This document shows positions 1 through 64,000 of a stretch of DNA of 64,000 nt, in pieces. The DNA lies in NCBI RefSeq assembly GCF_000013725.1, contig NC_007955.1, forward strand, positions 1,147,579-1,211,578, read 5' to 3'. Position 1 is the first letter of the stretch; each line of letters starts with the position of its first letter. A program made the position numbers and the translations under genes. The DNA comes from Methanococcoides burtonii DSM 6242. Its GTDB lineage: Archaea > Halobacteriota > Methanosarcinia > Methanosarcinales > Methanosarcinaceae. Under the pieces are notes generated by a model. It had not been told where the DNA came from, did not search any database, and was given only the letters and a program-made list of their open reading frames with translations.

Positions 1-397
1 CAATCCTTGAAACACGTGATCTTGAGATACTTTCCACTCCTAATTGTGAAATTATTTTTTCAACTTTTCTTGTTGAAACACCTTGAACATATGATTCAAC
101 AATGGCATTTTCGATTGCTTTTTCAGTTCGAGAGTATCTTTCAAATACTTGGGTCGTGAACGGAAAGTCTCTTAGTTGTGGTTTTTTGAGTGTAAGTTCT
201 CCATGTCTTGTTGTCAGTGACCTATCACGATACCCATTCCTATGAGCTGTTCTTGTTATGCTTCGTTCGTGCTTTCCTGCACCAGATTGTTCTATTGCTT
301 CCTGTTCCATAACTTCGTTTAAGAAGTATGTTATGAGGGGTTTCAAGGAAACGTTGCTGTCGTTAAGATAATCTGATATTAAATCGTATAATTCCAT
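1..397 (-). CDS. IS256-family (mutator-type) transposase, 5' part only
   Basis: The reverse strand reads from an ATG at 397 without a stop to the window edge, giving about 132 residues of a mutator-type transposase N-terminus. It includes the stretch around 'SGAGKHERSITRTAHRNGYR' followed by a run resembling 'LTLKKPQLRDFPF', which is the typical start of IS256-family enzymes. These enzymes cut and paste their own element with a DDE catalytic domain, which lies outside the window. The gene is truncated only by the edge, so whether it is intact cannot be judged. It sits immediately upstream of a beheaded flavoprotein gene, so this copy probably inserted into that gene. The family call is by pattern recognition. 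Confidence 0.8.
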   Translation of the reverse strand, partial: MELYDLISDYLNDSNVSLKPLITYFLNEVMEQEAIEQSGAGKHERSITRTAHRNGYRDRSLTTRHGELTLKKPQLRDFPFTTQVFERYSRTEKAIENAIVESYVQGVSTRKVEKIISQLGVESISRSRVSRI

Positions 398-476
398 TGT
401 CCTGTTCCTTTTTGTTGTTGTAAACCTAACAAAGGTACAGGACTAATTATAATTTACAGCAATTTAGTGACGCTAT
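398..476. mobile_element. Outer end of the IS256-type element
   Basis: This short non-coding stretch separates the transposase start from the point, near 474-480, where recognisable flavoprotein codons begin. It should contain the terminal inverted repeat. The exact end and target duplication cannot be fixed because the other end of the element is outside the window. Confidence 0.45.
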
Positions 477-806
477 CTTGCATCACCTACGTATTTTGCA
501 GATATTAGTGCAGAAACTAAAGCCCTTATAGAAAGAGCAGGATTTGTAGCAAAAGCTAACGATGAGCTATTCAAACGCAAGGTCGGTGCTGCTGTTGTCG
601 CTGCCAGGCGTGGGGGTGCAATTCATGCCTTTGATTCGATCAATCATTTATTCACAATCTCCCAGATGATAATTCCAGGTTCAAGCTACTGGAACATTGG
701 AATCGGGTTTTTACCGGTAGATGTTGAATCCGATATGGAAGGGATACAGACAATGCAAACACTCGGACAGAATATGGCATGGCTTTTGAAAAAGCTGAAT
801 GATTAA
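477..806 (+). pseudogene. NADPH-dependent FMN reductase / iron-sulfur flavoprotein, 3' fragment
   Basis: Reading in the frame that ends with TAA at 804-806 gives about 109 residues starting around '[20 protein letters not shown]'. This matches the flavodoxin-like NADPH-dependent FMN reductase / iron-sulfur flavoprotein family from its FMN-binding SPTYF loop onward. The 5' part, with the first beta-alpha unit and any CX2CX2C cluster motif, is missing; the frame is closed by TGA at 468-470 inside the IS256-type end. No start codon or ribosome-binding site is visible for the fragment. I therefore call it a gene interrupted by the neighbouring insertion, with the 5' half expected beyond the left edge. 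Confidence 0.72.
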
Positions 807-830
807 GGTGAACAAGATCGTTCAGGAGAT

Positions 831-1355
831 ATGATGATATTAAAATTCAAAAACAAAGAACCTTCGATATCAGAAACATCATTTGTTGCAGACTCCGCAG
901 ATATCATCGGTGATGTAAAAATTGGAGAAGGTTCAAGTGTCTGGTTCAATGCGACCATCAGAGGAGACAAGGATGAGATTATTGTCGGTAAAAAAAGCAG
1001 CATTCAGGACAATTGTGTTGTCCACACCGACCCTCCCTTTAAAGTAACGATCGGAGACAATGCAAGCATCGGTCATGGAGCTATTCTCCATGGTTGCACG
1101 ATAGGTAACAATGTCTTAGTGGGAATGAACTCAACTATTCTTGATGGTGCAGAAGTCGGGGAGAACTCCATCATTGGTGCCAACGCCCTTGTCCCATCTG
1201 GAAAGGTAATCCCACCGAACAGTGTTGTAACCGGAGTTCCTGGGAAGATTAGAAGAGAAGCGACCGTTGAAGACATACAGATGATAGCTGAAAATGCAGC
1301 TGAGTATGTCAGACTGGCAACCGAATACAAGCAGCACAGTGCATTTCATTCATAA
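831..1355 (+). CDS. Gamma-class carbonic anhydrase-like hexapeptide-repeat protein
   Basis: This 174-residue protein is built of left-handed beta-helix hexapeptide repeats, as in gamma carbonic anhydrases (CO2 hydration) and the related YrdA/CamH proteins. Three histidines in family-typical places, about H65, H82 and H87, would bind the catalytic metal. There is no signal peptide and no long acidic loop as in secreted Cam of Methanosarcina, so it resembles the cytoplasmic CamH type. Two ATGs follow an AGGAG at 824-828: the one at 831 is only 2 bases away, the one at 834 is 5 bases away and may be the true start. It follows the broken flavoprotein gene by 24 bases. Carbonic anhydrase activity is inferred from family membership only. 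Confidence 0.82.
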   Translation: MMILKFKNKEPSISETSFVADSADIIGDVKIGEGSSVWFNATIRGDKDEIIVGKKSSIQDNCVVHTDPPFKVTIGDNASIGHGAILHGCTIGNNVLVGMNSTILDGAEVGENSIIGANALVPSGKVIPPNSVVTGVPGKIRREATVEDIQMIAENAAEYVRLATEYKQHSAFHS

Positions 1356-1495
1356 TATACTTTTTTTGGTGAATTGATGTCACATGGCATTTCTATTTAT
1401 ACGGTTTCTTTTCTTGCAGCATCGAATTCCAAAAATGACTTGAGCTGGAAAAGATCGGAATTTGTTTTACATGTTTATTTAGAATATGAACGTTA

Positions 1496-2279
1496 GGCTC
1501 TGTAGAAATCCTGTTTTAACTTCAACTAACGCCTTATTAATTATATAAGAATAAGTCCCATGTACACGTTTACTCACTAAACACAAGGAGATAATTGTGT
1601 TTGATCCAGATTTTCAATATGGAACACACTTCATAAATTTGTTACTCGTACGTATTCTGTTGTTTTGGGTATTATATTTAGGAGAACACTTGACTTATTT
1701 TACAAAAATAGAGACTCAATTAACATTAATGCAATTGATTTCACTGGATTTACAAGTGGATATTGTAGCAACTATTATTTCTGGCGAATTAAAAAGTGGA
1801 GGCGAAGTTATGTGAAGACCAGCATTTCGGTTGATGTTAGTAAATTTGTGATCACTGGTTACAAGATCTCTGGAAAACCAGTTCATGATACAAAACATGC
1901 AAAGACATTGCTATCGCAATGTCATCACAATAGGAGATCAAGATATTATGTGATGGATAAAGCCTACGATTCTGAAAAAATACACGAATTGACGAGGGAA
2001 AAACTTGGATCAATAGCAATTGTTCCATTGAGACAACGTGAGCGAAAGCGAATCAAAGGAAGATATCGAAAAAGTGTTACAGGAATTCGATAGTGAGATA
2101 TAATCTATGCGAAATTTGAGTGAAACGATGTTCTCGTTTGAAAAGAAAGTATGGAGAAAACTTACGTCGAGAAAGTACAGAAATCAAGTAAAAGAAGTGA
2201 AGTTCAAAGTAATATTGCACACTCTTGACAGATTTGTCAAGACTGTGTTTATAGTTTGGATGAGGCATTCTACAAAGCC
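1496..2279. mobile_element. Decayed IS5-type insertion sequence with GGCTCTGTAGAA ends
   Basis: The element starts with GGCTCTGTAGAAATCC at 1496-1511 and ends with ATTCTACAAAGCC at 2267-2279, the inverted and slightly diverged counterpart. It is about 784 bp and contains a frameshifted DDE transposase. The same terminal sequence bounds several short non-coding repeats elsewhere in the window, so this may be the degenerate parent type of that family. No clear target duplication is visible. Confidence 0.68.
1597..2279 (+). pseudogene. IS5-family transposase remnant, frameshifted
   Basis: The clearest part is in the frame from about 1725 to 2090. A degenerate first catalytic block 'IDFTGFTSGY' is followed by 'KTSISVDVSKFVITGYKI', then a second aspartate block in 'YYVMDKAYDSEKIHEL', as in DDE transposases of the IS5 group. 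After a frameshift near 2090, a third block with 'LSETMFSFEKKVWRKL' continues in another frame from 2107, where the catalytic glutamate is expected. The N-terminal third is not recognisable and no single frame spans the gene. It cannot make an active enzyme. Confidence 0.72.
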
Positions 2280-2345
2280 GACATTTATACAGTGGCATTT
2301 TTCGATGTTACTTATATCTAGAATAAATTGTTTCGGTGATAAATT

Positions 2346-2582
2346 ATGACTACCGAATCTGATATTAAGACATTTCTTGAGAATGCAATATGGGACAAAA
2401 CATTGGACGATGTGGACGATAAAATCCTATTCTATGAAATACTGACACTTGAAGAAGCAGGAGTCCTGTCTGATGCCAAACGTATAGGCGTCATTGCAGG
2501 AATGATATATAATGATAATTGCTTTGTTGTTATTGCAACTGATCGATCAACCTTTGTTGTAGCAATCCCTAGGGAGATGTGA
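2346..2582 (+). CDS. Small hypothetical protein, 78 residues
   Basis: I do not recognise this protein. It is acidic at the N-terminus (many D and E in the first 35 residues), with a hydrophobic centre around 'GVIAGMIYNDNCFVVIATD' and no clear signal peptide or metal motif. The ATG follows 'cggtgataaatt', which contains a GGTGAT-like ribosome-binding site at good spacing. It ends in TGA and is followed 4 bases later by a truncated gene in the same direction, so the pair probably came from one operon. The surroundings (IS remnant upstream, gene fragment downstream) suggest an orphan of a lost mobile or plasmid-derived segment. Confidence 0.45.
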   Translation: MTTESDIKTFLENAIWDKTLDDVDDKILFYEILTLEEAGVLSDAKRIGVIAGMIYNDNCFVVIATDRSTFVVAIPREM

Positions 2583-2586
2583 TAGT

Positions 2587-2718
2587 ATGGATGATATTTT
2601 TGGTGAAGTTGTCTATACTTATACATCAGAACAAGCCGTTGAAGGTGGCTTCCTTTTCTTAATCTCCCTGATCCCCAATTTCTATGCGAGGATTAGCTCA
2701 AACCTAATCCCTTATTAA
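2587..2718 (+). pseudogene. N-terminal fragment of a DUF6573-like protein
   Basis: An ATG at 2587 opens 43 codons, 'MDDIFGEVVYTYTSEQAVEG' and onward. The first 25 residues resemble the start of DUF6573 proteins (small proteins common on plasmids and integrative elements). Afterwards the sequence loses resemblance and stops at TAA 2716-2718, inside the 3' end of the convergent gene. Full-length family members are around 100 residues or more, so this appears truncated. The family assignment comes from memory of the N-terminal pattern and is tentative. Confidence 0.35.
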
Positions 2719-3166
2719 AATATTTGTGGGTTTCTTCTTGATTGTTTTCATCATAACTCATATATGACAAAAGCAGATAGACATCCTTTATATCAACTAT
2801 CAAATTACCATAGCTTTCTTCTGCTCCAGTAAATGTCTTACTTTGTTCTTTTAATAATTCGAGATTTCCAAGAAATGATGCATACAATTGCACAGCCTCT
2901 TGCTCATCCATTTGTCCAGCATCAACAATGTGTGCAAACAATGACTTCTTCTGTTCTGCCATAGCCTGCACAATTTTTATACCCTTATCACAAGGAGCTA
3001 TTGCTAGTTTATCAGAATTCTCTTTATTCTGGATCCAGAAAGGGAACATGTCCATCGTGACACTGTTCTTCTCACTGACATTTTTACACTTCTCACATCC
3101 TTCAGGGCATTCAAAATAATCCAAAAGTTTCATTACATCTTCTTGAAATTCGGCATTATTAGACAT
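2693..3166 (-). CDS. Hypothetical cytoplasmic protein with a CX3CX2C motif
   Basis: A 157-residue protein that I cannot assign. Near the N-terminus, residues 20-27 read CPEGCEKC, followed by a valine/serine-rich stretch; this could bind a metal or a cluster, with further ligands not obvious. The remainder looks mostly alpha-helical, for example 'KKSLFAHIVDAGQMDEQEAV'. There is no signal peptide or membrane segment. It is convergent with, and overlaps by about 26 bases, the truncated DUF6573-like fragment. Upstream (3167-3414) is the divergent promoter region shared with isocitrate dehydrogenase. Confidence 0.6.
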   Translation of the reverse strand: MSNNAEFQEDVMKLLDYFECPEGCEKCKNVSEKNSVTMDMFPFWIQNKENSDKLAIAPCDKGIKIVQAMAEQKKSLFAHIVDAGQMDEQEAVQLYASFLGNLELLKEQSKTFTGAEESYGNLIVDIKDVYLLLSYMSYDENNQEETHKYFNKGLGLS

Positions 3167-3277
3167 TTTTTACACCTTTCGCAAATTCATATGTCACTAA
3201 ACGAGTTTGGTAAATATACAATTATGCTACCTGAAGATTATTAATCGCAAATAATAGTTACTATCTTTTCTTTACAA

Positions 3278-3325
3278 TTTTTATATATGTTATGTAATTT
3301 CCTCATCATATTCTATATATACTAT
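3278..3325 (+). promoter_or_regulatory. Candidate TATA boxes for isocitrate dehydrogenase
   Basis: Two archaeal TATA-like sequences, TTTTTATATATG near 3278 and TCTATATATACTATG near 3310, lie 90-140 bases before the start codon at 3415. Either would give a 5' leader of roughly 65-110 nt. The intergenic region 3167-3414 also serves the divergent minus-strand gene. Confidence 0.4.
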
Positions 3326-3414
3326 GTAAGAATAAGATGCACCCATACAATATGTGAACATGTCACACAATTCATTTGATCAATACTATTCTAAAATAAT
3401 AAGGAACTAATAAC

Positions 3415-4428
3415 ATGAGTAAAACTGCAGCAGTAATTGAAGGCGATGGGGTTGGACCTGAACTTGTGGACGCTATGGTAAAGGTGGCAGAAGCTGTTGG
3501 TACCAATGTAGAGTTCGTGAAATGTGAAGCAGGTGTACAGTGGTGGGAAAAGAACGGTGGTGCAACACTGATTCCTGATGAGACATGGGCTCTTCTTGAT
3601 GAAGCAGATGCTTGTTTCAAGGGTCCTACAACAACCCCTGGTGGAGCAGGATCACCAAGAAGTGTGGCAGTATCCATCAGGCAGAAATACAATCTCTATG
3701 CAAACGTTCGTCCTATCAAGACATTCCCGAACACCAACAATCCTCTTGGGGATGTAGACTTTGTCTGTGTCCGTGAAGGAACAGAGGGAATGTACATCGG
3801 TGAGGAAGTCAAACTTACAGATGATGTTTACATTGCTATAAGGAAGATCACACGCCCTGCATGTAAGAACATTGCAACCTACTCTTTCGAAGAAGCAAAG
3901 AAAAGGGGCTACGATACAGTTGTTCCTATCCACAAGAGCAACATCCTGAAAATGACCTGTGGTACTTTCCTTGAAGAAGTTGAGAAGGTCGCAGAAGGTT
4001 ATCCTGGTATCGATGTATGGGAATACCACGTTGACAACATTGCACAACAGCTTATCAAGAACCCCCAGTTGTTCAACAACAAGATCTTGCTTTCAACCAA
4101 CCTGTTCATGGATGTTATCAGTGAGGAATGTTCCGCACTTATTGGCAGTATCGGTCTTATCTACTCCGCAAACATCGGTGACAACTTCGCAATGTTCGAA
4201 CCAGCACACGGTTCAGCACCAAAATATGCAGGTCTGGACAAGGTAAACCCTGTGGCAACCATTCTTGCAGGCGCATGGATGCTTGACTATCTTGGTGAAA
4301 GCGACAAATTTGCACAGATCTTCAAGGCAACAGAGGATGTCATTTCAGAAGGCAAGCATCTCACCTATGATCTTGGTGGAAAGGCATCTCTTAGCGAGAT
4401 GACCGACGCTATCATCTCAAAGTTGTAA
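3415..4428 (+). CDS. icd: NAD(P)-dependent isocitrate dehydrogenase
   Basis: A 337-residue member of the isocitrate/isopropylmalate dehydrogenase family, which oxidatively decarboxylates a 2-hydroxy acid to a 2-oxo acid. The N-terminal 'GDGVGPEL', the substrate loop 'GSPRSVAVSIRQKYNLYANV' (SxxxxxxxR...LYANVRP, about residues 79-99) and 'IGDNFAMFEPAHGSAPKYAG' near residue 265 are all present. The LYANVRP-type loop favours isocitrate over isopropylmalate. The likely role is making 2-oxoglutarate for glutamate in the partial oxidative TCA branch known for Methanosarcinales. A citrate/homocitrate synthase-like gene lies two genes away. A perfect 9-bp-stem hairpin follows the stop. Homoisocitrate or tartrate-type substrates are less likely alternatives. 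Confidence 0.82.
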   Translation: MSKTAAVIEGDGVGPELVDAMVKVAEAVGTNVEFVKCEAGVQWWEKNGGATLIPDETWALLDEADACFKGPTTTPGGAGSPRSVAVSIRQKYNLYANVRPIKTFPNTNNPLGDVDFVCVREGTEGMYIGEEVKLTDDVYIAIRKITRPACKNIATYSFEEAKKRGYDTVVPIHKSNILKMTCGTFLEEVEKVAEGYPGIDVWEYHVDNIAQQLIKNPQLFNNKILLSTNLFMDVISEECSALIGSIGLIYSANIGDNFAMFEPAHGSAPKYAGLDKVNPVATILAGAWMLDYLGESDKFAQIFKATEDVISEGKHLTYDLGGKASLSEMTDAIISKL

Positions 4429-4475
4429 ATTAAAAATTATACGTAAGTCCGGCTCTGGCGAGAATGAGACTTTTC

Positions 4476-4510
4476 GCATAAGGCTTAACGCCTTATGCAC
4501 CATCTTTTAA
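4476..4510. terminator. Hairpin terminator between convergent genes
   Basis: GCATAAGGC at 4476-4484 and GCCTTATGC at 4490-4498 form a perfect 9-bp stem with a 5-base loop, followed by a T-rich tract. It lies between the isocitrate dehydrogenase stop and the convergent MscS gene and could serve both. Confidence 0.65.
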
Positions 4511-4547
4511 TTGTGAGTTCTCCATTAACGAAATGAGGAATTTTAAT

Positions 4548-5735
4548 TTAGTCAATATTTCCTTTCAATTTCTCAAGAAGTTTTTCCATCTCATTGTCCA
4601 TCTCTATTAATCTTGAATCGACATACTGAAGCGTTTTAAGTTTTATAGCATCAGGAGTTTTATCATCTTCTTTTTCAAAGGTTTTTTTCATGATCTTGAA
4701 TGAGCTTTCCAGTTCTGCCTTTTGTTTCTCGATGTATTCTGTTTTTTCTTGTTCTGTTACGAACATATCAGCATTTGAGGTTGTATTGAAAAGAGATCTG
4801 AAGTCTGCACTTTTTACCTCAAGACGTTCCATGGTCATATTTATCTTCTTGACAAGTTCTGCACCTATGGCTTTGTCAAATATTATGTATTCAGTTGACA
4901 TCTTTGGCACATACTCATCAGAGGGTGCATGGATGTTTTCCTTCGTCTCGCATATCGGGCATGATGGTATGAATACAGCATTTTTCTCATATACTCTCTG
5001 GTTCATGAATGTGGGTGAAACGATCTCAATACCATCTTCATGAAGGGCATCAATAACCGCTTTATTCAGATCTGACTTTTTTGTGATCAGTCCTGATATG
5101 TCCCGGAGAAGGCCTCCTACCTTGTATGTTACAGCATGATCGTTTAGTTCTGTGACATGTACAAATGGACTTTCAAGGTTTGTCCTTTCTGCTGCCCTTA
5201 TCAGATTTTTCTCGATATGCTTCCATGGTGTATCGTATCCCAATGAAACGGTTGCAGAAATAATTGTTCCCGATGTGCTTATTGTGACCAGTGGATTTGA
5301 GACGAGTTTCAGGTTCGGTATGTTTATCAGATCACGGTCAATGGATTGTATCTGTGTATGAAGTATTTTTATGCTCGAGACCTTCCCAAATTTGTCTTCT
5401 ATTCTTATATAGTCACCTGTTTTGAATGGTTTGATAATGTTCAACATCATGCCTGACATGCCGTTTGCAACAAATGTTGTCGATGACAGTGCAATGGTGG
5501 CACCTAGCAGTATTCCTAAAAAGCTCAAAAGTGTTTGTTTTGAATTGTCTGTTATTGGTAATGTGAGCAATATCAGAACAATTCCAAGAAGGGTGGCTAC
5601 GGAAATTATGATCTGTTTTATCATTTTGTCCCGGGTGAATATGGCGGTTTTTCGTAGAATGTAACTTAATAATGTAAGAAGAACGAACAATGCAATTATT
5701 GTATAGATTGTTAGTTGATATTCTCCAAATAACAT
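4548..5735 (-). CDS. MscS-family small-conductance mechanosensitive channel
   Basis: A 395-residue membrane protein. Three hydrophobic segments occupy the first ~120 residues. The third runs into the MscS beta-domain sequence 'MLNIIKPFKTGDYIRIEDKF' (about residues 97-116), the conserved join between pore helix and cytoplasmic beta domain. The family opens under membrane tension to release solutes during hypo-osmotic shock. The C-terminal third (after about residue 255) carries a CPIC motif and long charged helices ending in a coiled-coil-like tail, longer than in minimal MscS. It is convergent with isocitrate dehydrogenase and shares the hairpin. The ATG at 5735 is preceded by about 130 bases of leader. 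Confidence 0.8.
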   Translation of the reverse strand: MLFGEYQLTIYTIIALFVLLTLLSYILRKTAIFTRDKMIKQIIISVATLLGIVLILLTLPITDNSKQTLLSFLGILLGATIALSSTTFVANGMSGMMLNIIKPFKTGDYIRIEDKFGKVSSIKILHTQIQSIDRDLINIPNLKLVSNPLVTISTSGTIISATVSLGYDTPWKHIEKNLIRAAERTNLESPFVHVTELNDHAVTYKVGGLLRDISGLITKKSDLNKAVIDALHEDGIEIVSPTFMNQRVYEKNAVFIPSCPICETKENIHAPSDEYVPKMSTEYIIFDKAIGAELVKKINMTMERLEVKSADFRSLFNTTSNADMFVTEQEKTEYIEKQKAELESSFKIMKKTFEKEDDKTPDAIKLKTLQYVDSRLIEMDNEMEKLLEKLKGNID

Positions 5736-5951
5736 GCTTTCACTCCCTGGGATCCAAAACTTACTAATTCAAGAACGAAAGCAATTTTGTAATTCTATCT
5801 ATAAAAGTCTGTTCAATTACTATTGAGATCATGCTTTTGGTATTGTATGGAGCGATGTATCTAAAGCTATCACTGTTCGATCATATATATGTTATGATCA
5901 TCGAATTTTAAAAAAAGAATGCTGCTTATCCGCATATTAGCAAACAAGCTT

Positions 5952-7229
5952 TCAGAGGGTTTTTCTTCCCATACTTTTCTCAACGATAGGCTCGAAGAGG
6001 AAGTATTTTTCAACGTATGCCTGTATCTCTTCATCGGAAATGCATGAAACACGTTTCTCATTGTTGTAAAGGTTCTGTATATCCGCCTGGATAGCCCTGA
6101 GACGTGGATCGTTCTTTTCAACACTGATCTTTACGTCCAGAAGATCATGAAGTGTATCCTCTACCTTGAAACGCAGAACTTCAATACCCGATGAATCGCC
6201 TATAAGGAAAGCCCTCTTTCCTCCAACTACTTCCGGTGGATAGGGCTCATAGGTGAATGGGTTCTTGATGACGCCTGCTGTGTGGATACCGGATTCGTGT
6301 GCAAAGACATTGTTTCCTACAATGGATTTGTTCCTTGGGATCCTGATACCTATCTCTCTTTCCATGAATTTAGCAAATTCGAAAAGGGATTTGAGATCGT
6401 ACTTATCAAAGCCTTCTATCCTCCTTTCGAGGAATAACAACAACTTCTCCAATTCAGCATTACCTGCACGTTCGCCGATGCCGAGGAAAGTCACATTTGA
6501 CCAGTTAGCACCGTGCCAGTACCCAGCGATGGAATTTGCCACAGCAAGACCGAAATCATCGTGACAATGGGTCTCGATATTGACAGCTTTTAGCTCTTCC
6601 TTGACATGTCTGACCATCTCGGGTATGCCGAATGGTTCTTCAACATCAACAAAAGGAATTCCGAACCCAATGGTGTCACAAAGACGGATGGTGCATTTTG
6701 GATCGATCTCAAGGATCTTCTTGATCATTGGATAGACAAAATTAGTGTTATCCGCACGTGTCATATCTTCAATATGTGCACGTGTCCTAAGCCCGTGGTC
6801 TACCGCATATTGTAATGCATCAAGGTATTTTTCCTCGGCAGCTTCCCTGCTTGGCAGTCCCATCTTATCAAATATGTGTACATCTGATACGGACATCAAT
6901 ATTCCTGTCTCTTCGATAGCACCGATATCCAGTACCAGATCAATGTCACTGGTGGCAGCCCTTGCCCAACCGGTGACCTCTGGGAACTCATAACCTCTGT
7001 CTAACATCATGCTAATGGCGTTTCTGTCACGGTCATTATACACAAATGTCTCAAGTTTTTCAATTCCGATATTGTGCAGATACTCATAGATCTTCACTTT
7101 GTGATCTACCTTTAATACAATACCGGGCATCTGAGCCCCATCGCGTAGGGTACTATCACTTATGCTTACTTCCTGTCCCTTCGGAAGTTTGATCTTTGGA
7201 AGATCTTCATAAGTTTTGTATAATTTCAT
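5952..7229 (-). CDS. Re-citrate synthase / homocitrate synthase family enzyme
   Basis: A 425-residue DRE-TIM-type acyl transferase (LeuA/NifV/AksA/Re-citrate synthase family), condensing acetyl-CoA with a 2-oxo acid. Seen: 'SISDSTLRDGAQMPG' near residue 22 with the catalytic Arg-Asp, 'NIETHCHDDFGLAVAN' with the metal-binding HxH near 215, and 'HESGIHTAG' near 313. It is longer than the usual archaeal AksA or isopropylmalate synthase (about 390) and lacks a LeuA regulatory domain. The nearby isocitrate dehydrogenase favours citrate formation for glutamate synthesis, that is an Re-type citrate synthase as described for Clostridium kluyveri; homocitrate synthesis is the main alternative. It begins at ATG 7229 and a GGAGGT-like site lies just upstream. 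Confidence 0.72.
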   Translation of the reverse strand: MKLYKTYEDLPKIKLPKGQEVSISDSTLRDGAQMPGIVLKVDHKVKIYEYLHNIGIEKLETFVYNDRDRNAISMMLDRGYEFPEVTGWARAATSDIDLVLDIGAIEETGILMSVSDVHIFDKMGLPSREAAEEKYLDALQYAVDHGLRTRAHIEDMTRADNTNFVYPMIKKILEIDPKCTIRLCDTIGFGIPFVDVEEPFGIPEMVRHVKEELKAVNIETHCHDDFGLAVANSIAGYWHGANWSNVTFLGIGERAGNAELEKLLLFLERRIEGFDKYDLKSLFEFAKFMEREIGIRIPRNKSIVGNNVFAHESGIHTAGVIKNPFTYEPYPPEVVGGKRAFLIGDSSGIEVLRFKVEDTLHDLLDVKISVEKNDPRLRAIQADIQNLYNNEKRVSCISDEEIQAYVEKYFLFEPIVEKSMGRKTL

Positions 7230-7584
7230 AAAATACCTCCTTGAATGTAATCGACTGTCTCAACTATTGTTATCTGGAATCAGTATTATCTGTGTGCATT
7301 CCACCAATATAATTTCATAAAACTGGTAACAATAGTCTGTTTTTCGCAATTGTACCACTTAGAGAAAACATAACCTGATCTGTGTATTAACGCTATGATT
7401 TAGTATCTGTAAGACGTTATCCTTAAAATGTCTTTCTTTTTTGTGCCATTAATTATGCTAATAATTATTAATTATGTCAAATTATATTTGCATGTTCCTG
7501 TGCTTTAACGGAAGCTTTATTAAGCTCATTTTATATGGTTACAAACCCTTATATCCTTATAATTTTAGACCAAAGGTGATCATC
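7230..7584. other. Divergent intergenic region
   Basis: AT-rich promoter region between the citrate-synthase-like gene (minus) and the ACT regulator (plus). Visible elements are an imperfect palindrome of ATTAATTAT units around 7450-7475, a short inverted repeat AGCTTTATTAAGCT near 7512, and a TATA-like CTTATATCC near 7546 that fits the plus-strand gene starting at 7585. No RNA gene is apparent. Confidence 0.5.
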
Positions 7585-8088
7585 ATGTGGAGCACAGTAC
7601 TCAATAAGTTCGAAAAACACCCTGCACAGCAGAAGGTAATCAAGTTACTCTTCGAACGTGGGTTTCAGGTAAATGGCGATGGCAAAGTAACATCAGGCTC
7701 AATTGAGATCCCTCATACTCAGCTTGCAAAAGAAGCAGGTGTAGATCGAAGGGTGGTAGATGCAACCACTGAGACCATACTCTCGGATGAACTTTTGAAG
7801 AATATATTCCAGAACGTCACTTCCATACCTTTCCTTCGTGATGTGGCTCCAGCTCTCGGTCTTGGTGTAATAATAATAACTCCTGATGATGCTGCGAACG
7901 TTGGTATCCTGTTCAGCGTATCACAGGTGATATCTAACCACAACATCAGTATCAGGCAAGCGGTATCCGATGACCCGTATTTCAACAGCAAAGCGATGTT
8001 GACCATAATCACAGATTCCAAAGTACCGGGGGATATTGTAAATGAGATCTTACAACTCCCCGGCGTAAAAGGCGTAAGTATCTACTGA
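7585..8088 (+). CDS. COG2150-type ACT-domain regulator of amino acid metabolism
   Basis: A 167-residue protein. The N-terminal half looks like a DNA-binding fold ('EIPHTQLAKEAGVDRRVVDA', a likely helix-turn-helix at about residues 48-67). The C-terminal half is a small-molecule-binding ACT domain ('VGILFSVSQVISNHNISIRQ' to the end). This matches the archaeal COG2150 family of predicted amino acid regulators. I chose ATG 7585 because AAAGGTGATC lies just upstream; the longer frame from 7474 would put untypical sequence in front. The ligand and targets are unknown; the divergent citrate/homocitrate synthase gene is a natural candidate target. Confidence 0.78.
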   Translation: MWSTVLNKFEKHPAQQKVIKLLFERGFQVNGDGKVTSGSIEIPHTQLAKEAGVDRRVVDATTETILSDELLKNIFQNVTSIPFLRDVAPALGLGVIIITPDDAANVGILFSVSQVISNHNISIRQAVSDDPYFNSKAMLTIITDSKVPGDIVNEILQLPGVKGVSIY

Positions 8089-8093
8089 TCCTT

Positions 8094-9293
8094 TCACAGA
8101 ACAGCTTTTGCAAATGCTCTGAAAACCCCGATCAGATGACGTGAGTTCATAGGGTTCAGTAGTTTCTTGAGGAGTATGGATGGATGGTCCATATCTCCAT
8201 ATTTTGTGATAAGTTCAAGAATCGCATTATTGTTCATTGAGCCGATAAGGTCATCCAGCTCTTTATCGGTCAACCCGCCTACAAAATCGTGTATCTTCAT
8301 TCCTGTTCTAAGTTCACGACCAAGAGCTGATTTCCATCTGCTTTCATATTCTTTCAGTCGGTTTGCCGAAAAGTTTTCCTCACTAACAGCTTCGGCTGCA
8401 ACCTGTCCAGCCATCTTTGCACAAACTGCACCCGTATATACGCCACCCCCTGATGTCGGTTTAACCTGTCCGGCTGCATCACCTGCAATGAGAATACCAT
8501 CCGAATATGTTCTCTTGAGCGGACCGATCGGTATTCCCCCAACAACAAGGTCTAGCATATTGTTGGTGCAATTGCCTGCAAGATGTTTGTTCTTGTTCAC
8601 AATTTTCCTCAGGTAGTTTATTGCATTGTGTTCATTACCTGGTTCTACTGCCAGTCCTATCCTTGATATCCTTTCATTTACGGGTACTGTCCATGCAAAG
8701 AATCCGGGTGCCTGTGAGCCAACGAACAATTCCACAAAATCAGTGTCATTTGAGCTATAAACGGCTTCGATCTGTACTCCTGAAAGAATCCTATCAACTT
8801 TCCCAAGCCCTGTATATCTGGCAACGTTGCTCTTGACACCATCTGCACCGATGACAACTTTAGATCTGACGGTTATCATCTTTCCCATGTGGATTACTGA
8901 AAGAAGTTGTATGCCGTCCTTTTGTTGAATCCCTGTGACCCTGCCCTTAAGCATAAGCTCTGCTCCGGTATCAACTGCAAGTGATACAAGATGGCGGTCA
9001 AATATCTTCCTGGAAACTACGTAGGCCTTTGTCCGCTTTCCATCAATAGGCAAACAGGTTCCGTTAGGAGAATTAACGAAAGCCCCGCGGACACTGTTCA
9101 GTACAAAATCATCTTCAGGGCGCACATCACATTCCGAAACAGCACGCGTACTTAATAATCCTGTACATTCTACGGGAGATCCGATGGAAAAATGCTCTTC
9201 GATGATAAGCACCTTCGCACCGCCCATTGTTGCATAACGTGCTGCGGTAGAGCCCGTTGGTCCTGCACCGACAACCACTACATCGTATATCAT
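8094..9293 (-). CDS. Geranylgeranyl reductase family FAD-dependent oxidoreductase
   Basis: A 399-residue flavoprotein with an N-terminal dinucleotide fold 'VVGAGPTGSTAARYA' (residues 7-21), 'ECTGLLS' near residue 42 and the FAD-ribityl motif 'GILIAGDAAGQVKPTSGGGV' near 265. The family hydrogenates double bonds of geranylgeranyl chains, in archaea mainly in membrane lipid maturation (digeranylgeranylglycerophospholipid reductase). It is the last gene of a minus-strand run thymidylate synthase - EPSP synthase - this gene, with 34 bases between aroA and its start. Methanogens carry several paralogs, so it need not be the main lipid reductase; quinone or other prenyl substrates are possible. Confidence 0.75.
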   Translation of the reverse strand: MIYDVVVVGAGPTGSTAARYATMGGAKVLIIEEHFSIGSPVECTGLLSTRAVSECDVRPEDDFVLNSVRGAFVNSPNGTCLPIDGKRTKAYVVSRKIFDRHLVSLAVDTGAELMLKGRVTGIQQKDGIQLLSVIHMGKMITVRSKVVIGADGVKSNVARYTGLGKVDRILSGVQIEAVYSSNDTDFVELFVGSQAPGFFAWTVPVNERISRIGLAVEPGNEHNAINYLRKIVNKNKHLAGNCTNNMLDLVVGGIPIGPLKRTYSDGILIAGDAAGQVKPTSGGGVYTGAVCAKMAGQVAAEAVSEENFSANRLKEYESRWKSALGRELRTGMKIHDFVGGLTDKELDDLIGSMNNNAILELITKYGDMDHPSILLKKLLNPMNSRHLIGVFRAFAKAVL

Positions 9294-9327
9294 TGGAAGT
9301 TGACCGAAATAATATGTATCTTCTTCA

Positions 9328-10611
9328 TCACTGTTCGCTTAGGATCACATCCGCTCCAATGGAACGCATTGAATCGAAGAAGTTCGGATATGAGATAAAG
9401 ATGGCTTCCGCGGTATCGATGGTCGTATCACCTGCGATCATTCCGGCAAGTGTCAGCGACATCACTATGCGGTGGTCGTGCCAACCGTGGACATCTGCAC
9501 CTTTAAGCTCTCCTCCTTTGATGGTGAGTTTGTCCTTTTCCTCACTTGTGGAAATTCCCATTTTGTCAAGCTCTACAGCCATTGCATGAAGCCTGTCGGT
9601 TTCCTTATATCTGACGTGTTCTGCATTTGTAATGACAGTCTCACCTTCTGCAACTGCACCGAGAACTGCGACCGTAGGTACGAGGTCAGGTGTTGCACCG
9701 GCATCCATTGTAATGCCGTGAAGCTTACCACCATTTACCTCCACTGTACCTTCCTCTTTGTTCCAGTATATATTGGCACCCATTTCCTTGAGGATATCAA
9801 TGATGGCAGCATCTCCCTGCATAGATGGGTATAAATTATTGACCTTGATCTTCGTATCTGTCATTGCAGCTGCTGCAAGAAGATATGATGCTGAAGAAAA
9901 GTCTCCTGGTACTGTATATTCCTTGAGTCTATATTTCTGATTACCAGGTATTATGAACTTAAGGTTCTGATTATCTTCCAAATATATTTCGGCACCGGCT
10001 TTCTCCAGAATGTCCAATGTGACATCGACATAAGGTCTGGATTTCAGTTCTCCCTTTATTGAAAGCGTTGTACTGTTCTTTGTCAGTGGACATGCAAGCA
10101 GCAAGGCTGATATGAACTGTGAACTTATGGAGCCGTCTATCTTTGCGATAGCACCTTTTAATCCTCCGGTGACCACAATAGGTGCACACCCGTCCCCACG
10201 TGTCGATATGGACTGAACTCCAAGGTCATTCAATACCTGAAGCAGTGGCCCGTTAGGTCTTGATCTTATGGAATTATCTCCTGTGAGGACGGTAGTTCCC
10301 TGGCCAAGAGCCGCAATAGCTGTCATAAAACGAAGCGTTGTTCCGGAATTGCCAACATCGATAACGTTGTCAGGAGTTTGTGGTTCTCCGTCAACACCGC
10401 TTATCAATAATTTATCTCCATCCTTCTCGATATATGCACCTAGCATCTCACATGCCTTTATTGTTGATTGAGTATCTGCAGATATCAAAGGTCTGTGAAT
10501 AATGGATTCTTTTGAGAGTGCTGCAACTGTGATGGCACGATGAGTGTAACTTTTTGAAGCGGGGGCAAAGATCTCTCCGTGTACTCCCGATCTTCCCACT
10601 GTAACTTTCAT
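9328..10611 (-). CDS. aroA: 3-phosphoshikimate 1-carboxyvinyltransferase (EPSP synthase)
   Basis: A 427-residue enzyme of normal family length, joining shikimate-3-phosphate and phosphoenolpyruvate in the shikimate pathway to aromatic amino acids. Diagnostic motifs are 'SKSYTHR' (residues 19-25), 'GNSGTTLRF' (88-96), 'SSQFISALLLACPL' near 164, and 'RYKETDR' with 'HDHRIVMSLTLAGM' in the C-terminal half. Its ATG (10609-10611) directly abuts the thymidylate synthase stop codon, so the two are translationally coupled. Nothing in the active-site regions looks damaged. Confidence 0.93.
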   Translation of the reverse strand: MKVTVGRSGVHGEIFAPASKSYTHRAITVAALSKESIIHRPLISADTQSTIKACEMLGAYIEKDGDKLLISGVDGEPQTPDNVIDVGNSGTTLRFMTAIAALGQGTTVLTGDNSIRSRPNGPLLQVLNDLGVQSISTRGDGCAPIVVTGGLKGAIAKIDGSISSQFISALLLACPLTKNSTTLSIKGELKSRPYVDVTLDILEKAGAEIYLEDNQNLKFIIPGNQKYRLKEYTVPGDFSSASYLLAAAAMTDTKIKVNNLYPSMQGDAAIIDILKEMGANIYWNKEEGTVEVNGGKLHGITMDAGATPDLVPTVAVLGAVAEGETVITNAEHVRYKETDRLHAMAVELDKMGISTSEEKDKLTIKGGELKGADVHGWHDHRIVMSLTLAGMIAGDTTIDTAEAIFISYPNFFDSMRSIGADVILSEQ

Positions 10612-11265
10612 TTACTGTACCCCTTTAATGATCTTCTCGATCTTATCCCAGTCATGGTCGTATATATGTGCGGAAACACTCATGGTCGTTATCGTTCCTG
10701 GTGCAAGTCCTACTTTATCTGCAACATATTCGAGGAGTTTTGAAAGCCCATAGAGGTTTGCAGGATATGCACCGGCAAAATCATGGCTTCTGAATAATGT
10801 TGTAAGATGAACTGTATCATCCCTTATTTTAAAATCGTCAATTATCATGCATGGCACTTCATCCACTTTGGTATCTATCGTTGGTACCCATGTGACAGCA
10901 GTGGCCCTGCGTGTAGTTTTGTTGTTTGTCAGTTTCTCAATGACATACTCTATCTGGTCGACCTTACCATCCCAATTCCTGAGCCGTTGGCCGTAGGTGT
11001 ATTCGAAATCCTGTGCATTTTCGCCTGTAATAAGCTGTTTTGCATATTCTTCCAGCCTCTCATGGTTCCAGGCGCTATCCTCAGGTATCTCGTTACTGTA
11101 TGGGTCCTCGATAACAACCATAAGGTTCATGAATTCACGTATCTGGCTTCCACGCTCATCTGTAATTAAACTTCCATGGTTCCATATGACATTGAGTCCT
11201 CGATACCATGCATCGCTTATAGTCCGGGCTTTTATGAGCCTTCCAATTGCAGCATCATGCGTCAT
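10612..11265 (-). CDS. thyA: Archaeal (methanogen-type) thymidylate synthase
   Basis: A 217-residue protein of the short archaeal thymidylate synthase type, which methylates dUMP to dTMP with a folate or tetrahydromethanopterin-like one-carbon donor. The nucleophile is probably Cys139 in 'DEVPCMIIDDF', with the dUMP-binding stretch 'FRSHDFAGAYPANLYGL' near residue 160. It lacks the long N-terminal part of bacterial ThyA. It heads a minus-strand operon with aroA (zero spacing) and the flavoprotein after it. Its upstream region contains repeated TGTTCA words around 11325-11346 that might be operator sites. Confidence 0.85.
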   Translation of the reverse strand: MTHDAAIGRLIKARTISDAWYRGLNVIWNHGSLITDERGSQIREFMNLMVVIEDPYSNEIPEDSAWNHERLEEYAKQLITGENAQDFEYTYGQRLRNWDGKVDQIEYVIEKLTNNKTTRRATAVTWVPTIDTKVDEVPCMIIDDFKIRDDTVHLTTLFRSHDFAGAYPANLYGLSKLLEYVADKVGLAPGTITTMSVSAHIYDHDWDKIEKIIKGVQ

Positions 11266-11578
11266 GACAAATTCTCCACTAATGAACTTAAATAAGCATT
11301 ATCCTTCTAATATAGGTATCTGTTCAATGTTCAATAATGTTCATTGATATGCATCCAATGTCTATAAAATCGGTTCAAAAAACGTAGGTTAACAGCTCAA
11401 ACCACGTTTTGTCCGAAAAATATTCTATTTATCGGTCAACGAAATCATTTCCCAGTCAAAATCATGAATATTCGGACAAATTGATTTTTCGTTCATATCA
11501 ACTTTTTGGTAAAATAACAGTACAATCGAATTTATTTATAAAGACTGTAATTTAGAATAGAACTGTGAAGGATGTGAG
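11266..11578. other. Divergent intergenic region with short repeats
   Basis: Near thyA, the words TGTTCAA, TGTTCAA and ATGTTCATTGAT follow closely at about 11325-11346. Further right is a 20-bp-period repeat array (separate entry), then a TATA-like TTTATTTATAAAG near 11530 that fits the plus-strand gene. No RNA gene or ORF of interest was seen. Confidence 0.5.
11434..11493. repeat. Three operator-like units at exact 20-bp period (upstream copy)
   Basis: Units begin at 11434 (GGTCAACGAAATCATTTCCC), 11454 (AGTCAAAATCATGAATATTC) and 11474 (GGACAAATTGATTTTTCGTT). They share an RGTCAAA-like head and an AT-rich tail, and start exactly 20 bp apart, so all face the same side of the helix. They sit about 40 bp before the TATA-like box of the next gene. 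A second array of the same type occurs at 12060. Confidence 0.6.
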
Positions 11579-12007
11579 ATTATCGAAACAAGAGACAAAA
11601 TAATTCTTGTAACAGTATTTTGTACATTCATTTTGTTGACCGCCGCCATCCTGTTCATGCCATTTATAGTCTCTGGACCTGCTTCTCATTTTTTTGTAGT
11701 CCAGAACCATGATGTAAATGACCACTCTGTAGTTATCGACGTATTAGGTTCACGCAACATTTCCATAATAACAGAAACTTATGAATTAGGACCTAAGAGC
11801 AATATTTTCCGAAAAAGACCTCTGGGATTAAAGTTGCCACTATCAAAAGGTGAGTTTGTGTTTAATGTCAATGTGGATAACAAAACTATGAGAACATATA
11901 ATGTAGAAGTGCCACATCCACATACAATGGTCAGCATAGGGCTATATTATGAAGATTATACAGGAAATGTGACTCCAATCACGGTGGAAGTGGTGGCAGT
12001 TGAATAA
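11579..12007 (+). CDS. Small membrane-anchored protein, unknown function
   Basis: The recognised frame gives a hydrophobic N-terminal segment ('KIILVTVFCTFILLTAAILF') followed by about 110 residues predicted mostly beta, for example 'HDVNDHSVVIDVLGSRNIS' and 'FNVNVDNKTMRTYNVEVPHP'. It resembles an extracytoplasmic Ig-like or sheath domain tethered by one helix. I do not recognise the family. No ATG, GTG or TTG precedes 11633 in frame. A TTG at 11633 would cut the membrane helix in half, whereas an ATT at 11579 lies right after 'gaaggatgtgag' and gives a complete anchor. The start is therefore uncertain (11579 or 11633). The 20-bp repeat array lies upstream. Confidence 0.6.
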   Translation: MIETRDKIILVTVFCTFILLTAAILFMPFIVSGPASHFFVVQNHDVNDHSVVIDVLGSRNISIITETYELGPKSNIFRKRPLGLKLPLSKGEFVFNVNVDNKTMRTYNVEVPHPHTMVSIGLYYEDYTGNVTPITVEVVAVE

Positions 12008-12059
12008 TCATCCTAAATATATCTGCTTAAATTGTATCAGATTATTCAATATAATTTTC

Positions 12060-12119
12060 GGTCAAATATACGAATTTCTAGTCAAATTGCCGAATTATTG
12101 GTCATATTGATTTTTCGGA
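12060..12119. repeat. Three operator-like units at exact 20-bp period (downstream copy)
   Basis: Units begin at 12060 (GGTCAAATATACGAATTTCT), 12080 (AGTCAAATTGCCGAATTATT) and 12100 (GGTCATATTGATTTTTCGGA). They match the units at 11434-11493 in head sequence and in the 20-bp period. A TATA-like AGATAATAAAC follows near 12140, ahead of the DUF488 gene. Confidence 0.6.
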
Positions 12120-12164
12120 CAAAGCGCTCAAAACAGAAAAGATAATAAACTTCTAATCTCTTCA

Positions 12165-12620
12165 GTGACCATAATGGAAGATGTTAGTTTCTGCTATACC
12201 ATAGGTTATGGTAACAGGTCTCTTGAATACCTTATTGATATGGTGCAAAGTTTCAACATCAGCTATTTAATGGATATTCGTAGTTATCCGCATTCGGTAC
12301 GCGAGGATTTCAATAAGGAGAATCTCGAGAGAATGCTTCCTAAGAACAATATTGTCTATTCTCATTGTCCCGGTCTCGGAGGCTTGAGGGATGGGAGCTA
12401 TATGGATTATACAAAGACCGATGAGTTCAGTAAATATTACTCTTTGTTAGTTGATAAAATCAGATTTGTCAATAATGCGGGTTCAGGCATCGTTCTAATG
12501 TGTGCTGAAAAAAATCCGAAGGATTGCCATCGATACCATTTATCAAAGGTTCTCGAATCTTCCGGGATAAAAGTAATACACCTGACCGATCCTGGTCAGG
12601 TAGATCTTTTCATGTTCTAA
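12165..12620 (+). CDS. DUF488 family protein
   Basis: A protein of 148-151 residues with the family hallmarks: N-terminal 'YTIGYGNRSLEYLIDM', 'LMDIRSYPHSVREDFNKENL', and near the C-terminus 'LMCAEKNPKDCHRYHLSKVL' with the conserved Cys...CHR pattern. DUF488 proteins are small cytoplasmic proteins of unproven function, sometimes linked to nucleic acid or stress roles. Two starts are possible, GTG 12165 and ATG 12174. The TATA-like box near 12140 would start transcription around 12163, making the mRNA practically leaderless. The upstream 20-bp array is shared with the preceding gene, suggesting common control. Confidence 0.8.
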   Translation: MTIMEDVSFCYTIGYGNRSLEYLIDMVQSFNISYLMDIRSYPHSVREDFNKENLERMLPKNNIVYSHCPGLGGLRDGSYMDYTKTDEFSKYYSLLVDKIRFVNNAGSGIVLMCAEKNPKDCHRYHLSKVLESSGIKVIHLTDPGQVDLFMF

Positions 12621-12624
12621 GTGA

Positions 12625-13482
12625 TTACATTTCGTCCAGGCGGCGTATCCTTTCCTCTGTGGCTGGATGTGTACTGAACAATTTCATCAGTGAGCTTCCT
12701 CTCAGAGGATTGACGATGAACATATGTGCTGTGTTCTGGGATGGCTGAACATCGTTCTTTCCTGGCTTGTAGTTCTGTGCCCCTGATTCTAGTTTTGAGA
12801 GTGCACTGGCAAGTGCCCATGGTTTTTGTGAAATGCGTGCTCCTTCTGCATCTGCACCGAACTCTCGTGAACGTGATATTGCAAACTGTATGATAGTTGC
12901 TGCCAGCGGTGCCACTATTGCAAGTGCTATGAATCCAACAATATTTCCGCCACCATCATCATCCCTGCCTCCGATACCTCCAAAGATGGCAGCCCATCTT
13001 GCCCAGGTGGCAAGCATTGTGATAACTCCTGCAATTGTCGCAGCAACAGCACTGATCAGTGTGTCCCTGTTCTTTACATGCGCCAGTTCATGAGCAAGCA
13101 CACCCTCAAGCTCTTCTGTTGTGAGGATGTTCATTATCCCGGTAGTCGCAGCTACTGCTGCATGTTTTGGATCCCTGCCAGTGGCAAATGCATTTGGCAT
13201 CGATGTCTCCACGATATAAACCTTGGGCATTGGGAGTTGGGCACGCATTGCAAGATTCCTCACAATATCGTAAAGTTGCGGACTTTCAGATTCTGTCACT
13301 TCTTTAGCGTGGTACATCTTCAGGACGATCTTGTCGCTATACCAATAACTGCCGAAGTTCAGCATAAGTGCAAATGCAAATGCGATGAACATTCCGGTAG
13401 TTCCGCCGATAAGACGACCTACAATGATAAGCAGTCCTGTTAAGGATGCAAGTAATAATGTGGTCTTAAGCATGTTCTTCAT
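12625..13482 (-). CDS. htpX: HtpX-family membrane zinc metalloprotease (M48)
   Basis: A 285-residue protease. Two membrane segments lie within residues 7-48, the zinc motif HELAH at residues 131-135 is followed by '[10 protein letters not shown]', further hydrophobic segments surround residue 150 and 190, and a downstream glutamate occurs in '[13 protein letters not shown]'. HtpX enzymes degrade misfolded membrane proteins at the cytoplasmic face. The length is normal and the catalytic residues are intact. It converges with the DUF488 gene with only a few bases between the stops. Confidence 0.9.
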
Positions 13483-13848
13483 GTTTTACCTCAGTAATGC
13501 GTATGTATCCTTTTTTCTTTGAAAAATCTGTATATTATAGATATATACACATACCAACACATCTATTGATTTGTAGTTCTATATAAACCAATTGGGTAAT
13601 TCTGAGGGCGCTATTATTTTTACATCCCTCACGATATGAATGACAACCAATATATTATCCAAGTATAATTGCTTTCATCATGACACTTAAAAAAGGATGC
13701 TTTGAGGATTTAATTGAAAATATATCATCAGGACATTTGATGCAAAACTAATATTCTCATAATGGTCTTTGCAAATCCTTCCCTCTAAAACTATTATTCG
13801 TAGGCTAAATAATAAAAAAAGAAAGTATCAAGTCGAATGACTCAACTT
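13483..13848. other. Intergenic region, 366 bp
   Basis: AT-rich promoter region of htpX on its left, then mostly featureless sequence. A 23-codon frame starts at ATG 13680 ('MTLKKGCFEDLIENISSGHL' and three more residues). It looks like a decayed N-terminus or chance and is not called as a gene. No hairpin with a T-run is evident. Confidence 0.4.
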
Positions 13849-14103
13849 TCATACTTCTTCGACTATCAGTTCTGTATCTTCTTCTATCTCGGATATCATA
13901 GCTTCAAATTCCTCGAGATCGTCCTCAAGGTCTGCGATTTCAGAATCCGTCAGTTCAATTCCTTCATCTGCAAGTATCTCATCTGCAGCGGTAGTGGCTG
14001 TATCTTCTTCTGTAACAGTATCAGCAGGTTCCCCTACGCAACCGGAGAGCATAAGTCCCATGAGAAGGATGACAACAATTCCCAGATGTTTAATGCTCAC
14101 CAT
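13849..14103 (-). CDS. Small acidic lipoprotein
   Basis: An 84-residue protein with a signal peptide ending in the lipobox-like 'LMLSGCVGEP' (Cys22). The remaining ~60 residues are rich in Asp, Glu and Thr and likely helical ('IADLEDDLEEFEAMISEI'). After lipid attachment it would sit on the outer face of the cytoplasmic membrane. It starts 2 bases after the stop of the upstream secreted acidic protein, so the two form one operon and may act together. Function is unknown. Short archaeal lipoproteins like this are poorly conserved. Confidence 0.72.
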   Translation of the reverse strand: MVSIKHLGIVVILLMGLMLSGCVGEPADTVTEEDTATTAADEILADEGIELTDSEIADLEDDLEEFEAMISEIEEDTELIVEEV

Positions 14104-14105
14104 GA

Positions 14106-15521
14106 TCAGACCGCCCCTGTTGAGTTATTGTCATCGGAACTGTCCTCTTCATCGTTGTCATCAGAGTCTTCTTCATCCGTATCGCCATTTAAATCATCAT
14201 CATCCATTTCTTCTGTGCCGTTGTCTTCAAATTCATCCTCTTCTTCATCAGCACTGTCCTCATCGTCCTCTTCACTCATCTTTGGAGCAGCCCATTCAAG
14301 TTCAGTGCTTTCATCATCTTTCTCGATCTTGTAAAATCCTTCTCCTGAAAGGGATGTACTGCCTGTTCCTTCTGCTTTGATGGTAATGTCCTCCCCACGG
14401 ACCATAACTGTAAGACGGGAACCTTCAATTTTTGCTTCTCCGGTAAAATTGTGGTAAACGAGTGCGTAGCTTCCATCTCCTATCCTGTCCTCATTTACCT
14501 GCTCATAATCTCCCTTTAGGTCAATTTCTGCATCACCAGCAAGGTCTTTGATGACGATCATGGCATTGGTTGCGGTAAACTCAACCTCAAGTTCTCCTGA
14601 AAGTACGATCGTTCCATTACCCTCAGCATCGATCAATCCTTCGCCTGCCAGTGTCACATAGCCATGTCTGAATCCTTTCATTTCCTGGATAAGTGCTCTA
14701 AGTTTGATGTTTGCTTCATTTGTCATACTTATGGATTTACGGAGCTGTTCTCCAGCATCTTCGTCCCCATTTTGGTAAGCTTCTCTTGCACTTTCATGCG
14801 TTTGTTTTGCTTCCTCGATAAGCGCATTGTAGTCATCAAGCATTTCCTGGAGTTCTTCAGTATCTTCGCCTTCCTCGGTCAAACTGTTGATCTCATTCTG
14901 GAGTCTTTCTGAAACACCATCTGTTTTCTCAAGATAGTTAACAAGGCCACTGTTGATCTTCTGTGCTCTCATCTTGTTCAGGTCTTTCTGAGCATCACTC
15001 CATATCTTCCTTATGTCCCTTGTTGTTTCGGAGAGGTCTTTTCTGGTATCTGCAGCAGCCACATCATCTTTCTGTGCTTCAAGCCTATTGATGTATGTGT
15101 CAATTGTCGCATTGACATCCTCTGAATAGCTTCCGTCTTCCTTGATAGTTTCAAGACGGGTAACCATATACTCGATGGTGCCGGTCAGGTATTCTTTTGC
15201 TGCATCCAGTGCTTCTGTGGTATTTAGTTGACCTTTTGCCTGCAATGCTTTAGCGTTTTGGAAATTTCCTCTTAGTTCTTCATAGCCTGCCTTTGAAAGC
15301 TGAACTTTGCTCCTTGCCCGGTTATTCTTCATTTCCATTTCCTGGATAAGCTCAGGTGTGATGTTCTCATCTTTATGTTCCTGTAATCTTATCCTGTCTG
15401 TATCCATGACTCCAACACCATTATCTCCATGGTTAGCAGCCAAAGCTGTTGCAGGAAGAAGACTGAATATCATCAATATAGCACCGATCAGTGCAAACCC
15501 CTTCATTGTTTTGTTCTTCAT
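14106..15521 (-). CDS. Secreted coiled-coil protein with very acidic C-terminal tail
   Basis: A 471-residue exported protein. A signal peptide covers residues 1-28 ('FSLLPATALA'). Residues 45-280 are charged helices suggesting coiled coils (for example 'ARSKVQLSKAGYEELRGNFQ'). Residues 285-395 are beta-rich with repeated glycine motifs 'LAGEGLIDAEGNGTIVLSGE' and 'LSGEGFYKIEK'. The last 65 residues are almost entirely Asp, Glu, Ser and Asn. No membrane anchor or PGF motif ends the protein. The acidic tail suggests cation or surface interactions. I do not know a function. It is cotranscribed with the lipoprotein gene 2 bases downstream. Confidence 0.75.
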   Translation of the reverse strand: MKNKTMKGFALIGAILMIFSLLPATALAANHGDNGVGVMDTDRIRLQEHKDENITPELIQEMEMKNNRARSKVQLSKAGYEELRGNFQNAKALQAKGQLNTTEALDAAKEYLTGTIEYMVTRLETIKEDGSYSEDVNATIDTYINRLEAQKDDVAAADTRKDLSETTRDIRKIWSDAQKDLNKMRAQKINSGLVNYLEKTDGVSERLQNEINSLTEEGEDTEELQEMLDDYNALIEEAKQTHESAREAYQNGDEDAGEQLRKSISMTNEANIKLRALIQEMKGFRHGYVTLAGEGLIDAEGNGTIVLSGELEVEFTATNAMIVIKDLAGDAEIDLKGDYEQVNEDRIGDGSYALVYHNFTGEAKIEGSRLTVMVRGEDITIKAEGTGSTSLSGEGFYKIEKDDESTELEWAAPKMSEEDDEDSADEEEDEFEDNGTEEMDDDDLNGDTDEEDSDDNDEEDSSDDNNSTGAV

Positions 15522-15925
15522 AACTGGTTACCTTCCTTTGTTTGATATGTGATACGATCTTGATGATCGATATAATGAACTTACAAGCTCAACTTTGGAT
15601 AGGTGGGATATAAGCTTACTTTAAATAATTTTCAGAATTTAGAATTTCTAAAGTATTATTAGGGCAATATAAAGCATTATTTTACTTTATAATACTTTAT
15701 ATTGAACTATTTTGTCCATTAAGATGCAAAATTAAATTATTTTCCAATATAATCTTAAATACCACGTATTGATCTTAAATTCCCCCCTCTCTTTTATTTT
15801 AGACTGTTCAGCTATTCAATATTTTCGGTGGAGCATTAATTATTATTGCAGAGATTGGCAGTAACTTCAATAATGCGAATTGGTTAATAAAAAACTATAA
15901 AAGTGGAACCCGGCAATATAATACT
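15522..15925. other. Divergent intergenic region, 404 bp
   Basis: Strongly AT-rich. Between about 15648 and 15710 several copies of CTTTATA / TATAAAG words lie close together in both orientations, making imperfect palindromes near the likely minus-strand promoter. A T-rich tract at 15781-15800 and a TATA-like TAAAAAACTATAAAAG near 15885 precede the plus-strand gene. No RNA or protein gene was seen. Confidence 0.45.
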
Positions 15926-16798
15926 GTGAAAGTCAGGTCATTATTTTGGTTTCTTGTTTGTATTCTAGCATTAATACTTTTTATTGTTCCGGTAGGAGCT
16001 GTTGGAACTGCAACGATACACGGTGCTATCTATGAGTGGGACACCTTTGAACCTCTTGAAAATGTCTTAATTGAGGTAAATTCCACTCCACCACAGTCTA
16101 TAGTTGCAAAGTATGGTGTATATTCCCTGGACCTAGTTCCAGGTGACTATGAGATAGTTGCCACTTATTATACTGGTAATATTCTCGTAGCGTCAACACA
16201 GGAATCGATAACAATAAGCGATGATGGTGATTACATAATAGACCTTCTACTTCTTCCTTCTTATGAAAATGAGGGCCTTGAGGATGCTGAAATAACCAAT
16301 TTAAGCGAAGCGTTTGAAGCCGATTCCCAGATGATAGAGGATGATAAGGAAAGCCCATATATGACCTATCTGGCAATTCTGCTACTCGTTTTTGTACTTG
16401 TTTTGTCAGCATATGTTTATTCAAACAAGAAAGGGGCGAATGAGGACCTTTTAGTAAATGCTTCCTCGAATTGGGTTAATAGTGCTAGTTTGCCAGACGA
16501 GTCTCTCTCTGTTGATGGGGGGGAGGATGGTTCTGATAGCATTACTGTTGACGATGTGGAGCCTATTTATATTGCCAATGGGGCCGAAACAAATGTTCTG
16601 CCTGATGATCTTCGGGAAGTTCTGGATATTGTTATTGACAATGGTGGACGGATAACCCAAAAGGACTTGCGTGGGAAATTACGATATTCCGAAGCGAAGG
16701 TAAGTTTGATTGTCTCTGATCTGGAAAACCGCGGACTTGTGGACAAGTTCAAGAAGGGGAGGGGAAATATTATTATAATTCCCGATGACAAGAAATAA
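15926..16798 (+). CDS. Membrane protein with extracytoplasmic beta domain and cytoplasmic winged helix
   Basis: A 290-residue protein from GTG 15926. An N-terminal signal/anchor (residues 8-25) precedes a carboxypeptidase-regulatory-like (PEGA/CarboxypepD) beta domain at about 27-112 ('GTATIHGAIYEWDTFEPLEN'). Then comes a transmembrane helix at about 148-166, a linker of about 50 residues, and a C-terminal winged helix at 225-288 ('GGRITQKDLRGKLRYSEAKV', 'LENRGLVDKF'). The architecture suggests a one-component sensor: the outer domain perceives something at the cell surface and the inner domain binds DNA. Similar membrane-bound winged-helix proteins occur in methanogens and haloarchaea. The signal and targets are unknown. 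It stands alone, 84 bases before the ACT regulator gene. Confidence 0.75.
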   Translation: MKVRSLFWFLVCILALILFIVPVGAVGTATIHGAIYEWDTFEPLENVLIEVNSTPPQSIVAKYGVYSLDLVPGDYEIVATYYTGNILVASTQESITISDDGDYIIDLLLLPSYENEGLEDAEITNLSEAFEADSQMIEDDKESPYMTYLAILLLVFVLVLSAYVYSNKKGANEDLLVNASSNWVNSASLPDESLSVDGGEDGSDSITVDDVEPIYIANGAETNVLPDDLREVLDIVIDNGGRITQKDLRGKLRYSEAKVSLIVSDLENRGLVDKFKKGRGNIIIIPDDKK

Positions 16799-16882
16799 GT
16801 TGGTTTTGCTTATGCCCGATATTAAGAATTGGAGATGTCTCTTATCAATACATTTATATGAAGAATACCTAAGAGGGAACAC

Positions 16883-17389
16883 ATGAGAGTTTCAATGGAC
16901 ATTGAATTAAAGGACAATCCAGGACAATTGCTTCTGGCTTTGAATCCGATTTCGGAGCTAAAAGGGAACTTGAAATCGATCGTGCATCATCATGAAGAAC
17001 GAACTCCAAGAAGTACCATTCCGGTACAGCTTGTTTTTGAGATCGAACCAGCCAATCTTGAGGTCCTTATAGTTCGTCTTGAAGAGAATGGAATTGGTGT
17101 TGCAAGGGTTGATGAGAAGCGTTTCACAGAACATGGTGCTGTCCTCCTGATCGGTCATATAGTTCATACCGATATACAGGATACCATTGACACTATTGAT
17201 CAGACTGGTTATGCAGAGGTCGTGAACATTTCGCTTTCAATGCCACAGATCGCCATGCGTTCTTCTGCTTCTTTAAAGATAGATGCTGTGGGCAAAACAG
17301 AGCTTCATGAGGCAATCTCGATCCTGAGGCAGGTTGCGATCAAGAAAGATCTTCTGGTGATAGAACCGATTGAAGCTGAAATTGCATAA
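16883..17389 (+). CDS. COG2061-type ACT-domain regulator linked to homoserine dehydrogenase
   Basis: A 168-residue protein with an ACT-like fold at the N-terminus ('[20 protein letters not shown]') and a second similar half after residue 90. Archaeal COG2061 proteins are predicted allosteric regulators of homoserine dehydrogenase. That fits here: the homoserine dehydrogenase start lies 13 bases after this stop. The enzyme itself has no ACT domain, so this may be the detached regulatory subunit for feedback by threonine or another aspartate-family amino acid. The start ATG follows AAGAGGGAAC. Confidence 0.82.
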
Positions 17390-17402
17390 AGGTGATATTT
17401 CA

Positions 17403-18398
17403 ATGAGAAAAGTACGTGCATCCATTATTGGATTTGGTTCGGTTGGACAGGGTGTTGCAGAGGTCCTTCTGAGAAAGGATGGTTATTTAAAGTCTCTTGG
17501 TATCGACCTCGATGTTGTGGCCATCGCTGATTCCAAAGGCGCTGAGGTGAATCCTGCTGGTATAGACCTTAAAGCTACACTTGGCAGAAAGCGGGAATCC
17601 GGTACTGTTGCAATCGATGATCTGACTGGCGAAGATATTATCAAAAATATTGACCATGATGTTGTTATTGAGACCACTCCAACTGATATAGAGACCGGTG
17701 GCTGTGGTCTTGTGAACATGCTTGCTGCTTTTGAATGTGGCAGGCATGTGGTGACCTCCAATAAAGGTCCTCTTGCATTGAAATATAGGGAGCTTGCCGA
17801 AGCTGCGAAGGAAGCTGACCGTAAGTTGCTTTTTGAGGCCACTGTCGGCGGTGCGATGCCTATCATCAATCTTGTGAGGGATACACTTGCCGGAAATGAA
17901 ATACTCAGTGTGGAAGGCATCCTTAACGGCACATGTAATTACATTCTGACACGTATGATGGAAGAGCATGCTTCTTATGACCAGATGCTTGCAGAGTCCC
18001 AGGAGCTTGGTATTGCTGAGACCGATCCTACCTATGATGTGGAAGGTATTGACACGGCATGTAAACTTGTCATTCTTGCAAATTCCATATTCGATCAGAA
18101 TGCCACTTATCAGGATGTGGACGTTACCGGAATTACCAAGGTAACTCTGGAATCTCTTTCTCTTGCTTATGATGAAGGCTATGTCATCAAACTTATAGGA
18201 GAGGTCAAGAAGGACCGTCTTCGCGTTTCACCACGCCTTGTACCATCATCCCATCCGCTGGCTGTCGGTGGGACACTGAACGTTGCATCGGTGTGTACCG
18301 ATCTTGCAGGAACCATTACGGTTACAGGAAGAGGCGCAGGTTCTATTGAAACTGCAAGTGCTGTCTTGAGTGACATTGTGTCTATCTATAAGGACTGA
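17403..18398 (+). CDS. hom: Homoserine dehydrogenase
   Basis: A 331-residue enzyme reducing aspartate semialdehyde to homoserine, a branch point to threonine and methionine. Seen: the NAD(P)-binding '[16 protein letters not shown]', '[15 protein letters not shown]' with the catalytic-region lysine, '[16 protein letters not shown]', '[14 protein letters not shown]' and '[20 protein letters not shown]'. I use ATG 17403, preceded by AAGGTGAT at 17391-17398; the frame is open further upstream, but 17370 lies inside the preceding gene. There is no C-terminal ACT domain, matching the separate ACT protein upstream. Confidence 0.93.
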
Positions 18399-18441
18399 TA
18401 GTTATCTGGTTACTTGATAGGAATGGCAGGGAGATCTACTA

Positions 18442-20145
18442 ATGACCGACTTCAAGGAATTCGCTGATGTTTGTAAACAGATAGAACATATCTCAAGTTC
18501 ACTGGAAATGACAGATGTTGTCTCGGATATGTTAAAGTCGATATCGACAGAGGAACTTCCTGTTGTGACCCATTTTGTGATGGGGGACGTTTTTCCTGCA
18601 TGGAGTGTTGAACAGCTTGGGGTGGGTACGAGTCTTTTGTATAGTGCCCTTTCGGAATCATCCGGTCTTTCCCTGAAAGAGATTGAGGACCTTGTCCGTT
18701 CCACCGGTGATATAGGGGAGACAGCGGTAGCAGCACTTGGTAAGAAGAAAAAGAATAAGAAAAAGAATCAAGCATCGCTCTCATTTTTTTCGGAGGATGC
18801 AGCTTCTGTCTCTATCTCCATAATGGATGTCTTTGAAAGGTTCCTTGATATTTCCAGATATTCAGGTGCAGGTTCGCAGAGTTCTAAGATGAGGAACCTT
18901 CAATTCCTTTTCAATTCTTCCAGCTCCGAAGAAGCACGGTATCTTGCCCGACTGACTATCGAAGACCTTCGTATTGGTGTCGGTGAAGGTATCGTTCGTG
19001 ATGCTATTTCAAAAGCTTTCGATGTTCCGGCAGGGGATATTGAACGTGGTTTTATGTTAACGAACGATCTGGGTCTTGTGGCAGTTGCTGCAAAAGAGGG
19101 TGGTATTGAGGAGATATCAAAGCTCAGGATGGAGCTTGATCGTCCGATAAAGATGATGCTGGCACAGGTTACGCCTAGTATTGAAGCTGCGATCAAGGAT
19201 CTTGGTATGCTGGCTGTCGAGTGGAAATTCGATGGGGCAAGGGTTCAAATTCATAAGAAAGGGGATTCGATCAACATCTTTTCGAGAAGGCTTGAGAATG
19301 TGACATTATCTCTGCCGGATATCGTTGAGGCAGTGAAGCTTCATGTGAAGGCGGATTCCGCAATTCTGGAAGGTGAGGCTGTAGCGGTCGATGAAAATGG
19401 GGCTCCTCGTGCTTTCCAGGATATACTCAAACGCTTCAGGAGAAAGTATGATGTTGAAACAATGGTTCGTGAGATACCTTTGACATTGAACCTTTTCGAT
19501 ATTCTGTATCTGAATGGGGATGTACTGATGGACCAGTCTCTTTTAAGAAGAAGGGAACAACTGGTCGCATGTGTGGAGAACTGTGATAGCATCAAGGTGG
19601 ATGAGCAGGTTCTCACAGATGATGTGAATGTTGTGAACGATATATATGCTGCTGCGCTTAACGGTGGGCACGAAGGGGTCATGCTAAAGAACCCGGAAGC
19701 TTCGTATTCTCCCGGCAAGCGGGGTAAGAACTGGCTCAAGAAGAAGCCTATCATGGAGACGCTCGACCTCGTTGTCATTGCTGCGGAATGGGGTTATGGA
19801 AAACGTGCAAATCTTATCGGCTCTTATGCTCTGGCATGTTTTGACCCGGAAGATGGAAAATTCCTTCCGATCGGCAAAGTAGCTACAGGTTTTTCAGATG
19901 AGCAGCTTGCTGAACTTACTGAGGTCTTTTCCGAGCTTATTATTGGTGAATCCGGTCGGGAGATCGAACTTAAACCTGATGTGGTGTTCGAGATCGCATT
20001 CGAGGAGATCCAGAAAAGTACGAACTATGGTTCAGGATATGCTCTCCGTTTCCCTCGACTTGTAAATGTGAGGGAAGATAAATCTCCGGAAGAGGCTGAA
20101 ACGATAGATCGTATCGAGAGCATCTATTTATCACAGAGGGGCTAA
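18442..20145 (+). CDS. lig: ATP-dependent DNA ligase
   Basis: A 567-residue archaeal replicative ligase, sealing nicks during replication and repair. The nucleotidyl-accepting lysine is Lys262 in '[13 protein letters not shown]'. Motif III-like 'ILEGEAVAV', motif IV '[10 protein letters not shown]' and motif V '[12 protein letters not shown]' follow, with the OB-fold domain at the C-terminus. The N-terminal 240 residues form the DNA-binding domain, including a lysine-rich patch '[10 protein letters not shown]' near residue 100. The length is typical. It ends in a run of T then A that can pair (ATCCTTTTTT with AAAAAAGGAT), a possible terminator at 20146-20167. Confidence 0.95.
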
Positions 20146-20167
20146 ATCCTTTTTTTAAAAAAGGATG
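20146..20167 (+). terminator. Possible terminator after DNA ligase
   Basis: ATCCTTTTTT and AAAAAAGGAT form a 10-bp stem directly after the ligase stop. The T-run is within the stem rather than after it, so efficiency is uncertain. Confidence 0.4.
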
Positions 20168-20171
20168 TTTT

Positions 20172-20303
20172 GGCTCTGTAGAAAACGTCTCAAAATCCAC
20201 ATTCTTATACTGAAATTGAGATTATAATCCAATATCTTGCAACACATTCAATAATATTTTTAAATTTGATTATTGTCCGAATGTTGAGGATTTCTACAGA
20301 GCC
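20172..20303. repeat. MITE-like element with GGCTCTGTAGAA inverted ends, 132 bp
   Basis: It starts GGCTCTGTAGAAAACG and ends GGATTTCTACAGAGCC, perfect inverted termini over the first 13 bases or so. The interior is non-coding and AT-rich. It lies directly behind the DNA ligase gene. The same termini bound the decayed IS5-type element at 1496-2279. Confidence 0.75.
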
Positions 20304-20413
20304 GAAAATACAAAAGTATTCAATGAGTAAAGGTATTTTCATTACTTTAACGTAGAAATCATTGATATTGAAAAAAAGGTAGTGGGTGCAAAATATTGCA
20401 ATCCACTATTTTA

Positions 20414-20605
20414 TTATGTTTTAAGAGATACCAGTGAAAGACCCAGTTTCTTTTCCAGATCCTTTACTTCTTTAGCAGCATCTTTATTTAAGTCTGCATA
20501 CACTATTTTTTCACCTGAAAAAGCAATTAAGGTTATACCGAATTTGCTTTCTAGATCAGTGATAGCTTTCAGATTGTCGATGTTTATTTTTGAATAACTC
20601 CACAT
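20414..20605 (-). CDS. Small protein, 63 residues, unknown
   Basis: The protein reads 'MWSYSKINIDNLKAITDLES' and continues with 'KFGITLIAFSGEKIVYADLN' to a helical C-terminus. The pattern alternates helices and strands like a compact alpha/beta fold, with no Cys or signal peptide. ATG 20605 is preceded by GGCGGT at good distance; an upstream TTG at 20620 would add five residues and is less likely. It stands alone between a MITE-like repeat and a long AT-rich spacer. I do not recognise the family. Confidence 0.5.
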   Translation of the reverse strand: MWSYSKINIDNLKAITDLESKFGITLIAFSGEKIVYADLNKDAAKEVKDLEKKLGLSLVSLKT

Positions 20606-21129
20606 TTTTAAAACCGCCAATAGAATCTAAATTCGATTAGCGAATATATGATTTCTCTGACATATTCATATATATAATTAGTATTATATTCATCAGTTGG
20701 CAAACATAAATACTCATAAAATAGTATATATTGTCTTTGTTGATCGTAAGAAACATGCTTTTCTTGAATAGTACTTTGCATAATATGAAGCAGAATTCCA
20801 AAAGTGCATGTTTGTTTTATGAGTTTCCTTGACCTCAACATTTTGATTATATTTCTATTGAAGTATGGGCGAATGCTCTGTGGTTCTTGAATATATATTT
20901 ATGTATATAATTTTTCATACCTATTTGAACAAATTTTAAATGTTTTCATTTCGCTGCATCACCTATTCTACAAATTTCTAGCGTCACAGTGTTAATACAA
21001 AAGTATATATTTAATTTATTTAGTATTACGTTTTAACAAATAAGTAACACTAAAAACAACGATTATTTAAAAAAATATTACTTATCGGTATTACTAAATG
21101 TGTACTTATTAAAAAAGGAGGAATGATAT
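20606..21129. other. Long AT-rich leader region of the S-layer gene, 524 bp
   Basis: No convincing gene; a 77-residue minus-strand frame at 20608-20841 has unlikely composition. Near the right end are near-inverted repeats TTTAGTATTAC (about 21018) and GTATTACTAAA (about 21090) and a TATA-like AAGTATATATTTAA near 21000. The leader ends with a strong AAGGAGG at 21115-21121. A long untranslated leader is plausible for a highly expressed surface protein. Confidence 0.45.
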
Positions 21130-22356
21130 ATTAAGATTAAACTAGCTAAAACGGCAAATATCGCAATGTTAGTGTTCATATCGCTTATTCTTGTTGCCGG
21201 CATCTGCTCTGCAGACTCGGTTAAAGTACGTGGAACTATTCTTGACAGTGGAAATGTATCTTCAATCGCATGGGATGGTTCTAACTGGAATGCTCTTTAT
21301 TTTGCATTGAATGATGTAGGTTCTAATACGGAATCACTTTGCTATGAGAATATTGATCCTGAAAATCCTGCAATTGGCGTAACACCTGATAACAATATTA
21401 TTGATAAAAAAGAACTCATCTATAGAACTCATACATACCATAAAAAATATAAACTGAGTGCAAAAACTGATGCCAATGCAGTCTCTACATATTCTGTCAT
21501 ACCTTTGTTCAGTAAAAAATACATTGCCGTTAATAATGATGCAAGTAAAATGACAACGCTCATCAAAGAACAGGGTGGCGGTGCCGAAAAGACCCTGAAA
21601 GAAGGTGAATCCTGGGATCTGGGTAATGATTATAGCCTGAAGTTAAATCAGTTGGATGCAGATGCAGGCAAAGCCTTTGTTATTCTCTATAAGGACGGGA
21701 TTGAACTGGATTCAGATGTGCTTGACATGGATGGCACAGATGATGACCGGGCTTTCATTGTAAAAGACGATCTTGCAGGAATAGATGATCTGGTATATTT
21801 TGTTACATATCTTGAAAATACATTCAAAAGCACTTCCGAGTCTTTTGCTATACTCAAATATACTTGGTTGATAGACAAAGATAATGTCATAACCATTAAA
21901 AAAGGAGACAAATTCGGTCTTCTCAAATGTAAGGATGTTTCAGAAAATTGGATAAATATGTCCAATGATGTTGTCATCACTCTGGAAATGGATAATACTG
22001 TATATTTTACTGATGACTGGTATTTCCAAACCTCAAAAGCAAGTAAGGGGACAAACGGAGGATACCTGTTCTACCCTGCAATGGAAGTAATATTTGAGAT
22101 GGAAAACGAAAATGTCGTAGAATTCTCTTCTTCACCTGAAAGTGATCCTGAATTAGTGAATGAAGCTGCTTCACAGGCAAAAGCAGCTGTCATAGAGGAT
22201 GCAGCACCCGAGTCTTCTTCTATAGGTGCAAATAGTGCGAACTATGAGCCTGCAGAAGAGATCCGATCCAGTGCAAGTATTCCTGGCTTTTTATCAATGA
22301 CCGCGATCGCGAGTCTTGTGTTTGCTCTTTTCATTTTAAAATGTAGGGTGGATTGA
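21130..22356 (+). CDS. S-layer-domain (DUF1608-type) surface protein with PGF-type anchor
   Basis: A secreted protein of about 408 residues. The N-terminal signal ends near 'AGICSADS'. The middle resembles the methanosarcinal S-layer tile domain ('VKVRGTILDSGNVSSIAWDG', 'YLFYPAMEVIFEMENENVVE'). An Ala/Ser/Glu-rich linker is followed by 'SIPGFLSMTAIASLVFAL' and a basic end, which looks like a PGF-type sorting tail. Known tile proteins have two tandem domains; this has one, so it may be an accessory surface protein. In frame there is no ATG before 21166, but ATT at 21130 follows a strong GGAGG by 8 bases and completes a charged signal peptide, so I take that start. It precedes a methyltransferase and importer cluster. 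Confidence 0.75.
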   Translation: MKIKLAKTANIAMLVFISLILVAGICSADSVKVRGTILDSGNVSSIAWDGSNWNALYFALNDVGSNTESLCYENIDPENPAIGVTPDNNIIDKKELIYRTHTYHKKYKLSAKTDANAVSTYSVIPLFSKKYIAVNNDASKMTTLIKEQGGGAEKTLKEGESWDLGNDYSLKLNQLDADAGKAFVILYKDGIELDSDVLDMDGTDDDRAFIVKDDLAGIDDLVYFVTYLENTFKSTSESFAILKYTWLIDKDNVITIKKGDKFGLLKCKDVSENWINMSNDVVITLEMDNTVYFTDDWYFQTSKASKGTNGGYLFYPAMEVIFEMENENVVEFSSSPESDPELVNEAASQAKAAVIEDAAPESSSIGANSANYEPAEEIRSSASIPGFLSMTAIASLVFALFILKCRVD

Positions 22357-22397
22357 GTTTTATCATAAATTTATTCTAAAATCAGTGGTGTGATATT

Positions 22398-23249
22398 ATG
22401 AAAAATAATTCGGTTGATTGGAATATGGTCTGGACAGAAATGATGCAGGCCAATCAGAAGGCAGACCATCAGGAACGTGGTGACTGTGCAAAACTATGGG
22501 ATAGCAGGGAGAATGCAGAACGCTTCTGGAAGAGATCTCAGAAAAATAAGGGAAGGATCGAAAAGACATTGAAAGAACTTCCTCTAAAGAAAGGCTCCAG
22601 AGTGCTGGATATTGGGTCTGGTCCCGGAAGTCTGGCAATACCTCTTTCAGAGAAAGTGGCCCATGTAACTGCTGTCGAGCCTGGAAAAGGTATGATGGAA
22701 CTTCTGCAGGAAAATATAAGCAAGTATGGAATAAACAATATTGGCTGTGTCAACAAGAGGTGGGAAGACCTGAATGTTGAAGATGACCTGGAAGGTCCTT
22801 ATGATATTGTAATTGCCTCCTTTTCACTTGGTATGCCTGATATAAGGAATGCAATCGAAAAAATGCAAAGTGCGTCTTCAGGGCATGTATGCCTTTATTG
22901 GTTTGCAGGTGAAACACCATGGGAAGCCCATTCCTACAATCTGTGGCCGGCCATGTATGGAATGGAATATAGTCCCGGTCCCAAGTGTGATGTACTTTAC
23001 AATCTGCTCTATAGTATGGGTATCTTTCCGGATATGCATGTATTCCCACTTGAATTCACTAATGATTTTGGTTCAATGGATGAAGCCATCGATTATTTTA
23101 GATCCCGCTATACTATCGAGACAGAACAACAAGAAATAATGCTCAGGAATTATCTGGAGGAAACACTGGAGCAGCAGGACGGGCTGTTTGTAGACCATGG
23201 TCATTCTACCAGAGTAAAGATCTGGTGGGAAAAGGAAGTGATCGATTGA
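22398..23249 (+). CDS. Class I SAM-dependent methyltransferase
   Basis: A 283-residue soluble protein with SAM-binding motif I 'VLDIGSGPGSLAIPL' near residue 70, the acidic residue after strand 2 in 'VTAVEPGKGMMELL', and 'PYDIVIASFSLGM' as motif IV. The N-terminal ~60 residues are charged helices ('AERFWKRSQKNKGRIEKTLK'). The substrate is unknown. Its stop overlaps the TTG start of the CooC-like ATPase, and an ABC importer follows, so it likely modifies a metal chelate, corrinoid or tetrapyrrole-like compound, or a small metallophore. That role is inference from context only. Confidence 0.75.
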   Translation: MKNNSVDWNMVWTEMMQANQKADHQERGDCAKLWDSRENAERFWKRSQKNKGRIEKTLKELPLKKGSRVLDIGSGPGSLAIPLSEKVAHVTAVEPGKGMMELLQENISKYGINNIGCVNKRWEDLNVEDDLEGPYDIVIASFSLGMPDIRNAIEKMQSASSGHVCLYWFAGETPWEAHSYNLWPAMYGMEYSPGPKCDVLYNLLYSMGIFPDMHVFPLEFTNDFGSMDEAIDYFRSRYTIETEQQEIMLRNYLEETLEQQDGLFVDHGHSTRVKIWWEKEVID

Positions 23250-24010
23250 AAACTCTGCTCTGTGGAAAAGGTGGTAGTGGCAAAAGCACGCTTACTGCCT
23301 TAATTGCAAAATCCCTGTCTGAAAGGGGTTGCAATGTCCTAGTTATAGATAACGATGAATCCAATTTCGGTCTGCACATGCAAATGGGTCTGGAATTACC
23401 AGATGATTTCTTGAACTTCTTAGGGGGAAAGAAAAACCTTGTCGGGAAAATGATGGAAGCTTTTCCAAAGGGTGAAAAGCTCAGCCTGTTCGATCATAAA
23501 TGGGAAATATCAACTATACCGGAAGGTTATGTCACCAGAAAAGGAAATCTCTCTTTGATAGCAGTTGGAAAGATCCATGAATTCGGAGAGGGCTGTGCAT
23601 GTCCGATGGGCGCTCTTGCAAAACAACTGATACAGAACATCGAACTAGGTGAAAATGATTTTGTTCTTGTTGATACTGAAGCTGGGATCGAACACTTTGG
23701 CCGGGGTGTGGAAGAAGGCTGTGACGTTCTTTTCATGGTAGCAGATCCTTCCTATGAATCCATACGTCTTTCTGAAAAGATTAGTAAGCTTGCAGACAAT
23801 TCCGGAAAACCGCTCTACTATATACTGAACAGGGCCGAAGGAGCAAGCAGGGAGATATTATCTTGCGGTATATCCGAAGACAGGGTAATCTCTACTGTTC
23901 CCATCTATGAGTCTATCTTCAAAGCCGGTCTTCTCGGAGATGAGTTTCATATCTTTGTTCCTGAGGTGAAGATGGTCGCTGATTTTTTGATAGAACATAA
24001 ATCTAAATAA
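23246..24010 (+). CDS. CooC-like nickel/cofactor maturation ATPase (MinD/ArsA fold)
   Basis: A protein of 254 residues from TTG 23246, overlapping the previous stop by 4 bases, with GGAAGTGAT just upstream; GTG 23225 is an alternative. A deviant Walker A 'CGKGGSGKSTL' opens the protein, 'VIDNDESNFGLHM' follows, a CXC pair sits in 'GEGCACPMGALAKQL', and Walker B-like 'DFVLVDTEAGIEHFGRG' near residue 150 is typical of CooC. CooC proteins use ATP to insert nickel into carbon monoxide dehydrogenase; relatives serve other metalloproteins. Here the gene lies in an importer cluster rather than beside CO dehydrogenase, so the client is open. Confidence 0.78.
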   Translation: MKTLLCGKGGSGKSTLTALIAKSLSERGCNVLVIDNDESNFGLHMQMGLELPDDFLNFLGGKKNLVGKMMEAFPKGEKLSLFDHKWEISTIPEGYVTRKGNLSLIAVGKIHEFGEGCACPMGALAKQLIQNIELGENDFVLVDTEAGIEHFGRGVEEGCDVLFMVADPSYESIRLSEKISKLADNSGKPLYYILNRAEGASREILSCGISEDRVISTVPIYESIFKAGLLGDEFHIFVPEVKMVADFLIEHKSK

Positions 24011-24046
24011 AGTTTCAAAATTCTGTATAACTTTTGGAGAATTCCA

Positions 24047-24661
24047 ATGAAAGTAAACATATCGATTATCTATTTAGCTCTGCTCATGCTTGCAGGGTCT
24101 GTATTCTCACCCGTTGCTCTTGCTATGGATGGGAATACTATGGAGATTACACGCAACGTTCCTTCCAGCTTATCATTCGGAGAGGCCGTTGAAATAACAC
24201 TGGAAATTACAGGCGAGATTCCTTTTATGGTTGGTATTGTAGAGACTATACCTGAAGATTTCTCTTTTCCTGAAGACGATCCTGATGTTTCGGATGCAAG
24301 ATTTTTCAGGGTTGACAGAAATACCGGCAAAATCGCTTTTTCTGTGAGTGATGAAGATGAACTCACATACAGAGTGATCCCTTCTGGAACTGAAGGAAGT
24401 GCCTTTGAGGGATATTGGGTTGATATGCTTTTCCAGACCCAGGAACTTAACGAAGGTAAGGAAAGATGGATCCCCCTCATAGATCCGAATGCCGCTTCAA
24501 CTACAATTACTGCCTCATCCGGCATTGCATCTGCTTCAGAAGAGGTAGATTACGTTTCTACTTCAAAAGCACCGGGTTTTGGAGTATTTCTGGCTTCATT
24601 GGCAATTATTGGCTGCTTGCTTGTTTTCAGGAGAGATAATTCCCGAGGTGATAAGGAATGA
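24047..24661 (+). CDS. Secreted protein with PGF-CTERM-like sorting signal
   Basis: A 204-residue exported protein. A signal peptide covers residues 1-26 ('SPVALAMDG'). The mature part is beta-rich and resembles a cohesin- or Ig-like domain ('VEITLEITGEIPFMVGIVET'). The C-terminus 'KAPGFGVFLASLAIIGCL' followed by 'VFRRD' is a PGF motif, hydrophobic helix and basic end, as recognised by archaeosortases. It overlaps the start of the substrate-binding protein by 4 bases (ATGA), so it is an integral part of the importer operon. It may act as a surface receptor or spacer handing substrate to the binding protein (inference). Confidence 0.72.
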   Translation: MKVNISIIYLALLMLAGSVFSPVALAMDGNTMEITRNVPSSLSFGEAVEITLEITGEIPFMVGIVETIPEDFSFPEDDPDVSDARFFRVDRNTGKIAFSVSDEDELTYRVIPSGTEGSAFEGYWVDMLFQTQELNEGKERWIPLIDPNAASTTITASSGIASASEEVDYVSTSKAPGFGVFLASLAIIGCLLVFRRDNSRGDKE

Positions 24662-25938
24662 GACCTAAAATTATGGTTTTAGCTGGGATCTTAATGTTTG
24701 CAGGCTTACTTGTTTCTGTCATGGCTGCAGCAGCGTTACCCTCAATTCTTCCATGTGACAACGGTGATGGCATACTTACTGAAAAAGAGGTTTCAGATAC
24801 AGTATGTGATTACATGCTCGACGACAGTTCTTATTCACTCGATGATGTAGGCGATGCTTCATACATGCTTACTTTCTGGAATGGTAAAGCAAAAACAGTA
24901 ACTGATGCTCATGAACGGAAAGTTACTTTATACAGACCCATAGAGAGAATTATCACCACCAACCCCGATAATTCCAGAATGATAATTGCTCTTGGTGACC
25001 TTGACAAAATAGTTGCTACTGATGAATGTACACGTTCCGGATGTATATTGCCACGAGACGAAAATGATGAAAAAATAGCTGAGAATGCATGGGAAGCTCT
25101 CCAGATATATGATGGAGGTCAGCTCGATGATTTTCCGGAGACAAATACTCGCAAAGAGATCGATTATGAAACCATGGCGATCCTTAAACCAGATGTCATT
25201 TTCGATGCAACCTGGTACAACAGAGGGGATCTGATCGAGGAGAAGGTCGGGTGTCCATGTGTTGTTGCAGGCGCAGGTTTCACTTTTACAGAAAGCTATG
25301 AGCACATTCAGTTGATGGGAAATGTTCTGGATGAGCAGAAAAGAGCTGATGAACTGGAGAATTATGTCCGTTCAAAAGTTGATATGATCGAATCCGTGAC
25401 ATCACAGATCGATGATAGTGAAAAACCAATAGTCTATTTCGCACCCAGAGGTGCTAAGAAAGGTTTCTATGACGCTGTTGAAGGAAGGGATTTTACTCGT
25501 ACGGAAGCAGTTTATGAGCCATTGGACATTGCAGGTGGCATAAATGTTGCAAAAGATTGCACAGGCGAGAATATTAATGTTCCAGCAGAGCAGATAGTTG
25601 CGTGGGAGCCGGAATATATCTTTGTCGCATGGTCATCCACTTCATCGTTGGGTGAACCAAACGGTGTCGATTTTGTAATGGAGACTGCTGAACTTTCAGA
25701 GATCCCTGCTGTACGCAACAATGATGTCTATGCCTGCATCTATCCATACTGCAGAGGTAGACCTCTGGACAGGAGCCTTTTGAATATGATGTACATGGCA
25801 AAATGCCTGCATCCAGAAGAGTTCAGTGCCCTTGACCTGGAAGCAGAAGGAAATGAGGTATATAGGCAAATACTGGGAATTGATGGTGTTTATACAGAAT
25901 TGGCAGAATATCAGCCTTTCCTGAAGGAAGTAAATTGA
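24658..25938 (+). CDS. ABC transporter substrate-binding protein (metal-chelate/cobalamin type)
   Basis: A 426-residue protein with an N-terminal signal/anchor helix (residues 5-27). A calcium-loop-like stretch 'CDNGDGILTEKEVSD' (about 35-49) resembles an EF-hand/dockerin module. The remainder is a BtuF/FhuD-type periplasmic-binding fold ('RPIERIITTNPDNSRMIIAL', 'IDYETMAILKPDVIFDATW', 'NVPAEQIVAWEPEYIFVAWS'). This class binds iron-siderophores, cobalamin, heme or nickel chelates. It starts within the previous gene and is followed by its permease and ATPase. The ligand cannot be read from sequence. The N-terminal module is unusual and recurs in methanogen homologs as far as I recall. Confidence 0.85.
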   Translation: MRPKIMVLAGILMFAGLLVSVMAAAALPSILPCDNGDGILTEKEVSDTVCDYMLDDSSYSLDDVGDASYMLTFWNGKAKTVTDAHERKVTLYRPIERIITTNPDNSRMIIALGDLDKIVATDECTRSGCILPRDENDEKIAENAWEALQIYDGGQLDDFPETNTRKEIDYETMAILKPDVIFDATWYNRGDLIEEKVGCPCVVAGAGFTFTESYEHIQLMGNVLDEQKRADELENYVRSKVDMIESVTSQIDDSEKPIVYFAPRGAKKGFYDAVEGRDFTRTEAVYEPLDIAGGINVAKDCTGENINVPAEQIVAWEPEYIFVAWSSTSSLGEPNGVDFVMETAELSEIPAVRNNDVYACIYPYCRGRPLDRSLLNMMYMAKCLHPEEFSALDLEAEGNEVYRQILGIDGVYTELAEYQPFLKEVN

Positions 25939-26037
25939 TACAGCCTGTTTACTGGAACATGGACTTGTGGAGGCTATGTGGCTGTGTCTTTTGAAGTTTC
26001 AGCAATCAGAACCTCCTTTTCCCAAAAAGGTGATAAT

Positions 26038-27159
26038 ATGCAAAATCCTTTTAAAAAACAACAGAATATCAAGTCAGAAAATATTGAAAGTTCCGGGACG
26101 AACAAGAATACTCCGGCAAGGGAAGGTTACCAGCGTTATGTCGGGAAAAAACTGTTTTTCCTTATTTCAATGTTAGTTCTGGTAATTTTTCTTTCAGCTT
26201 TTATCGTTACGATCGGTCCACTCGAGATATCAGTTGCAGAAGTCTATAAAATATTACTTTCCAGCTTGTTCCCAGGTTATTTCACTAATGAAGGACTGAC
26301 TTCACAAATCGTATGGAATATCCGTCTTCCACGTATTATTGCGGGTATAATGGCGGGGTTCGGCTTGGGAGTATGCGGATGTGTAATGCAGGCTGTTCTT
26401 AAAAACCCACTGGCAAGTCCATTCACTCTTGGTATTTCTTCAGGTGCTAATTTCGGTGTAGCTGTCGCAGCTGTAATGGGAGTGGGTGTAATAGGAGGTC
26501 CATATCTGCTGGTGGGAAATGCCTTCCTTTTTTCAATGCTGTGTGCATTGTTCATAATTGCTCTTGCAAATTTTAAAGGTGCAACTTCTGAAACCCTGAT
26601 ACTTGCAGGAATTGCGATAAACTATCTATTCAGCTCTCTCAGTGACTTGTTCCGTTATTTCGCTACGGATGAACAGTTGAGAATAATGGTCAGCTGGGGT
26701 ATGGGGGACCTTTCTGCTTTTTCATGGAGTAATTTCTCAATTTTGCTTGGTGTCTTTGTTTTCTGTACTCCTTTACTTTATCTGAAGGCAAATGATCTCA
26801 ACATAATGGCGATAGGTGATGAAAATGCAAAAAGTCTTGGTATAGATACAAATCGGGTTAGAATGTTCACTATGCTTCTTGCAAGTCTTCTGATAGCTAC
26901 TGTTGTTTGCTTTACAGGCACGATCGCTTTTATAGGATTGGTTGCACCCCACATGGCACGTATGGTAGTAGGTTCGGACCACAAATATCTGTTCCCTGCC
27001 TCTGGAATACTTGGAGCTCTCATACTGATATCAGCAGATGCTACTGGTTTGAACATATTGAGGCCCACAATGATACCGACCGGCATTATGACCTCTCTGC
27101 TTGGAGTTCCGTTCTTCATGTATCTTATACTTAAAAAGAAAAAGAAGGAGTTCTGGTAA
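26038..27159 (+). CDS. FecCD/BtuC-family ABC transporter permease
   Basis: A 373-residue permease with about ten membrane helices and the family motifs 'IRLPRIIAGIMAGFGLGVCG', 'NPLASPFTLGISSGANFGVA' and 'GTIAFIGLVAPHMARMVVGS'. It has a hydrophilic N-terminal extension of about 45 residues ('KKQQNIKSENIESSGTNKN') before the first helix. I choose ATG 26038 because AAAGGTGAT directly precedes it; the frame is open from GTG 25978, which lacks such a site. It forms the membrane channel between the binding protein and the ATPase encoded on either side. Confidence 0.88.
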   Translation: MQNPFKKQQNIKSENIESSGTNKNTPAREGYQRYVGKKLFFLISMLVLVIFLSAFIVTIGPLEISVAEVYKILLSSLFPGYFTNEGLTSQIVWNIRLPRIIAGIMAGFGLGVCGCVMQAVLKNPLASPFTLGISSGANFGVAVAAVMGVGVIGGPYLLVGNAFLFSMLCALFIIALANFKGATSETLILAGIAINYLFSSLSDLFRYFATDEQLRIMVSWGMGDLSAFSWSNFSILLGVFVFCTPLLYLKANDLNIMAIGDENAKSLGIDTNRVRMFTMLLASLLIATVVCFTGTIAFIGLVAPHMARMVVGSDHKYLFPASGILGALILISADATGLNILRPTMIPTGIMTSLLGVPFFMYLILKKKKKEFW

Positions 27160-27160
27160 T

Positions 27161-27949
27161 ATGGTGAAGATAAAGATCAAGGATATGTGTTTTGGCTATG
27201 CCAGTACACCAATATTGGAAAATGTATCGGTTGATATCTATGGGTCAAGTTTTGTGAGCATTGTGGGTCCTAATGGGGCTGGTAAATCAACCATGCTCAA
27301 ATGTATCAACAAAATATTAGTGCCGGATTCCGGCGATATCCACATTGATGGATATAATTTAAAGAACATGAAACGGATAGAAGTTGCCAAGAATATTGCT
27401 TACGTACCTCAGAGTTCGAACAGGGTTTTTCCCACGACGGTCTTCGAAACGGTTCTAATGGGAAGAAGGCCACATATTGGCTGGTTCAGTAATGAAAAAG
27501 ATATCGAAAAAGTCTGGCAGGTCCTTGAGGAGATGGGAATTGAGGATCTTGCATTGTGTAGTTTCGATGAATTGAGCGGGGGACAGCAACAAAAGATCCT
27601 CATTGCAAGGGCACTGGCACAAGATACAGGTGCTATTCTTCTTGATGAACCCACTAGTAATCTGGATATATGGCATCAATTGGACGTTATGGAGAATGTG
27701 CAAAGACTTGTAAAAGAAAAAAAGGTTGCAGCTATAATGGCTGTACATGACCTAAATCTGGCTTCCAGATATTCAGATCAGATCTTGATGATGAAGGATG
27801 GTAAAGTAGTTTCTGCAGGAACACCTGCTCAGGTACTTACTACTGAGAACATAGCAAAGGTCTACGAAGTTGAAGCACATGTACACAACTATGGAGAAAC
27901 GCCTTATGTTATGCCTCTTAAGCAACTTGGTATGAGGGAAATTACATAA
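27161..27949 (+). CDS. ABC transporter ATP-binding protein (FecE/BtuD type)
   Basis: A 262-residue ATPase with Walker A 'VGPNGAGKSTML' (about residue 37), Q-loop 'AYVPQSSN', signature 'LSGGQQQKILIARALA', Walker B 'AILLDEPTSNLD' and switch histidine in 'AVHDLNLA'. ATG 27161 follows the permease stop by one base. A frame extending upstream into the permease is not a real start. It energises the importer formed with the two preceding genes. The operon ends here: a MITE-like repeat begins 16 bases after the stop. Confidence 0.92.
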   Translation: MVKIKIKDMCFGYASTPILENVSVDIYGSSFVSIVGPNGAGKSTMLKCINKILVPDSGDIHIDGYNLKNMKRIEVAKNIAYVPQSSNRVFPTTVFETVLMGRRPHIGWFSNEKDIEKVWQVLEEMGIEDLALCSFDELSGGQQQKILIARALAQDTGAILLDEPTSNLDIWHQLDVMENVQRLVKEKKVAAIMAVHDLNLASRYSDQILMMKDGKVVSAGTPAQVLTTENIAKVYEVEAHVHNYGETPYVMPLKQLGMREIT

Positions 27950-27965
27950 AATAGAATGTTTTTTG

Positions 27966-28261
27966 GGCTCTGTAGAAATCCTACAATTCAACAACAGATA
28001 TAGGTTCTCATTGTCAAACGGACAAGTGATTCTACGCATCAGCAAGAATAAACCAAAACTATGGAAATTGTTTATCCCTTCCGAGCATGGATTCATTGAA
28101 CCCGCATCGCAGGGAAATAAAACGAGCGTGCATCACTATTTACATGATTTTTGCTCGAGAAAGTTGATACCATCTATAGATTTTCTTTCCCCTCTTCAGT
28201 AATTGAAGAACGTATATATCTAGATTACATGAATAGATTATTTGAGAATATCCACAGAACC
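27966..28261. repeat. Degenerate element with GGCTCTGTAGAA end, about 296 bp
   Basis: It opens with GGCTCTGTAGAAATCC at 27966-27981 and closes with ATATCCACAGAACC near 28248-28261, a diverged inverted copy. The interior has no intact gene. It fits exactly between the importer operon and the 3' end of the beta-helix gene. It is longer than the other short copies and does not obviously share their interior. Confidence 0.5.
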
Positions 28262-28262
28262 A

Positions 28263-29429
28263 TTATTTTCGAAACCGTAAAATAAATAAATAAATCATGA
28301 CAATCACAGATATGGATATCATCATAATATCGCTTATGTATGGTCTTTTAAGATATTTACTGTAGTCAATTTTATTTTTGTAAATGCTATTATTGTTGTT
28401 GCCATCTGAAAAATAAATGTCCTTACTATTTTTTAATATGTTCTCGAAAATTGTATTGTTGTTGCTACATGATTCTAGTTTAATGCCCACAGAGTTATCA
28501 AATATGGTATTATCAGTTAATGTATTGGAATTGGAATTTTCTCGTAAAAATATACCGTTGCTAGATTTAGATATGGAATTACAGCTAAGCTTATTATTGT
28601 TGGATTCGATAAGAGTTATTCCTCTTCCTCCAAAATTTATTATATTATTGACTATTTTGTTAGCATCTGATCGAAGCAATGTTATAGAATCAAGTTTTAA
28701 TAAATTATTATTATAAACATCATTGCAATCTGATTCTATCAAACTAATTCCATATTTATCCATCAAACATTTTTCATCTGCACTTATTTTATTATTTCTA
28801 ACAATATTGAAATCACTGGAGTACCATATTGAAATTGCACCATCATTATTAATTGCAGTATTATTCTCTAAAATATTATTGTTTGATGAATTAATCAAAA
28901 TGCCTTGATTATTTTCCAAAAAAATATTGTTATTGATTATGTTGCTACCAGTATCATCAACATAAATTCCTGCCCAGTTTTTAGGTATAAAGGTCCACTG
29001 CCCTTCTGATGAATAGACAACTTCATCCTTGCCTGTTGTGTTATTGAAAGTACTAACATTAATGCCGGCATGTGGGAAATAACGCCTCTCTGGTTCTCCA
29101 AAAGCACCTGCTATGGTAAAACCCTAGATAGTAACATTACTTGCAGTTACATGAAATATATGATTGTTCGGATTTGCAGCTCTGATAATTGTGTCATTGG
29201 GATTTCCAGATTTTGATTTTATAGATACTGATTTGTTAACCTCTATGTTCTCTGCATAGATTCCAGGATATACAATAATTGTAGTACCAGAATTAGCATT
29301 TTTGATAGCAGCCTGTATTGAATCTTCAGGATATACATGGATATCATTAGCTGATACAATGCCTGCGGTTGCAATCAGAAAAATGATGGATATGCTTATG
29401 TAAATTAGCATGTTGTGTTTAATTCTCAT
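28263..29429 (-). pseudogene. NosD-type right-handed beta-helix surface protein with in-frame UAG
   Basis: One reading frame runs from ATG 29429 to TAA 28263-28265 (388 sense codons) with a single TAG at 29124-29126. The N-terminal part has a signal peptide and 'IQAAIKNANSGTTIIVYPGI', the typical start of periplasmic copper-binding/NosD-like repeat proteins. After the TAG, 'GFTIAGAFGEPER' continues the repeat fold with many Asn-rich turns ('NNIFLENNQGILINSSNNN'), ending in a membrane helix and 'ILRFRK'. Homologs have Ser in the place of the TAG (VTISGF). Either the gene is dead by one nonsense change, or UAG is read as pyrrolysine. No other disruption is visible, so I leave both open. Confidence 0.65.
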
Positions 29430-29471
29430 TCCAGTTCCTCATACCCAAAATCAATAAACAATAAAAATTTT

Positions 29472-29558
29472 GTATCTGTAGAAATCCTAATACCTTTTTA
29501 ATATTCTAAGTATGAATTAGTTTAAAAATAAAATATGAATTAGGTTTTTTACAGAGCC
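29472..29558. repeat. Short MITE-like element, 87 bp
   Basis: Left end GTATCTGTAGAAATCCTAAT, right end TAGGTTTTTTACAGAGCC, the same inverted termini as the other copies with one or two changes. The right terminus supplies the last codons and the TAA of the small membrane protein gene on the minus strand. Confidence 0.65.
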
Positions 29559-29818
29559 TTCCTTTTATTGATATTTACAATTATAGATGTAATTAAATAA
29601 AGCCATACAAAATAAGTTACAATTGTAGTTAGAATGTATGGAATATTAATACTTTTAAAAATCAAGAAATCTGCATATTTTACTGGTCCAAGCGTCCTTG
29701 CGAAATAAATTGTGAAAAATAATTTAATAAGGATGGGGAAAATGTTCAAACCTATTATTAAAATAATGAAACTATATATTTTTTGTTTTGTTGGCTTAAT
29801 AAATTCTTTCACATTCAT
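29549..29818 (-). CDS. Small membrane protein, probably truncated by a MITE
   Basis: An 89-residue protein with two or three hydrophobic segments ('YSFIILIIGLNIFPILIKLF', 'YILTTIVTYFVWLYLITSII') joined by 'FARTLGPVKYADFLIFKSIN'. The last residues and the stop are encoded by the inverted end of the repeat at 29472-29558, so the original C-terminus may be lost. The segment 'YFARTLGPVKYADFLIF' resembles the beginning of polysaccharide flippases (Wzx/MATE-like), so this could be an N-terminal remnant of one. Confidence in that resemblance is low. Confidence 0.45.
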   Translation of the reverse strand: MNVKEFIKPTKQKIYSFIILIIGLNIFPILIKLFFTIYFARTLGPVKYADFLIFKSINIPYILTTIVTYFVWLYLITSIIVNINKRKAL

Positions 29819-29862
29819 AATTTATGTTATGTTTCATTTGCAATTTAAGTTTTTTGTATTTC

Positions 29863-29929
29863 GACTCTGTAGAAATCTTACCTAAATTAACTACAGGGAA
29901 ATCAAGATTTAGAGGTTTTCTACAAAGCC
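29863..29929. repeat. Shortest MITE-like element, 67 bp
   Basis: GACTCTGTAGAAATCTTACC on the left and GAGGTTTTCTACAAAGCC on the right form inverted termini of the same family, with only about 30 bp between them. It lies between the small membrane protein and the HMG-CoA reductase gene. Confidence 0.6.
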
Positions 29930-29960
29930 GATGTTCCCTCTTAAAAAAAGTTAAGCTGAG

Positions 29961-31205
29961 TTAACGCCCCAGCTCTGCGTGTGCTTTTGCCAGATGTCCG
30001 GCTGCTTGTGCTCCTATCAGTGATATTTCACCTGCAAGGACTGCAGCGGCGATTATCTCTGCCAGTTTCTTCGAATTATGCCCGGGCACCTCTCCTGCTC
30101 CTGCAACTCCCAGCAGGTTAAGGCAGTCTCTCTGGGTGGCTATACCTGTTCCGCCTCCAACGGTTCCGACCTGTATTGACGGGAGGGTGACGGAACAGTA
30201 AAGGTCTCCGTTCTCATTTACTTCCATTGTTGTTATGGCACTACTTCCCTCTACAACATGGGCAGCATCCTGACCGCATGCCAGATAGAGTGCTGCGATA
30301 ATGTTTGCTGCATGGGCATTGAATCCAAGGGCACCTGCCCTTGCTGAACCCAGAAGATTTTTCCTGTAATTGACCTCTTCCATCATCTTCGGGGTGGTCT
30401 TCAGTTTCTTCTCCACGATCTCCTTTGGAATTGTAACGTCTGCAGCAACGGTCTTTCCCCTGCCAAGTATATTGTTGATGGCAGCCGGTTTTTTGTCGGT
30501 GCACATATTGCCTGAAAGTGAGATCGGGTAAACTCCAAAATCCTCTGAGATAAAGTTGAGCACAGCATCGGTGGCAATGGTGACCATGTTCATTCCCATT
30601 GCGTCCTTGGTGTCATAGGCAAACCTTAGGAATACAGTGTTCCCTGTGATGAATGGATCTACACTGAGCAGTTCTCCGAAACGTGTGGTTTCGCCTGCTT
30701 TCTCTTTCATATTTGTGAAAGTTTCTTCTCTCTTGACCCAATCCACAAATTCCTTTACCTTATTCACATTCTCCAGTTTGAATACCGGGGCACGGGTCAT
30801 GAGGTCCTGGAATATCCTTACATTTGAACCGCCGGAAGCTGTGATCACTGTACATCCACGGTTGACGCTTGCCACAAGTGCTCCTTCAGTGGTTGCAAGG
30901 GGAAGCATGAACTCTCCACTAGCATATTCTCCATTAACCATTATAGCACCTGCAACACCAAGTGGGATCTGGATCGTGCCTATCATGTTCTCGATGTTGC
31001 GCTTGGTAGCTGCTTCAGCATCGATCGTATAGTTCTGTATGTGTTCGAACTTAACTCCATTCATCTTCTCAATAGCACATTTTCGAACCCTTACGGCTGT
31101 ATCAGTGTCGGTATATGCATCTATTTTCCGGAGTGGCATTTCTCCTGAGACGACCTTTTCAAGCAATTCATCTTCTTTCATTGTGGTTTCGGTTTTTGAT
31201 GCCAT
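29961..31205 (-). CDS. hmgA: Hydroxymethylglutaryl-CoA reductase (NADPH)
   Basis: A 414-residue class I enzyme, reducing HMG-CoA to mevalonate for archaeal isoprenoid lipids. Catalytic residues lie in recognisable motifs: Glu in 'ENMIGTIQIPLGVAG', Lys in 'DKKPAAINNILGRG', Asp in 'GQDAAHVVEGS' and His in 'AGEVPGHNSKKLAEI'. The dinucleotide-binding 'GTVGGGTGIATQ' is present. The length is usual for archaea, which lack the membrane domain of animals. It is monocistronic, flanked by repeats on the left and a 440-bp spacer on its upstream side. Confidence 0.95.
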   Translation of the reverse strand: MASKTETTMKEDELLEKVVSGEMPLRKIDAYTDTDTAVRVRKCAIEKMNGVKFEHIQNYTIDAEAATKRNIENMIGTIQIPLGVAGAIMVNGEYASGEFMLPLATTEGALVASVNRGCTVITASGGSNVRIFQDLMTRAPVFKLENVNKVKEFVDWVKREETFTNMKEKAGETTRFGELLSVDPFITGNTVFLRFAYDTKDAMGMNMVTIATDAVLNFISEDFGVYPISLSGNMCTDKKPAAINNILGRGKTVAADVTIPKEIVEKKLKTTPKMMEEVNYRKNLLGSARAGALGFNAHAANIIAALYLACGQDAAHVVEGSSAITTMEVNENGDLYCSVTLPSIQVGTVGGGTGIATQRDCLNLLGVAGAGEVPGHNSKKLAEIIAAAVLAGEISLIGAQAAGHLAKAHAELGR

Positions 31206-31648
31206 TAATCTTCCCTGCGATCTTATTTTTTATAATGTATTAATTGTTTGATGAATTACAAGTAGTATTGAACTTTAACAAAAATCTGGTGTGGAAAGGT
31301 GTATTTGAATCCTCTATGTTGCTTCCTGCTTATATGCTTTGGTGGCACTTATATATGGGTGATTGCAAATAATATCTGTATTCGTTTGGATTTTTATTTT
31401 TTATTAATTATCAATGTAAATAAGAGTCGGAGTGACTCCTTATTATTATGATTACTATCTGAAATTTTGGAGATAAGCTTAAATATAACAATACCAATTC
31501 TTTTATTGTATTCACATATATGACAGTGGTGGAATATTAGGAAATCGTATCTGTTTGAATGGTCTTGAGTTATCATTCAGGAACGATCTTACTGTCATTT
31601 GTGTATCATATTCGGTAATTTAAAACCGGATTAAATGGGTGGTATTGT
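31206..31648. other. Intergenic region, 443 bp
   Basis: Promoter region of hmgA on the left. An imperfect inverted repeat AATAAGAGTC / GACTCCTTATT occurs at about 31419-31445 and could form a hairpin. A 60-codon minus-strand frame in this area (31394-31576) has no ribosome-binding site and is not called. No RNA gene was recognised. Confidence 0.4.
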
Positions 31649-32218
31649 ATGATGAATGTGAATAGGTCAACGGGACATCATGTTTTTAAGTTGAGCTCTG
31701 CTTCTACAAAAGAGGAATTTCATATGTGGCGTAAAGAGTGGCTTGTTGAAAATGCGAAGACTAGACAGTTAGATGATCATAGATATGCTGCTGATAATAA
31801 GATTACGAATGGTTTCTGGTCATGGTATCTTGAAAAACACAAAGACCTGACTCGCAGATATAATCATCTATATTCCGATATAACTGCAAGGGATTGCAGG
31901 GAACTTGAAATGGATCAGTCGAAAAGTACGAACTTGTCAATTTCATCTGGGTATGTTGATCTTGATCACATTAGACAAGAGTTCATCAAACATGACCGGG
32001 AAACGATCGAAGGTTTGGCTACAAGTTTGAAGAAGATCGGTCTTGCGAATGAGGCTGAAGAACTTTTGTCCTTAAAGCCAATTGACAAGAATACAATGGT
32101 CGTTCTTGACAGGTTCTTTGATGCTTTACATAATAAGGATTTCAATGATATGCAGATAATCGATTTTTATCTTGATCTGACTCCAGAAGAACGTGTCTCA
32201 CTTGGATGCAAACCCTAG
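31649..32218 (+). CDS. Hypothetical protein, 189 residues, ends in UAG
   Basis: A soluble, charged, mostly helical protein without signal peptide. The N-terminal half has many aromatic and basic residues ('EEFHMWRKEWLVENAKTRQL', 'NGFWSWYLEKHKDLTRRYNH'). The C-terminal half looks like a helical pair ('RETIEGLATSLKKIGLANEA'). I do not recognise a family. ATG 31649 and ATG 31652 are both possible. It is the only clear gene in the window that ends in TAG (32216-32218). If UAG were translated, the frame would run 13 more codons to a TAA. It stands alone between spacer regions. Confidence 0.6.
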   Translation: MMNVNRSTGHHVFKLSSASTKEEFHMWRKEWLVENAKTRQLDDHRYAADNKITNGFWSWYLEKHKDLTRRYNHLYSDITARDCRELEMDQSKSTNLSISSGYVDLDHIRQEFIKHDRETIEGLATSLKKIGLANEAEELLSLKPIDKNTMVVLDRFFDALHNKDFNDMQIIDFYLDLTPEERVSLGCKP

Positions 32219-32401
32219 CTTAAATTATGCTTCAACGCTCCTATTTTTTTTAAATTATAACGGTAGGTGACAGAGCGGTCTGAAGTACTTTTGTTTTATT
32301 TTGTAAGTTGTAATTATTTGTACAATTCAGAACACAACATCTATATATCATAATTTAATCTACATCATAGTACTTATTTGTGCATTATACGAGGAATATC
32401 T

Positions 32402-33706
32402 ATGGAACAGACTAAGATCCTACTTGATGAAAACGAGATGCCTAAAAAATGGTATAATATCCTTCCGGATATGCCCACTCCATTGGCTCCCCCACTTAAT
32501 CCTGCAAATAATGAGCCACTGGCACCAGAGGACCTTGCGCCTCTTTTCCCAATGGAGCTCATCAAACAGGAAATGAGCAGTGAGAAATACATTGACATTC
32601 CAAAAGAAGTTCTTGAAATATACAAGCTCTGGAGACCTGCTCCTTTATTCCGTGCACACAGGCTTGAGAAGATGCTTGACACCCCTGCAAAGATCTATTA
32701 TAAGTATGAAGGAGTAAGTCCTGCTGGCAGTCACAAGCCAAATACTGCTGTGGCACAGGCTTATTATAATATGAAAGAAGGCACTGAGAGGATAACTACC
32801 GAGACCGGAGCTGGTCAGTGGGGAAGTGCACTTTCACTTAGCTGTAATTATTTTGATATCGAATGTAAGGTCTACATGGTACGCTCAAGCTTCGAGCAGA
32901 AACCATACCGTAAATCCCTGATCAATCTCTGGGGTGCAACAGTAGTACCTTCGCCAAGTCCTGATACTGAGTTCGGACGTCACATACTTGAAAAATATCC
33001 GGACACTGCAGGCAGTCTTGGTATTGCTATAGGTGAAGCTGTAGAAGATGCCGTGAAGCACGACAATACTAAATATGCTCTTGGCAGTGTGCTCAACCAC
33101 GTCATGTTGCATCAGACAGTTATAGGTATTGAAGCCCAGAAACAGCTTGATAAGGTAGAGGAATATCCAGATATAGTCATCGGTTGCTGTGGTGGTGGAA
33201 GTAACCTTGCAGGAATCAGCCTTCCCTACATGAAGGATAAGATCGAAGGTACTCATGATCCGCGTATCATTGCTGTCGAGCCTTCTGCATGTCCAACACT
33301 TTGTGACGGCAAGTTCCAGTATGACTATGGCGACATGGCAAAACTGACCCCACTCCTTAAGATGTATTCACTCGGTTATGATTTCATGCCACCTGCCATC
33401 CATGCAGGAGGCTTAAGATACCACGGCTGCTCACCGATAATCAGTCAGTTGACGGCAGATAAACTCATGGAAGCTACCAGCTATCATCAGATCGAGGTAT
33501 TCGAAGCAGGAGTCATGTTCGCTCGCAGTGAAGGTATTCCACCAGCACCAGAGTCAAACCATGCTATTAAGTGCGCTATTGATGAGGCTCTCAAGTGCAA
33601 GCAGACCGGAGAAGAGAAGACCATTCTGTTCTGCCTTAGTGGACACGGTCACTTCGATATGTATTCCTACGACAAGTATTTCAGTGGTGGACTCAGCAAC
33701 GAATGA
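32402..33706 (+). CDS. trpB2: Tryptophan synthase beta chain-like protein, TrpB2 type
   Basis: A 434-residue PLP enzyme of the TrpB2 group: longer than TrpB1, with an N-terminal extension ('[20 protein letters not shown]') and the PLP lysine at about Lys112 in '[13 protein letters not shown]'. The phosphate loop '[13 protein letters not shown]' and '[13 protein letters not shown]' are present. TrpB2 makes tryptophan from serine and indole, or may use O-phosphoserine, usually without a TrpA partner; none is near here. I take ATG 32402, preceded by GAGGA; GTG 32378 is less likely. A strong hairpin terminator follows. Confidence 0.9.
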
Positions 33707-33712
33707 TCCGGG

Positions 33713-33758
33713 AAAGCGGCTTTTAAAGCCGCATTCCTCATAGTTTCTTTTTAAAAAA
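33713..33758. terminator. Hairpin terminator between trpB2 and nth
   Basis: GCGGCTT (33716-33722) and AAGCCGC (33726-33732) form a GC-rich stem with a 3-base loop, followed shortly by TTTCTTTTT. It lies between convergent genes. Confidence 0.7.
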
Positions 33759-33766
33759 TGTGATCT

Positions 33767-34381
33767 TCAGATCAGCTTCGGACAAATGTCATTCATAATA
33801 CATTCGTCACATTTTGGTGATACTGGCCTACATGTGCTTTTACCGAATAATACCATCAACCCGTTGATATCTTTCCACATTTCCTTCTCGACCACTTTTC
33901 CAAGTTCAATTTCCGTTTCTTCAGGAGTAGTGGTCTTAACAAGTCCCATCCTGTTGGATATGCGATGTACATGAGTGTCCACAGCAATGGCATCTTTGTC
34001 AAAAGCATAGGTCAGTACGCAATTGGCTGTCTTCCTGCCTACCCCGGGCAGTTTAACAAGCTCGTTGATATCATCAGGAACTATCCCGTCATATTCATCA
34101 AGGAGCATACGGGATATCTCTATTAAGCGATGTGACTTGACCCTATAGAATCCAACATTCCTTATTAGTTCCTGTATTTCATCCGCATCAGCATTTGCCA
34201 TTTTCGGAGGTGTATCGAAAACTGAAAAGAGCTTCTGGGTTGTCGGTATCGTGACCTCGTCCCGGGTGCGCTGGGATAATACAGTGGAAATAAGAATATA
34301 ATAAGGGTCTCTGTTAATTTGGAAATAGCCCTTAGGGTACAACTTCTTAAGGCGGGATATAATCTCTTCGACGTACATCAA
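33767..34381 (-). CDS. nth: Endonuclease III (DNA glycosylase/AP lyase)
   Basis: A 204-residue base-excision repair enzyme for oxidised pyrimidines. It shows the helix-hairpin-helix 'LVKLPGVGRKTANCVL' (about residues 105-120), the catalytic aspartate in 'AIAVDTHVHRISNRM', and the C-terminal 4Fe-4S loop with Cys spacing C-X6-C-X2-C-X5-C ('CRPVSPKCDECIMNDIC'). The catalytic lysine is expected in the HhH loop at 'GVGRKTANC'. The start may be either of the first two ATGs. It diverges from the Hel308 gene across about 115 bases. Confidence 0.93.
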   Translation of the reverse strand: MMYVEEIISRLKKLYPKGYFQINRDPYYILISTVLSQRTRDEVTIPTTQKLFSVFDTPPKMANADADEIQELIRNVGFYRVKSHRLIEISRMLLDEYDGIVPDDINELVKLPGVGRKTANCVLTYAFDKDAIAVDTHVHRISNRMGLVKTTTPEETEIELGKVVEKEMWKDINGLMVLFGKSTCRPVSPKCDECIMNDICPKLI

Positions 34382-34495
34382 ATAGCGTAAAATCCCAGAT
34401 TATTTAACCTTTTGTAATAGATGGTCCTTTCCAGTTTTAAGAAATTACTTATACAATACTGCAGCAAACGTTCTAAACAGTGATGTGAATTTTCC

Positions 34496-36778
34496 ATGAT
34501 GATACGAGAGCTTGACATTCCAAGGGATATTATTGGATTTTATGAGGATTCCGGTATTAAGGAGTTATATCCCCCTCAGGCTGAAGCAATAGAGATGGGT
34601 CTGCTCGAAAAGAAGAATCTCCTTGCAGCCATACCCACAGCTTCAGGTAAGACGCTCCTTGCGGAACTTGCAATGATAAAGGCTATTCGTGAAGGTGGTA
34701 AAGCTCTCTATATTGTTCCCCTTCGGGCATTGGCATCTGAAAAGTTCGAGCGTTTCAAGGAACTTGCACCTTTTGGTATTAAGGTTGGGATCTCCACAGG
34801 CGATCTTGATTCAAGGGCCGACTGGCTCGGAGTTAACGATATCATAGTTGCTACCTCCGAAAAGACCGACTCCCTTCTTCGTAATGGTACTTCATGGATG
34901 GATGAGATAACAACTGTTGTTGTTGATGAGATACATTTGTTGGATTCTAAGAACCGCGGTCCAACACTTGAAGTTACTATCACTAAGTTGATGCGACTAA
35001 ATCCTGATGTACAGGTAGTGGCACTTTCTGCAACTGTGGGAAATGCACGGGAGATGGCAGACTGGCTGGGTGCTGCCCTAGTGTTGAGTGAATGGAGACC
35101 TACTGATCTTCACGAAGGTGTGCTTTTTGGGGATGCGATAAATTTCCCAGGAAGCCAGAAGAAAATTGACCGTTTGGAGAAGGATGATGCTGTGAACCTT
35201 GTTCTTGATACTATCAAAGCAGAAGGGCAGTGCCTTGTTTTTGAAAGTAGCAGGCGAAATTGTGCAGGGTTTGCAAAGACCGCATCTTCAAAAGTTGCAA
35301 AAATACTCGATAATGATATAATGATCAAGTTGGCAGGGATAGCTGAAGAGGTGGAATCCACAGGTGAAACTGACACTGCTATCGTACTTGCCAATTGCAT
35401 TCGTAAGGGTGTTGCTTTCCACCATGCAGGATTGAACTCGAATCACAGGAAGCTTGTGGAAAATGGGTTCAGGCAAAACCTCATAAAGGTGATCTCCAGT
35501 ACACCCACGCTGGCAGCAGGGTTGAATCTCCCAGCAAGACGTGTCATCATCAGGAGCTATCGCAGGTTCGATTCTAATTTTGGCATGCAGCCTATACCAG
35601 TTCTTGAATATAAACAGATGGCAGGACGAGCAGGCAGGCCTCATCTCGATCCGTACGGTGAATCAGTTTTGCTTGCAAAGACCTATGATGAGTTTGCACA
35701 GCTGATGGAGAACTATGTTGAAGCTGATGCAGAGGATATATGGTCAAAGCTTGGGACCGAAAATGCATTGCGAACGCATGTTCTGTCCACGATCGTGAAT
35801 GGTTTTGCTTCTACGAGGCAGGAGTTGTTCGATTTTTTTGGAGCTACATTTTTTGCATACCAGCAGGACAAATGGATGCTGGAAGAGGTCATCAATGACT
35901 GTCTGGAATTCCTTATCGATAAGGCTATGGTAAGTGAAACTGAGGATATTGAAGATGCAAGTAAGTTGTTCTTAAGAGGTACTCGCCTTGGCAGTCTTGT
36001 ATCCATGCTTTATATTGACCCGCTTTCTGGTTCAAAGATAGTCGATGGCTTCAAGGATATTGGCAAAAGTACAGGGGGTAACATGGGAAGCCTTGAAGAT
36101 GATAAAGGCGATGACATTACTGTGACTGATATGACCCTTTTACACCTTGTTTGCAGTACTCCGGACATGAGGCAGCTTTACCTTCGCAATACAGATTATA
36201 CAATTGTGAATGAATATATCGTGGCTCATAGTGATGAATTCCATGAGATTCCAGATAAGTTAAAGGAGACTGATTATGAGTGGTTCATGGGTGAGGTAAA
36301 GACCGCTATGCTTCTTGAAGAGTGGGTCACCGAAGTATCTGCTGAGGACATCACCCGGCATTTCAATGTGGGGGAAGGGGATATTCATGCCCTTGCTGAT
36401 ACTTCGGAATGGCTGATGCATGCTGCTGCAAAATTGGCGGAGTTGTTGGGTGTGGAATATTCTTCACATGCTTACAGTCTTGAAAAAAGGATACGATATG
36501 GATCAGGTCTTGATCTGATGGAACTTGTCGGGATCCGGGGCGTGGGGCGTGTTAGAGCACGCAAGTTGTACAATGCGGGCTTTGTTTCGGTCGCAAAGCT
36601 TAAAGGTGCTGATATCTCGGTTCTATCAAAATTGGTAGGGCCTAAGGTGGCTTACAATATACTGTCCGGTATCGGTGTTCGGGTGAATGATAAGCACTTT
36701 AATAGTGCACCTATAAGTTCAAATACTCTAGATACATTACTGGACAAAAATCAAAAAACATTCAATGATTTCCAGTGA
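34496..36778 (+). CDS. hel308: ATP-dependent DNA helicase Hel308
   Basis: A 760-residue superfamily 2 helicase with Walker A '[10 protein letters not shown]' (about residues 46-55), '[12 protein letters not shown]' (Ia), DEIH in '[11 protein letters not shown]' (about 143), '[19 protein letters not shown]' (III), 'GVAFHHAGL', and motif VI '[17 protein letters not shown]'. The C-terminal winged-helix, ratchet and HhH region ('[19 protein letters not shown]') is complete. Hel308 acts at stalled replication forks with 3'-5' polarity. ATG 34496 or 34499 may be used. A short hairpin TGAACTA/TAGTTCA lies just after the gene. Confidence 0.93.
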
Positions 36779-36780
36779 TG

Positions 36781-36803
36781 TTGAACTATTGATTTTAGTT
36801 CAG
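36781..36803 (+). terminator. Weak hairpin between hel308 and hisD
   Basis: TGAACTA and TAGTTCA pair around a short AT-rich loop directly after the Hel308 stop. There is no clean T-run, so it is a weak candidate. Confidence 0.3.
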
Positions 36804-36855
36804 TTCGCGATTCAATTATGTTGTGCTTTGTCACCGGTTAGAACGAGATGATCAT

Positions 36856-38136
36856 ATGCTGTATAAACACCTATCGGAAGTCACTGACGAAGAGATGGAG
36901 AAGCTCCTCTGCCGCACTGGAGATATGATGGACGTTGCTGGTACTGTTTCATCAATTCTAAAGGATGTGCAGGAGAAAGGCGATGAAGGCCTGCGTGAAT
37001 ATACTTTGAAGTTTGACAAGGCCGATATTCATACCATTGAGGTAAGTTCTGAGGAGATCGAGCAGGCAATGAAAGAGGTCGATGCAGAACTTCTCAGACA
37101 TCTTAAGATCGCAGCGGAGAACATAAGGAACTTCCACACAGCACAACTTCCACAGAAGACCTGGTACATTGAACCGTCTCCCGGGATCAAACTTGGTCAG
37201 ATGGCCACTCCACTAGCATCGGTAGGTGCCTATGTTCCGGGTGGTCGTGCTTCTTATCCTTCAACTGCACTTATGACCATAATCCCTGCAAAGGTCGCAG
37301 GGGTAAAGAATGTTGTGATGTGCACTCCTCCCGGTTCTGATGGGAAGGTAAATCCACTTACTCTTGTAGCAGGCAAAGTGGCTGGTGCAGATCATATCTA
37401 TAAGGTCGGTGGAGTTCAGGCGATCGCAGCAATGGCCTACGGTACTGAATCAGTATTAAGCGTCGACAAGATCGTTGGACCTGGGAATGTCTTTGTGACC
37501 GTTGCCAAGATGATGGTTCGGGATAAAGCGGAGATCGATTTCCCCGCAGGTCCAAGTGAAGTGCTTATTATTGCAGATGATTCTGCGGATGCTGCTATGA
37601 TCGCATCTGATATTCTTGCACAGGCAGAGCACGATCCAAAATCGGTGTCAGTTCTTGTGACAACATCCTCTGAACTGGCAGAACAGACCAACAACGAGGT
37701 CAAAAAGCAGGCTGCTATTGCTGTGCGCAGGGAGATCATTGAGCAATCTCTTGAGAATGCAGCTATTCTCGTGACAGATTCCATGGATGAATGTATCAGG
37801 ATCTCCAATGATTTTGCACCGGAACACCTCGAGATCATGGTTGAAGATGATGATGCGGTTCTCGATATGATCGAGAATGCAGGTTCTATCTTTGTCGGTA
37901 ATTATGCTCCGGTTGCAGCAGGTGATTATGCATCGGGTACAAACCATGTACTTCCAACAGCCGGTTATCCTAAGATATATTCAGGTTTGAATATTCACCA
38001 TTTCCTGAAATATTCCACCATACAGAAGATCACGAAGGAAGGCCTAAGCTCCATCGGAGATACGATAATAGCCCTTGCTGAAAAAGAGGGTTTACAGGCA
38101 CATGCTGATTCTGTTAAGTCTCGTCTTATGTCTTGA
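36856..38136 (+). CDS. hisD: Histidinol dehydrogenase
   Basis: A 426-residue enzyme catalysing the last two oxidations of histidine synthesis (histidinol to histidine with two NAD). Family motifs include '[20 protein letters not shown]', '[20 protein letters not shown]', '[17 protein letters not shown]', '[14 protein letters not shown]' and the zinc-binding region '[14 protein letters not shown]', plus '[20 protein letters not shown]'. I take ATG 36856, which has GAGATGATC just before it; ATG 36823 would add 11 residues of atypical sequence. The gene is separate from other his genes in this window. Confidence 0.93.
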
Positions 38137-38240
38137 AAGTAACGACCAGATTCTCAATCGATAATTATTTAAAAGGTAACTCTGATATAATTAATTTGAT
38201 AAGTTCATCTCTAAAGGGATCTACATTCTGAGGGTACACT

Positions 38241-38639
38241 ATGAAAATAAGAATAGTTAGTAAAAGGGAAGAAATTGATAAACTTGATGCAAATGAAAAG
38301 ATCATCCATCTTGCGTTCAGACCATCTAATGAAGATGTCTTTAATCTCGTAAAGAAGTGCAAAGATGTTGAGGTCATTCAGATACCGACATCATATAGGC
38401 GTACTGTATCCAAATCAATTGAAATGTTCCTGGATATGCAGAACATCAAGCTTATCGAGGGGGATGTCTGGGGTCACAGAAAAGATATCAATGAATATTA
38501 TACAATATCCACAGCTATTGCTGGAAGGATCACTGATCTAAGATCTGAAGGAATTTCGGATGATGTTATAGCTGATAAACTTTCACGCGAAGGAAAGCTG
38601 AACAAGGAAATGCTCTTTTATATTCTAAGTCAGGGCTGA
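38241..38639 (+). CDS. DUF1699 family protein
   Basis: A 132-residue cytoplasmic protein that matches DUF1699, a family known to me only from methanogenic archaea. It has an alternating fold at the N-terminus ('MKIRIVSKREEIDKLDANEK', 'VEVIQIPTSYRRTVSKSIEM') and a C-terminal helix bundle ('GISDDVIADKLSREGKLNKE'). No catalytic motif is visible and no function is established. The ATG follows TGAGGGTACACT. A possible small convergent gene lies right after its stop. Confidence 0.75.
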   Translation: MKIRIVSKREEIDKLDANEKIIHLAFRPSNEDVFNLVKKCKDVEVIQIPTSYRRTVSKSIEMFLDMQNIKLIEGDVWGHRKDINEYYTISTAIAGRITDLRSEGISDDVIADKLSREGKLNKEMLFYILSQG

Positions 38640-38789
38640 TCATGGAACAGTTGTTGCTTGTGATCTGGCAACATTTCTTCTTTTTTTAAGTGCATTCCTT
38701 TTTCCTAGTGTCTTATCTATCGTTATTACATTTTCTTTGACTGCTTCTTTATGGACATTTTTAAGATGGCAGAAATCACATATATCAAT
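38640..38789 (-). CDS. Possible small Cys/His-containing basic protein
   Basis: The minus strand between DUF1699 and cobA holds an open frame of up to 49 residues, starting around 'CDFCHLKNVHKEAVKENVIT' and ending with a basic tail rich in Lys and Arg ('KRNALKKRRNVARS'). CX2C plus His suggests metal binding, and the basic tail suggests nucleic acid binding. It has no ATG, GTG or TTG; only ATT 38789 or ATA 38783 could start it, and an in-frame TAG sits immediately upstream. It may be a real tiny gene with an unusual start, a remnant, or chance. The first residues resemble the start of some ArsR-type regulators. Confidence 0.25.
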   Translation of the reverse strand: MDICDFCHLKNVHKEAVKENVITIDKTLGKRNALKKRRNVARSQATTVP

Positions 38790-38847
38790 CTATTTATTAT
38801 ATCAGGTAATTACATCACCAAAACACTAATTGAGGATATCTGGTAAT

Positions 38848-39600
38848 ATGGCTCAACAATACGGAAAAGTATATCTTGTAGGCTCCGGACCCGGAGACCC
38901 TGAACTGATGACCTTGAAAGCACGCAGACTTCTTGACACTGCTGATGTTATCATCTTCGACCAGCTTCCAGGGGAAAAGATACTGGCTTCCATGCCTGAG
39001 GCTGCAGAGAAGATCGATGCAGGTAAACATGCAGGGGACCACACTCTGACCCAGAGTGAGATCAACGATGCTATCGTGGAAAAAGCAAAGGAAGGCAAGA
39101 TTGTGGTCCGTCTCAAAGGCGGAGATCCTTATATGTTCGGACGTGGCGGCGAAGAGGCTGAAGAACTGGTGAAAGCAGGTATCGAGTTCGAGATAGTTCC
39201 GGGCATCACATCTGCTCTTGCAGCTACGGCTTATGCTGGTATTCCTGTTACACACAGGGACCATGCTTCAATGGTCACTTTTATAACAGGTCATGAAGAC
39301 CCTACAAAAGAGGAAACTGCCCTTGACTGGAAGACACTTGCTGCTTTTGGAGGTACCATCGTTATCTTCATGGGTGTCAAGATGCTCGAACGTAACATGG
39401 GCGAGCTGATGAGATACGGAAAGAACCCCAAGACCCCGGTTGCAATGGTAGAGAGGGGAACACGCCCGGATCAGCGCGTGACCATTGGTACTGTCGAGAC
39501 CATCGCAAAGATCTCAAAGGATGCAGGGGTAAAGGCTCCGGCACTTACTGTTATCGGCGATGTTGTCAAGCTTCATGAGATATTGGGTTCCCAGATCTGA
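38848..39600 (+). CDS. cobA: Uroporphyrinogen-III C-methyltransferase
   Basis: A 250-residue SUMT enzyme that methylates uroporphyrinogen III twice to precorrin-2, the gateway to siroheme, heme (archaeal route), cobamides and F430. It shows 'VYLVGSGPGDPELMTLKARR', 'VVRLKGGDPYMFGRGGEEAE', 'EIVPGITSALAATAYAGIPV' and 'PVAMVERGTRPDQR', all typical for the family. I use ATG 38848; TTG 38830 in the same frame is an alternative. It is followed by hemD and ahbC in the same direction, consistent with a siroheme-heme branch. Confidence 0.93.
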   Translation: MAQQYGKVYLVGSGPGDPELMTLKARRLLDTADVIIFDQLPGEKILASMPEAAEKIDAGKHAGDHTLTQSEINDAIVEKAKEGKIVVRLKGGDPYMFGRGGEEAEELVKAGIEFEIVPGITSALAATAYAGIPVTHRDHASMVTFITGHEDPTKEETALDWKTLAAFGGTIVIFMGVKMLERNMGELMRYGKNPKTPVAMVERGTRPDQRVTIGTVETIAKISKDAGVKAPALTVIGDVVKLHEILGSQI

Positions 39601-39630
39601 TGAAATTGCTATTTTATTGATGGTGATAAG

Positions 39631-40431
39631 ATGGATCAAAACGGAAAGAAGCCTGTAATAGCTATAATGAGGCCTGAGAGTTATGTGGTAAAGTCACGTG
39701 AACTTGCAGAATCATTTGGTTTTGAAGTTGTGGCTATCCCAATGATAGAAATTGAAGGTATGAAGGATGAATATTTCGATGCATTTGCAGAGAACATATT
39801 CTCTGGAATATCCGATTATGTTATATTCACCAGTGCCAATGGAATCGACCATACTCTTTCCAAGATAACCCCGGACAGGCACAGCAAGTTCATCGATGCT
39901 CTTAACAATACAAATGTGGTAGCTATCGGTCCGACTACACGCAAGCAGCTTGAAGGTATTGGAATTGGTGTAATGGGTATGCCTGGCGTTTACAGTTCAG
40001 AAGGGCTGGTGGAATATCTCTGTCCCGATGTAAAAGGTAAACAGATAGATACTGCAAGGAGTGCTTACGGTTCTTCTCTTCTTATCTCAGGTTTAAGGGA
40101 TTGTGGTGCTAACGTGCTTGAGACCAAGGTCTACACTCTGACACTGCCAAAAGGGCCATTGCAGGATGAGCTTATTACTAAAAGTGTCAACGGCGAGATA
40201 GATGTATTTGCATTTACCAGTTCCATGATGGTCAGGAGCTTTTTCGACCGTGCTGAGGCTCTTTGTGAAGGCAAATCAATACGGGAAGTACTTGAGAATT
40301 CCCTTGTGGCTGCCATCGGAATCCCAACTGCCAATACATTGAAGGAATATGGTGTGGAAGTGAATGTTACTCCTGATGAGTACACATTCAAAGAGATACT
40401 GAGGGTCGCAAAAGCGGCTCTTGAAAACTGA
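39631..40431 (+). CDS. hemD: Uroporphyrinogen-III synthase
   Basis: A 266-residue HemD protein, cyclising hydroxymethylbilane to uroporphyrinogen III, the substrate of the CobA encoded just upstream. The family is poorly conserved. Support comes from two similar alpha/beta halves, 'SDYVIFTSANGIDHTLSKI', 'VVAIGPTTRKQLEGIGIG', 'DVFAFTSSMMVRSFFDRAEA' and 'VAAIGIPTANTLKEYGVEVN', and from gene context. It begins 30 bases after cobA and ends 39 bases before ahbC, so the three are probably cotranscribed. Confidence 0.88.
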   Translation: MDQNGKKPVIAIMRPESYVVKSRELAESFGFEVVAIPMIEIEGMKDEYFDAFAENIFSGISDYVIFTSANGIDHTLSKITPDRHSKFIDALNNTNVVAIGPTTRKQLEGIGIGVMGMPGVYSSEGLVEYLCPDVKGKQIDTARSAYGSSLLISGLRDCGANVLETKVYTLTLPKGPLQDELITKSVNGEIDVFAFTSSMMVRSFFDRAEALCEGKSIREVLENSLVAAIGIPTANTLKEYGVEVNVTPDEYTFKEILRVAKAALEN

Positions 40432-40470
40432 TACATCAAAAAGCGAAACTATACATGCGGGAGGAAAACT

Positions 40471-41673
40471 ATGATAGGAATCTCAAAACTCTATTGCGGA
40501 ACTGTTGAGCCATCGGATGCTCTTCGTTACGGGCGTGATTCAAAAAAACTTCCGTCACACCTGCTTCAATTCTCAAAGGATAAGAAACCGGTAGTCGTCT
40601 GGAACGTGACCCGTCGCTGCAATCTTAAATGTATACATTGCTACGCACACGCAAAGGACATGAAATTCGAGAACGAACTGACCACATAGCAGGGCAAGGA
40701 ACTGATCGATGACCTGGCAGAGTTCGGTTCTCCTGTGATGCTGTTCTCCGGCGGTGAACCGCTGATGCGCAAGGACCTGCCGGAACTTGCTGAGTATGCG
40801 ATCTCCAAGGGGATGCGTGCGGTGATCTCCACCAATGGTACGCTTATCGATAAACCCATGGCAAAGAAGCTCAAGGAAATCGGGCTGTCCTATGTAGGGA
40901 TTTCAATCGATGGTGTGCGAGAGACCAATGATAAGTTCCGGGCTGTCGAGGGAGCTTTCGATGCTGCAATGGAAGGGCTTCGCAATTGCAGGGAAGAAGG
41001 CATCAAGGTCGGACTTCGATTTACTATCAATAAACAGAACGTGGCTGATATTCCTGCTATCTTCGACATGATCGAGGAAGAGGATATTCCACGAATCTGC
41101 TTCTACCATCTGGTCTATGCCGGACGCGGAACCAAACTTGTGGAAGAGGACCTCTCCCATGAGGAAAGCCGCAAGACAGTTGATCTTATCATGGACCGAA
41201 CAAAGCAGCTTCATGAGAATGGTATGCCTGTGGAAGTTCTGACCGTGGACAATCACTGCGACGGTCCATACATCTATATGAGACTTGCAGAAGAGAACCC
41301 CGAACGTGCAGAAGATGTCTATGAGCTTCTCAAGATGAACCGTGGTAATTCCACTGGCATTGGATTTGGTTGTGTTTCATGGGATGGCGCAGTTCACCCT
41401 GATCAGTTCTGGAGACATTACACCTTTGGTAATGTGAAGGACAGGAAGTTCAGTGAGATATGGACAGACCTGAGCGATGAGCTCATGGCAGGTCTCAAGG
41501 ACAGAAAACCCCTCATCAAAGCGAATGCTGACAGATGTGCAAAGTGCAAGTGGTTCGATGTCTGCAACGCTAATTTCCGTGTACGGGCTGAAGCCGTGTA
41601 TGGCAATGTCTGGGCAGATGACCCTGCATGTTATCTCACAAAAGAAGAGATAGGTTATGATGAAGAAGAGTGA
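40471..41673 (+). CDS. ahbC: AhbC-like radical SAM protein with in-frame UAG (candidate pyrrolysine)
   Basis: The frame runs from ATG 40471 to TGA 41671-41673 with one TAG at 40687-40689 (codon 73). Before it lie 'WNVTRRCNLKCIHCYAHAKD' with the radical SAM CX3CX2C (Cys50, 54, 57). After it 'LIDDLAEFGSPVMLFSGGEP' continues without any break, and C-terminal cysteines 'CAKCKWFDVC' could hold a second cluster. The context (cobA, hemD) points to 12,18-didecarboxysiroheme deacetylase of the archaeal heme pathway; NirJ-type enzymes are relatives. As the TAG splits the gene between the cluster motif and the GGEP motif, termination would give a useless 72-residue peptide. Reading as pyrrolysine restores a 400-residue enzyme of normal length. 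Confidence 0.85.
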
Positions 41674-41697
41674 GTTATCACTCTTCAAGTTTCTCAT
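41665..41697 (+). terminator. Terminator overlapping the ahbC stop codon
   Basis: GAAGAGTGA (41665-41673, including the TGA stop) and TCACTCTTC (41678-41686) form a perfect 9-bp stem with a 4-base loop, followed by TTTCTCATTTT. It closes the cobA-hemD-ahbC transcript. Confidence 0.75.
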
Positions 41698-41874
41698 TTT
41701 AAATTCCATCTTTCAAGCATTCTTGGATTGAAAAATCCAATATTAAAATGATTGCCTATAAATGGGCTTATTCATTGATTTCTATTCTATTCTATTCTAC
41801 TTTACTTTCAATTGACTACAAAAAATTAGCAGTTACCTCATGTCAATTTTTCTCCTAATTTCTATAGCAAAAAA

Positions 41875-42408
41875 TTAATCATGATTTGCATCACTCTGTG
41901 AAATCAATTTTGAAGCATTATAGACTATTGAAATTATAATGGGGATTACGGAGTAATTATACCCTTTAATGATTATTTTTTCTACAATATAGATAAATTC
42001 ATGTCCGAATATGTTCATCCTACTAAAATAAAATGAATCTAATTTTGTAGCAAGTTCCAGAGTTGAATTAATGTTGTTTAAAAACAAGTGATAAATCAAT
42101 AATGTTGCAATCAGAAGAGCTATATTCAGGACAATATGTTTGTCAAACCGATTTTTGACTAGAAATATTAAATTAAAAAATAATAGTATCGTCATCACAA
42201 TAGAAGGAGAAATAATACTGCCGGATTCCTGTCCATTAATGTCAATAATATGAGGTCCAAAAAAACCAATTTTTGCATATGAAAGTCCTCCCCCGCTGGA
42301 TTGAGCATTAGATATCTCGAAGTCGACTATGAATAAATGTAAGGCCATATAAAGCAACAAAAGGACAACGGTTATGAGATTAAAATAGATGATTTTTCTG
42401 TTTGTCAT
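41875..42408 (-). CDS. Multi-span membrane protein, unknown
   Basis: A 177-residue protein with four likely membrane helices (about residues 7-27, 67-84, 92-111, 146-166), for example 'IIYFNLITVVLLLLYMALHL' and 'IVMTILLFFNLIFLVKNRFD'. A loop after the first helix ('SNAQSSGGGLSYAKIGFFGP') probably faces outside. No family is recognised. It lies downstream of the DUF6973-like gene on the same strand with 71 bases between, so it could be cotranscribed and act, for instance, as a partner or immunity-type protein; that is speculation. Confidence 0.55.
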   Translation of the reverse strand: MTNRKIIYFNLITVVLLLLYMALHLFIVDFEISNAQSSGGGLSYAKIGFFGPHIIDINGQESGSIISPSIVMTILLFFNLIFLVKNRFDKHIVLNIALLIATLLIYHLFLNNINSTLELATKLDSFYFSRMNIFGHEFIYIVEKIIIKGYNYSVIPIIISIVYNASKLISQSDANHD

Positions 42409-42479
42409 GTATTTCTTCCTTTGTAATTAAAAAATATCTCGGATAATCCGAGACATGAACACAACTTCGTAGTACTTAT

Positions 42480-43193
42480 TCAGATTTCATTAGATGTATA
42501 TACTAAGTTGTTATTTACTATTTTCTTTAGTTGATTTCCTGAATTTAGCGCAATTACAACTTTGCTAGAAAGCGTACTATCGCTTGCAGAAGGATTGTTA
42601 CTTCCAATTTGTCTTCCTTTGATGTTGTTCCAGAGATCCATCGTCTTTGGAAGACCCGACGAATAGTATTCGTGAGCTGTTGCCCATCTATATGCCCATG
42701 TATAATCAATGTGCCTGACCATTAAAGCATTCCAATAAGTATGTCGGAATGCATCACTTGCATCATTGGCCCCATTGAAACCAAAAACATTTACTGTTTC
42801 AGATTCCGAGCTGAGACCATAAAAGCAAGATTTAGCACCTTTCCATGGGTTCTCTGTAAATAATAATGCTTCTTGATCATTTAAGTAATAACCAGGATAA
42901 CTAACTCTTGATGAGCCATCTCTATCGCTTTTGGAGACGTCATACAATTCCCTTATTTTTTGTAGAGTGTAATTATTAATTTGTTTATCCGTGGCATCCG
43001 GATTTTTTTCTATGTAGGAATTTACTTCAGTATATAGTTCTTCAATGTCAATGTATTGTAACATCTGTGATTCCTTTATGTTTTCTTCGGATATTTTATC
43101 CTGCCCTGCACTTACAGCAGGTACAAACGCCATGCTTATCAGCAACATTGCCGCAAGCATCGCACCTATCCCAAATTTCCTGTTTGTTTTCAT
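42480..43193 (-). CDS. Secreted DUF6973-like protein
   Basis: A 237-residue exported protein. A signal peptide ends at 'AFVPAVSAGQD'. The mature domain contains 'GFNGANDASDAFRHTYWNAL', then 'WATAHEYYSS' and 'PKTMDLWNNIKGRQIGSNNP'. This spacing of RHxYWNAL, HE and MDLxNN...GR matches the DUF6973-type domain found in secreted bacterial proteins, which suggests a hydrolase-like site with His and Glu. Its upstream region is nearly identical to that of a C39-like peptidase at 53-54 kb (four 19-bp-period operator units, TATA-like box, leader hairpin), so it is probably regulated with the two peptidases. The enzymatic function is unproven. Confidence 0.7.
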   Translation of the reverse strand: MKTNRKFGIGAMLAAMLLISMAFVPAVSAGQDKISEENIKESQMLQYIDIEELYTEVNSYIEKNPDATDKQINNYTLQKIRELYDVSKSDRDGSSRVSYPGYYLNDQEALLFTENPWKGAKSCFYGLSSESETVNVFGFNGANDASDAFRHTYWNALMVRHIDYTWAYRWATAHEYYSSGLPKTMDLWNNIKGRQIGSNNPSASDSTLSSKVVIALNSGNQLKKIVNNNLVYTSNEI

Positions 43194-43281
43194 TTATTTT
43201 ATCTCCTGCTTTATTCATTCCAGGAGGCAAAGCTACGCTTATATAGTACAAAGGTTAAAATGTAACCATGCCTCCGGGTAC

Positions 43282-43320
43282 GTGGGGTTCAGCTTCTACC
43301 CAAATCCGGTTGAGCCCCAC
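43282..43320 (-). promoter_or_regulatory. Leader hairpin upstream of the DUF6973-like gene
   Basis: GTGGGGTTCA (43282-43291) and TGAGCCCCAC (43311-43320) pair, allowing one G-U in RNA, as a 10-bp stem. With the TATA-like box at 43342-43352, transcription would start close to 43320, placing the stem at the very 5' end of the mRNA. Confidence 0.55.
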
Positions 43321-43341
43321 TCCAGAAATATCTATTACCTT

Positions 43342-43352
43342 TATCATATACA
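43342..43352 (-). promoter_or_regulatory. TATA-like box of the DUF6973-like gene
   Basis: TGTATATGATA read on the minus strand, about 12 bp downstream of the operator array and about 25 bp upstream of the leader hairpin. The same word is present in the other two copies of this upstream region. Confidence 0.5.
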
Positions 43353-43363
43353 TTAATTACTGT

Positions 43364-43440
43364 GATGAATATTCATCGATCTGGTTAATATTAATCAGTC
43401 CGATTAACATTAATCATTCTGATTTATGTCAGAAACAGGA
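43364..43440 (-). promoter_or_regulatory. Operator array A: four units at exact 19-bp period
   Basis: Units start at 43364 (GATGAATATTCATC, perfect palindrome), 43383 (GGTTAATATTAATC), 43402 (GATTAACATTAATC) and 43421 (GATTTATGTC, half-conserved). Five-base spacers separate the first three, giving a strict 19-bp repeat. The array is upstream of the TATA-like box, the usual place for activator sites in archaea. Confidence 0.7.
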
Positions 43441-43627
43441 TAATTCCTGAATATTTTTCATGAATTGTAAAATCAGCTGTTTGGATCTCAATTTCAAAAA
43501 AGAGGAACTGAAAGTCACAGTCTAGTGTTTTCGTATCCTCTACTGGCACTTTTGCAAATAAACCCCAAAGCACCACAAGAATTAGAAAAACAAGAAAAAT
43601 CGCGATTTCTTTATTGATTTTCCTCAT
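43424..43627 (-). CDS. Small single-span membrane protein
   Basis: A 67-residue protein from ATG 43627: a basic start '[20 protein letters not shown]' forms one membrane anchor, followed by about 40 residues with '[20 protein letters not shown]' that probably lie outside and are beta-like. Its 3' end overlaps the operator array of the next gene downstream. There is no known family. The frame is open further upstream to 43699, but the ATG at 43627 with AGGTGTTGG before it is the better start. It could be a real small gene or a leftover. Confidence 0.45.
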
Positions 43628-43885
43628 TCCAACACCTAAAAATGAAGATGATTCGATAAACCTTATAACTTGGCTGTTTGTATAAAGAATAATAAGCAAC
43701 CTTCATTGAGGTCATCGGTTAAGGATTTTTCTTGCCTGAAGGGCACAATAAATCCTGACCTAGCTGTGAAAATCTAATAAATGTTAGTAACAATAAGATC
43801 ATCAAACTTATCAGGGTGGGAGTGAAATCCGTGCATTTTTGCGCTATTATAAACCGCTATAGATCCGATAGACTTCAATCCTGTA

Positions 43886-45133
43886 TCACTGTTTCCTGAA
43901 TTTCCACCCTACATACAGGCAGGTCAAGCTTCCCAATAGTCTGAAGCCCGGTGTAGAGTTATTTTTGCTTGATTCATTTCCACCTGAGCCACTACCATTA
44001 TCAGATTCAGAATCTTTATTGTTTGAATTATTGATTTCGACAGCGTTTTTTTCTTCAGATGATGATACATTATCTTTAATTCCTGTATCTTCAGTTATAT
44101 TAGAGTTTGTCCCTGTGCTTTGATCAGTCATATTAGAATCTATAAAGTGCCCTAAGGCAATTTCAACAGGATGATCTCCTACATCTACAGTGGCTATGAC
44201 ATTGTCTGTGGCCGTGTCAATTACAGATACACTATTGCCGTCGTAATTTGCCACATATACTTTTGTTCCATCCGGGGTGGCTGACACTCCAGACGGATGC
44301 ATTCCTACAGGAATGGTAGCTATAACATTATTTGTAAATGTATCAATTACAGAAACCGAATCGTCTTTCCAGTTCGTTACGTATACCTTTGTTCCATCTG
44401 GATTGACTATAACTCCCCAGGGATACTCTCCTACATTTACAGTGGCTGTAACATTATTTGTAAATGTATCAATTACAGAGACATTATTGCCTCTTGAATT
44501 AGTAACATATACCTTAGTCCCATCTGGAGTGACTGCGACATCCCAAGGTATCTCTCCCACATTTACAGTGCTTATAACACTATTTGTAACCGTGTCGATC
44601 ACAGAAATAATATCATTTTTATGGCTTGTAACATATAGTTTTGTTCCATCGGGAGTGATTGCAATTCTATCAGGACCCCACCCCACGTCAACTTTTGATG
44701 TTATGCTGTTTGTTGCTGTGTTAATTACTAAGATATTGGTACTATCACGGATCGACACATATACCCTTGTTCCTGCTGGGTTAATGGCAGCTCCCCAAGA
44801 ACTACCTCCAACATTCACTGTGGAATGAACTGTATTTGTTACTGTATCGATTATAGGAACAGTGGTCCTGTCTATAGCTGAGTCCGTTACATATATTCTT
44901 CTTCCGTCTGGTGTAACTGCAACTTCACCAGAATAAGCTTCTATCTTCATCGTTGTTACAATGGAATCTGTTGCGGTATCTATTACAGAGACATTTCCCC
45001 CCGAACTCATTACATATGCAAAGGGAGCTGCACCTGCAGTATATACATTTACTACAAGTAAAAGCATCATTATTACACAGACTCTTAGGAGGATATTCTT
45101 TTGAAATGCTTTATCGAATGCTATTACTTCCAT
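43886..45133 (-). CDS. Secreted YVTN-family beta-propeller protein
   Basis: A 415-residue exported protein with an N-terminal signal (residues 14-35). Seven to eight repeats of about 42 residues follow, each like 'VGEIPWDVAVTPDGTKVYVT' then 'NSVSVIDTATDNVIATVDVG', forming a YVTN/WD-like propeller. A Ser/Asn/Asp-rich linker of about 60 residues precedes a C-terminal 'STPGFRLLGSLTCLYVGW' and basic 'KFRKQ', a PGF-type anchor signal. Such propellers are abundant on Methanosarcina surfaces and mediate binding or cell contact. The repeats are highly similar at the DNA level, so copy number may vary between strains. It lies downstream of a C39-like peptidase gene and is separated from it by a strong terminator. 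Confidence 0.85.
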   Translation of the reverse strand: MEVIAFDKAFQKNILLRVCVIMMLLLVVNVYTAGAAPFAYVMSSGGNVSVIDTATDSIVTTMKIEAYSGEVAVTPDGRRIYVTDSAIDRTTVPIIDTVTNTVHSTVNVGGSSWGAAINPAGTRVYVSIRDSTNILVINTATNSITSKVDVGWGPDRIAITPDGTKLYVTSHKNDIISVIDTVTNSVISTVNVGEIPWDVAVTPDGTKVYVTNSRGNNVSVIDTFTNNVTATVNVGEYPWGVIVNPDGTKVYVTNWKDDSVSVIDTFTNNVIATIPVGMHPSGVSATPDGTKVYVANYDGNSVSVIDTATDNVIATVDVGDHPVEIALGHFIDSNMTDQSTGTNSNITEDTGIKDNVSSSEEKNAVEINNSNNKDSESDNGSGSGGNESSKNNSTPGFRLLGSLTCLYVGWKFRKQ

Positions 45134-45275
45134 TCTAAATCTCCTTAAAGGATTATACTCCTTATATTAAATATTTAATTCTTGTTCATGAAAATATTAT
45201 TCATACCAAAATAAGTGATGTAATCATGATCCTCGCAAAACGCTTGAATTGGCTCAAGATCTAAACAAAAAAAAA

Positions 45276-45359
45276 GGAGTTCGATAGACTCCGCTTTTAG
45301 CTTACGATATGTAAATAAGCTATAAATAAGCTGTTAAAACCATAACGATATCGAACTCC
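45276..45359 (-). terminator. Long hairpin with poly-U after the C39-like peptidase gene
   Basis: On the minus strand GGAGTTCGATA (45359-45349) pairs perfectly with TATCGAACTCC (45286-45276), enclosing about 60 bases with further short AGCTTA/TAAGCT pairings, and is followed by nine T. It begins 10 bases after the peptidase stop and looks like an elaborate terminator. A small structured RNA or a MITE is possible. Confidence 0.6.
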
Positions 45360-45368
45360 ATACGGATT

Positions 45369-46574
45369 TTACCTCACATATACACGTCCAGTCTCTGGAC
45401 CACCGTAGGTACTTTCATAAGCCGCAGAACCAGTCAAAGGATCATTAATATACTCATAGAAATACCCACTATTTAAGTATCCCCGACAAACACGACAATG
45501 ACCAGAAATCATACTGAAAAAGGGTCTGTTATTGTCAATTTCGGTAACAACATCAATGTTATAAAGTCCAGAAGTTCTAACAGTTGGTGTTTTATCCCAT
45601 ACATCTTCAACCCACTCTTCTATGTCACTATATGAAAGGCCAAAGTCCTCTAGCCCGCCCAAATAGTTAAAGATGTACGTCTGTGTAGGGGTAGTACTTG
45701 GATCGTTAAAGTACTCACAAAGCATTTGGATAGATGTGGGTACACAATAATAATCCGTTTCTTGTGTGTAAGCAGGAACCGAAAGCGTTTTACTTGTTAC
45801 TGTTTTTATCGTTACATCACTACTAATTTTCTTAATATCCTGTTCAGTTAATGTTGCACTGTTGTTAATTCCTTCATTGGTTATTATTTCCTCTATAGAT
45901 TTAGTGAACTCATCACTTTTTTGCCATGCAGCTAGGTTTTCTTCCATGTCATTTTCTAGCATTGTCTCATATAGTGACCAAACTCCCAAATCTCCAAATC
46001 TAGTTTTATTTATAGGATTATCTTGTACCTCTTCAAGAGAATATGCATCTACAAATATCCGATATTCTTCCCCTGTGGCTTTGTCCTTTACTGTGGTCAT
46101 TGCCCCTACTTTCGGATAACTGTATACTACCATGACCGTTGATTTGATCTTCCCATCAGGATATTTAGTATTGGCAATTTCTTTTGCCTTCGTCATGGCT
46201 TCATCCACACTATAAGGCTCTGGATCAAATTTAATATCATAGATGGAAGGACCCTGTGTTTTCTCGGCACAAACATCGATTGTACCTATCAATTCATTTT
46301 CTTTATACACTGAGAATTGATAAAACAACTTCTGACCACTTATGTCGTAAAGCTCCAGTGGTTTGGTATCAATAGATGCCCCCGTCCAGTTTTCAAATCC
46401 CGGTGCGTCGGCTGCTATAAAACTTATCATGTGCGCATTAGCATGCTTAAAAGCTTCCTCAACAGTTACAGAATAATCTTTTTCTTCCTGTGCACTTGCG
46501 GCCGGTATCAATGTCATGCTCACTAGCAATATTGCTAAAATTAGCGTTCCAATTTCAATTTTGTTCTTAATCAT
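45369..46574 (-). CDS. Secreted C39-like cysteine peptidase with PepSY-like N-terminal region
   Basis: A 401-residue exported protein. The signal ends at 'IPAASAQEEK'. Residues 30-200 resemble an inhibitory pro-region of PepSY/FTP type ('YDIKFDPEPYSVDEAMTKAK', 'VGAMTTVKDKATGEEYRIFV'). Residues 265-400 form a papain-like C39_2 domain with Cys in 'QETDYYCVPTSIQMLCEYFN', His in 'SMISGHCRVCRGYL' and an Asn/Asp position in 'YEYINDPLTG'. It probably cleaves peptides or surface proteins outside the cell. Its upstream region carries the 19-bp operator array and leader hairpin shared with two other secreted genes, and a Msr-type regulator gene is divergent from it. Confidence 0.72.
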   Translation of the reverse strand: MIKNKIEIGTLILAILLVSMTLIPAASAQEEKDYSVTVEEAFKHANAHMISFIAADAPGFENWTGASIDTKPLELYDISGQKLFYQFSVYKENELIGTIDVCAEKTQGPSIYDIKFDPEPYSVDEAMTKAKEIANTKYPDGKIKSTVMVVYSYPKVGAMTTVKDKATGEEYRIFVDAYSLEEVQDNPINKTRFGDLGVWSLYETMLENDMEENLAAWQKSDEFTKSIEEIITNEGINNSATLTEQDIKKISSDVTIKTVTSKTLSVPAYTQETDYYCVPTSIQMLCEYFNDPSTTPTQTYIFNYLGGLEDFGLSYSDIEEWVEDVWDKTPTVRTSGLYNIDVVTEIDNNRPFFSMISGHCRVCRGYLNSGYFYEYINDPLTGSAAYESTYGGPETGRVYVR

Positions 46575-47090
46575 TTGTCTTACTCCCGTTTCTGTACTTA
46601 TACACTATCAAAGCCAACCATAACCTTGCTTTAGGGCGTTTTGGAGTTCAAGCCGGCTCTGCAGGATACAGTTGAACCCTACTCCGTAAATATATCTTAC
46701 TCTCATCATATACATTTCTTACTGTGGCGAATATTCATCAATCCGATTAACATTAATCAGTCCGATTAATATTCGTCTTTCTGATTAATGTCAAAAACAA
46801 GATAATCCCTAATTTTGATGGTTCCGGGGATTGTACTATGTGCAACATTGAAGCACAAATTTAATATCTGTTACACGTACTATACTTTTTATTGTTAGTT
46901 CACTCATATACTTTATATCCTCACTATAATTTTCTATTAAGTAACTTACTTAAAACAGTACCTCATGTTTTAAACAAGGGCAGAGTTAGGGATTTAACTA
47001 AACTTTACTTCAGGCAAGCAAAATACGTAGAATGTTGATTGATCTTCATGAGCAGTTCATCTGCATGAATCTTCAGAATGGTACAAGAAC
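46575..47090. other. Divergent regulatory region, 516 bp
   Basis: Left part: leader hairpin arms GGAGTTCAA (46643-46651) and TTGAACCCTACTCC (46672-46685), TATA-like TGTATATGATG on the minus strand (about 46706-46716), and the operator array. Right part: a block at 46826-46863 that resembles 54582-54619 upstream of the other peptidase (about 28 of 38 bases), then AT-rich sequence with a TATA-like TATACTTTATATCC near 46910 and the leader of the regulator gene. Confidence 0.55.
46726..46802 (-). promoter_or_regulatory. Operator array B: four units at exact 19-bp period
   Basis: Units start at 46726 (GGCGAATATTCATC), 46745 (GATTAACATTAATC), 46764 (GATTAATATTCGTC) and 46783 (GATTAATGTC). The order, period and distance to the TATA-like box match arrays A and C although the individual bases have diverged, so spacing appears to be conserved. 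Confidence 0.7.
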
Positions 47091-47903
47091 ATGGACTTCC
47101 TTGAGATCTACAGAAAAGACGGAGATGATGTCCAGGCTATATACAGGTCCGGGCTCACAATTGAGATACTGCTGTCATTAAATGAAGGCAGTAAAAAGCT
47201 TTCTCAACTGCGTGAAATTAGCGGGAGCTCATCCCAGTCAATAATACCAAATATCAGGAGACTGGAGTCTGGTCAATTGGTAGAGGCAAAGGAAGATGGA
47301 TATTGCCTGACCCGGCTGGGAAAGATTGTAGCATCTAGGATCGCAGATTCCTTCAGTACAATTGGAACGATCAATAAGCACAAACTTTTCTGGTCAGACC
47401 ATTGCCTCGAAGACATCCCCATATCATCATTAAAAGAGATCGGATGCCTCTACAATTCCGAAATTATCAGCGATACCCATATAGAACTTTTTAATGTATA
47501 CCGCACTAATCTGAAAATCATAAAAGAAGCCGGGCATGTAGTCGGTGTATCATCCGTCGTAACCAAGGAATATGCGGATTCCATATCAGAAAAAGTATGT
47601 GAAGGAATACCTGTCGAACTTATAGTTCCTATGGATGTTGCGGAACAATTGAAGCAGGAGCCTTATGTGGAAAAGATCAATGCACTGAAAGATTATGAAA
47701 ACTTCAAATTAATGGTCATGGATGGAAATATTAGAGTGGGGCTCATTGTCACCGATAAATGCCTCTCATTGGGCCTGTACAAAAAAGACGGTGTGACCTA
47801 TGACATCGCAAGTGGCATATTCAGCTTTGATCCCATGGCGGTTGTGTGGGGAGAGAGGCTCTTTGAGTATTATAAAGAGCAGTCAAAGGTTATAAAAATG
47901 TGA
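47091..47903 (+). CDS. Msr-type winged-helix regulator (DUF1724)
   Basis: A 270-residue cytoplasmic regulator. The N-terminal ArsR-like winged helix covers about residues 15-85 ('GLTIEILLSLNEGSKKLSQL', 'SSQSIIPNIRRLESGQLVEA'). The C-terminal DUF1724 sensor domain has the motif 'SSLKEIGCLYNSEIISDTHI', then 'VGVSSVVTKEYADSISEKVC' and 'IASGIFSFDPMAVVWGERLF'. Methanosarcina homologs (Msr proteins) control methyltransferase genes. Here no methyltransferase genes are nearby; instead it is divergent from a C39-like peptidase carrying operator array B, so it is the best local candidate for the factor binding those arrays. The inducer is unknown. Confidence 0.85.
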   Translation: MDFLEIYRKDGDDVQAIYRSGLTIEILLSLNEGSKKLSQLREISGSSSQSIIPNIRRLESGQLVEAKEDGYCLTRLGKIVASRIADSFSTIGTINKHKLFWSDHCLEDIPISSLKEIGCLYNSEIISDTHIELFNVYRTNLKIIKEAGHVVGVSSVVTKEYADSISEKVCEGIPVELIVPMDVAEQLKQEPYVEKINALKDYENFKLMVMDGNIRVGLIVTDKCLSLGLYKKDGVTYDIASGIFSFDPMAVVWGERLFEYYKEQSKVIKM

Positions 47904-48006
47904 GTCCAATGCACTTTGTTCTTGAAACTGATTTACTTTTGTTTGACAGTACACAACTTACCCTTCCAACGTACCAGACCTCCAAGTAAATGGCATGTTG
48001 CTGGGT

Positions 48007-48438
48007 TCAATCAACAAATCCTCTGATAAAAATTACCACCCAGAACAGAAAACAACATATCGCAAGAATGTTGTACTCTATTTTTTTTATTGATGCAAAA
48101 TAGCCTTCCAAAGCACCGAGGATGGCCAGAACTCCGAAATAAGCAAGTGTCTCCATACTGGTAAAGTCTCCCGATATGATTGAACTCAAATCGAAATAAA
48201 GGTAAAGTCCGATCACAGGTATCACTCCAATAATAACGGATCCGATCTTGTCCCTTGTAATTAATCCATACGTAATAGGAGCGAGTGCCAGAAGAAATAA
48301 GCCCAGAATTTCAATCAGAGATGTCAATGAACTACCAATTGTCGTATCTAATGTCTGCTCAAAATAGAATACTCCAGTTGTAGCAACGATGATCACTGAA
48401 GATATGGTAATTGGGAGTATTAATTTTTTTATGTTCAT
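48007..48438 (-). CDS. Small multi-span membrane protein, unknown
   Basis: A 143-residue protein with four or five hydrophobic helices ('LILPITISSVIIVATTGVFY', 'LIEILGLFLLALAPITYGLI', 'IGSVIIGVIPVIGLYLYFDL', 'NILAICCFLFWVVIFIRGFV') and very short loops. No family is recognised. It converges with the Msr-type regulator gene. A GGTGGAAAAAT-like ribosome-binding site precedes the ATG at 48438. It follows the anchored protein gene at 48530-49147 on the same strand, with about 90 bases between. Confidence 0.55.
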   Translation of the reverse strand: MNIKKLILPITISSVIIVATTGVFYFEQTLDTTIGSSLTSLIEILGLFLLALAPITYGLITRDKIGSVIIGVIPVIGLYLYFDLSSIISGDFTSMETLAYFGVLAILGALEGYFASIKKIEYNILAICCFLFWVVIFIRGFVD

Positions 48439-48529
48439 TATTTTTCCACCAATGTTCTGAAAAATAAAAAGGTGGATTGAACCACCCCTGAATACTATTC
48501 AATTTTCATTTATCACAGTAGCTTTCCCA

Positions 48530-49147
48530 TCATATTTTTAAACCCTCTACTGTTCCATCTTCATTAGCCATATAATATGACTTTGCAATCAGCTTTTTTA
48601 ATACTGGTGTTTGTTCTGAGAGATTTACAGATTCTCTGGTTCCATAGTAAACTATAAAGTAGTCTTCTCTGCTTTCAAGGAATGGGGTTTTATAAACCAC
48701 AAAATATCCGGATGTTATTTCACTTTCATATTTGGTGGCATCGAAACGTTTTGGACCTAGTGTTGGTTGCCAGACATTCTTACTTTCAAGTCTTTTGATC
48801 TCTTCATTTATTTCTTCACTTATATCTAATTGTACAGTAGAAACTTTTCCATGTTCTGATAAATATTCGTTCAATTCATTCTTTGATTGCAGGAACTTTT
48901 TATCATCATCAAAGTACCATACAGCTAACATCGTCCTTCGTGTATAATTCCCATAACTGCAAAATTTTGAGATTTTTGGAAAGAATGGAGTACATTCTTG
49001 TTTACTATCAGTGATTGATTTTGAGACATACCAGTCTGGCATGGATTCAGAAGGGGGGAGACCTGGACCAATCGTAATGGAGTCAAGAATAAACCATACT
49101 CCAACAGTAGTTATAAAAAGTACCAACAGAATTGCTTTTTTGTTCAC
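48530..49147 (-). CDS. Membrane-anchored extracytoplasmic protein, unknown
   Basis: A 205-residue protein with one N-terminal helix ('MNKKAILLVLFITTVGVWFI') and a hydrophilic domain of about 180 residues outside. Two cysteines in 'KQECTPFFPKISKFCSYGNY' may form a disulfide. The remainder mixes helices ('FLQSKNELNEYLSEHGKVST') and strands ('EITSGYFVVYKTPFLESRED'). There is no catalytic pattern I can name. It belongs to the run of minus-strand secreted and membrane genes between 41.9 and 54.2 kb but lacks the shared operator array. Confidence 0.55.
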   Translation of the reverse strand: MNKKAILLVLFITTVGVWFILDSITIGPGLPPSESMPDWYVSKSITDSKQECTPFFPKISKFCSYGNYTRRTMLAVWYFDDDKKFLQSKNELNEYLSEHGKVSTVQLDISEEINEEIKRLESKNVWQPTLGPKRFDATKYESEITSGYFVVYKTPFLESREDYFIVYYGTRESVNLSEQTPVLKKLIAKSYYMANEDGTVEGLKI

Positions 49148-49491
49148 TTATTGCACCTTCAATGGTTAGGAACAGAATATCCGCAAAATTCTCCTTATTG
49201 AATTCCCAACTTAACAATTGTCCAGTAGGTAAGAAATCCAATAAGAAAATACACCCCCAGAAATATTTGGATTAACTGGTGGTCATGCACTACATTTTTA
49301 GCCACAACTCCACCGAGTACGTTTATAGCAATTTATCACAAATAAAAAATGACTGATTAAATAATTAGCCAATACTCAATTAAACCTTATACCAACTATC
49401 ACCAATTTTCATGTAAACATGCTTTGTCAATATCATTAAAACTATATTTACAAAAGGTATCTTTACATCGAAATTGCCTTATTTGGAATTA
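49148..49491. other. Intergenic region, 344 bp
   Basis: AT-rich, with the minus-strand promoter of the anchored protein gene near the left end. No open frame with a start site, repeat family member or RNA gene was recognised. Confidence 0.4.
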
Positions 49492-49674
49492 TTAGTTATT
49501 GCTATTTGTGGTTTGCTTGTTTCTATTTTTTGTAAATCTGGCCAAGTCATCGGTGTATTTTGATTGGCTTGCATCTTCTTTTGTGAGGAATATTACCACA
49601 TCTTCTGATGCAAAAGCCACAAATGTTGCACTTGACACTATTAAAACCAATATAAACATTTGATTAAGTTTCAT
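49492..49674 (-). CDS. Tiny secreted protein, 60 residues
   Basis: From ATG 49674 the protein is a signal peptide ('MKLNQMFILVLIVSSATFVA') followed by about 35 polar residues, 'SEDVVIFLTKEDASQSKYTD' and an Asn/Thr-rich end. A frame extension to 49707 is possible, but the ribosome-binding-like GAGAGA before 49674 and the charged start favour the shorter form. It lies 48 bases after the NosD-like gene on the same strand and may be the last gene of that transcript. There is no known family; it could be a remnant of a larger secreted protein. Confidence 0.45.
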   Translation of the reverse strand: MKLNQMFILVLIVSSATFVAFASEDVVIFLTKEDASQSKYTDDLARFTKNRNKQTTNSNN

Positions 49675-49721
49675 GATTTCTCTCTTGCTTCTTGATATTA
49701 ACTGCAAGAGGAAGTTTGAAG

Positions 49722-51266
49722 TTAGGATCTGTTGGGGTTGATATTTGCTACTGCCATCCCAATTTGTTCCCAGCTTGTGTCCCCATAAACCGGATTTGGA
49801 TATTCGTAGTATCGCTTTGTGTAGATTTCAACAAGTACATTCTGCTCTTCATTTTTAAAATCTAGGAGAGGGTTATACCGATATGTTTCCAGATATTCTA
49901 AAGTGAGAGATTTCTTATACAACAAAGAAAAATCCTCTGATGTATTTACAGCCCTTGAGCTTATGCGAATGTCAATCGGGACTGTGTTTCCGAGTATCAA
50001 GGGATATGCGTCTTTGTTATTATAGACCAGATCCATTGAGAGCTTTCCTCTTGTGTAATTCTCATTTATAGTTTCAGAAGCGACCCATTGGAAGTTAGTT
50101 ATCTCAACATTATCTCTGATACCTGATTCAAATGGGAAATACCATGCAATAATTCCAAGAAACACTACAAGAGCTACAATGGTTAGAATTACCATGGATT
50201 TTAATAGTAAGGATTTCTTTTTTAGGTAAAACGCCATTCCGATACTAATTAGAATCAGAAAGCTGTACATCAGCTTCTGTAAAGTTAACCTGTCATTTAT
50301 TGTATTTGCTGATAAGTGGTTATCTGCCGCCTTCTTTACTTGAATTCCTTTTTCGTTATTTATCAAAGTATTGTTTTTGATTATGTTGCCTTCATTAGAA
50401 TTCAGAAAAATTCCATACCTGTTGTTGTATGAGATTTCATTGTTCAAAATCTCATTGTTCCTGTTTTGAGTGACAAAAGAAAGACCCGAATCTCTATTGA
50501 AACTCAGATTATTATTTTCAAGGGTGTTATCTTCTGACTTCCACAAAATTGCTCCGCTAAATATATTAGTCACAACATTGTTATTTTCTACTTTATTGTC
50601 AAATGCTGAAGTTAAACAAATGCCATACTTATTTTTTGTAGCAATGTTCTCCTTAACAGCACTACCATTTGCATTGAATAATGCTATTCCATAGTTTTCA
50701 TTGGCACTTGCATTGTTATTGGAAATTGTATTGTAGCTGGAAGATTGCACAATTATTCCATAACGGTTGCTGAAAAGTTTGTTTTCACTTATGGTATTGT
50801 TATTGGAGTTAGATATGCTAATTCCATGCAAATTGTTTGAAAACAAAGAATTTCCTTCAATTTCATTTTCATGAGAAGAAGAAAGGAGAATTCCATCCTC
50901 AACATTTGAAATCGTGTTGTTCTGAATTAGGCAATGATCAACATCATCAATATAAATTCCAGATAGGGGTCGGTTTTCTGCTTTGGCGGTCAGTTTGAAA
51001 CCAATTATGCTCGTGTTTGATGATATTATGTGAAATATATGATTAGAAGAGTTTGTAGATTGGATAATTGTACTAAGTGAGTTGTTATCTACAGTTTTTA
51101 ATGTCAATGGTTTATTGATTAGCACGTTTTCAGAATAAATGCCGCTTTGAATAACAATTAGATCCCCAATACTTGCGTTATCGACTGCATTCTGGATTGA
51201 ATTATAATCTGCATCTTTAAATCCTACGGTGATAACTCCCGCAGATGCAGGAATCATTGAATAAAG
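49722..51266 (-). pseudogene. NosD-type beta-helix surface protein, signal peptide cut off by IS66
   Basis: This part encodes about 514 residues. Residues after 'MIPASAGVITVGFKDADYNS' form right-handed beta-helix repeats of about 23 residues ('NNTISENKLFSNRYGIIVQS'). A membrane helix pair follows near 'KKKSLLLKSMVILTIVALVV', and then a C-terminal domain of about 130 residues with beta pattern. The frame remains open for 15 codons into the IS66 end (to TTG 51311), which gives no signal peptide. Joining this part to 52971-53006 across the IS and one target-site copy restores 'MKMITIFLALILLYSMIPAS', a perfect signal peptide. The gene was intact until the insertion. Confidence 0.82.
51259..51266. 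repeat. Left 8-bp target duplication of IS66
   Basis: GAATAAAG, identical to 52963-52970 at the other end of the element. Confidence 0.9.
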
Positions 51267-52962
51267 GTAACTATTCAGCCACCTTTGCGTGCTAAAATCC
51301 CCCCACCTCAATTTATTTCATCTTCTGACATGGATTTTTACGAAAAAAGTAAGTAGTAGCATTCTATTTAAGTTCACACCCAAAAAATCAATTGGTTTTG
51401 CCAAACAGGAGGTGAATGAACACGAAACGCAAAGAAATCCTAGCAGTTTATGAACAAGGTCCCGAAGCAGTTGTCACTCTTGTCACTACATTGTACGACA
51501 TCATTGCTGAACAACAAAGGATCATAGAACTACAAGCTGCCAGAATAACCGAACTCGAAGAACGAGTTAAAAAATTGGAAGAGCAACTCAAAAAAAACAG
51601 CCGAAACAGCAGTAAACCACCTTCAACTGATGTTTTTATTAATGAGAAACCAAAAACAAAAAGCAGACGAAAAAAGAGTGGAAAGAAACCAGGTGGTCAG
51701 AAAGACCATCCTGGAACTACTCTCAGAATGGTAGATGTTCCTGACGAAGTTATAATTCACAAAGTACACAAATGTAGCAATTGTGAAAGATCGCTTGAAG
51801 ATATAGAAGTTAAAGATCATGAAAAAAGGCAAGTATTTGACATACCTCCCATTAAACTTCAAGTAACAGAACATCGTGCTGAAATCAAGTCCTGTCCTCA
51901 CTGCGGTTGCAAGAACAAAGCTACTTTTTCAGAAAAGGTTAAACAACCCACGCAATATGGCTTGCGTCTTGCATCATTAGCAGTCTACTTACATGATTAT
52001 CAATTACTTCCTTATGAACGCAGCTGTGAATTGCTAGCTGATGTTTGTGGATGTGAAATAAGTCCCGCTACTTTGGCCAGGGCAGAAAAGACATGTTTTG
52101 AAAAACTTGAAGATTTCGAACAGCAGATCAAGAACTTCTTAATAGAATCTCCTGTGATAAATTGTGATGAAACTGGTATGAGGATAGAAGGAAAACGACA
52201 GTGGTTACATGTTGCTTCTACAAACAAAATGACATGTTATTATCCTCATCAAAAAAGAGGCTCTGACGCAATGAATGCGATGGGAATCTTACCAAATTTC
52301 AATGGTACAGTAGTTCATGATTTCTGGAAATCATATTACAAATATGATTGTGATCATTCGATCTGTAATGCTCATCTATTGCGAGAATTAACAAGTGTAA
52401 GCGAGAACGATAATCAATTGTGGTCAAAAGCTATGAATATTCTACTTATTGATGTCAAAAAGTCAGTTGACCAGATCCGAGGAATGTCTGGTTGTATGAA
52501 ACCAGAGAGAATTAAAGAGTTTGAAGATTGGTACGGCCAGATTATTCATATTGGGATAGAAGAAAATCCTCAACTTCAAGCCAAATCAAAGAAGCGAGGA
52601 AGAACTAAACAAACCACAGCAAAAAATCTGCTGGATCGGTTTATTGGTTATAAAAATGATATTCTCAGGTTTATGCATGATCTAAAAGTTCCATTTGAGA
52701 ATAATCTTGCAGAAAGGGATGTGAGAATGATGAAAGTACAGCAGAAGATATCGGGTACATTCCGAAGTATGCAAGGAGCATTAATTTTCTCGCGGGTAAG
52801 AAGTTACATTTCTACTGTTAAGAAGAATCAGATTCCTGTGATGGATGCAATTCGAAATGCAATTGCTGGAATGCCATTTATTCCAACAATTGTTTGAGCT
52901 TCTAATCTTTTTGTGTAAAGGTTGGTCATACAGGATTGATTATAGGTAGGCTGAATAGTTAC
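51267..52962. mobile_element. IS66-family insertion sequence, intact-looking, 1696 bp
   Basis: The ends are GTAACTATTCAGCCACC (51267-51283) and, inverted, GTAACTATTCAGCCTACC (ending at 52962). They begin with GTAA as in IS66 elements and are flanked by a perfect 8-bp duplication GAATAAAG. One long transposase gene fills most of the element; the accessory tnpA/tnpB genes of bacterial IS66 are absent. The perfect duplication and open reading frame indicate a recent insertion. Confidence 0.92.
51416..52897 (+). CDS. IS66-family transposase (TnpC type)
   Basis: A 493-residue transposase. An N-terminal coiled coil ('RITELEERVKKLEEQLKKNS') with the family's 'NSRNSSKPPSTD' motif is followed by a zinc-finger region with CX2C pairs ('HKCSNCERSLEDIE' and 'IKSCPHCGCKNKA'). 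The DDE core contains 'VINCDETGMRIEGKRQWLHV' (first Asp), 'GTVVHDFWKSYYKYDCDHSI' with 'CNAHLLREL' (second Asp and CxxHxxRE), and 'VPFENNLAERDVRMMKVQQK' (Glu in NxxERD). All catalytic blocks are present in one uninterrupted frame, so the enzyme may be active. It starts 150 bases inside the element. Confidence 0.93.
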   Translation: MNTKRKEILAVYEQGPEAVVTLVTTLYDIIAEQQRIIELQAARITELEERVKKLEEQLKKNSRNSSKPPSTDVFINEKPKTKSRRKKSGKKPGGQKDHPGTTLRMVDVPDEVIIHKVHKCSNCERSLEDIEVKDHEKRQVFDIPPIKLQVTEHRAEIKSCPHCGCKNKATFSEKVKQPTQYGLRLASLAVYLHDYQLLPYERSCELLADVCGCEISPATLARAEKTCFEKLEDFEQQIKNFLIESPVINCDETGMRIEGKRQWLHVASTNKMTCYYPHQKRGSDAMNAMGILPNFNGTVVHDFWKSYYKYDCDHSICNAHLLRELTSVSENDNQLWSKAMNILLIDVKKSVDQIRGMSGCMKPERIKEFEDWYGQIIHIGIEENPQLQAKSKKRGRTKQTTAKNLLDRFIGYKNDILRFMHDLKVPFENNLAERDVRMMKVQQKISGTFRSMQGALIFSRVRSYISTVKKNQIPVMDAIRNAIAGMPFIPTIV

Positions 52963-53006
52963 GAATAAAGTAGGATTAGTGCAAGAAAAATAGTTATCAT
53001 TTTCAT
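52963..53006 (-). pseudogene. Detached 5' end of the NosD-type gene plus right target duplication
   Basis: The minus strand from ATG 53006 reads 12 codons of a signal peptide ('MKMITIFLALIL') down to 52971, then the target-site copy GAATAAAG at 52963-52970. It is in frame with the gene remainder at 51266. The original promoter and ribosome-binding site should lie just to the right, at 53007-53089. Confidence 0.82.
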
Positions 53007-53089
53007 AAAATACCATCTTCCAAATAAGTTTTAAAAAATGTGCCATCATTTATCATGATGGCTTTTAATTCAATATGTGTGTCGGCAGC

Positions 53090-54235
53090 TTATACTACAA
53101 TAACCATACCATTTGAATACGAGTCTTCGCCTCCAATATTCTCGTAGACATTTTCTTCAAAGTTGAATGAAGGGTCATCCGAATCGTACCAATACATCTG
53201 TTCAGTTCCGGATAATGTATTTGGATCATTTAGTACAAAGTAGTCGTAGGCATCACTGTAACCCCTTAAAACGACGGCATGCAGTTCCCCAGAATTACTT
53301 TCTTCGATCAAATAAAATGGGCGACCCGTATCTATATAATACTGAGCGCAGTCAATTACATAAGATAATGATCCTGTATGACTTCTTTTATCTGCATTTA
53401 TGCTTTGATCTTGCAAGTAGTCTTCTGCTTCTGATGCACCCATTGAACCGTATATCAAATATATATCCCAAATATCAGGACTTGTGCCTGTATAATATTC
53501 TTCCAGCATTGCAGCAACGGTGTCCCCACATGCAGTGCTGGCAGCGGCATAACCATGTAGATCCCAAAATAGTTCCCATTGGCTTCTGTGAGGAACGTCT
53601 ATGTAGGCACTTTTGGTACTGGAACTTGGACTTACGTTTTCATATAGGCTAATTGAGTTGCCAAGGAGCCCAATTTGGCATTCCTTTCCATCAATTATCA
53701 TAGTTCCAACTAATCCACCATGTCCATCTTTGAAGAATTCACCATGAAAGCTGAATTTATCGCTTTCATCTTGCACTTCTATATGCGTTGCATATTTCTT
53801 TGTTGCGCCTTCATATCTGGTTATGGTTGCAAAACCTATCTTCTCATCGCCGACAGTACTATAGATTGGTTTTGCTCCTTCTGGTACATCCCATCCAATA
53901 AATACTTGGGTCGCTTCACCTGACAATTGAACCTTCTGGGCTTTTCCATCAAGTGTAATTACACCATTGAGTACTACAAGATTATTTTCATCGATGGTAC
54001 CAGACAAGAATGCAACTGCTGGTTTTTCCGTGGTGGCAGTTGTGCTCAAGTCAGTAATCTTTTTGTCTTCTGTAGGTATTATCAGAACACCATCCTTTTG
54101 ATTTAGTTCGATGGTAACTTGTTTATTACTAGAACTATCAGGGAGCGTTTCTTCTTGGGCACTTACCATTGGTACAAATGCCACCAATATTAGCAGCATT
54201 ATTGCAATAACAGTCGTTGTTTTCGATTTTTGCAT
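53090..54235 (-). CDS. Secreted C39-like cysteine peptidase, second copy type
   Basis: A 381-residue exported protein. The signal ends at 'FVPMVSAQEE'. A beta-rich N-terminal part (residues 35-205; 'VVLNGVITLDGKAQKVQLSG') differs from that of the peptidase at 45-46 kb. The C-terminal papain-like domain shows Cys in 'HGYAAASTACGDTVAAMLEE', His in 'SGELHAVVLRGYSD' and Asn/Asp in 'YFVLNDPNTLSG'. CGD in place of the usual CGP after the catalytic Cys is unusual. It is a secreted protease or peptidase-like protein. Its upstream region is close to identical to that of the DUF6973-like gene, with the 19-bp operator array, TATA-like box and leader hairpin. Confidence 0.72.
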   Translation of the reverse strand: MQKSKTTTVIAIMLLILVAFVPMVSAQEETLPDSSSNKQVTIELNQKDGVLIIPTEDKKITDLSTTATTEKPAVAFLSGTIDENNLVVLNGVITLDGKAQKVQLSGEATQVFIGWDVPEGAKPIYSTVGDEKIGFATITRYEGATKKYATHIEVQDESDKFSFHGEFFKDGHGGLVGTMIIDGKECQIGLLGNSISLYENVSPSSSTKSAYIDVPHRSQWELFWDLHGYAAASTACGDTVAAMLEEYYTGTSPDIWDIYLIYGSMGASEAEDYLQDQSINADKRSHTGSLSYVIDCAQYYIDTGRPFYLIEESNSGELHAVVLRGYSDAYDYFVLNDPNTLSGTEQMYWYDSDDPSFNFEENVYENIGGEDSYSNGMVIVV

Positions 54236-54323
54236 TTACTTTACCTCATTTCCATTACTCATGAGGCAAGATTACGTAAACTTTAAACGCTATCAAAGTC
54301 AACCTAATCTCGCCTCCGGGCAC

Positions 54324-54362
54324 GTGGGGTTCAGCTTCTACCCAAATCTGGTTGAGCCCCAC
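54324..54362 (-). promoter_or_regulatory. Leader hairpin upstream of the second C39-like peptidase
   Basis: GTGGGGTTCA and TGAGCCCCAC form the same 10-bp stem as upstream of the DUF6973-like gene. The predicted transcription start coincides with its 5' side. Confidence 0.55.
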
Positions 54363-54405
54363 TCCAGAAAGTTCTATTACCTTTATCATATACATTAATT
54401 ACTGT

Positions 54406-54482
54406 GATGAATATTCATCGATCCGGTTAATATTAATCAGTCCGATTAACATTAATCATTCTGATTAATGTCAGAAACAGGA
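54406..54482 (-). promoter_or_regulatory. Operator array C: four units at exact 19-bp period
   Basis: Units start at 54406 (GATGAATATTCATC), 54425 (GGTTAATATTAATC), 54444 (GATTAACATTAATC) and 54463 (GATTAATGTC). They are nearly identical to array A, with the same relation to the TATA-like box. Confidence 0.72.
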
Positions 54483-54660
54483 TAATTCCGGGATATTTTT
54501 CATGATGATCCTGATAGTTTCAGCGGATAGCATTTATAGCAAACAAAAAAATCATGACTTATTCACAAATCTGCTGATCTCGGGTATTGCATCATATACA
54601 ACATTAAGTCACAAAGTTTTTTGCGACCACAAAAAAATAAATTAAGGCTTAATTCAAGCC

Positions 54661-55020
54661 TTAAAATCCGATCAGTTCCATTTCCGGCAGTATGTCACTG
54701 CTGATGTCGGTAAAGTTCTGTATGCCACCGGTCCATGCTGCCATCATCATTGCATCCAGGACCTCTGTTCTCGTTGCACCGTGATTTTTAAGTTTCACAA
54801 GGATCTTCTTTGCACTGTTGGTGTTGTTCCTTGAGCATGCTACGGCGAAGACCATCAGGTGCTTGTTCTTCATTGAAAGTCCGTCTTCCCTGTCCTTCCA
54901 GATGGCCTTGTAGAAACTTGCAACTCCCTGACCGAAGTCATCATCCATCTGTTTGGCCATTTTGATGGCCTTTGGCATGGTTCCTTTTACTTGCTTAACG
55001 CTTTCTATATTTTCTGTCAT
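54661..55020 (-). CDS. Carboxymuconolactone decarboxylase / AhpD-like protein
   Basis: A 119-residue helical protein of the CMD family. The core 'LSMKNKHLMVFAVACSRNNT' and 'LVKLKNHGATRTEVLDAMMM' is typical, but the AhpD redox motif CX2C is reduced to one Cys (ACSRNN). Members serve as peroxidase partners or gamma-carboxymuconolactone decarboxylases; in methanogens the role is generally unproven. It follows the ferritin gene by 6 bases on the same strand, so the pair is likely one operon for oxidative stress or iron handling. Confidence 0.8.
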   Translation of the reverse strand: MTENIESVKQVKGTMPKAIKMAKQMDDDFGQGVASFYKAIWKDREDGLSMKNKHLMVFAVACSRNNTNSAKKILVKLKNHGATRTEVLDAMMMAAWTGGIQNFTDISSDILPEMELIGF

Positions 55021-55026
55021 TTATTA

Positions 55027-55566
55027 TCACCTGATCTGTGTCCAGTTTGGTACGTTTACCGGAGGGTTGAACACTCTTGCAGCAAGGTCCTTGTCGATCA
55101 TGAAAAGCCCGTTTCCTTTCTCGCCTGCAAGTTTAAGTTTGTCAATGATCGCATTGTCATTGCCTTCCTCTTCTATCTGCTCGGTAATGTACCACTGGAG
55201 GAAGATGTTGGTCGCATGGTCCTTTTCTTCAATAGCAAGGTCTACCAGGTCGTTGATGGAACGTGTGATGAACTTCTCGTGTCCAAGGGTCGCATTGAGC
55301 ATTTCAAGGGTGGTGCCGAATTCCTGTGCCGGCTTTTCAATTGCCTGAAGCTCTACCTTTGCTCCCTGATCAACAATATAGTTGTAAAATTTCATGGCAT
55401 GCAACATCTCTTCCTGATACTGTACCATGAACCAGTTAGCAAATCCGCTAAGCCCGATATTCGAACTGTAGGCTGACATTGCCATGTAAAGATGAGCGGA
55501 ATACATCTCCTTGTTGATCTGACCATTCAATGCTTTAACCATTCTTTCACTGATCATGTGATTCAC
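55027..55566 (-). CDS. ftn: Ferritin (non-heme, bacterial type)
   Basis: A 179-residue four-helix ferritin that oxidises Fe(II) and stores the mineral in a 24-mer shell. Ferroxidase ligands are visible: Glu in 'QINKEMYSAHLYMAMSAYSS', the ExxH pair in 'VQYQEEMLHAMKFYNYIVDQ', and Glu in 'LVDLAIEEKDHATNIFLQWY' with Gln in 'EQIEEEGNDN'. The length and helices are typical of FtnA. A CMD-family gene follows 6 bases downstream. About 315 bases separate its promoter from the divergent cas operon. Confidence 0.92.
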   Translation of the reverse strand: MNHMISERMVKALNGQINKEMYSAHLYMAMSAYSSNIGLSGFANWFMVQYQEEMLHAMKFYNYIVDQGAKVELQAIEKPAQEFGTTLEMLNATLGHEKFITRSINDLVDLAIEEKDHATNIFLQWYITEQIEEEGNDNAIIDKLKLAGEKGNGLFMIDKDLAARVFNPPVNVPNWTQIR

Positions 55567-55881
55567 TCCTTTGTTATGTAAATAGAATTACTATCCGATA
55601 AACAGGCTCCACAATTAATGTGGTTAATTCCCCATAAAAGCCTGTGGGTAGTTGTTTTTAGCTTTGTGGCTAACAGTAGAATATTAGTTATCGTCTGTAT
55701 AAATGGTTATCTGTGAGGAAGAGTGGAGTGGTTTTTTGAAAATCGTTTCTATATATATTCGTGTTTGCGAAATCAAATTGAATTTATTTATTCTATCTGT
55801 TGTTAAAAAGCACAAGCTAAACTTATACGTATGTATTATATTTTCGAAACATATAAATTATATTGTGTTGTCATGTAATAG
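55567..55881. other. Divergent region between ferritin and cas operon, 315 bp
   Basis: No CRISPR repeats, spacer-like units or gene with a start site were seen. The composition turns strongly AT-rich from about 55700, marking the edge of the cas segment. The right end holds the cas promoter. Confidence 0.5.
55845..55858 (+). promoter_or_regulatory. Promoter of the cas effector operon
   Basis: CGAAAC followed by ATATAAAT (55851-55858) looks like an archaeal BRE/TATA pair. Transcription would begin about 55880, so the cas6 GTG at 55882 would be on an essentially leaderless mRNA, which agrees with the lack of a ribosome-binding site. Confidence 0.5.
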
Positions 55882-56607
55882 GTGAGATGCAAAGTAACTA
55901 TTCTAAAAACAACAAATTCACATATTCATTATGACTACCAATACGGATTAGCATCAATGTTATATGCTCGACTTGCCAATGCTAATATTACCTTGGCAAA
56001 TGAGATTCATAGCCATCAAGGTTTCAAGTTTTATACTTTTTCAAATCTGATTATTGAAGATTGGATTCCAAACAAACGTGGGTTGGATTTCAATAAAGCA
56101 CATTTTTTTATATCTTCTCCTGATTTGGAATTCATTCGCAGTTTTACAGAAGGTTTGCTTCTTGAACCTGAGTTTTTCCTTGGAAGAGATAAGAAAGCTA
56201 ATTTCATTATCGAACGTATCGAAATAATGCCAAATTTAGAAATCTCTGAGTCATGTAAGTTTACGACTCTTTCACCCATATACGTGAAGACGATGAGGAA
56301 AAAGAACGACAAACTTGTAGAGATAGATCTCTATCCCAAGGATTCAAAATTTTATGAAAATATTCATACGAACCTCACCGCACGATACGAGGAGTACTAC
56401 GGTCACAAGGTTGAACATGATTATTTTGATGTGCTGGAAGTGAAAGACTTTAAACCAAAACGTGTTTCGATAGGAAATAGTTTTAGGAGATGCAGTTTAA
56501 TGAAGCTAGAGCTTGAGGCAAGTCCAGAGCTTATTAAATTTGCGTATGACGCTGGATTGGGGGAGAAAAATGCTATGGGGTTTGGGTGTTTGGAGTTGGT
56601 TAAGTGA
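55882..56607 (+). CDS. cas6: CRISPR pre-crRNA endoribonuclease Cas6
   Basis: A 241-residue repeat-cleaving ribonuclease with two ferredoxin-like halves. The diagnostic glycine-rich loop 'DAGLGEKNAMGFGCLELVK' ends the protein. A His near the N-terminus ('NSHIHYDYQYGLASMLYARL') could be catalytic. It processes the CRISPR transcript and may hold the crRNA 3' end. It is the first gene of the operon cas6-cas8b-cas7-cas5-cas3, the order of type I-B (Hmari-like) loci. It starts with GTG; no ATG fits the frame. Confidence 0.9.
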   Translation: MRCKVTILKTTNSHIHYDYQYGLASMLYARLANANITLANEIHSHQGFKFYTFSNLIIEDWIPNKRGLDFNKAHFFISSPDLEFIRSFTEGLLLEPEFFLGRDKKANFIIERIEIMPNLEISESCKFTTLSPIYVKTMRKKNDKLVEIDLYPKDSKFYENIHTNLTARYEEYYGHKVEHDYFDVLEVKDFKPKRVSIGNSFRRCSLMKLELEASPELIKFAYDAGLGEKNAMGFGCLELVK

Positions 56608-56652
56608 ATATTAATTGTATGGATAAAACGTAGCTATGGGATTGGAGGGGGC

Positions 56653-58530
56653 ATGTATAACTTTATAGTGAATCTGTTTACTGCTGAAGAATACGGTCAA
56701 CTATTGAATGATAGTGAATCTAATTCAAAAGCAGGGAAAGCTAAAACATTGCTTGTGCCACTTGATGGTTCTGAAGAGTCATTTGTTATTAATAATTCAA
56801 ATTTGGATGATGAGTTTGATAGTAAACCTTGGTTAAAACGATTGGGGAAGAAATATTTTATGCATGATTATTTTATTTTGCCAACTCATAAATCAAGTAA
56901 TAATATTGGAAGTACTTCTGCATTGCTGAGCCATTCACCTACTCATTACAAAATTACAACTGCTTTTTTTAGTAAAAACGAAGATGGTACTAATAAACAA
57001 TATTCAAATGGAAATGATGTTATAACAATTTCATCAGATAAAATTGATTTATTCAAAAGTGCTGTACAAAAAACATTGTATCATGATAAATTTCCTACTC
57101 TTTGTTCTCAAGTTGAAGATTTTTTGAGAAATTTTGATGGTATAAATCCTGAAAATGTTTTTGGTTTATCTGAAAATGATTATCTTGTATTTATTGTCAA
57201 TGAATCTGATATTGATGATTATTATAATGCTGTATCGGAGTACACGGTTGAGAAAATATTAAAATATAAATCATTTGATGGAAATTGCGATAGTTGTGGT
57301 GAGTTTGATCAATTATATATGTTGACGCAAGGGAATTTATTTGATATTGGAAAAGGTCGTAAATATTTATTCAGGCATCCTACAAGGTATAAAACAAATT
57401 TGGAATCAAAAAGTAGTCCTGAAAATTTTAATATATGTAAAAGATGTGCTAAACAATCGTATGATTTCTTTGAATATATTAAAAAATATAAATTTTATAG
57501 ATATGTATTTCCAACTACTATTAAATTAAACTGCACTGATTATAGTGATTATTCTTCAAATCCAATTGGAATTTTAAAAATGCTGAAATCGATTTATAAT
57601 AATAATCAGTTCCAAGAATTTGATTATGTTATGATGCTTGCAGATCCGAAGTTGGAAAACATTGAATTCAGATATGTGAACAATTTCAACTACGAACTTT
57701 TAACCGAAGATACAGCGGTTAATGTACAAGATCTTCCCCTTTATGGCCAATTAAAAGATCGTTCTTCCAAAGGAAAGGAAGGGGAAAAAATTCATATACA
57801 AAATGAAAGAAACAAATCGATTTTTTTACAAGAATTAAATTTACTATTCAATAATACATTAGTTGGTTCTTTGTTTGAAACAAGTCCGAAAAATTTTCCA
57901 AAATATTTGAATTCGTTTATGAAATTGAAAATAATTGAATATAATGCAATTATTAGAAATTTTATTTATTTCCAAGATTTCTCATATTTTGAAGATGGTG
58001 TTTATACTAAAATGTTCCGTGAAATTTTATCGGAGTTGGTGACAAATTCTCATCTTCGTGATGATATGAAAATTGGAACTAAGAAAATTTTATTGTTTTT
58101 TATAATTTATTATAAATATTTATATCTGGAACCTGATGGAGGGGATACTATTACGGAATACATGGAACTGAAAAAGAAAATGGATGGGTCTGATAGTTTT
58201 GAAATTGAAAATGATTTTGAAGCAAGTTATTGCTTAGGTCAGGTATTTTACTATTTGCTTGGCGTGTATCAAGGAAAAAACCAATTAGACCTTTTTACAA
58301 AATCTACTATGAATGTTCATGATATGAATATGCTGAAAAAGAAGTTGGTTTTAGTACTTGAAAAATATTCTCATAATGAATATCTGGATACAAATCGAAA
58401 ATTCCACAATATGATTAAGAGTGTATTAGCTTTTGAATTTACTAAATCATATGAGGATAATAAGATTCCTTTGTACACTGGTTATTTTGATGACAATTAT
58501 TTATATTCAAAGAAAAATGAAGATGCTTAA
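56653..58530 (+). CDS. cas8b: Type I-B CRISPR Cascade large subunit Cas8b (Csh1/TM1802-like)
   Basis: A 625-residue protein with a zinc-finger-like set of cysteines: 'GNCDSCGEFDQLYM' (about 211-224) and 'FNICKRCAKQSYDF' (about 258-271). The remainder is long, helical and Lys/Asn-rich ('LNSFMKLKIIEYNAIIRNFI', 'MLKKKLVLVLEKYSHNEYLD'). Cas8b recognises the PAM and stabilises the R-loop in the interference complex. The assignment relies on position between cas6 and cas7, the cysteine pattern of the TM1802 family and length. Codon use is strongly AT-rich compared with the housekeeping genes. Confidence 0.82.
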   Translation: MYNFIVNLFTAEEYGQLLNDSESNSKAGKAKTLLVPLDGSEESFVINNSNLDDEFDSKPWLKRLGKKYFMHDYFILPTHKSSNNIGSTSALLSHSPTHYKITTAFFSKNEDGTNKQYSNGNDVITISSDKIDLFKSAVQKTLYHDKFPTLCSQVEDFLRNFDGINPENVFGLSENDYLVFIVNESDIDDYYNAVSEYTVEKILKYKSFDGNCDSCGEFDQLYMLTQGNLFDIGKGRKYLFRHPTRYKTNLESKSSPENFNICKRCAKQSYDFFEYIKKYKFYRYVFPTTIKLNCTDYSDYSSNPIGILKMLKSIYNNNQFQEFDYVMMLADPKLENIEFRYVNNFNYELLTEDTAVNVQDLPLYGQLKDRSSKGKEGEKIHIQNERNKSIFLQELNLLFNNTLVGSLFETSPKNFPKYLNSFMKLKIIEYNAIIRNFIYFQDFSYFEDGVYTKMFREILSELVTNSHLRDDMKIGTKKILLFFIIYYKYLYLEPDGGDTITEYMELKKKMDGSDSFEIENDFEASYCLGQVFYYLLGVYQGKNQLDLFTKSTMNVHDMNMLKKKLVLVLEKYSHNEYLDTNRKFHNMIKSVLAFEFTKSYEDNKIPLYTGYFDDNYLYSKKNEDA

Positions 58531-58554
58531 TTTTTAGTAATGGAGGTAAATTAA

Positions 58555-59415
58555 ATGAATTACAATGGGATAGTAGTAGTAAATGCAAAGAATGCAAGTT
58601 TTAATGCAGGCTTTGATGGACTTCCAAGAAGATTGCCAAATGGTAAAATATTTGCTACTGATAAAGCTTTAAAATACTGCATAAGGGACTATTTGTCAAA
58701 AAATGAGACTGTGTTTGTACAAAGGACGAAAAAGGAAGATACAATTAAAGGTGCAATTGTGCAGCGTCATCTGACATTAGATGAAAATTATTTGGAAAAA
58801 TGCAATAAAAAATCAATTCCAAAAGATGAGATGGCTGTCATTGAAGATCTTAAAAGTTTTATTGATGTTCGTTTGTTTGGGGTTGTTTTTGCAGTTAAGG
58901 GCAATAATATTTCAATGACCGGCCCTTGTCAAATAAACTATGGTGTCAATAGGTTTAAGAATTCCAGTATATTCTCTTCTGAAATCTTATCTCCTTATCG
59001 AAATTCAAATGAGAAAAGTAAGGATGTTCAGCAGACAACAATAGGTGAGGAATCAAGGGCTGATGATGTTTATTATGTATATGATATTTGTTTGAATATG
59101 AATTCTGCTAAAAAACAGGAGATCGAAATTTCAGATGAAGATATTACCAAATTGAAAAATGCACTCAAATATTCTGTCGGTGAAGTGAATTCTACGACCA
59201 TGTTTGGCTGTGAAACTGTAAGTATGCTCTGGTTTGAAAATAGTGATGATCGGATATTTAATAATCTTAATTCACTGGTAGATGTCTATGAAGAAGATGG
59301 TGATGTTTTAGTTGATTATTCAAAAGTTACTAAATTGATTGAAGGGGCTATTAATAAAAGTACAATTGAAGAATATAGTAATAAAGTGAAGAACAAGATT
59401 GTTTTTGAGAATTAA
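58555..59415 (+). CDS. cas7: Type I-B Cascade backbone protein Cas7 (Csh2)
   Basis: A 286-residue RAMP-type protein that forms the crRNA filament. Family features are the N-terminal 'NGIVVVNAKNASFNAGFDGL' with 'LPRRLPNGKIFATDKALKYC', 'IDVRLFGVVFAVKGNNISMT' and 'GPCQINYGVNRFKNSSIFSS', all typical of Csh2/DevR. GGAGGTAAATT precedes the ATG, and the stop TAA is directly followed by the cas5 ATG. Confidence 0.92.
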   Translation: MNYNGIVVVNAKNASFNAGFDGLPRRLPNGKIFATDKALKYCIRDYLSKNETVFVQRTKKEDTIKGAIVQRHLTLDENYLEKCNKKSIPKDEMAVIEDLKSFIDVRLFGVVFAVKGNNISMTGPCQINYGVNRFKNSSIFSSEILSPYRNSNEKSKDVQQTTIGEESRADDVYYVYDICLNMNSAKKQEIEISDEDITKLKNALKYSVGEVNSTTMFGCETVSMLWFENSDDRIFNNLNSLVDVYEEDGDVLVDYSKVTKLIEGAINKSTIEEYSNKVKNKIVFEN

Positions 59416-60210
59416 ATGGCTGCAAGCAAATTAATTCAGGCGAATACAATGGATACAACGATTGAATCATTTTCTTCCTTTGAGGAAAATATTGCACAAT
59501 CCGAAAAACTCCTTACTTTCCGATTGTATGGGAGTTTTGCTCATTTTAATCAACCTATTAGCAATCGCTTTAGGAATACGTATTCAATTATTCCAAAGCC
59601 ACAGCTTCTTGGATTGATTGGCTCAATTGTAGGGCTTAGTGGTTATAAGAATGCCGCAGTGAGTCCTGAATTTTATTCAAAATTGAGTGATTTAAAGGTA
59701 TTTATCAAATGTAATAGTTTGAGTGAGAAGAAATTCACATTATCTTACAATAGTCTTAATAGTTTTTTAAACAACAGAATCGATTCTGGTTCTCCAAATG
59801 TTATCATTAAGGAGCAAGTGTTGTTAGACCCAGATTATGAAGTTGGAATTGTAGTTAATGAAAATAATCCTCTCCATCTCGAAATAATTGATAAAATAAG
59901 GATGAATTGTGGTGTATTTCCCATTTATTTCGGCAAAAATGAATTTTTTGCGAATGTGCAATTTGGACATTTGAAGGATTTTGAGTATGATAATTCTGAA
60001 AGTAATAAGTGTTGTAGCATATTTCCTTTTGAAGAAGTGGAATCAGTGAATACACGAAATATGAAATTAGAATTATTGCCTGTTGATTTTGATGATATGT
60101 TTAAGTATATTTATCGTTTGATGGCAATACCAAGCGAAAAATGTAATGTTTCATTAAAAAATTCAGACAATTATATTGCTTCAGAGGGTAGTGTATATTA
60201 TGTATTCTGA
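59416..60210 (+). CDS. cas5: Type I-B Cascade protein Cas5
   Basis: A 264-residue RAMP protein capping the 5' handle of the crRNA. Typical: 'KLLTFRLYGSFAHFNQPISN' followed by 'FRNTYSIIPKPQLLGLIGSI' with the glycine-rich turn of Cas5, and 'CGVFPIYFGKNEFFANVQFG'. The ATG abuts the cas7 stop; ATG 59450 lies in the same operon position but about 11 residues later and is possible. The 3' end overlaps the cas3 start by 11 bases. Confidence 0.9.
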   Translation: MAASKLIQANTMDTTIESFSSFEENIAQSEKLLTFRLYGSFAHFNQPISNRFRNTYSIIPKPQLLGLIGSIVGLSGYKNAAVSPEFYSKLSDLKVFIKCNSLSEKKFTLSYNSLNSFLNNRIDSGSPNVIIKEQVLLDPDYEVGIVVNENNPLHLEIIDKIRMNCGVFPIYFGKNEFFANVQFGHLKDFEYDNSESNKCCSIFPFEEVESVNTRNMKLELLPVDFDDMFKYIYRLMAIPSEKCNVSLKNSDNYIASEGSVYYVF

Positions 60211-62842
60211 TAGCTTTAAGGAACTATATGATAATCTCTATAAGGGATTAATAGTTCCAAAAAGCTATTATTCTGCTCATAGAAATGAAAGTGGTATAGA
60301 ATTATTGGAAGATCATTCTCAACTTTGTGGGAATTATTTTCTTTATTTTATTGAGAATTTGGAACTTGAACCTTTAATTGATAATTTGATTATTGACTTA
60401 TTTGGTAAAAATAATTTGTTGAGTATAAAACAAATTCTGTTATTTGCTGTTTATTACCATGATATTGGTAAAATAAATTCTAATTTTCAAAAGGTGAAAG
60501 TGAATAGTAAAAAATCATCCAGCAATAGTAACCATAGTATTTTTTCGGAAAAAGTACTTACATCATTTTTGCTGAATGAATTTCCCAATCAAAAATCGAT
60601 TATTTATTTGATAGGAACTGTTGTTTCGTTACATCATACAAAATTAAGAGATTTTAGTATAAAGGATTATGATGAAAGCCAAGATGAAATTAAAATTATT
60701 CAACAAATTATTCAGGATACAGGACTTGAAATAAAAGAGATTTCTAAGGATGAGAAATTTGATTTTTATTCTGATAATTATAGTCGGGATAAAATCTTTA
60801 TTTTTGTGAAGCTTTTTTATTCTTTACTTGTACTGAGTGATTCATATTCATCAATGCATTATGCTAATTCTATGAAATCAATGCATCCTCTAAATGTTAT
60901 TGATTCTGAAATTCGTGAAAAAATGATTAAGTCATATTCTGGAGTTTCATACAATGCAAATATTGATGATATCACTTCAGGTGATATTTCTAGCTGTAAC
61001 AATATCAATGAGTTACGCAAAGAGATTTTAGTTGAATGCAATGATAATATGAAGAGACTGGTAAAGGATGGCAATAAAATATTTATGTTGTCTGTGCCAA
61101 CAGGTGGCGGAAAAACTAATATTTCTATGAAATTGGTTTTGAATATTCTTGAACATGATAATTCGTTGAAACGTATTTTTTATGTTTTTCCATTCATAAA
61201 TATTATTGAGCAAAATTATAAATCAATTGATAATACGTTATTTAATGATAGTTATTTTCCAAATAAGTTAGGTCTGATTTCAGATATTTATTCACGTGCA
61301 TATGTAAATAAATACGAAAATATGTCTGATACAGATGATTCTGATTTTAAGTTAGAGCAGATGTTATTAATTCAAAATGATAATTTTTTGAATAATTGTG
61401 TTAATGTTATTTCCAATGTTAATTTTTTCAATTCGTTTATTAAAAATGGTGGCAATAATCGTTATAAGATTGCAAATATGTGTAATAGTGTTGTTGTTAT
61501 TGATGAAATACAAACATTGAGCGATAAAAATATTCGGACATTTTATAATTTTATAAAAGAAACTAGTGAATCGCTAAATATTTATTATATAATTATGAGT
61601 GCTACATTACCAGATTTTAATTATTTTTTAGATAATGTTACTATTCCTCAGGTAATTAATAATCCTCTTAAATATTATAACCATCCAATTTTTAAGCGTA
61701 ATTCAATAATTTTCAAGAAGAATTCTAACGATATTGATTCGATAAAGAAGTTGTTGATTGAAGAGATTAAAGTAAATTATGCCACTGGAGGCGTAAAGGT
61801 TCTTATTACTTTAAATGTGGTTGATACTTCTAGAAGAGTTTTTGATGAATTGAGAATTGATGATGATTTTAATGGTTTTTCATTTTATCTTCTAAATAGT
61901 ACAACTTCAACTTTGCGTAGGAAAAAAATAATTGAAAATATAAAAAAATGTCCGAACGGTGAGCGTATTATAATTGTGTCAACACAATCCATTGAAGCAG
62001 GGGTGGATATTGACTGTGATTTTGGAATTCGTGATTATTCTATTTTGGATAGTATCGAGCAAATATCTGGACGTATTAATCGAGAGTGTGATGCACAAAA
62101 AGCAGATATTTCTAAATTATTTGTGATTAAATACAAAGATGGGGATACAGCCGATTCTAAAAAGATATATGGTAATCAAGAGCGATATAAAATATTGAAT
62201 AATATGGAAGATGGGATGGAGGAAGAAATTCTTTCGACAAAACATTTTGATACATATTATGGCAAGTTGTCTGAGGAAGTTAAGAAAATTGCAAGGGATA
62301 ATTTTAAACCAATTCAGGGCAAAATTGCAAATTTACAGTATCAATCTATAAATAATGAATTGGATGTAATTGATACTAAGGTTGGAAAAGTTGATATTTT
62401 CATTTGTGATGAGATTCCGCTTAATAATTTATCCAAGTATGACCGAGAAAAGATTAGGGCATTGATAAATGATCCTCGAATTGTGAATGCAGAAAAAGAT
62501 GCTAAAATTATAATTGATGATGTTATAATTTCAAGCAATGTTTATGTGGTCTGGAAGGAGATTCTTAGTTCGACTAATAAATTTGAAGATGTGTATATTA
62601 GAAGAAAAATAACGAGTTTGTTTAATCAATTTGTTATTTCAATTACTAATATCAAAAATAATGCATATGATTCGGATTTATTTGATTTTCTTCAAACTGA
62701 GGGATTTGTTGAGGTGGATGAGCGTTTTGATGTTGTTTTATCAACTCCGAAGTTTTTAGAGTACTATTCATTTGATGATGGTCTTAAGTCATATGAGATT
62801 AAGGAAGCAATTAATAATCGATCAATGGGTGTAATTTTATAA
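60200..62842 (+). CDS. cas3: CRISPR helicase-nuclease Cas3 (HD + SF2 helicase)
   Basis: An 880-residue protein joining an HD nuclease and a helicase. HD part: 'LEDHSQLCGNYF' (His39), 'AVYYHDIGKINSNFQ' (His87, Asp88), 'NSNHSIFSEK' and 'VVSLHHTKLRD'. Helicase part: Walker A 'VPTGGGKTNISM' (about 298), DEIQ in 'VVVIDEIQTLSD' (about 434), 'YIIMSATLPDFNYFL', 'IIIVSTQSIEAGVDIDCDFG' and 'SIEQISGRINRECDAQKADI'. It shreds target DNA recruited by Cascade. ATG 60200 overlaps the cas5 end; a longer frame from TTG 60176 is not needed. Confidence 0.93.
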   Translation: MYSDSFKELYDNLYKGLIVPKSYYSAHRNESGIELLEDHSQLCGNYFLYFIENLELEPLIDNLIIDLFGKNNLLSIKQILLFAVYYHDIGKINSNFQKVKVNSKKSSSNSNHSIFSEKVLTSFLLNEFPNQKSIIYLIGTVVSLHHTKLRDFSIKDYDESQDEIKIIQQIIQDTGLEIKEISKDEKFDFYSDNYSRDKIFIFVKLFYSLLVLSDSYSSMHYANSMKSMHPLNVIDSEIREKMIKSYSGVSYNANIDDITSGDISSCNNINELRKEILVECNDNMKRLVKDGNKIFMLSVPTGGGKTNISMKLVLNILEHDNSLKRIFYVFPFINIIEQNYKSIDNTLFNDSYFPNKLGLISDIYSRAYVNKYENMSDTDDSDFKLEQMLLIQNDNFLNNCVNVISNVNFFNSFIKNGGNNRYKIANMCNSVVVIDEIQTLSDKNIRTFYNFIKETSESLNIYYIIMSATLPDFNYFLDNVTIPQVINNPLKYYNHPIFKRNSIIFKKNSNDIDSIKKLLIEEIKVNYATGGVKVLITLNVVDTSRRVFDELRIDDDFNGFSFYLLNSTTSTLRRKKIIENIKKCPNGERIIIVSTQSIEAGVDIDCDFGIRDYSILDSIEQISGRINRECDAQKADISKLFVIKYKDGDTADSKKIYGNQERYKILNNMEDGMEEEILSTKHFDTYYGKLSEEVKKIARDNFKPIQGKIANLQYQSINNELDVIDTKVGKVDIFICDEIPLNNLSKYDREKIRALINDPRIVNAEKDAKIIIDDVIISSNVYVVWKEILSSTNKFEDVYIRRKITSLFNQFVISITNIKNNAYDSDLFDFLQTEGFVEVDERFDVVLSTPKFLEYYSFDDGLKSYEIKEAINNRSMGVIL

Positions 62843-62912
62843 TTGTTTTATTTGTTGTTTCTTTTTGACAATAGGGTACAAAAAGCAATAAATCTCTTAT
62901 AATTAACTAATG

Positions 62913-62928
62913 CTATATATTTATATAG
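62913..62928 (+). promoter_or_regulatory. Second promoter, ahead of cas4-cas1
   Basis: CTATATATTTATATAG forms an extended TATA-like element about 25 bp before the cas4 ATG at 62948, again predicting a leaderless transcript. It splits the locus into an interference unit and an adaptation unit. Confidence 0.5.
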
Positions 62929-62947
62929 TATCAGTATCAACCTTTTT

Positions 62948-63547
62948 ATGATGATTTTTATGACTGATTCCTTTCAAAATCCATCAAAAACCACGAATTC
63001 ACTAGATGTGTCAAATGATGTGTTGCTTAATACTTTTATTAAAATAACCGGTGTTAAGATCAACTACTACCACATCTGCCACACTAAGCTGTGGCTTTTT
63101 TCTCACAATATAGCTCTTGAACATGAAAACGAAAATGTCAATATCGGCAAACAGATTCATGAAGATAGTTATAGTAAAAATAAAAAAGAGATTACAATTG
63201 ATAATACGATCAGCATCGATTTTGTGAAGAAACGTGATGATATTCTTGAATTGCATGAAATTAAAAAGACTAAGAGTATGGAAGATGCTCATTTACAGCA
63301 AATGCTTTACTATATTTATTATTTAAAGAAAAGGGGGATTGATTCATATGGGGTTATGAATTATCCTCTTTTAAATCAGACTCGGGAAGTGGTGCTAACA
63401 AGTGATGATGAAATGAAGATCGAGGATGATATCATAAATATCGAGAAGATTATCACAGGCAGAATGCCACACCCTAAACGCATACGTATTTGTCCAAAGT
63501 GTGCATATTTTGAGTTTTGTTTTTGTGGCGAAGTGGATGATGATTGA
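62948..63547 (+). CDS. cas4: CRISPR adaptation exonuclease Cas4
   Basis: A 199-residue RecB-like nuclease with an iron-sulfur cluster. Cys44 in 'YYHICHTKLWLFSHN' and the C-terminal Cys182, Cys185 and Cys191 ('ICPKCAYFEFCFC') are the four expected ligands. The nuclease core shows 'VNIGKQIHEDSY', 'DFVKKRDDILELHEIKKTKS' with the D...ExK motif, and 'QQMLYYIYYLKKRGID' with the QxxxY motif. It trims prespacers and checks PAM. It starts at ATG 62948 just after the second promoter and is followed by cas1 43 bases later. Confidence 0.92.
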   Translation: MMIFMTDSFQNPSKTTNSLDVSNDVLLNTFIKITGVKINYYHICHTKLWLFSHNIALEHENENVNIGKQIHEDSYSKNKKEITIDNTISIDFVKKRDDILELHEIKKTKSMEDAHLQQMLYYIYYLKKRGIDSYGVMNYPLLNQTREVVLTSDDEMKIEDDIINIEKIITGRMPHPKRIRICPKCAYFEFCFCGEVDDD

Positions 63548-63589
63548 TATTGCGGTTTGGTTATAAATATTAGAATGGGGGAGAATCCA

Positions 63590-64000
63590 ATGCGAGCAGA
63601 TTATTACATATTGCAGGATGGGATTTTAAAGAGAAAGGAAAATACGGTCTATTTTGTGAATAAGGATGAGAAGAGAGTTTTACCTATCAATAAAATATAT
63701 TCAATTTATGCATACGGTAAGTTATCCTTTTCATCAGGTGTAGTTTCATACCTTTCAAAAAATGGTATTCCGATACATTTTTTTAATTATTATGGTTTTT
63801 ATGAAGGAAGCATGTATCCACGAGAGACGCTCATTAGTGGCGATCTTGTAATTCATCAAGCATCTCATTATCTTGATAGTGAAAAAAGGATGCTTTTGGC
63901 AGGAAAGTTCATTGAAGGTGCATGTGGTAACATTCTTAAGAATTTAAAGTATTATTCAAGAACAAAGGAGGATTGTCAAGATGCGATGAATTCCTATGTT
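63590..64000 (+). CDS. cas1: CRISPR integrase Cas1, 5' part
   Basis: The first 137 codons of Cas1, running off the right edge in frame. The N-terminal beta domain '[20 protein letters not shown]', '[20 protein letters not shown]' and '[18 protein letters not shown]' fits type I-B Cas1, followed by the start of the helical domain. The metal-binding Glu/His/Asp residues lie beyond the window. GGGGGAGAAT precedes the ATG. cas2 and the CRISPR array are expected to follow. Confidence 0.9.

Follow-up and report, generated by a model that had tools for sequence, protein, structure and literature searches.

Tandem palindromes at 19-bp pitch as probable operators of a FilR1-type regulator of secreted-protein genes in Methanococcoides burtonii, with a candidate two-hairpin leader RNA

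Introduction

Three promoters in a 64-kb window (C1:1147579-1211578) of the 2,575,032-bp, single-contig Methanococcoides burtonii DSM 6242 genome (the window being the whole stretch of 64,000 nucleotides analysed here) carry short palindromes repeated at a regular distance, each upstream of a gene for a secreted protein. The question raised by this locus is whether the arrays serve as operators and, if so, which protein recognises them. In the original prediction, they were regarded as a spacing-constrained, multi-site operator of an undescribed archaeal regulon. Here, the architecture of the arrays, their history, their linkage to a regulator gene, and the RNA and proteins encoded downstream are described.

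Results

Architecture of the Arrays

The 19-bp period was confirmed in all three places (arrays A, B, and C), the unit starts being exactly 19 bp apart, as listed in Table 1. It had been stated that each array holds four palindromic units. Three of these are near-perfect palindromes, but the fourth is a half-site retaining only 1-3 of 7 palindromic pairs, and a fifth register at the same pitch, which had been overlooked, overlaps the TATA box TGTATATGATR, so that the array extends into the core promoter. On the gene strand, from the far to the near end, the order is the half-site, two near-perfect palindromes GATTAAT.ATTAATC, a perfect GATGAATATTCATC (or its variant in array B), and the degenerate fifth unit AATTAATGTATATG, which shares the 19-bp register and contains the TATA box. 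Within the 64-kb window, all 19-bp pairs scoring ≥15 belong to arrays A, B, and C, the next best pair reaching 10.4, and zero pairs scoring ≥15 were found at spacings of 17, 18, 20, and 21 bp. A genome scan for further arrays, proposed earlier as a check, came back empty: the search of the M. burtonii genome revealed no array besides these three.

Table 1. Positions of the arrays, leaders, and genes in the window.
Feature	Positions	Strand	Remark
Array A, units 1-4	43364-43434	-	19-bp pitch; units begin at 43364, 43383, 43402 (palindromes), and 43421 (half-site)
Array A, fifth register	43345-43358	-	overlaps BRE/TATA
TATA box TGTATATGATA of gene A	43342-43352	-	from sequence; position conserved
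Leader RNA of gene A	43191-43330	-	HP1 43279-43330, HP2 43218-43278, SD CAGGAG, ATG; 117.8 bits
Gene A	42480-43193	-	secreted 237-aa protein, DUF6973 (Pfam E=1.2e-20)
Array B, units 1-4	46726-46796	-	units begin at 46726, 46745, 46764, and 46783
Array B, fifth register	46707-46720	-	overlaps TATA box (46704-46714)
Degenerate leader RNA of gene B	46559-46692	-	weak model match, 19.8 bits
Gene B	45369-46574	-	secreted C39-like peptidase, with a Methanoperedens homologue that lies next to such an array and regulator
FilR1-type regulator, probably winged-helix	47091-47903	+	divergent from array B; candidate array-binding protein
Array C, units 1-4	54406-54476	-	units begin at 54406, 54425, 54444, and 54463
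Array C, fifth register	54387-54400	-	overlaps TATA box (54384-54394)
Leader RNA of gene C	54233-54370	-	HP1 54321-54370, HP2 54257-54320; 110.4 bits
Gene C	53090-54235	-	secreted C39-like peptidase

Copy History and Conservation

Judged from their sequences, arrays A and C are recent copies, with 96% identity across 189 bp, leader included, so their mutual likeness is not independent evidence. Array B, a diverged and older copy, is 82% identical to A/C across 139 bp. The shared unit order and the shared distance to the TGTATATGATR box, both predicted, can indeed be observed, but at these identities they partly reflect descent. Selection had also been argued from array B, which diverged in bases and kept its period, and this argument is borne out: identity between B and A/C amounts to 81% in the array, compared with 57-59% in the upstream flank and 62-68% in the downstream HP1 of the leader, and such conservation above the flanks points to selection acting on the array. 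The independent cases in which the 19-bp pitch is retained are array B, the sister genomes, and distant orders. One Methanosarcina subtype breaks the pitch, with 20 bp to the next unit, because its unit is 15 bp long. In the sister genome G010, a degraded array (L048; G010:C5:496594-496721) lies beside CMD/ferritin genes, syntenic with array C, and has lost its leader; it is likely a decaying copy.

The Regulator Gene and Its Linkage to the Arrays

Two features had been overlooked in the original prediction, a probable cognate regulator beside array B and a leader RNA linking many secreted-protein genes. In the regulator, the FilR1_middle domain (PF08350) was detected at 104.2 bits against a cutoff of 27, and the N-terminus resembles PF25213 (HVO_A0261-type winged helix) below the cutoff of 35 (29.9 bits, E=5.3e-07). 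The predicted structure, of moderate model confidence, displays a helical N-terminus and a two-stranded wing-like hairpin. A Foldseek search with this model returned TrmBL2 as the best match (E 1.6e-10, TM 0.39-0.42, pLDDT 65); a PDB sequence search gave no match at E≤0.01, and a domain search found no Lrp domain. A paralogue with 58% identity at C1:1746083 (L144) in the same genome was considered as a second owner of the operator and rejected, there being no array at that locus.

A unit matrix derived solely from the arrays of Methanococcoides, the genus of the window, was applied with a pair threshold of ≥15 to 79 loci fetched around close homologues of the regulator; the relatives reached include Methanosarcina, Methanohalophilus, and Methanolobus. 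A 19-bp pair was present in 63 of these 79 loci and in none of 76 control loci, which comprised leader loci without an array (0/23 and 0/43) and distant FilR1 paralogues (0/10); in these and the following locus counts, loci within one genus are not mutually independent. Outside Methanosarcinaceae (Methanoculleus, Methanoregula, Methanolinea, Methanospirillum, Methanocellales, and Methanoperedens), the pair was found at 19 bp in 50 of 54 loci and at 17, 18, 20, or 21 bp in none, and 23 loci also have a pair at 38 bp, twice the pitch. Ten of the 29 regulator loci of Methanosarcinaceae score below 15, some belonging to the 20-bp subtype and some lying at contig ends. At the level of genomes, array DNA occurs in 18 and a close regulator homologue in 34 of the 112 genomes of this family, and the homologue is present in 17 of the 18 array-bearing genomes (Fisher p=6.5e-10); G010 contains an intact array but no close homologue. 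The idea that the arrays arose by chance or as an AT-rich artefact was rejected on the basis of the conservation, control-locus, and neighbouring-spacing results.

In Methanosarcina-like genomes, the array lies approximately 260 bp upstream of the divergent regulator gene. In Methanoperedens (L252), a five-unit array separates the divergent regulator gene from the gene for a C39 peptidase, which is a homologue of the gene B product (E=1e-61). Where the pitch recurs in other orders, unit numbers vary and the remaining sequence differs. Owing to the array-regulator linkage and the 19-bp pitch across orders, and to the Methanoperedens module, the arrays are likely operators of this FilR1-type regulator family, a reading drawn from comparison of sequences. 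Against this reading stand the intact array of G010 with no close homologue, the 58% paralogue lacking an array, and the low-scoring loci of Methanosarcinaceae. The pitch was also kept in the sister genomes, and the pitch together with the regulator family extends support for a spacing-constrained operator of a secreted-protein regulon beyond the window.

Outside Methanosarcina, array and regulator usually have a UbiA-family prenyltransferase gene as their neighbour (loci L252-L295, L223, L225, and L227). There, the arrays end shortly before the UbiA start codon and the leader is missing. This neighbourhood suggests an older role of array and regulator in membrane or prenyl chemistry. In the genome G083 (L212-L213; C1:2840000-2876000), at least six tandem units of regulator, array, leader, and secreted-protein gene are observed, with some regulators decayed and transposases interspersed; in Methanosarcina, tandem duplication has affected the whole unit, the copies encoding different mature proteins.

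The Two-Hairpin Leader RNA

When array C and its downstream sequence were used as the query, the stretch from promoter to start codon was found to recur elsewhere without the array. A covariance model made from nine copies of this leader detected 16 copies in the M. burtonii genome, and the leader is present in 8 of 11 genomes of the genus, 63 of 112 of the family, and 84 of 238 of the class, other families included. It folds into two hairpins and ends at the ribosome-binding site. For HP1, 50 double-change cells were counted compared with 25.9±4.0 after shuffling (0/500), sliding controls being far lower, and the covariation was 0.297 against 0.176±0.020 (0/500). HP2 is more conserved, with a weaker but positive covariation (0.242 against 0.202±0.014, 2/500). 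Complementarity between the 3' arm of HP2 and the Shine-Dalgarno sequence exceeds that of shuffled pairings (14.0 against 12.73±0.22, 0/500), a hint and no proof, because the copies are related and HP2 pairing constrains the arm. Matched variants of arm and Shine-Dalgarno sequence include CTCCTAG/CTAGGAG and CCTCTTG/CAAGAGG, and this complementarity suggests a translational switch. No leader matched any Rfam family, the few sub-threshold matches in leader loci being at chance level, and the leader is regarded as a candidate new structured RNA family.

The leader occurs under several promoter types, and the model gave no match on array loci outside Methanosarcinaceae. The arrays without a leader beside UbiA genes imply that the array can be separated from the leader. 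Leader genes have a second operator class, a long inverted repeat, CCATATCWTCSAACTG ... CAGTTSGATGATRTGG, immediately preceding a ATATTTATA TATA box (L085-L092, L102, L106, L110-L114, and L118; in the M. burtonii genome at C1:1924.5k, 1928.4k, 1917.1k, and 1833.9k); a membrane-anchored, winged-helix-like regulator (L053 9080-9817) lies near this class. A third promoter class (L103, L104, L105, and L107) displays TCACCAAYTATAAATA, with neither array nor long inverted repeat.

The Secreted Products

The predicted DUF6973-like protein and two C39-like proteins downstream of the arrays were recovered by Pfam, the latter as C39_2 peptidases with E values of 4.6e-10 and 1.2e-15, and genes A, B, and C all begin with a signal peptide. 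By a simple hydrophobicity rule, 75 of the 82 proteins encoded after leaders have a signal-peptide-like N-terminus. Seventy-nine leader-driven proteins include 31 mature families without detectable mutual similarity, yet the signal peptides of these families are similar, with up to 87% identity between otherwise unrelated proteins. From these sequences, a cassette of promoter, leader, and signal peptide has evidently been combined, on many occasions, with differing mature domains.

Recognised products driven by arrays or leaders include C39, M10, and M12 peptidases, DUF6973, and a halocin C8-like protein; others belong to no known family, and for most leader-driven products NCBIfam mostly gave no family. 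The halocin C8-domain protein of genome G110 (L220 3826-4641) matched TIGR04449 at 48.2 bits (cutoff 24), and its gene lies under a six-register 19-bp array and a leader RNA. Cys-rich relatives of this protein, without a family match, were seen in L117 and L168. The response of extracellular proteolysis or surface remodelling proposed earlier fits the peptidases but does not cover the halocin C8-like protein, the proteins without a family, or the UbiA neighbours. Since numerous peptidases unrelated to one another share related control with a halocin C8-like protein, antagonism or scavenging is a possible common purpose. Beyond array C, the window contains a CRISPR-associated operon (55882-63547), apparently of type I-B from the reading of its open reading frames.

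Discussion

Proposed Mechanism

It is highly probable, from the sequence comparisons above, that the arrays represent tandem operators of the regulator encoded at 47091-47903, through which the three secreted-protein genes would be controlled. Repeated palindromes at a constant pitch suggest dimers placed side by side; regulator dimers would bind successive palindromes at 19-bp pitch, from approximately 75 bp upstream as far as the BRE/TATA region, and gene B would be controlled next door and genes A and C in trans. Since the last register overlaps BRE/TATA, binding of the regulator would touch the core promoter. The sequences show the arrays, their pitch, their linkage to the regulator in several orders, and their overlap with the TATA box; we infer direct binding, dimers, and cooperativity, as well as the direction of control, for which repression by occlusion and activation by helping TBP/TFB both fit and appear about equally likely. 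The mRNA would start with the two conserved hairpins, which are followed at once by the ribosome-binding site, and the leader may constitute a second, separable layer of control, common to many secreted-protein genes under other operators.

A broader reading can be offered tentatively. In Methanosarcinales, a modular cassette may combine interchangeable operators (the 19-bp arrays with the FilR1-type regulator, the long inverted repeat, and the third type) with the conserved leader and a conserved signal peptide, the 5' arm of HP2 mimicking the Shine-Dalgarno sequence and competing for the anti-Shine-Dalgarno arm as a translational switch, so that an arsenal of proteases and bacteriocin-like proteins is shuffled. 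If this were true, unrelated mature domains would be expressed through one design of leader and signal peptide.

Alternative Explanations

The two-hairpin leader, as an RNA switch or stability element, might itself be the real control and the arrays a minor promoter variant. The leader is far more widespread than the arrays, and the strong covariation of HP1 and the HP2 complementarity to the Shine-Dalgarno sequence point in the same direction, although the latter may stem from relatedness and HP2 pairing alone. This explanation leaves the conserved array-regulator pairing and the leaderless arrays unexplained and is considered rather unlikely; it is partly compatible with operators of the FilR1-type regulator, and the confidences expressed here do not add to one.

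The operator might also belong to another protein, for example an Lrp-like or a general chromatin protein, with the FilR1-type gene merely a neighbour. Lrp-like proteins of archaea do act at multi-site operators, and arrays persist in G010, where no close regulator was found, but the linkage of array and regulator holds across orders in which the neighbours differ (C39 peptidase, UbiA, and others) and the distant FilR1 paralogues are devoid of arrays, which makes ownership by another protein improbable. It is more improbable still that the arrays are a by-product of promoter-cassette duplication, with an inherited, unselected period and no protein using the repeats. The near-identity of A and C, leader included, and the cassettes of leader and signal peptide plainly duplicated with unrelated mature domains are in keeping with duplication, but as a full explanation it was rejected by the recurrence of the pitch beside the regulator in other orders, despite differing sequence and varying unit number, and by conservation above the flanks. 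A replication or partition iteron, or a transposon end, is barely conceivable and was rejected for want of supporting neighbours: the tandem 19-bp repeats are iteron-like in form and an IS66-type transposase is encoded at 51416-52897, but the transposase has no array, the arrays border directly on a TATA box or the start of a gene, and they lie at three chromosomal promoters with no rep or par genes seen nearby.

Comparison with Known Systems

The proposed operators of the FilR1-type regulator can be compared with several known systems. The Msr regulators of Methanosarcina acetivorans, which we take to belong to the FilR1/PF08350-type family, are encoded beside genes under their control. In archaeal Lrp-type operators such as those of Ss-LrpB, several regularly spaced palindromes occur per control region, with presumed cooperativity, and we know of no description of such operators with spacing and regulator linkage as seen here. 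These multi-site operators are the subject of PMC4046817 (Ss-LrpB) and of a review (PMC2995911). Their protein family differs from that of the FilR1-type regulator.

FilR1 of Methanosaeta (Methanothrix) harundinacea shares the Pfam domain name FilR1_middle with the present regulator, and the described targets of FilR1/PF08350 (COG4742-like) methanogen regulators are methanogenesis genes (PMC3991700); here, in contrast, a defined tandem operator of 19-bp pitch adjoins genes for secreted proteins or UbiA. A text search of that paper revealed neither a binding motif nor a palindrome or footprint. PMC11218639 names the Msr regulators and describes HdrR of Methanosarcina barkeri, an HTH regulator footprinted on a palindromic promoter site. 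The likeness lies in a methanogen HTH regulator with such a site, binding to the present arrays being predicted; the difference is that the target is hdrBCA and that the passages on HdrR mention no 19-bp tandem array. TrmB/TrmBL2 structures (PDB 5bpd, 5box, and 5bqt), in whose titles TrmBL2 is an archaeal chromatin protein, come closest in fold to the regulator model, at modest confidence, and serve as a lead only, the solved members differing in that they have no sequence match to the regulator. Comparable to the leader is a structured 5' UTR of 154-159 nt, conserved between species, which precedes a surface protein gene of Methanosarcina, slmA1, and is known as the leader of this S-layer gene (PMC3361143). 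The openly licensed PMC literature yielded nothing on the 19-bp arrays or the leader, and this absence is weak evidence.

The probable pairing of regulator and operator would fall within the tandem operators of winged-helix regulators, a known type. Through it, a class-wide family of methanogen regulators would gain a concrete DNA code, palindromes at 19 bp that reach the TATA box, tied to extracellular functions that are little known in methanogens. The leader, for its part, precedes many genes for predicted secreted proteins in Methanosarcinales, an order with some genetically tractable members.
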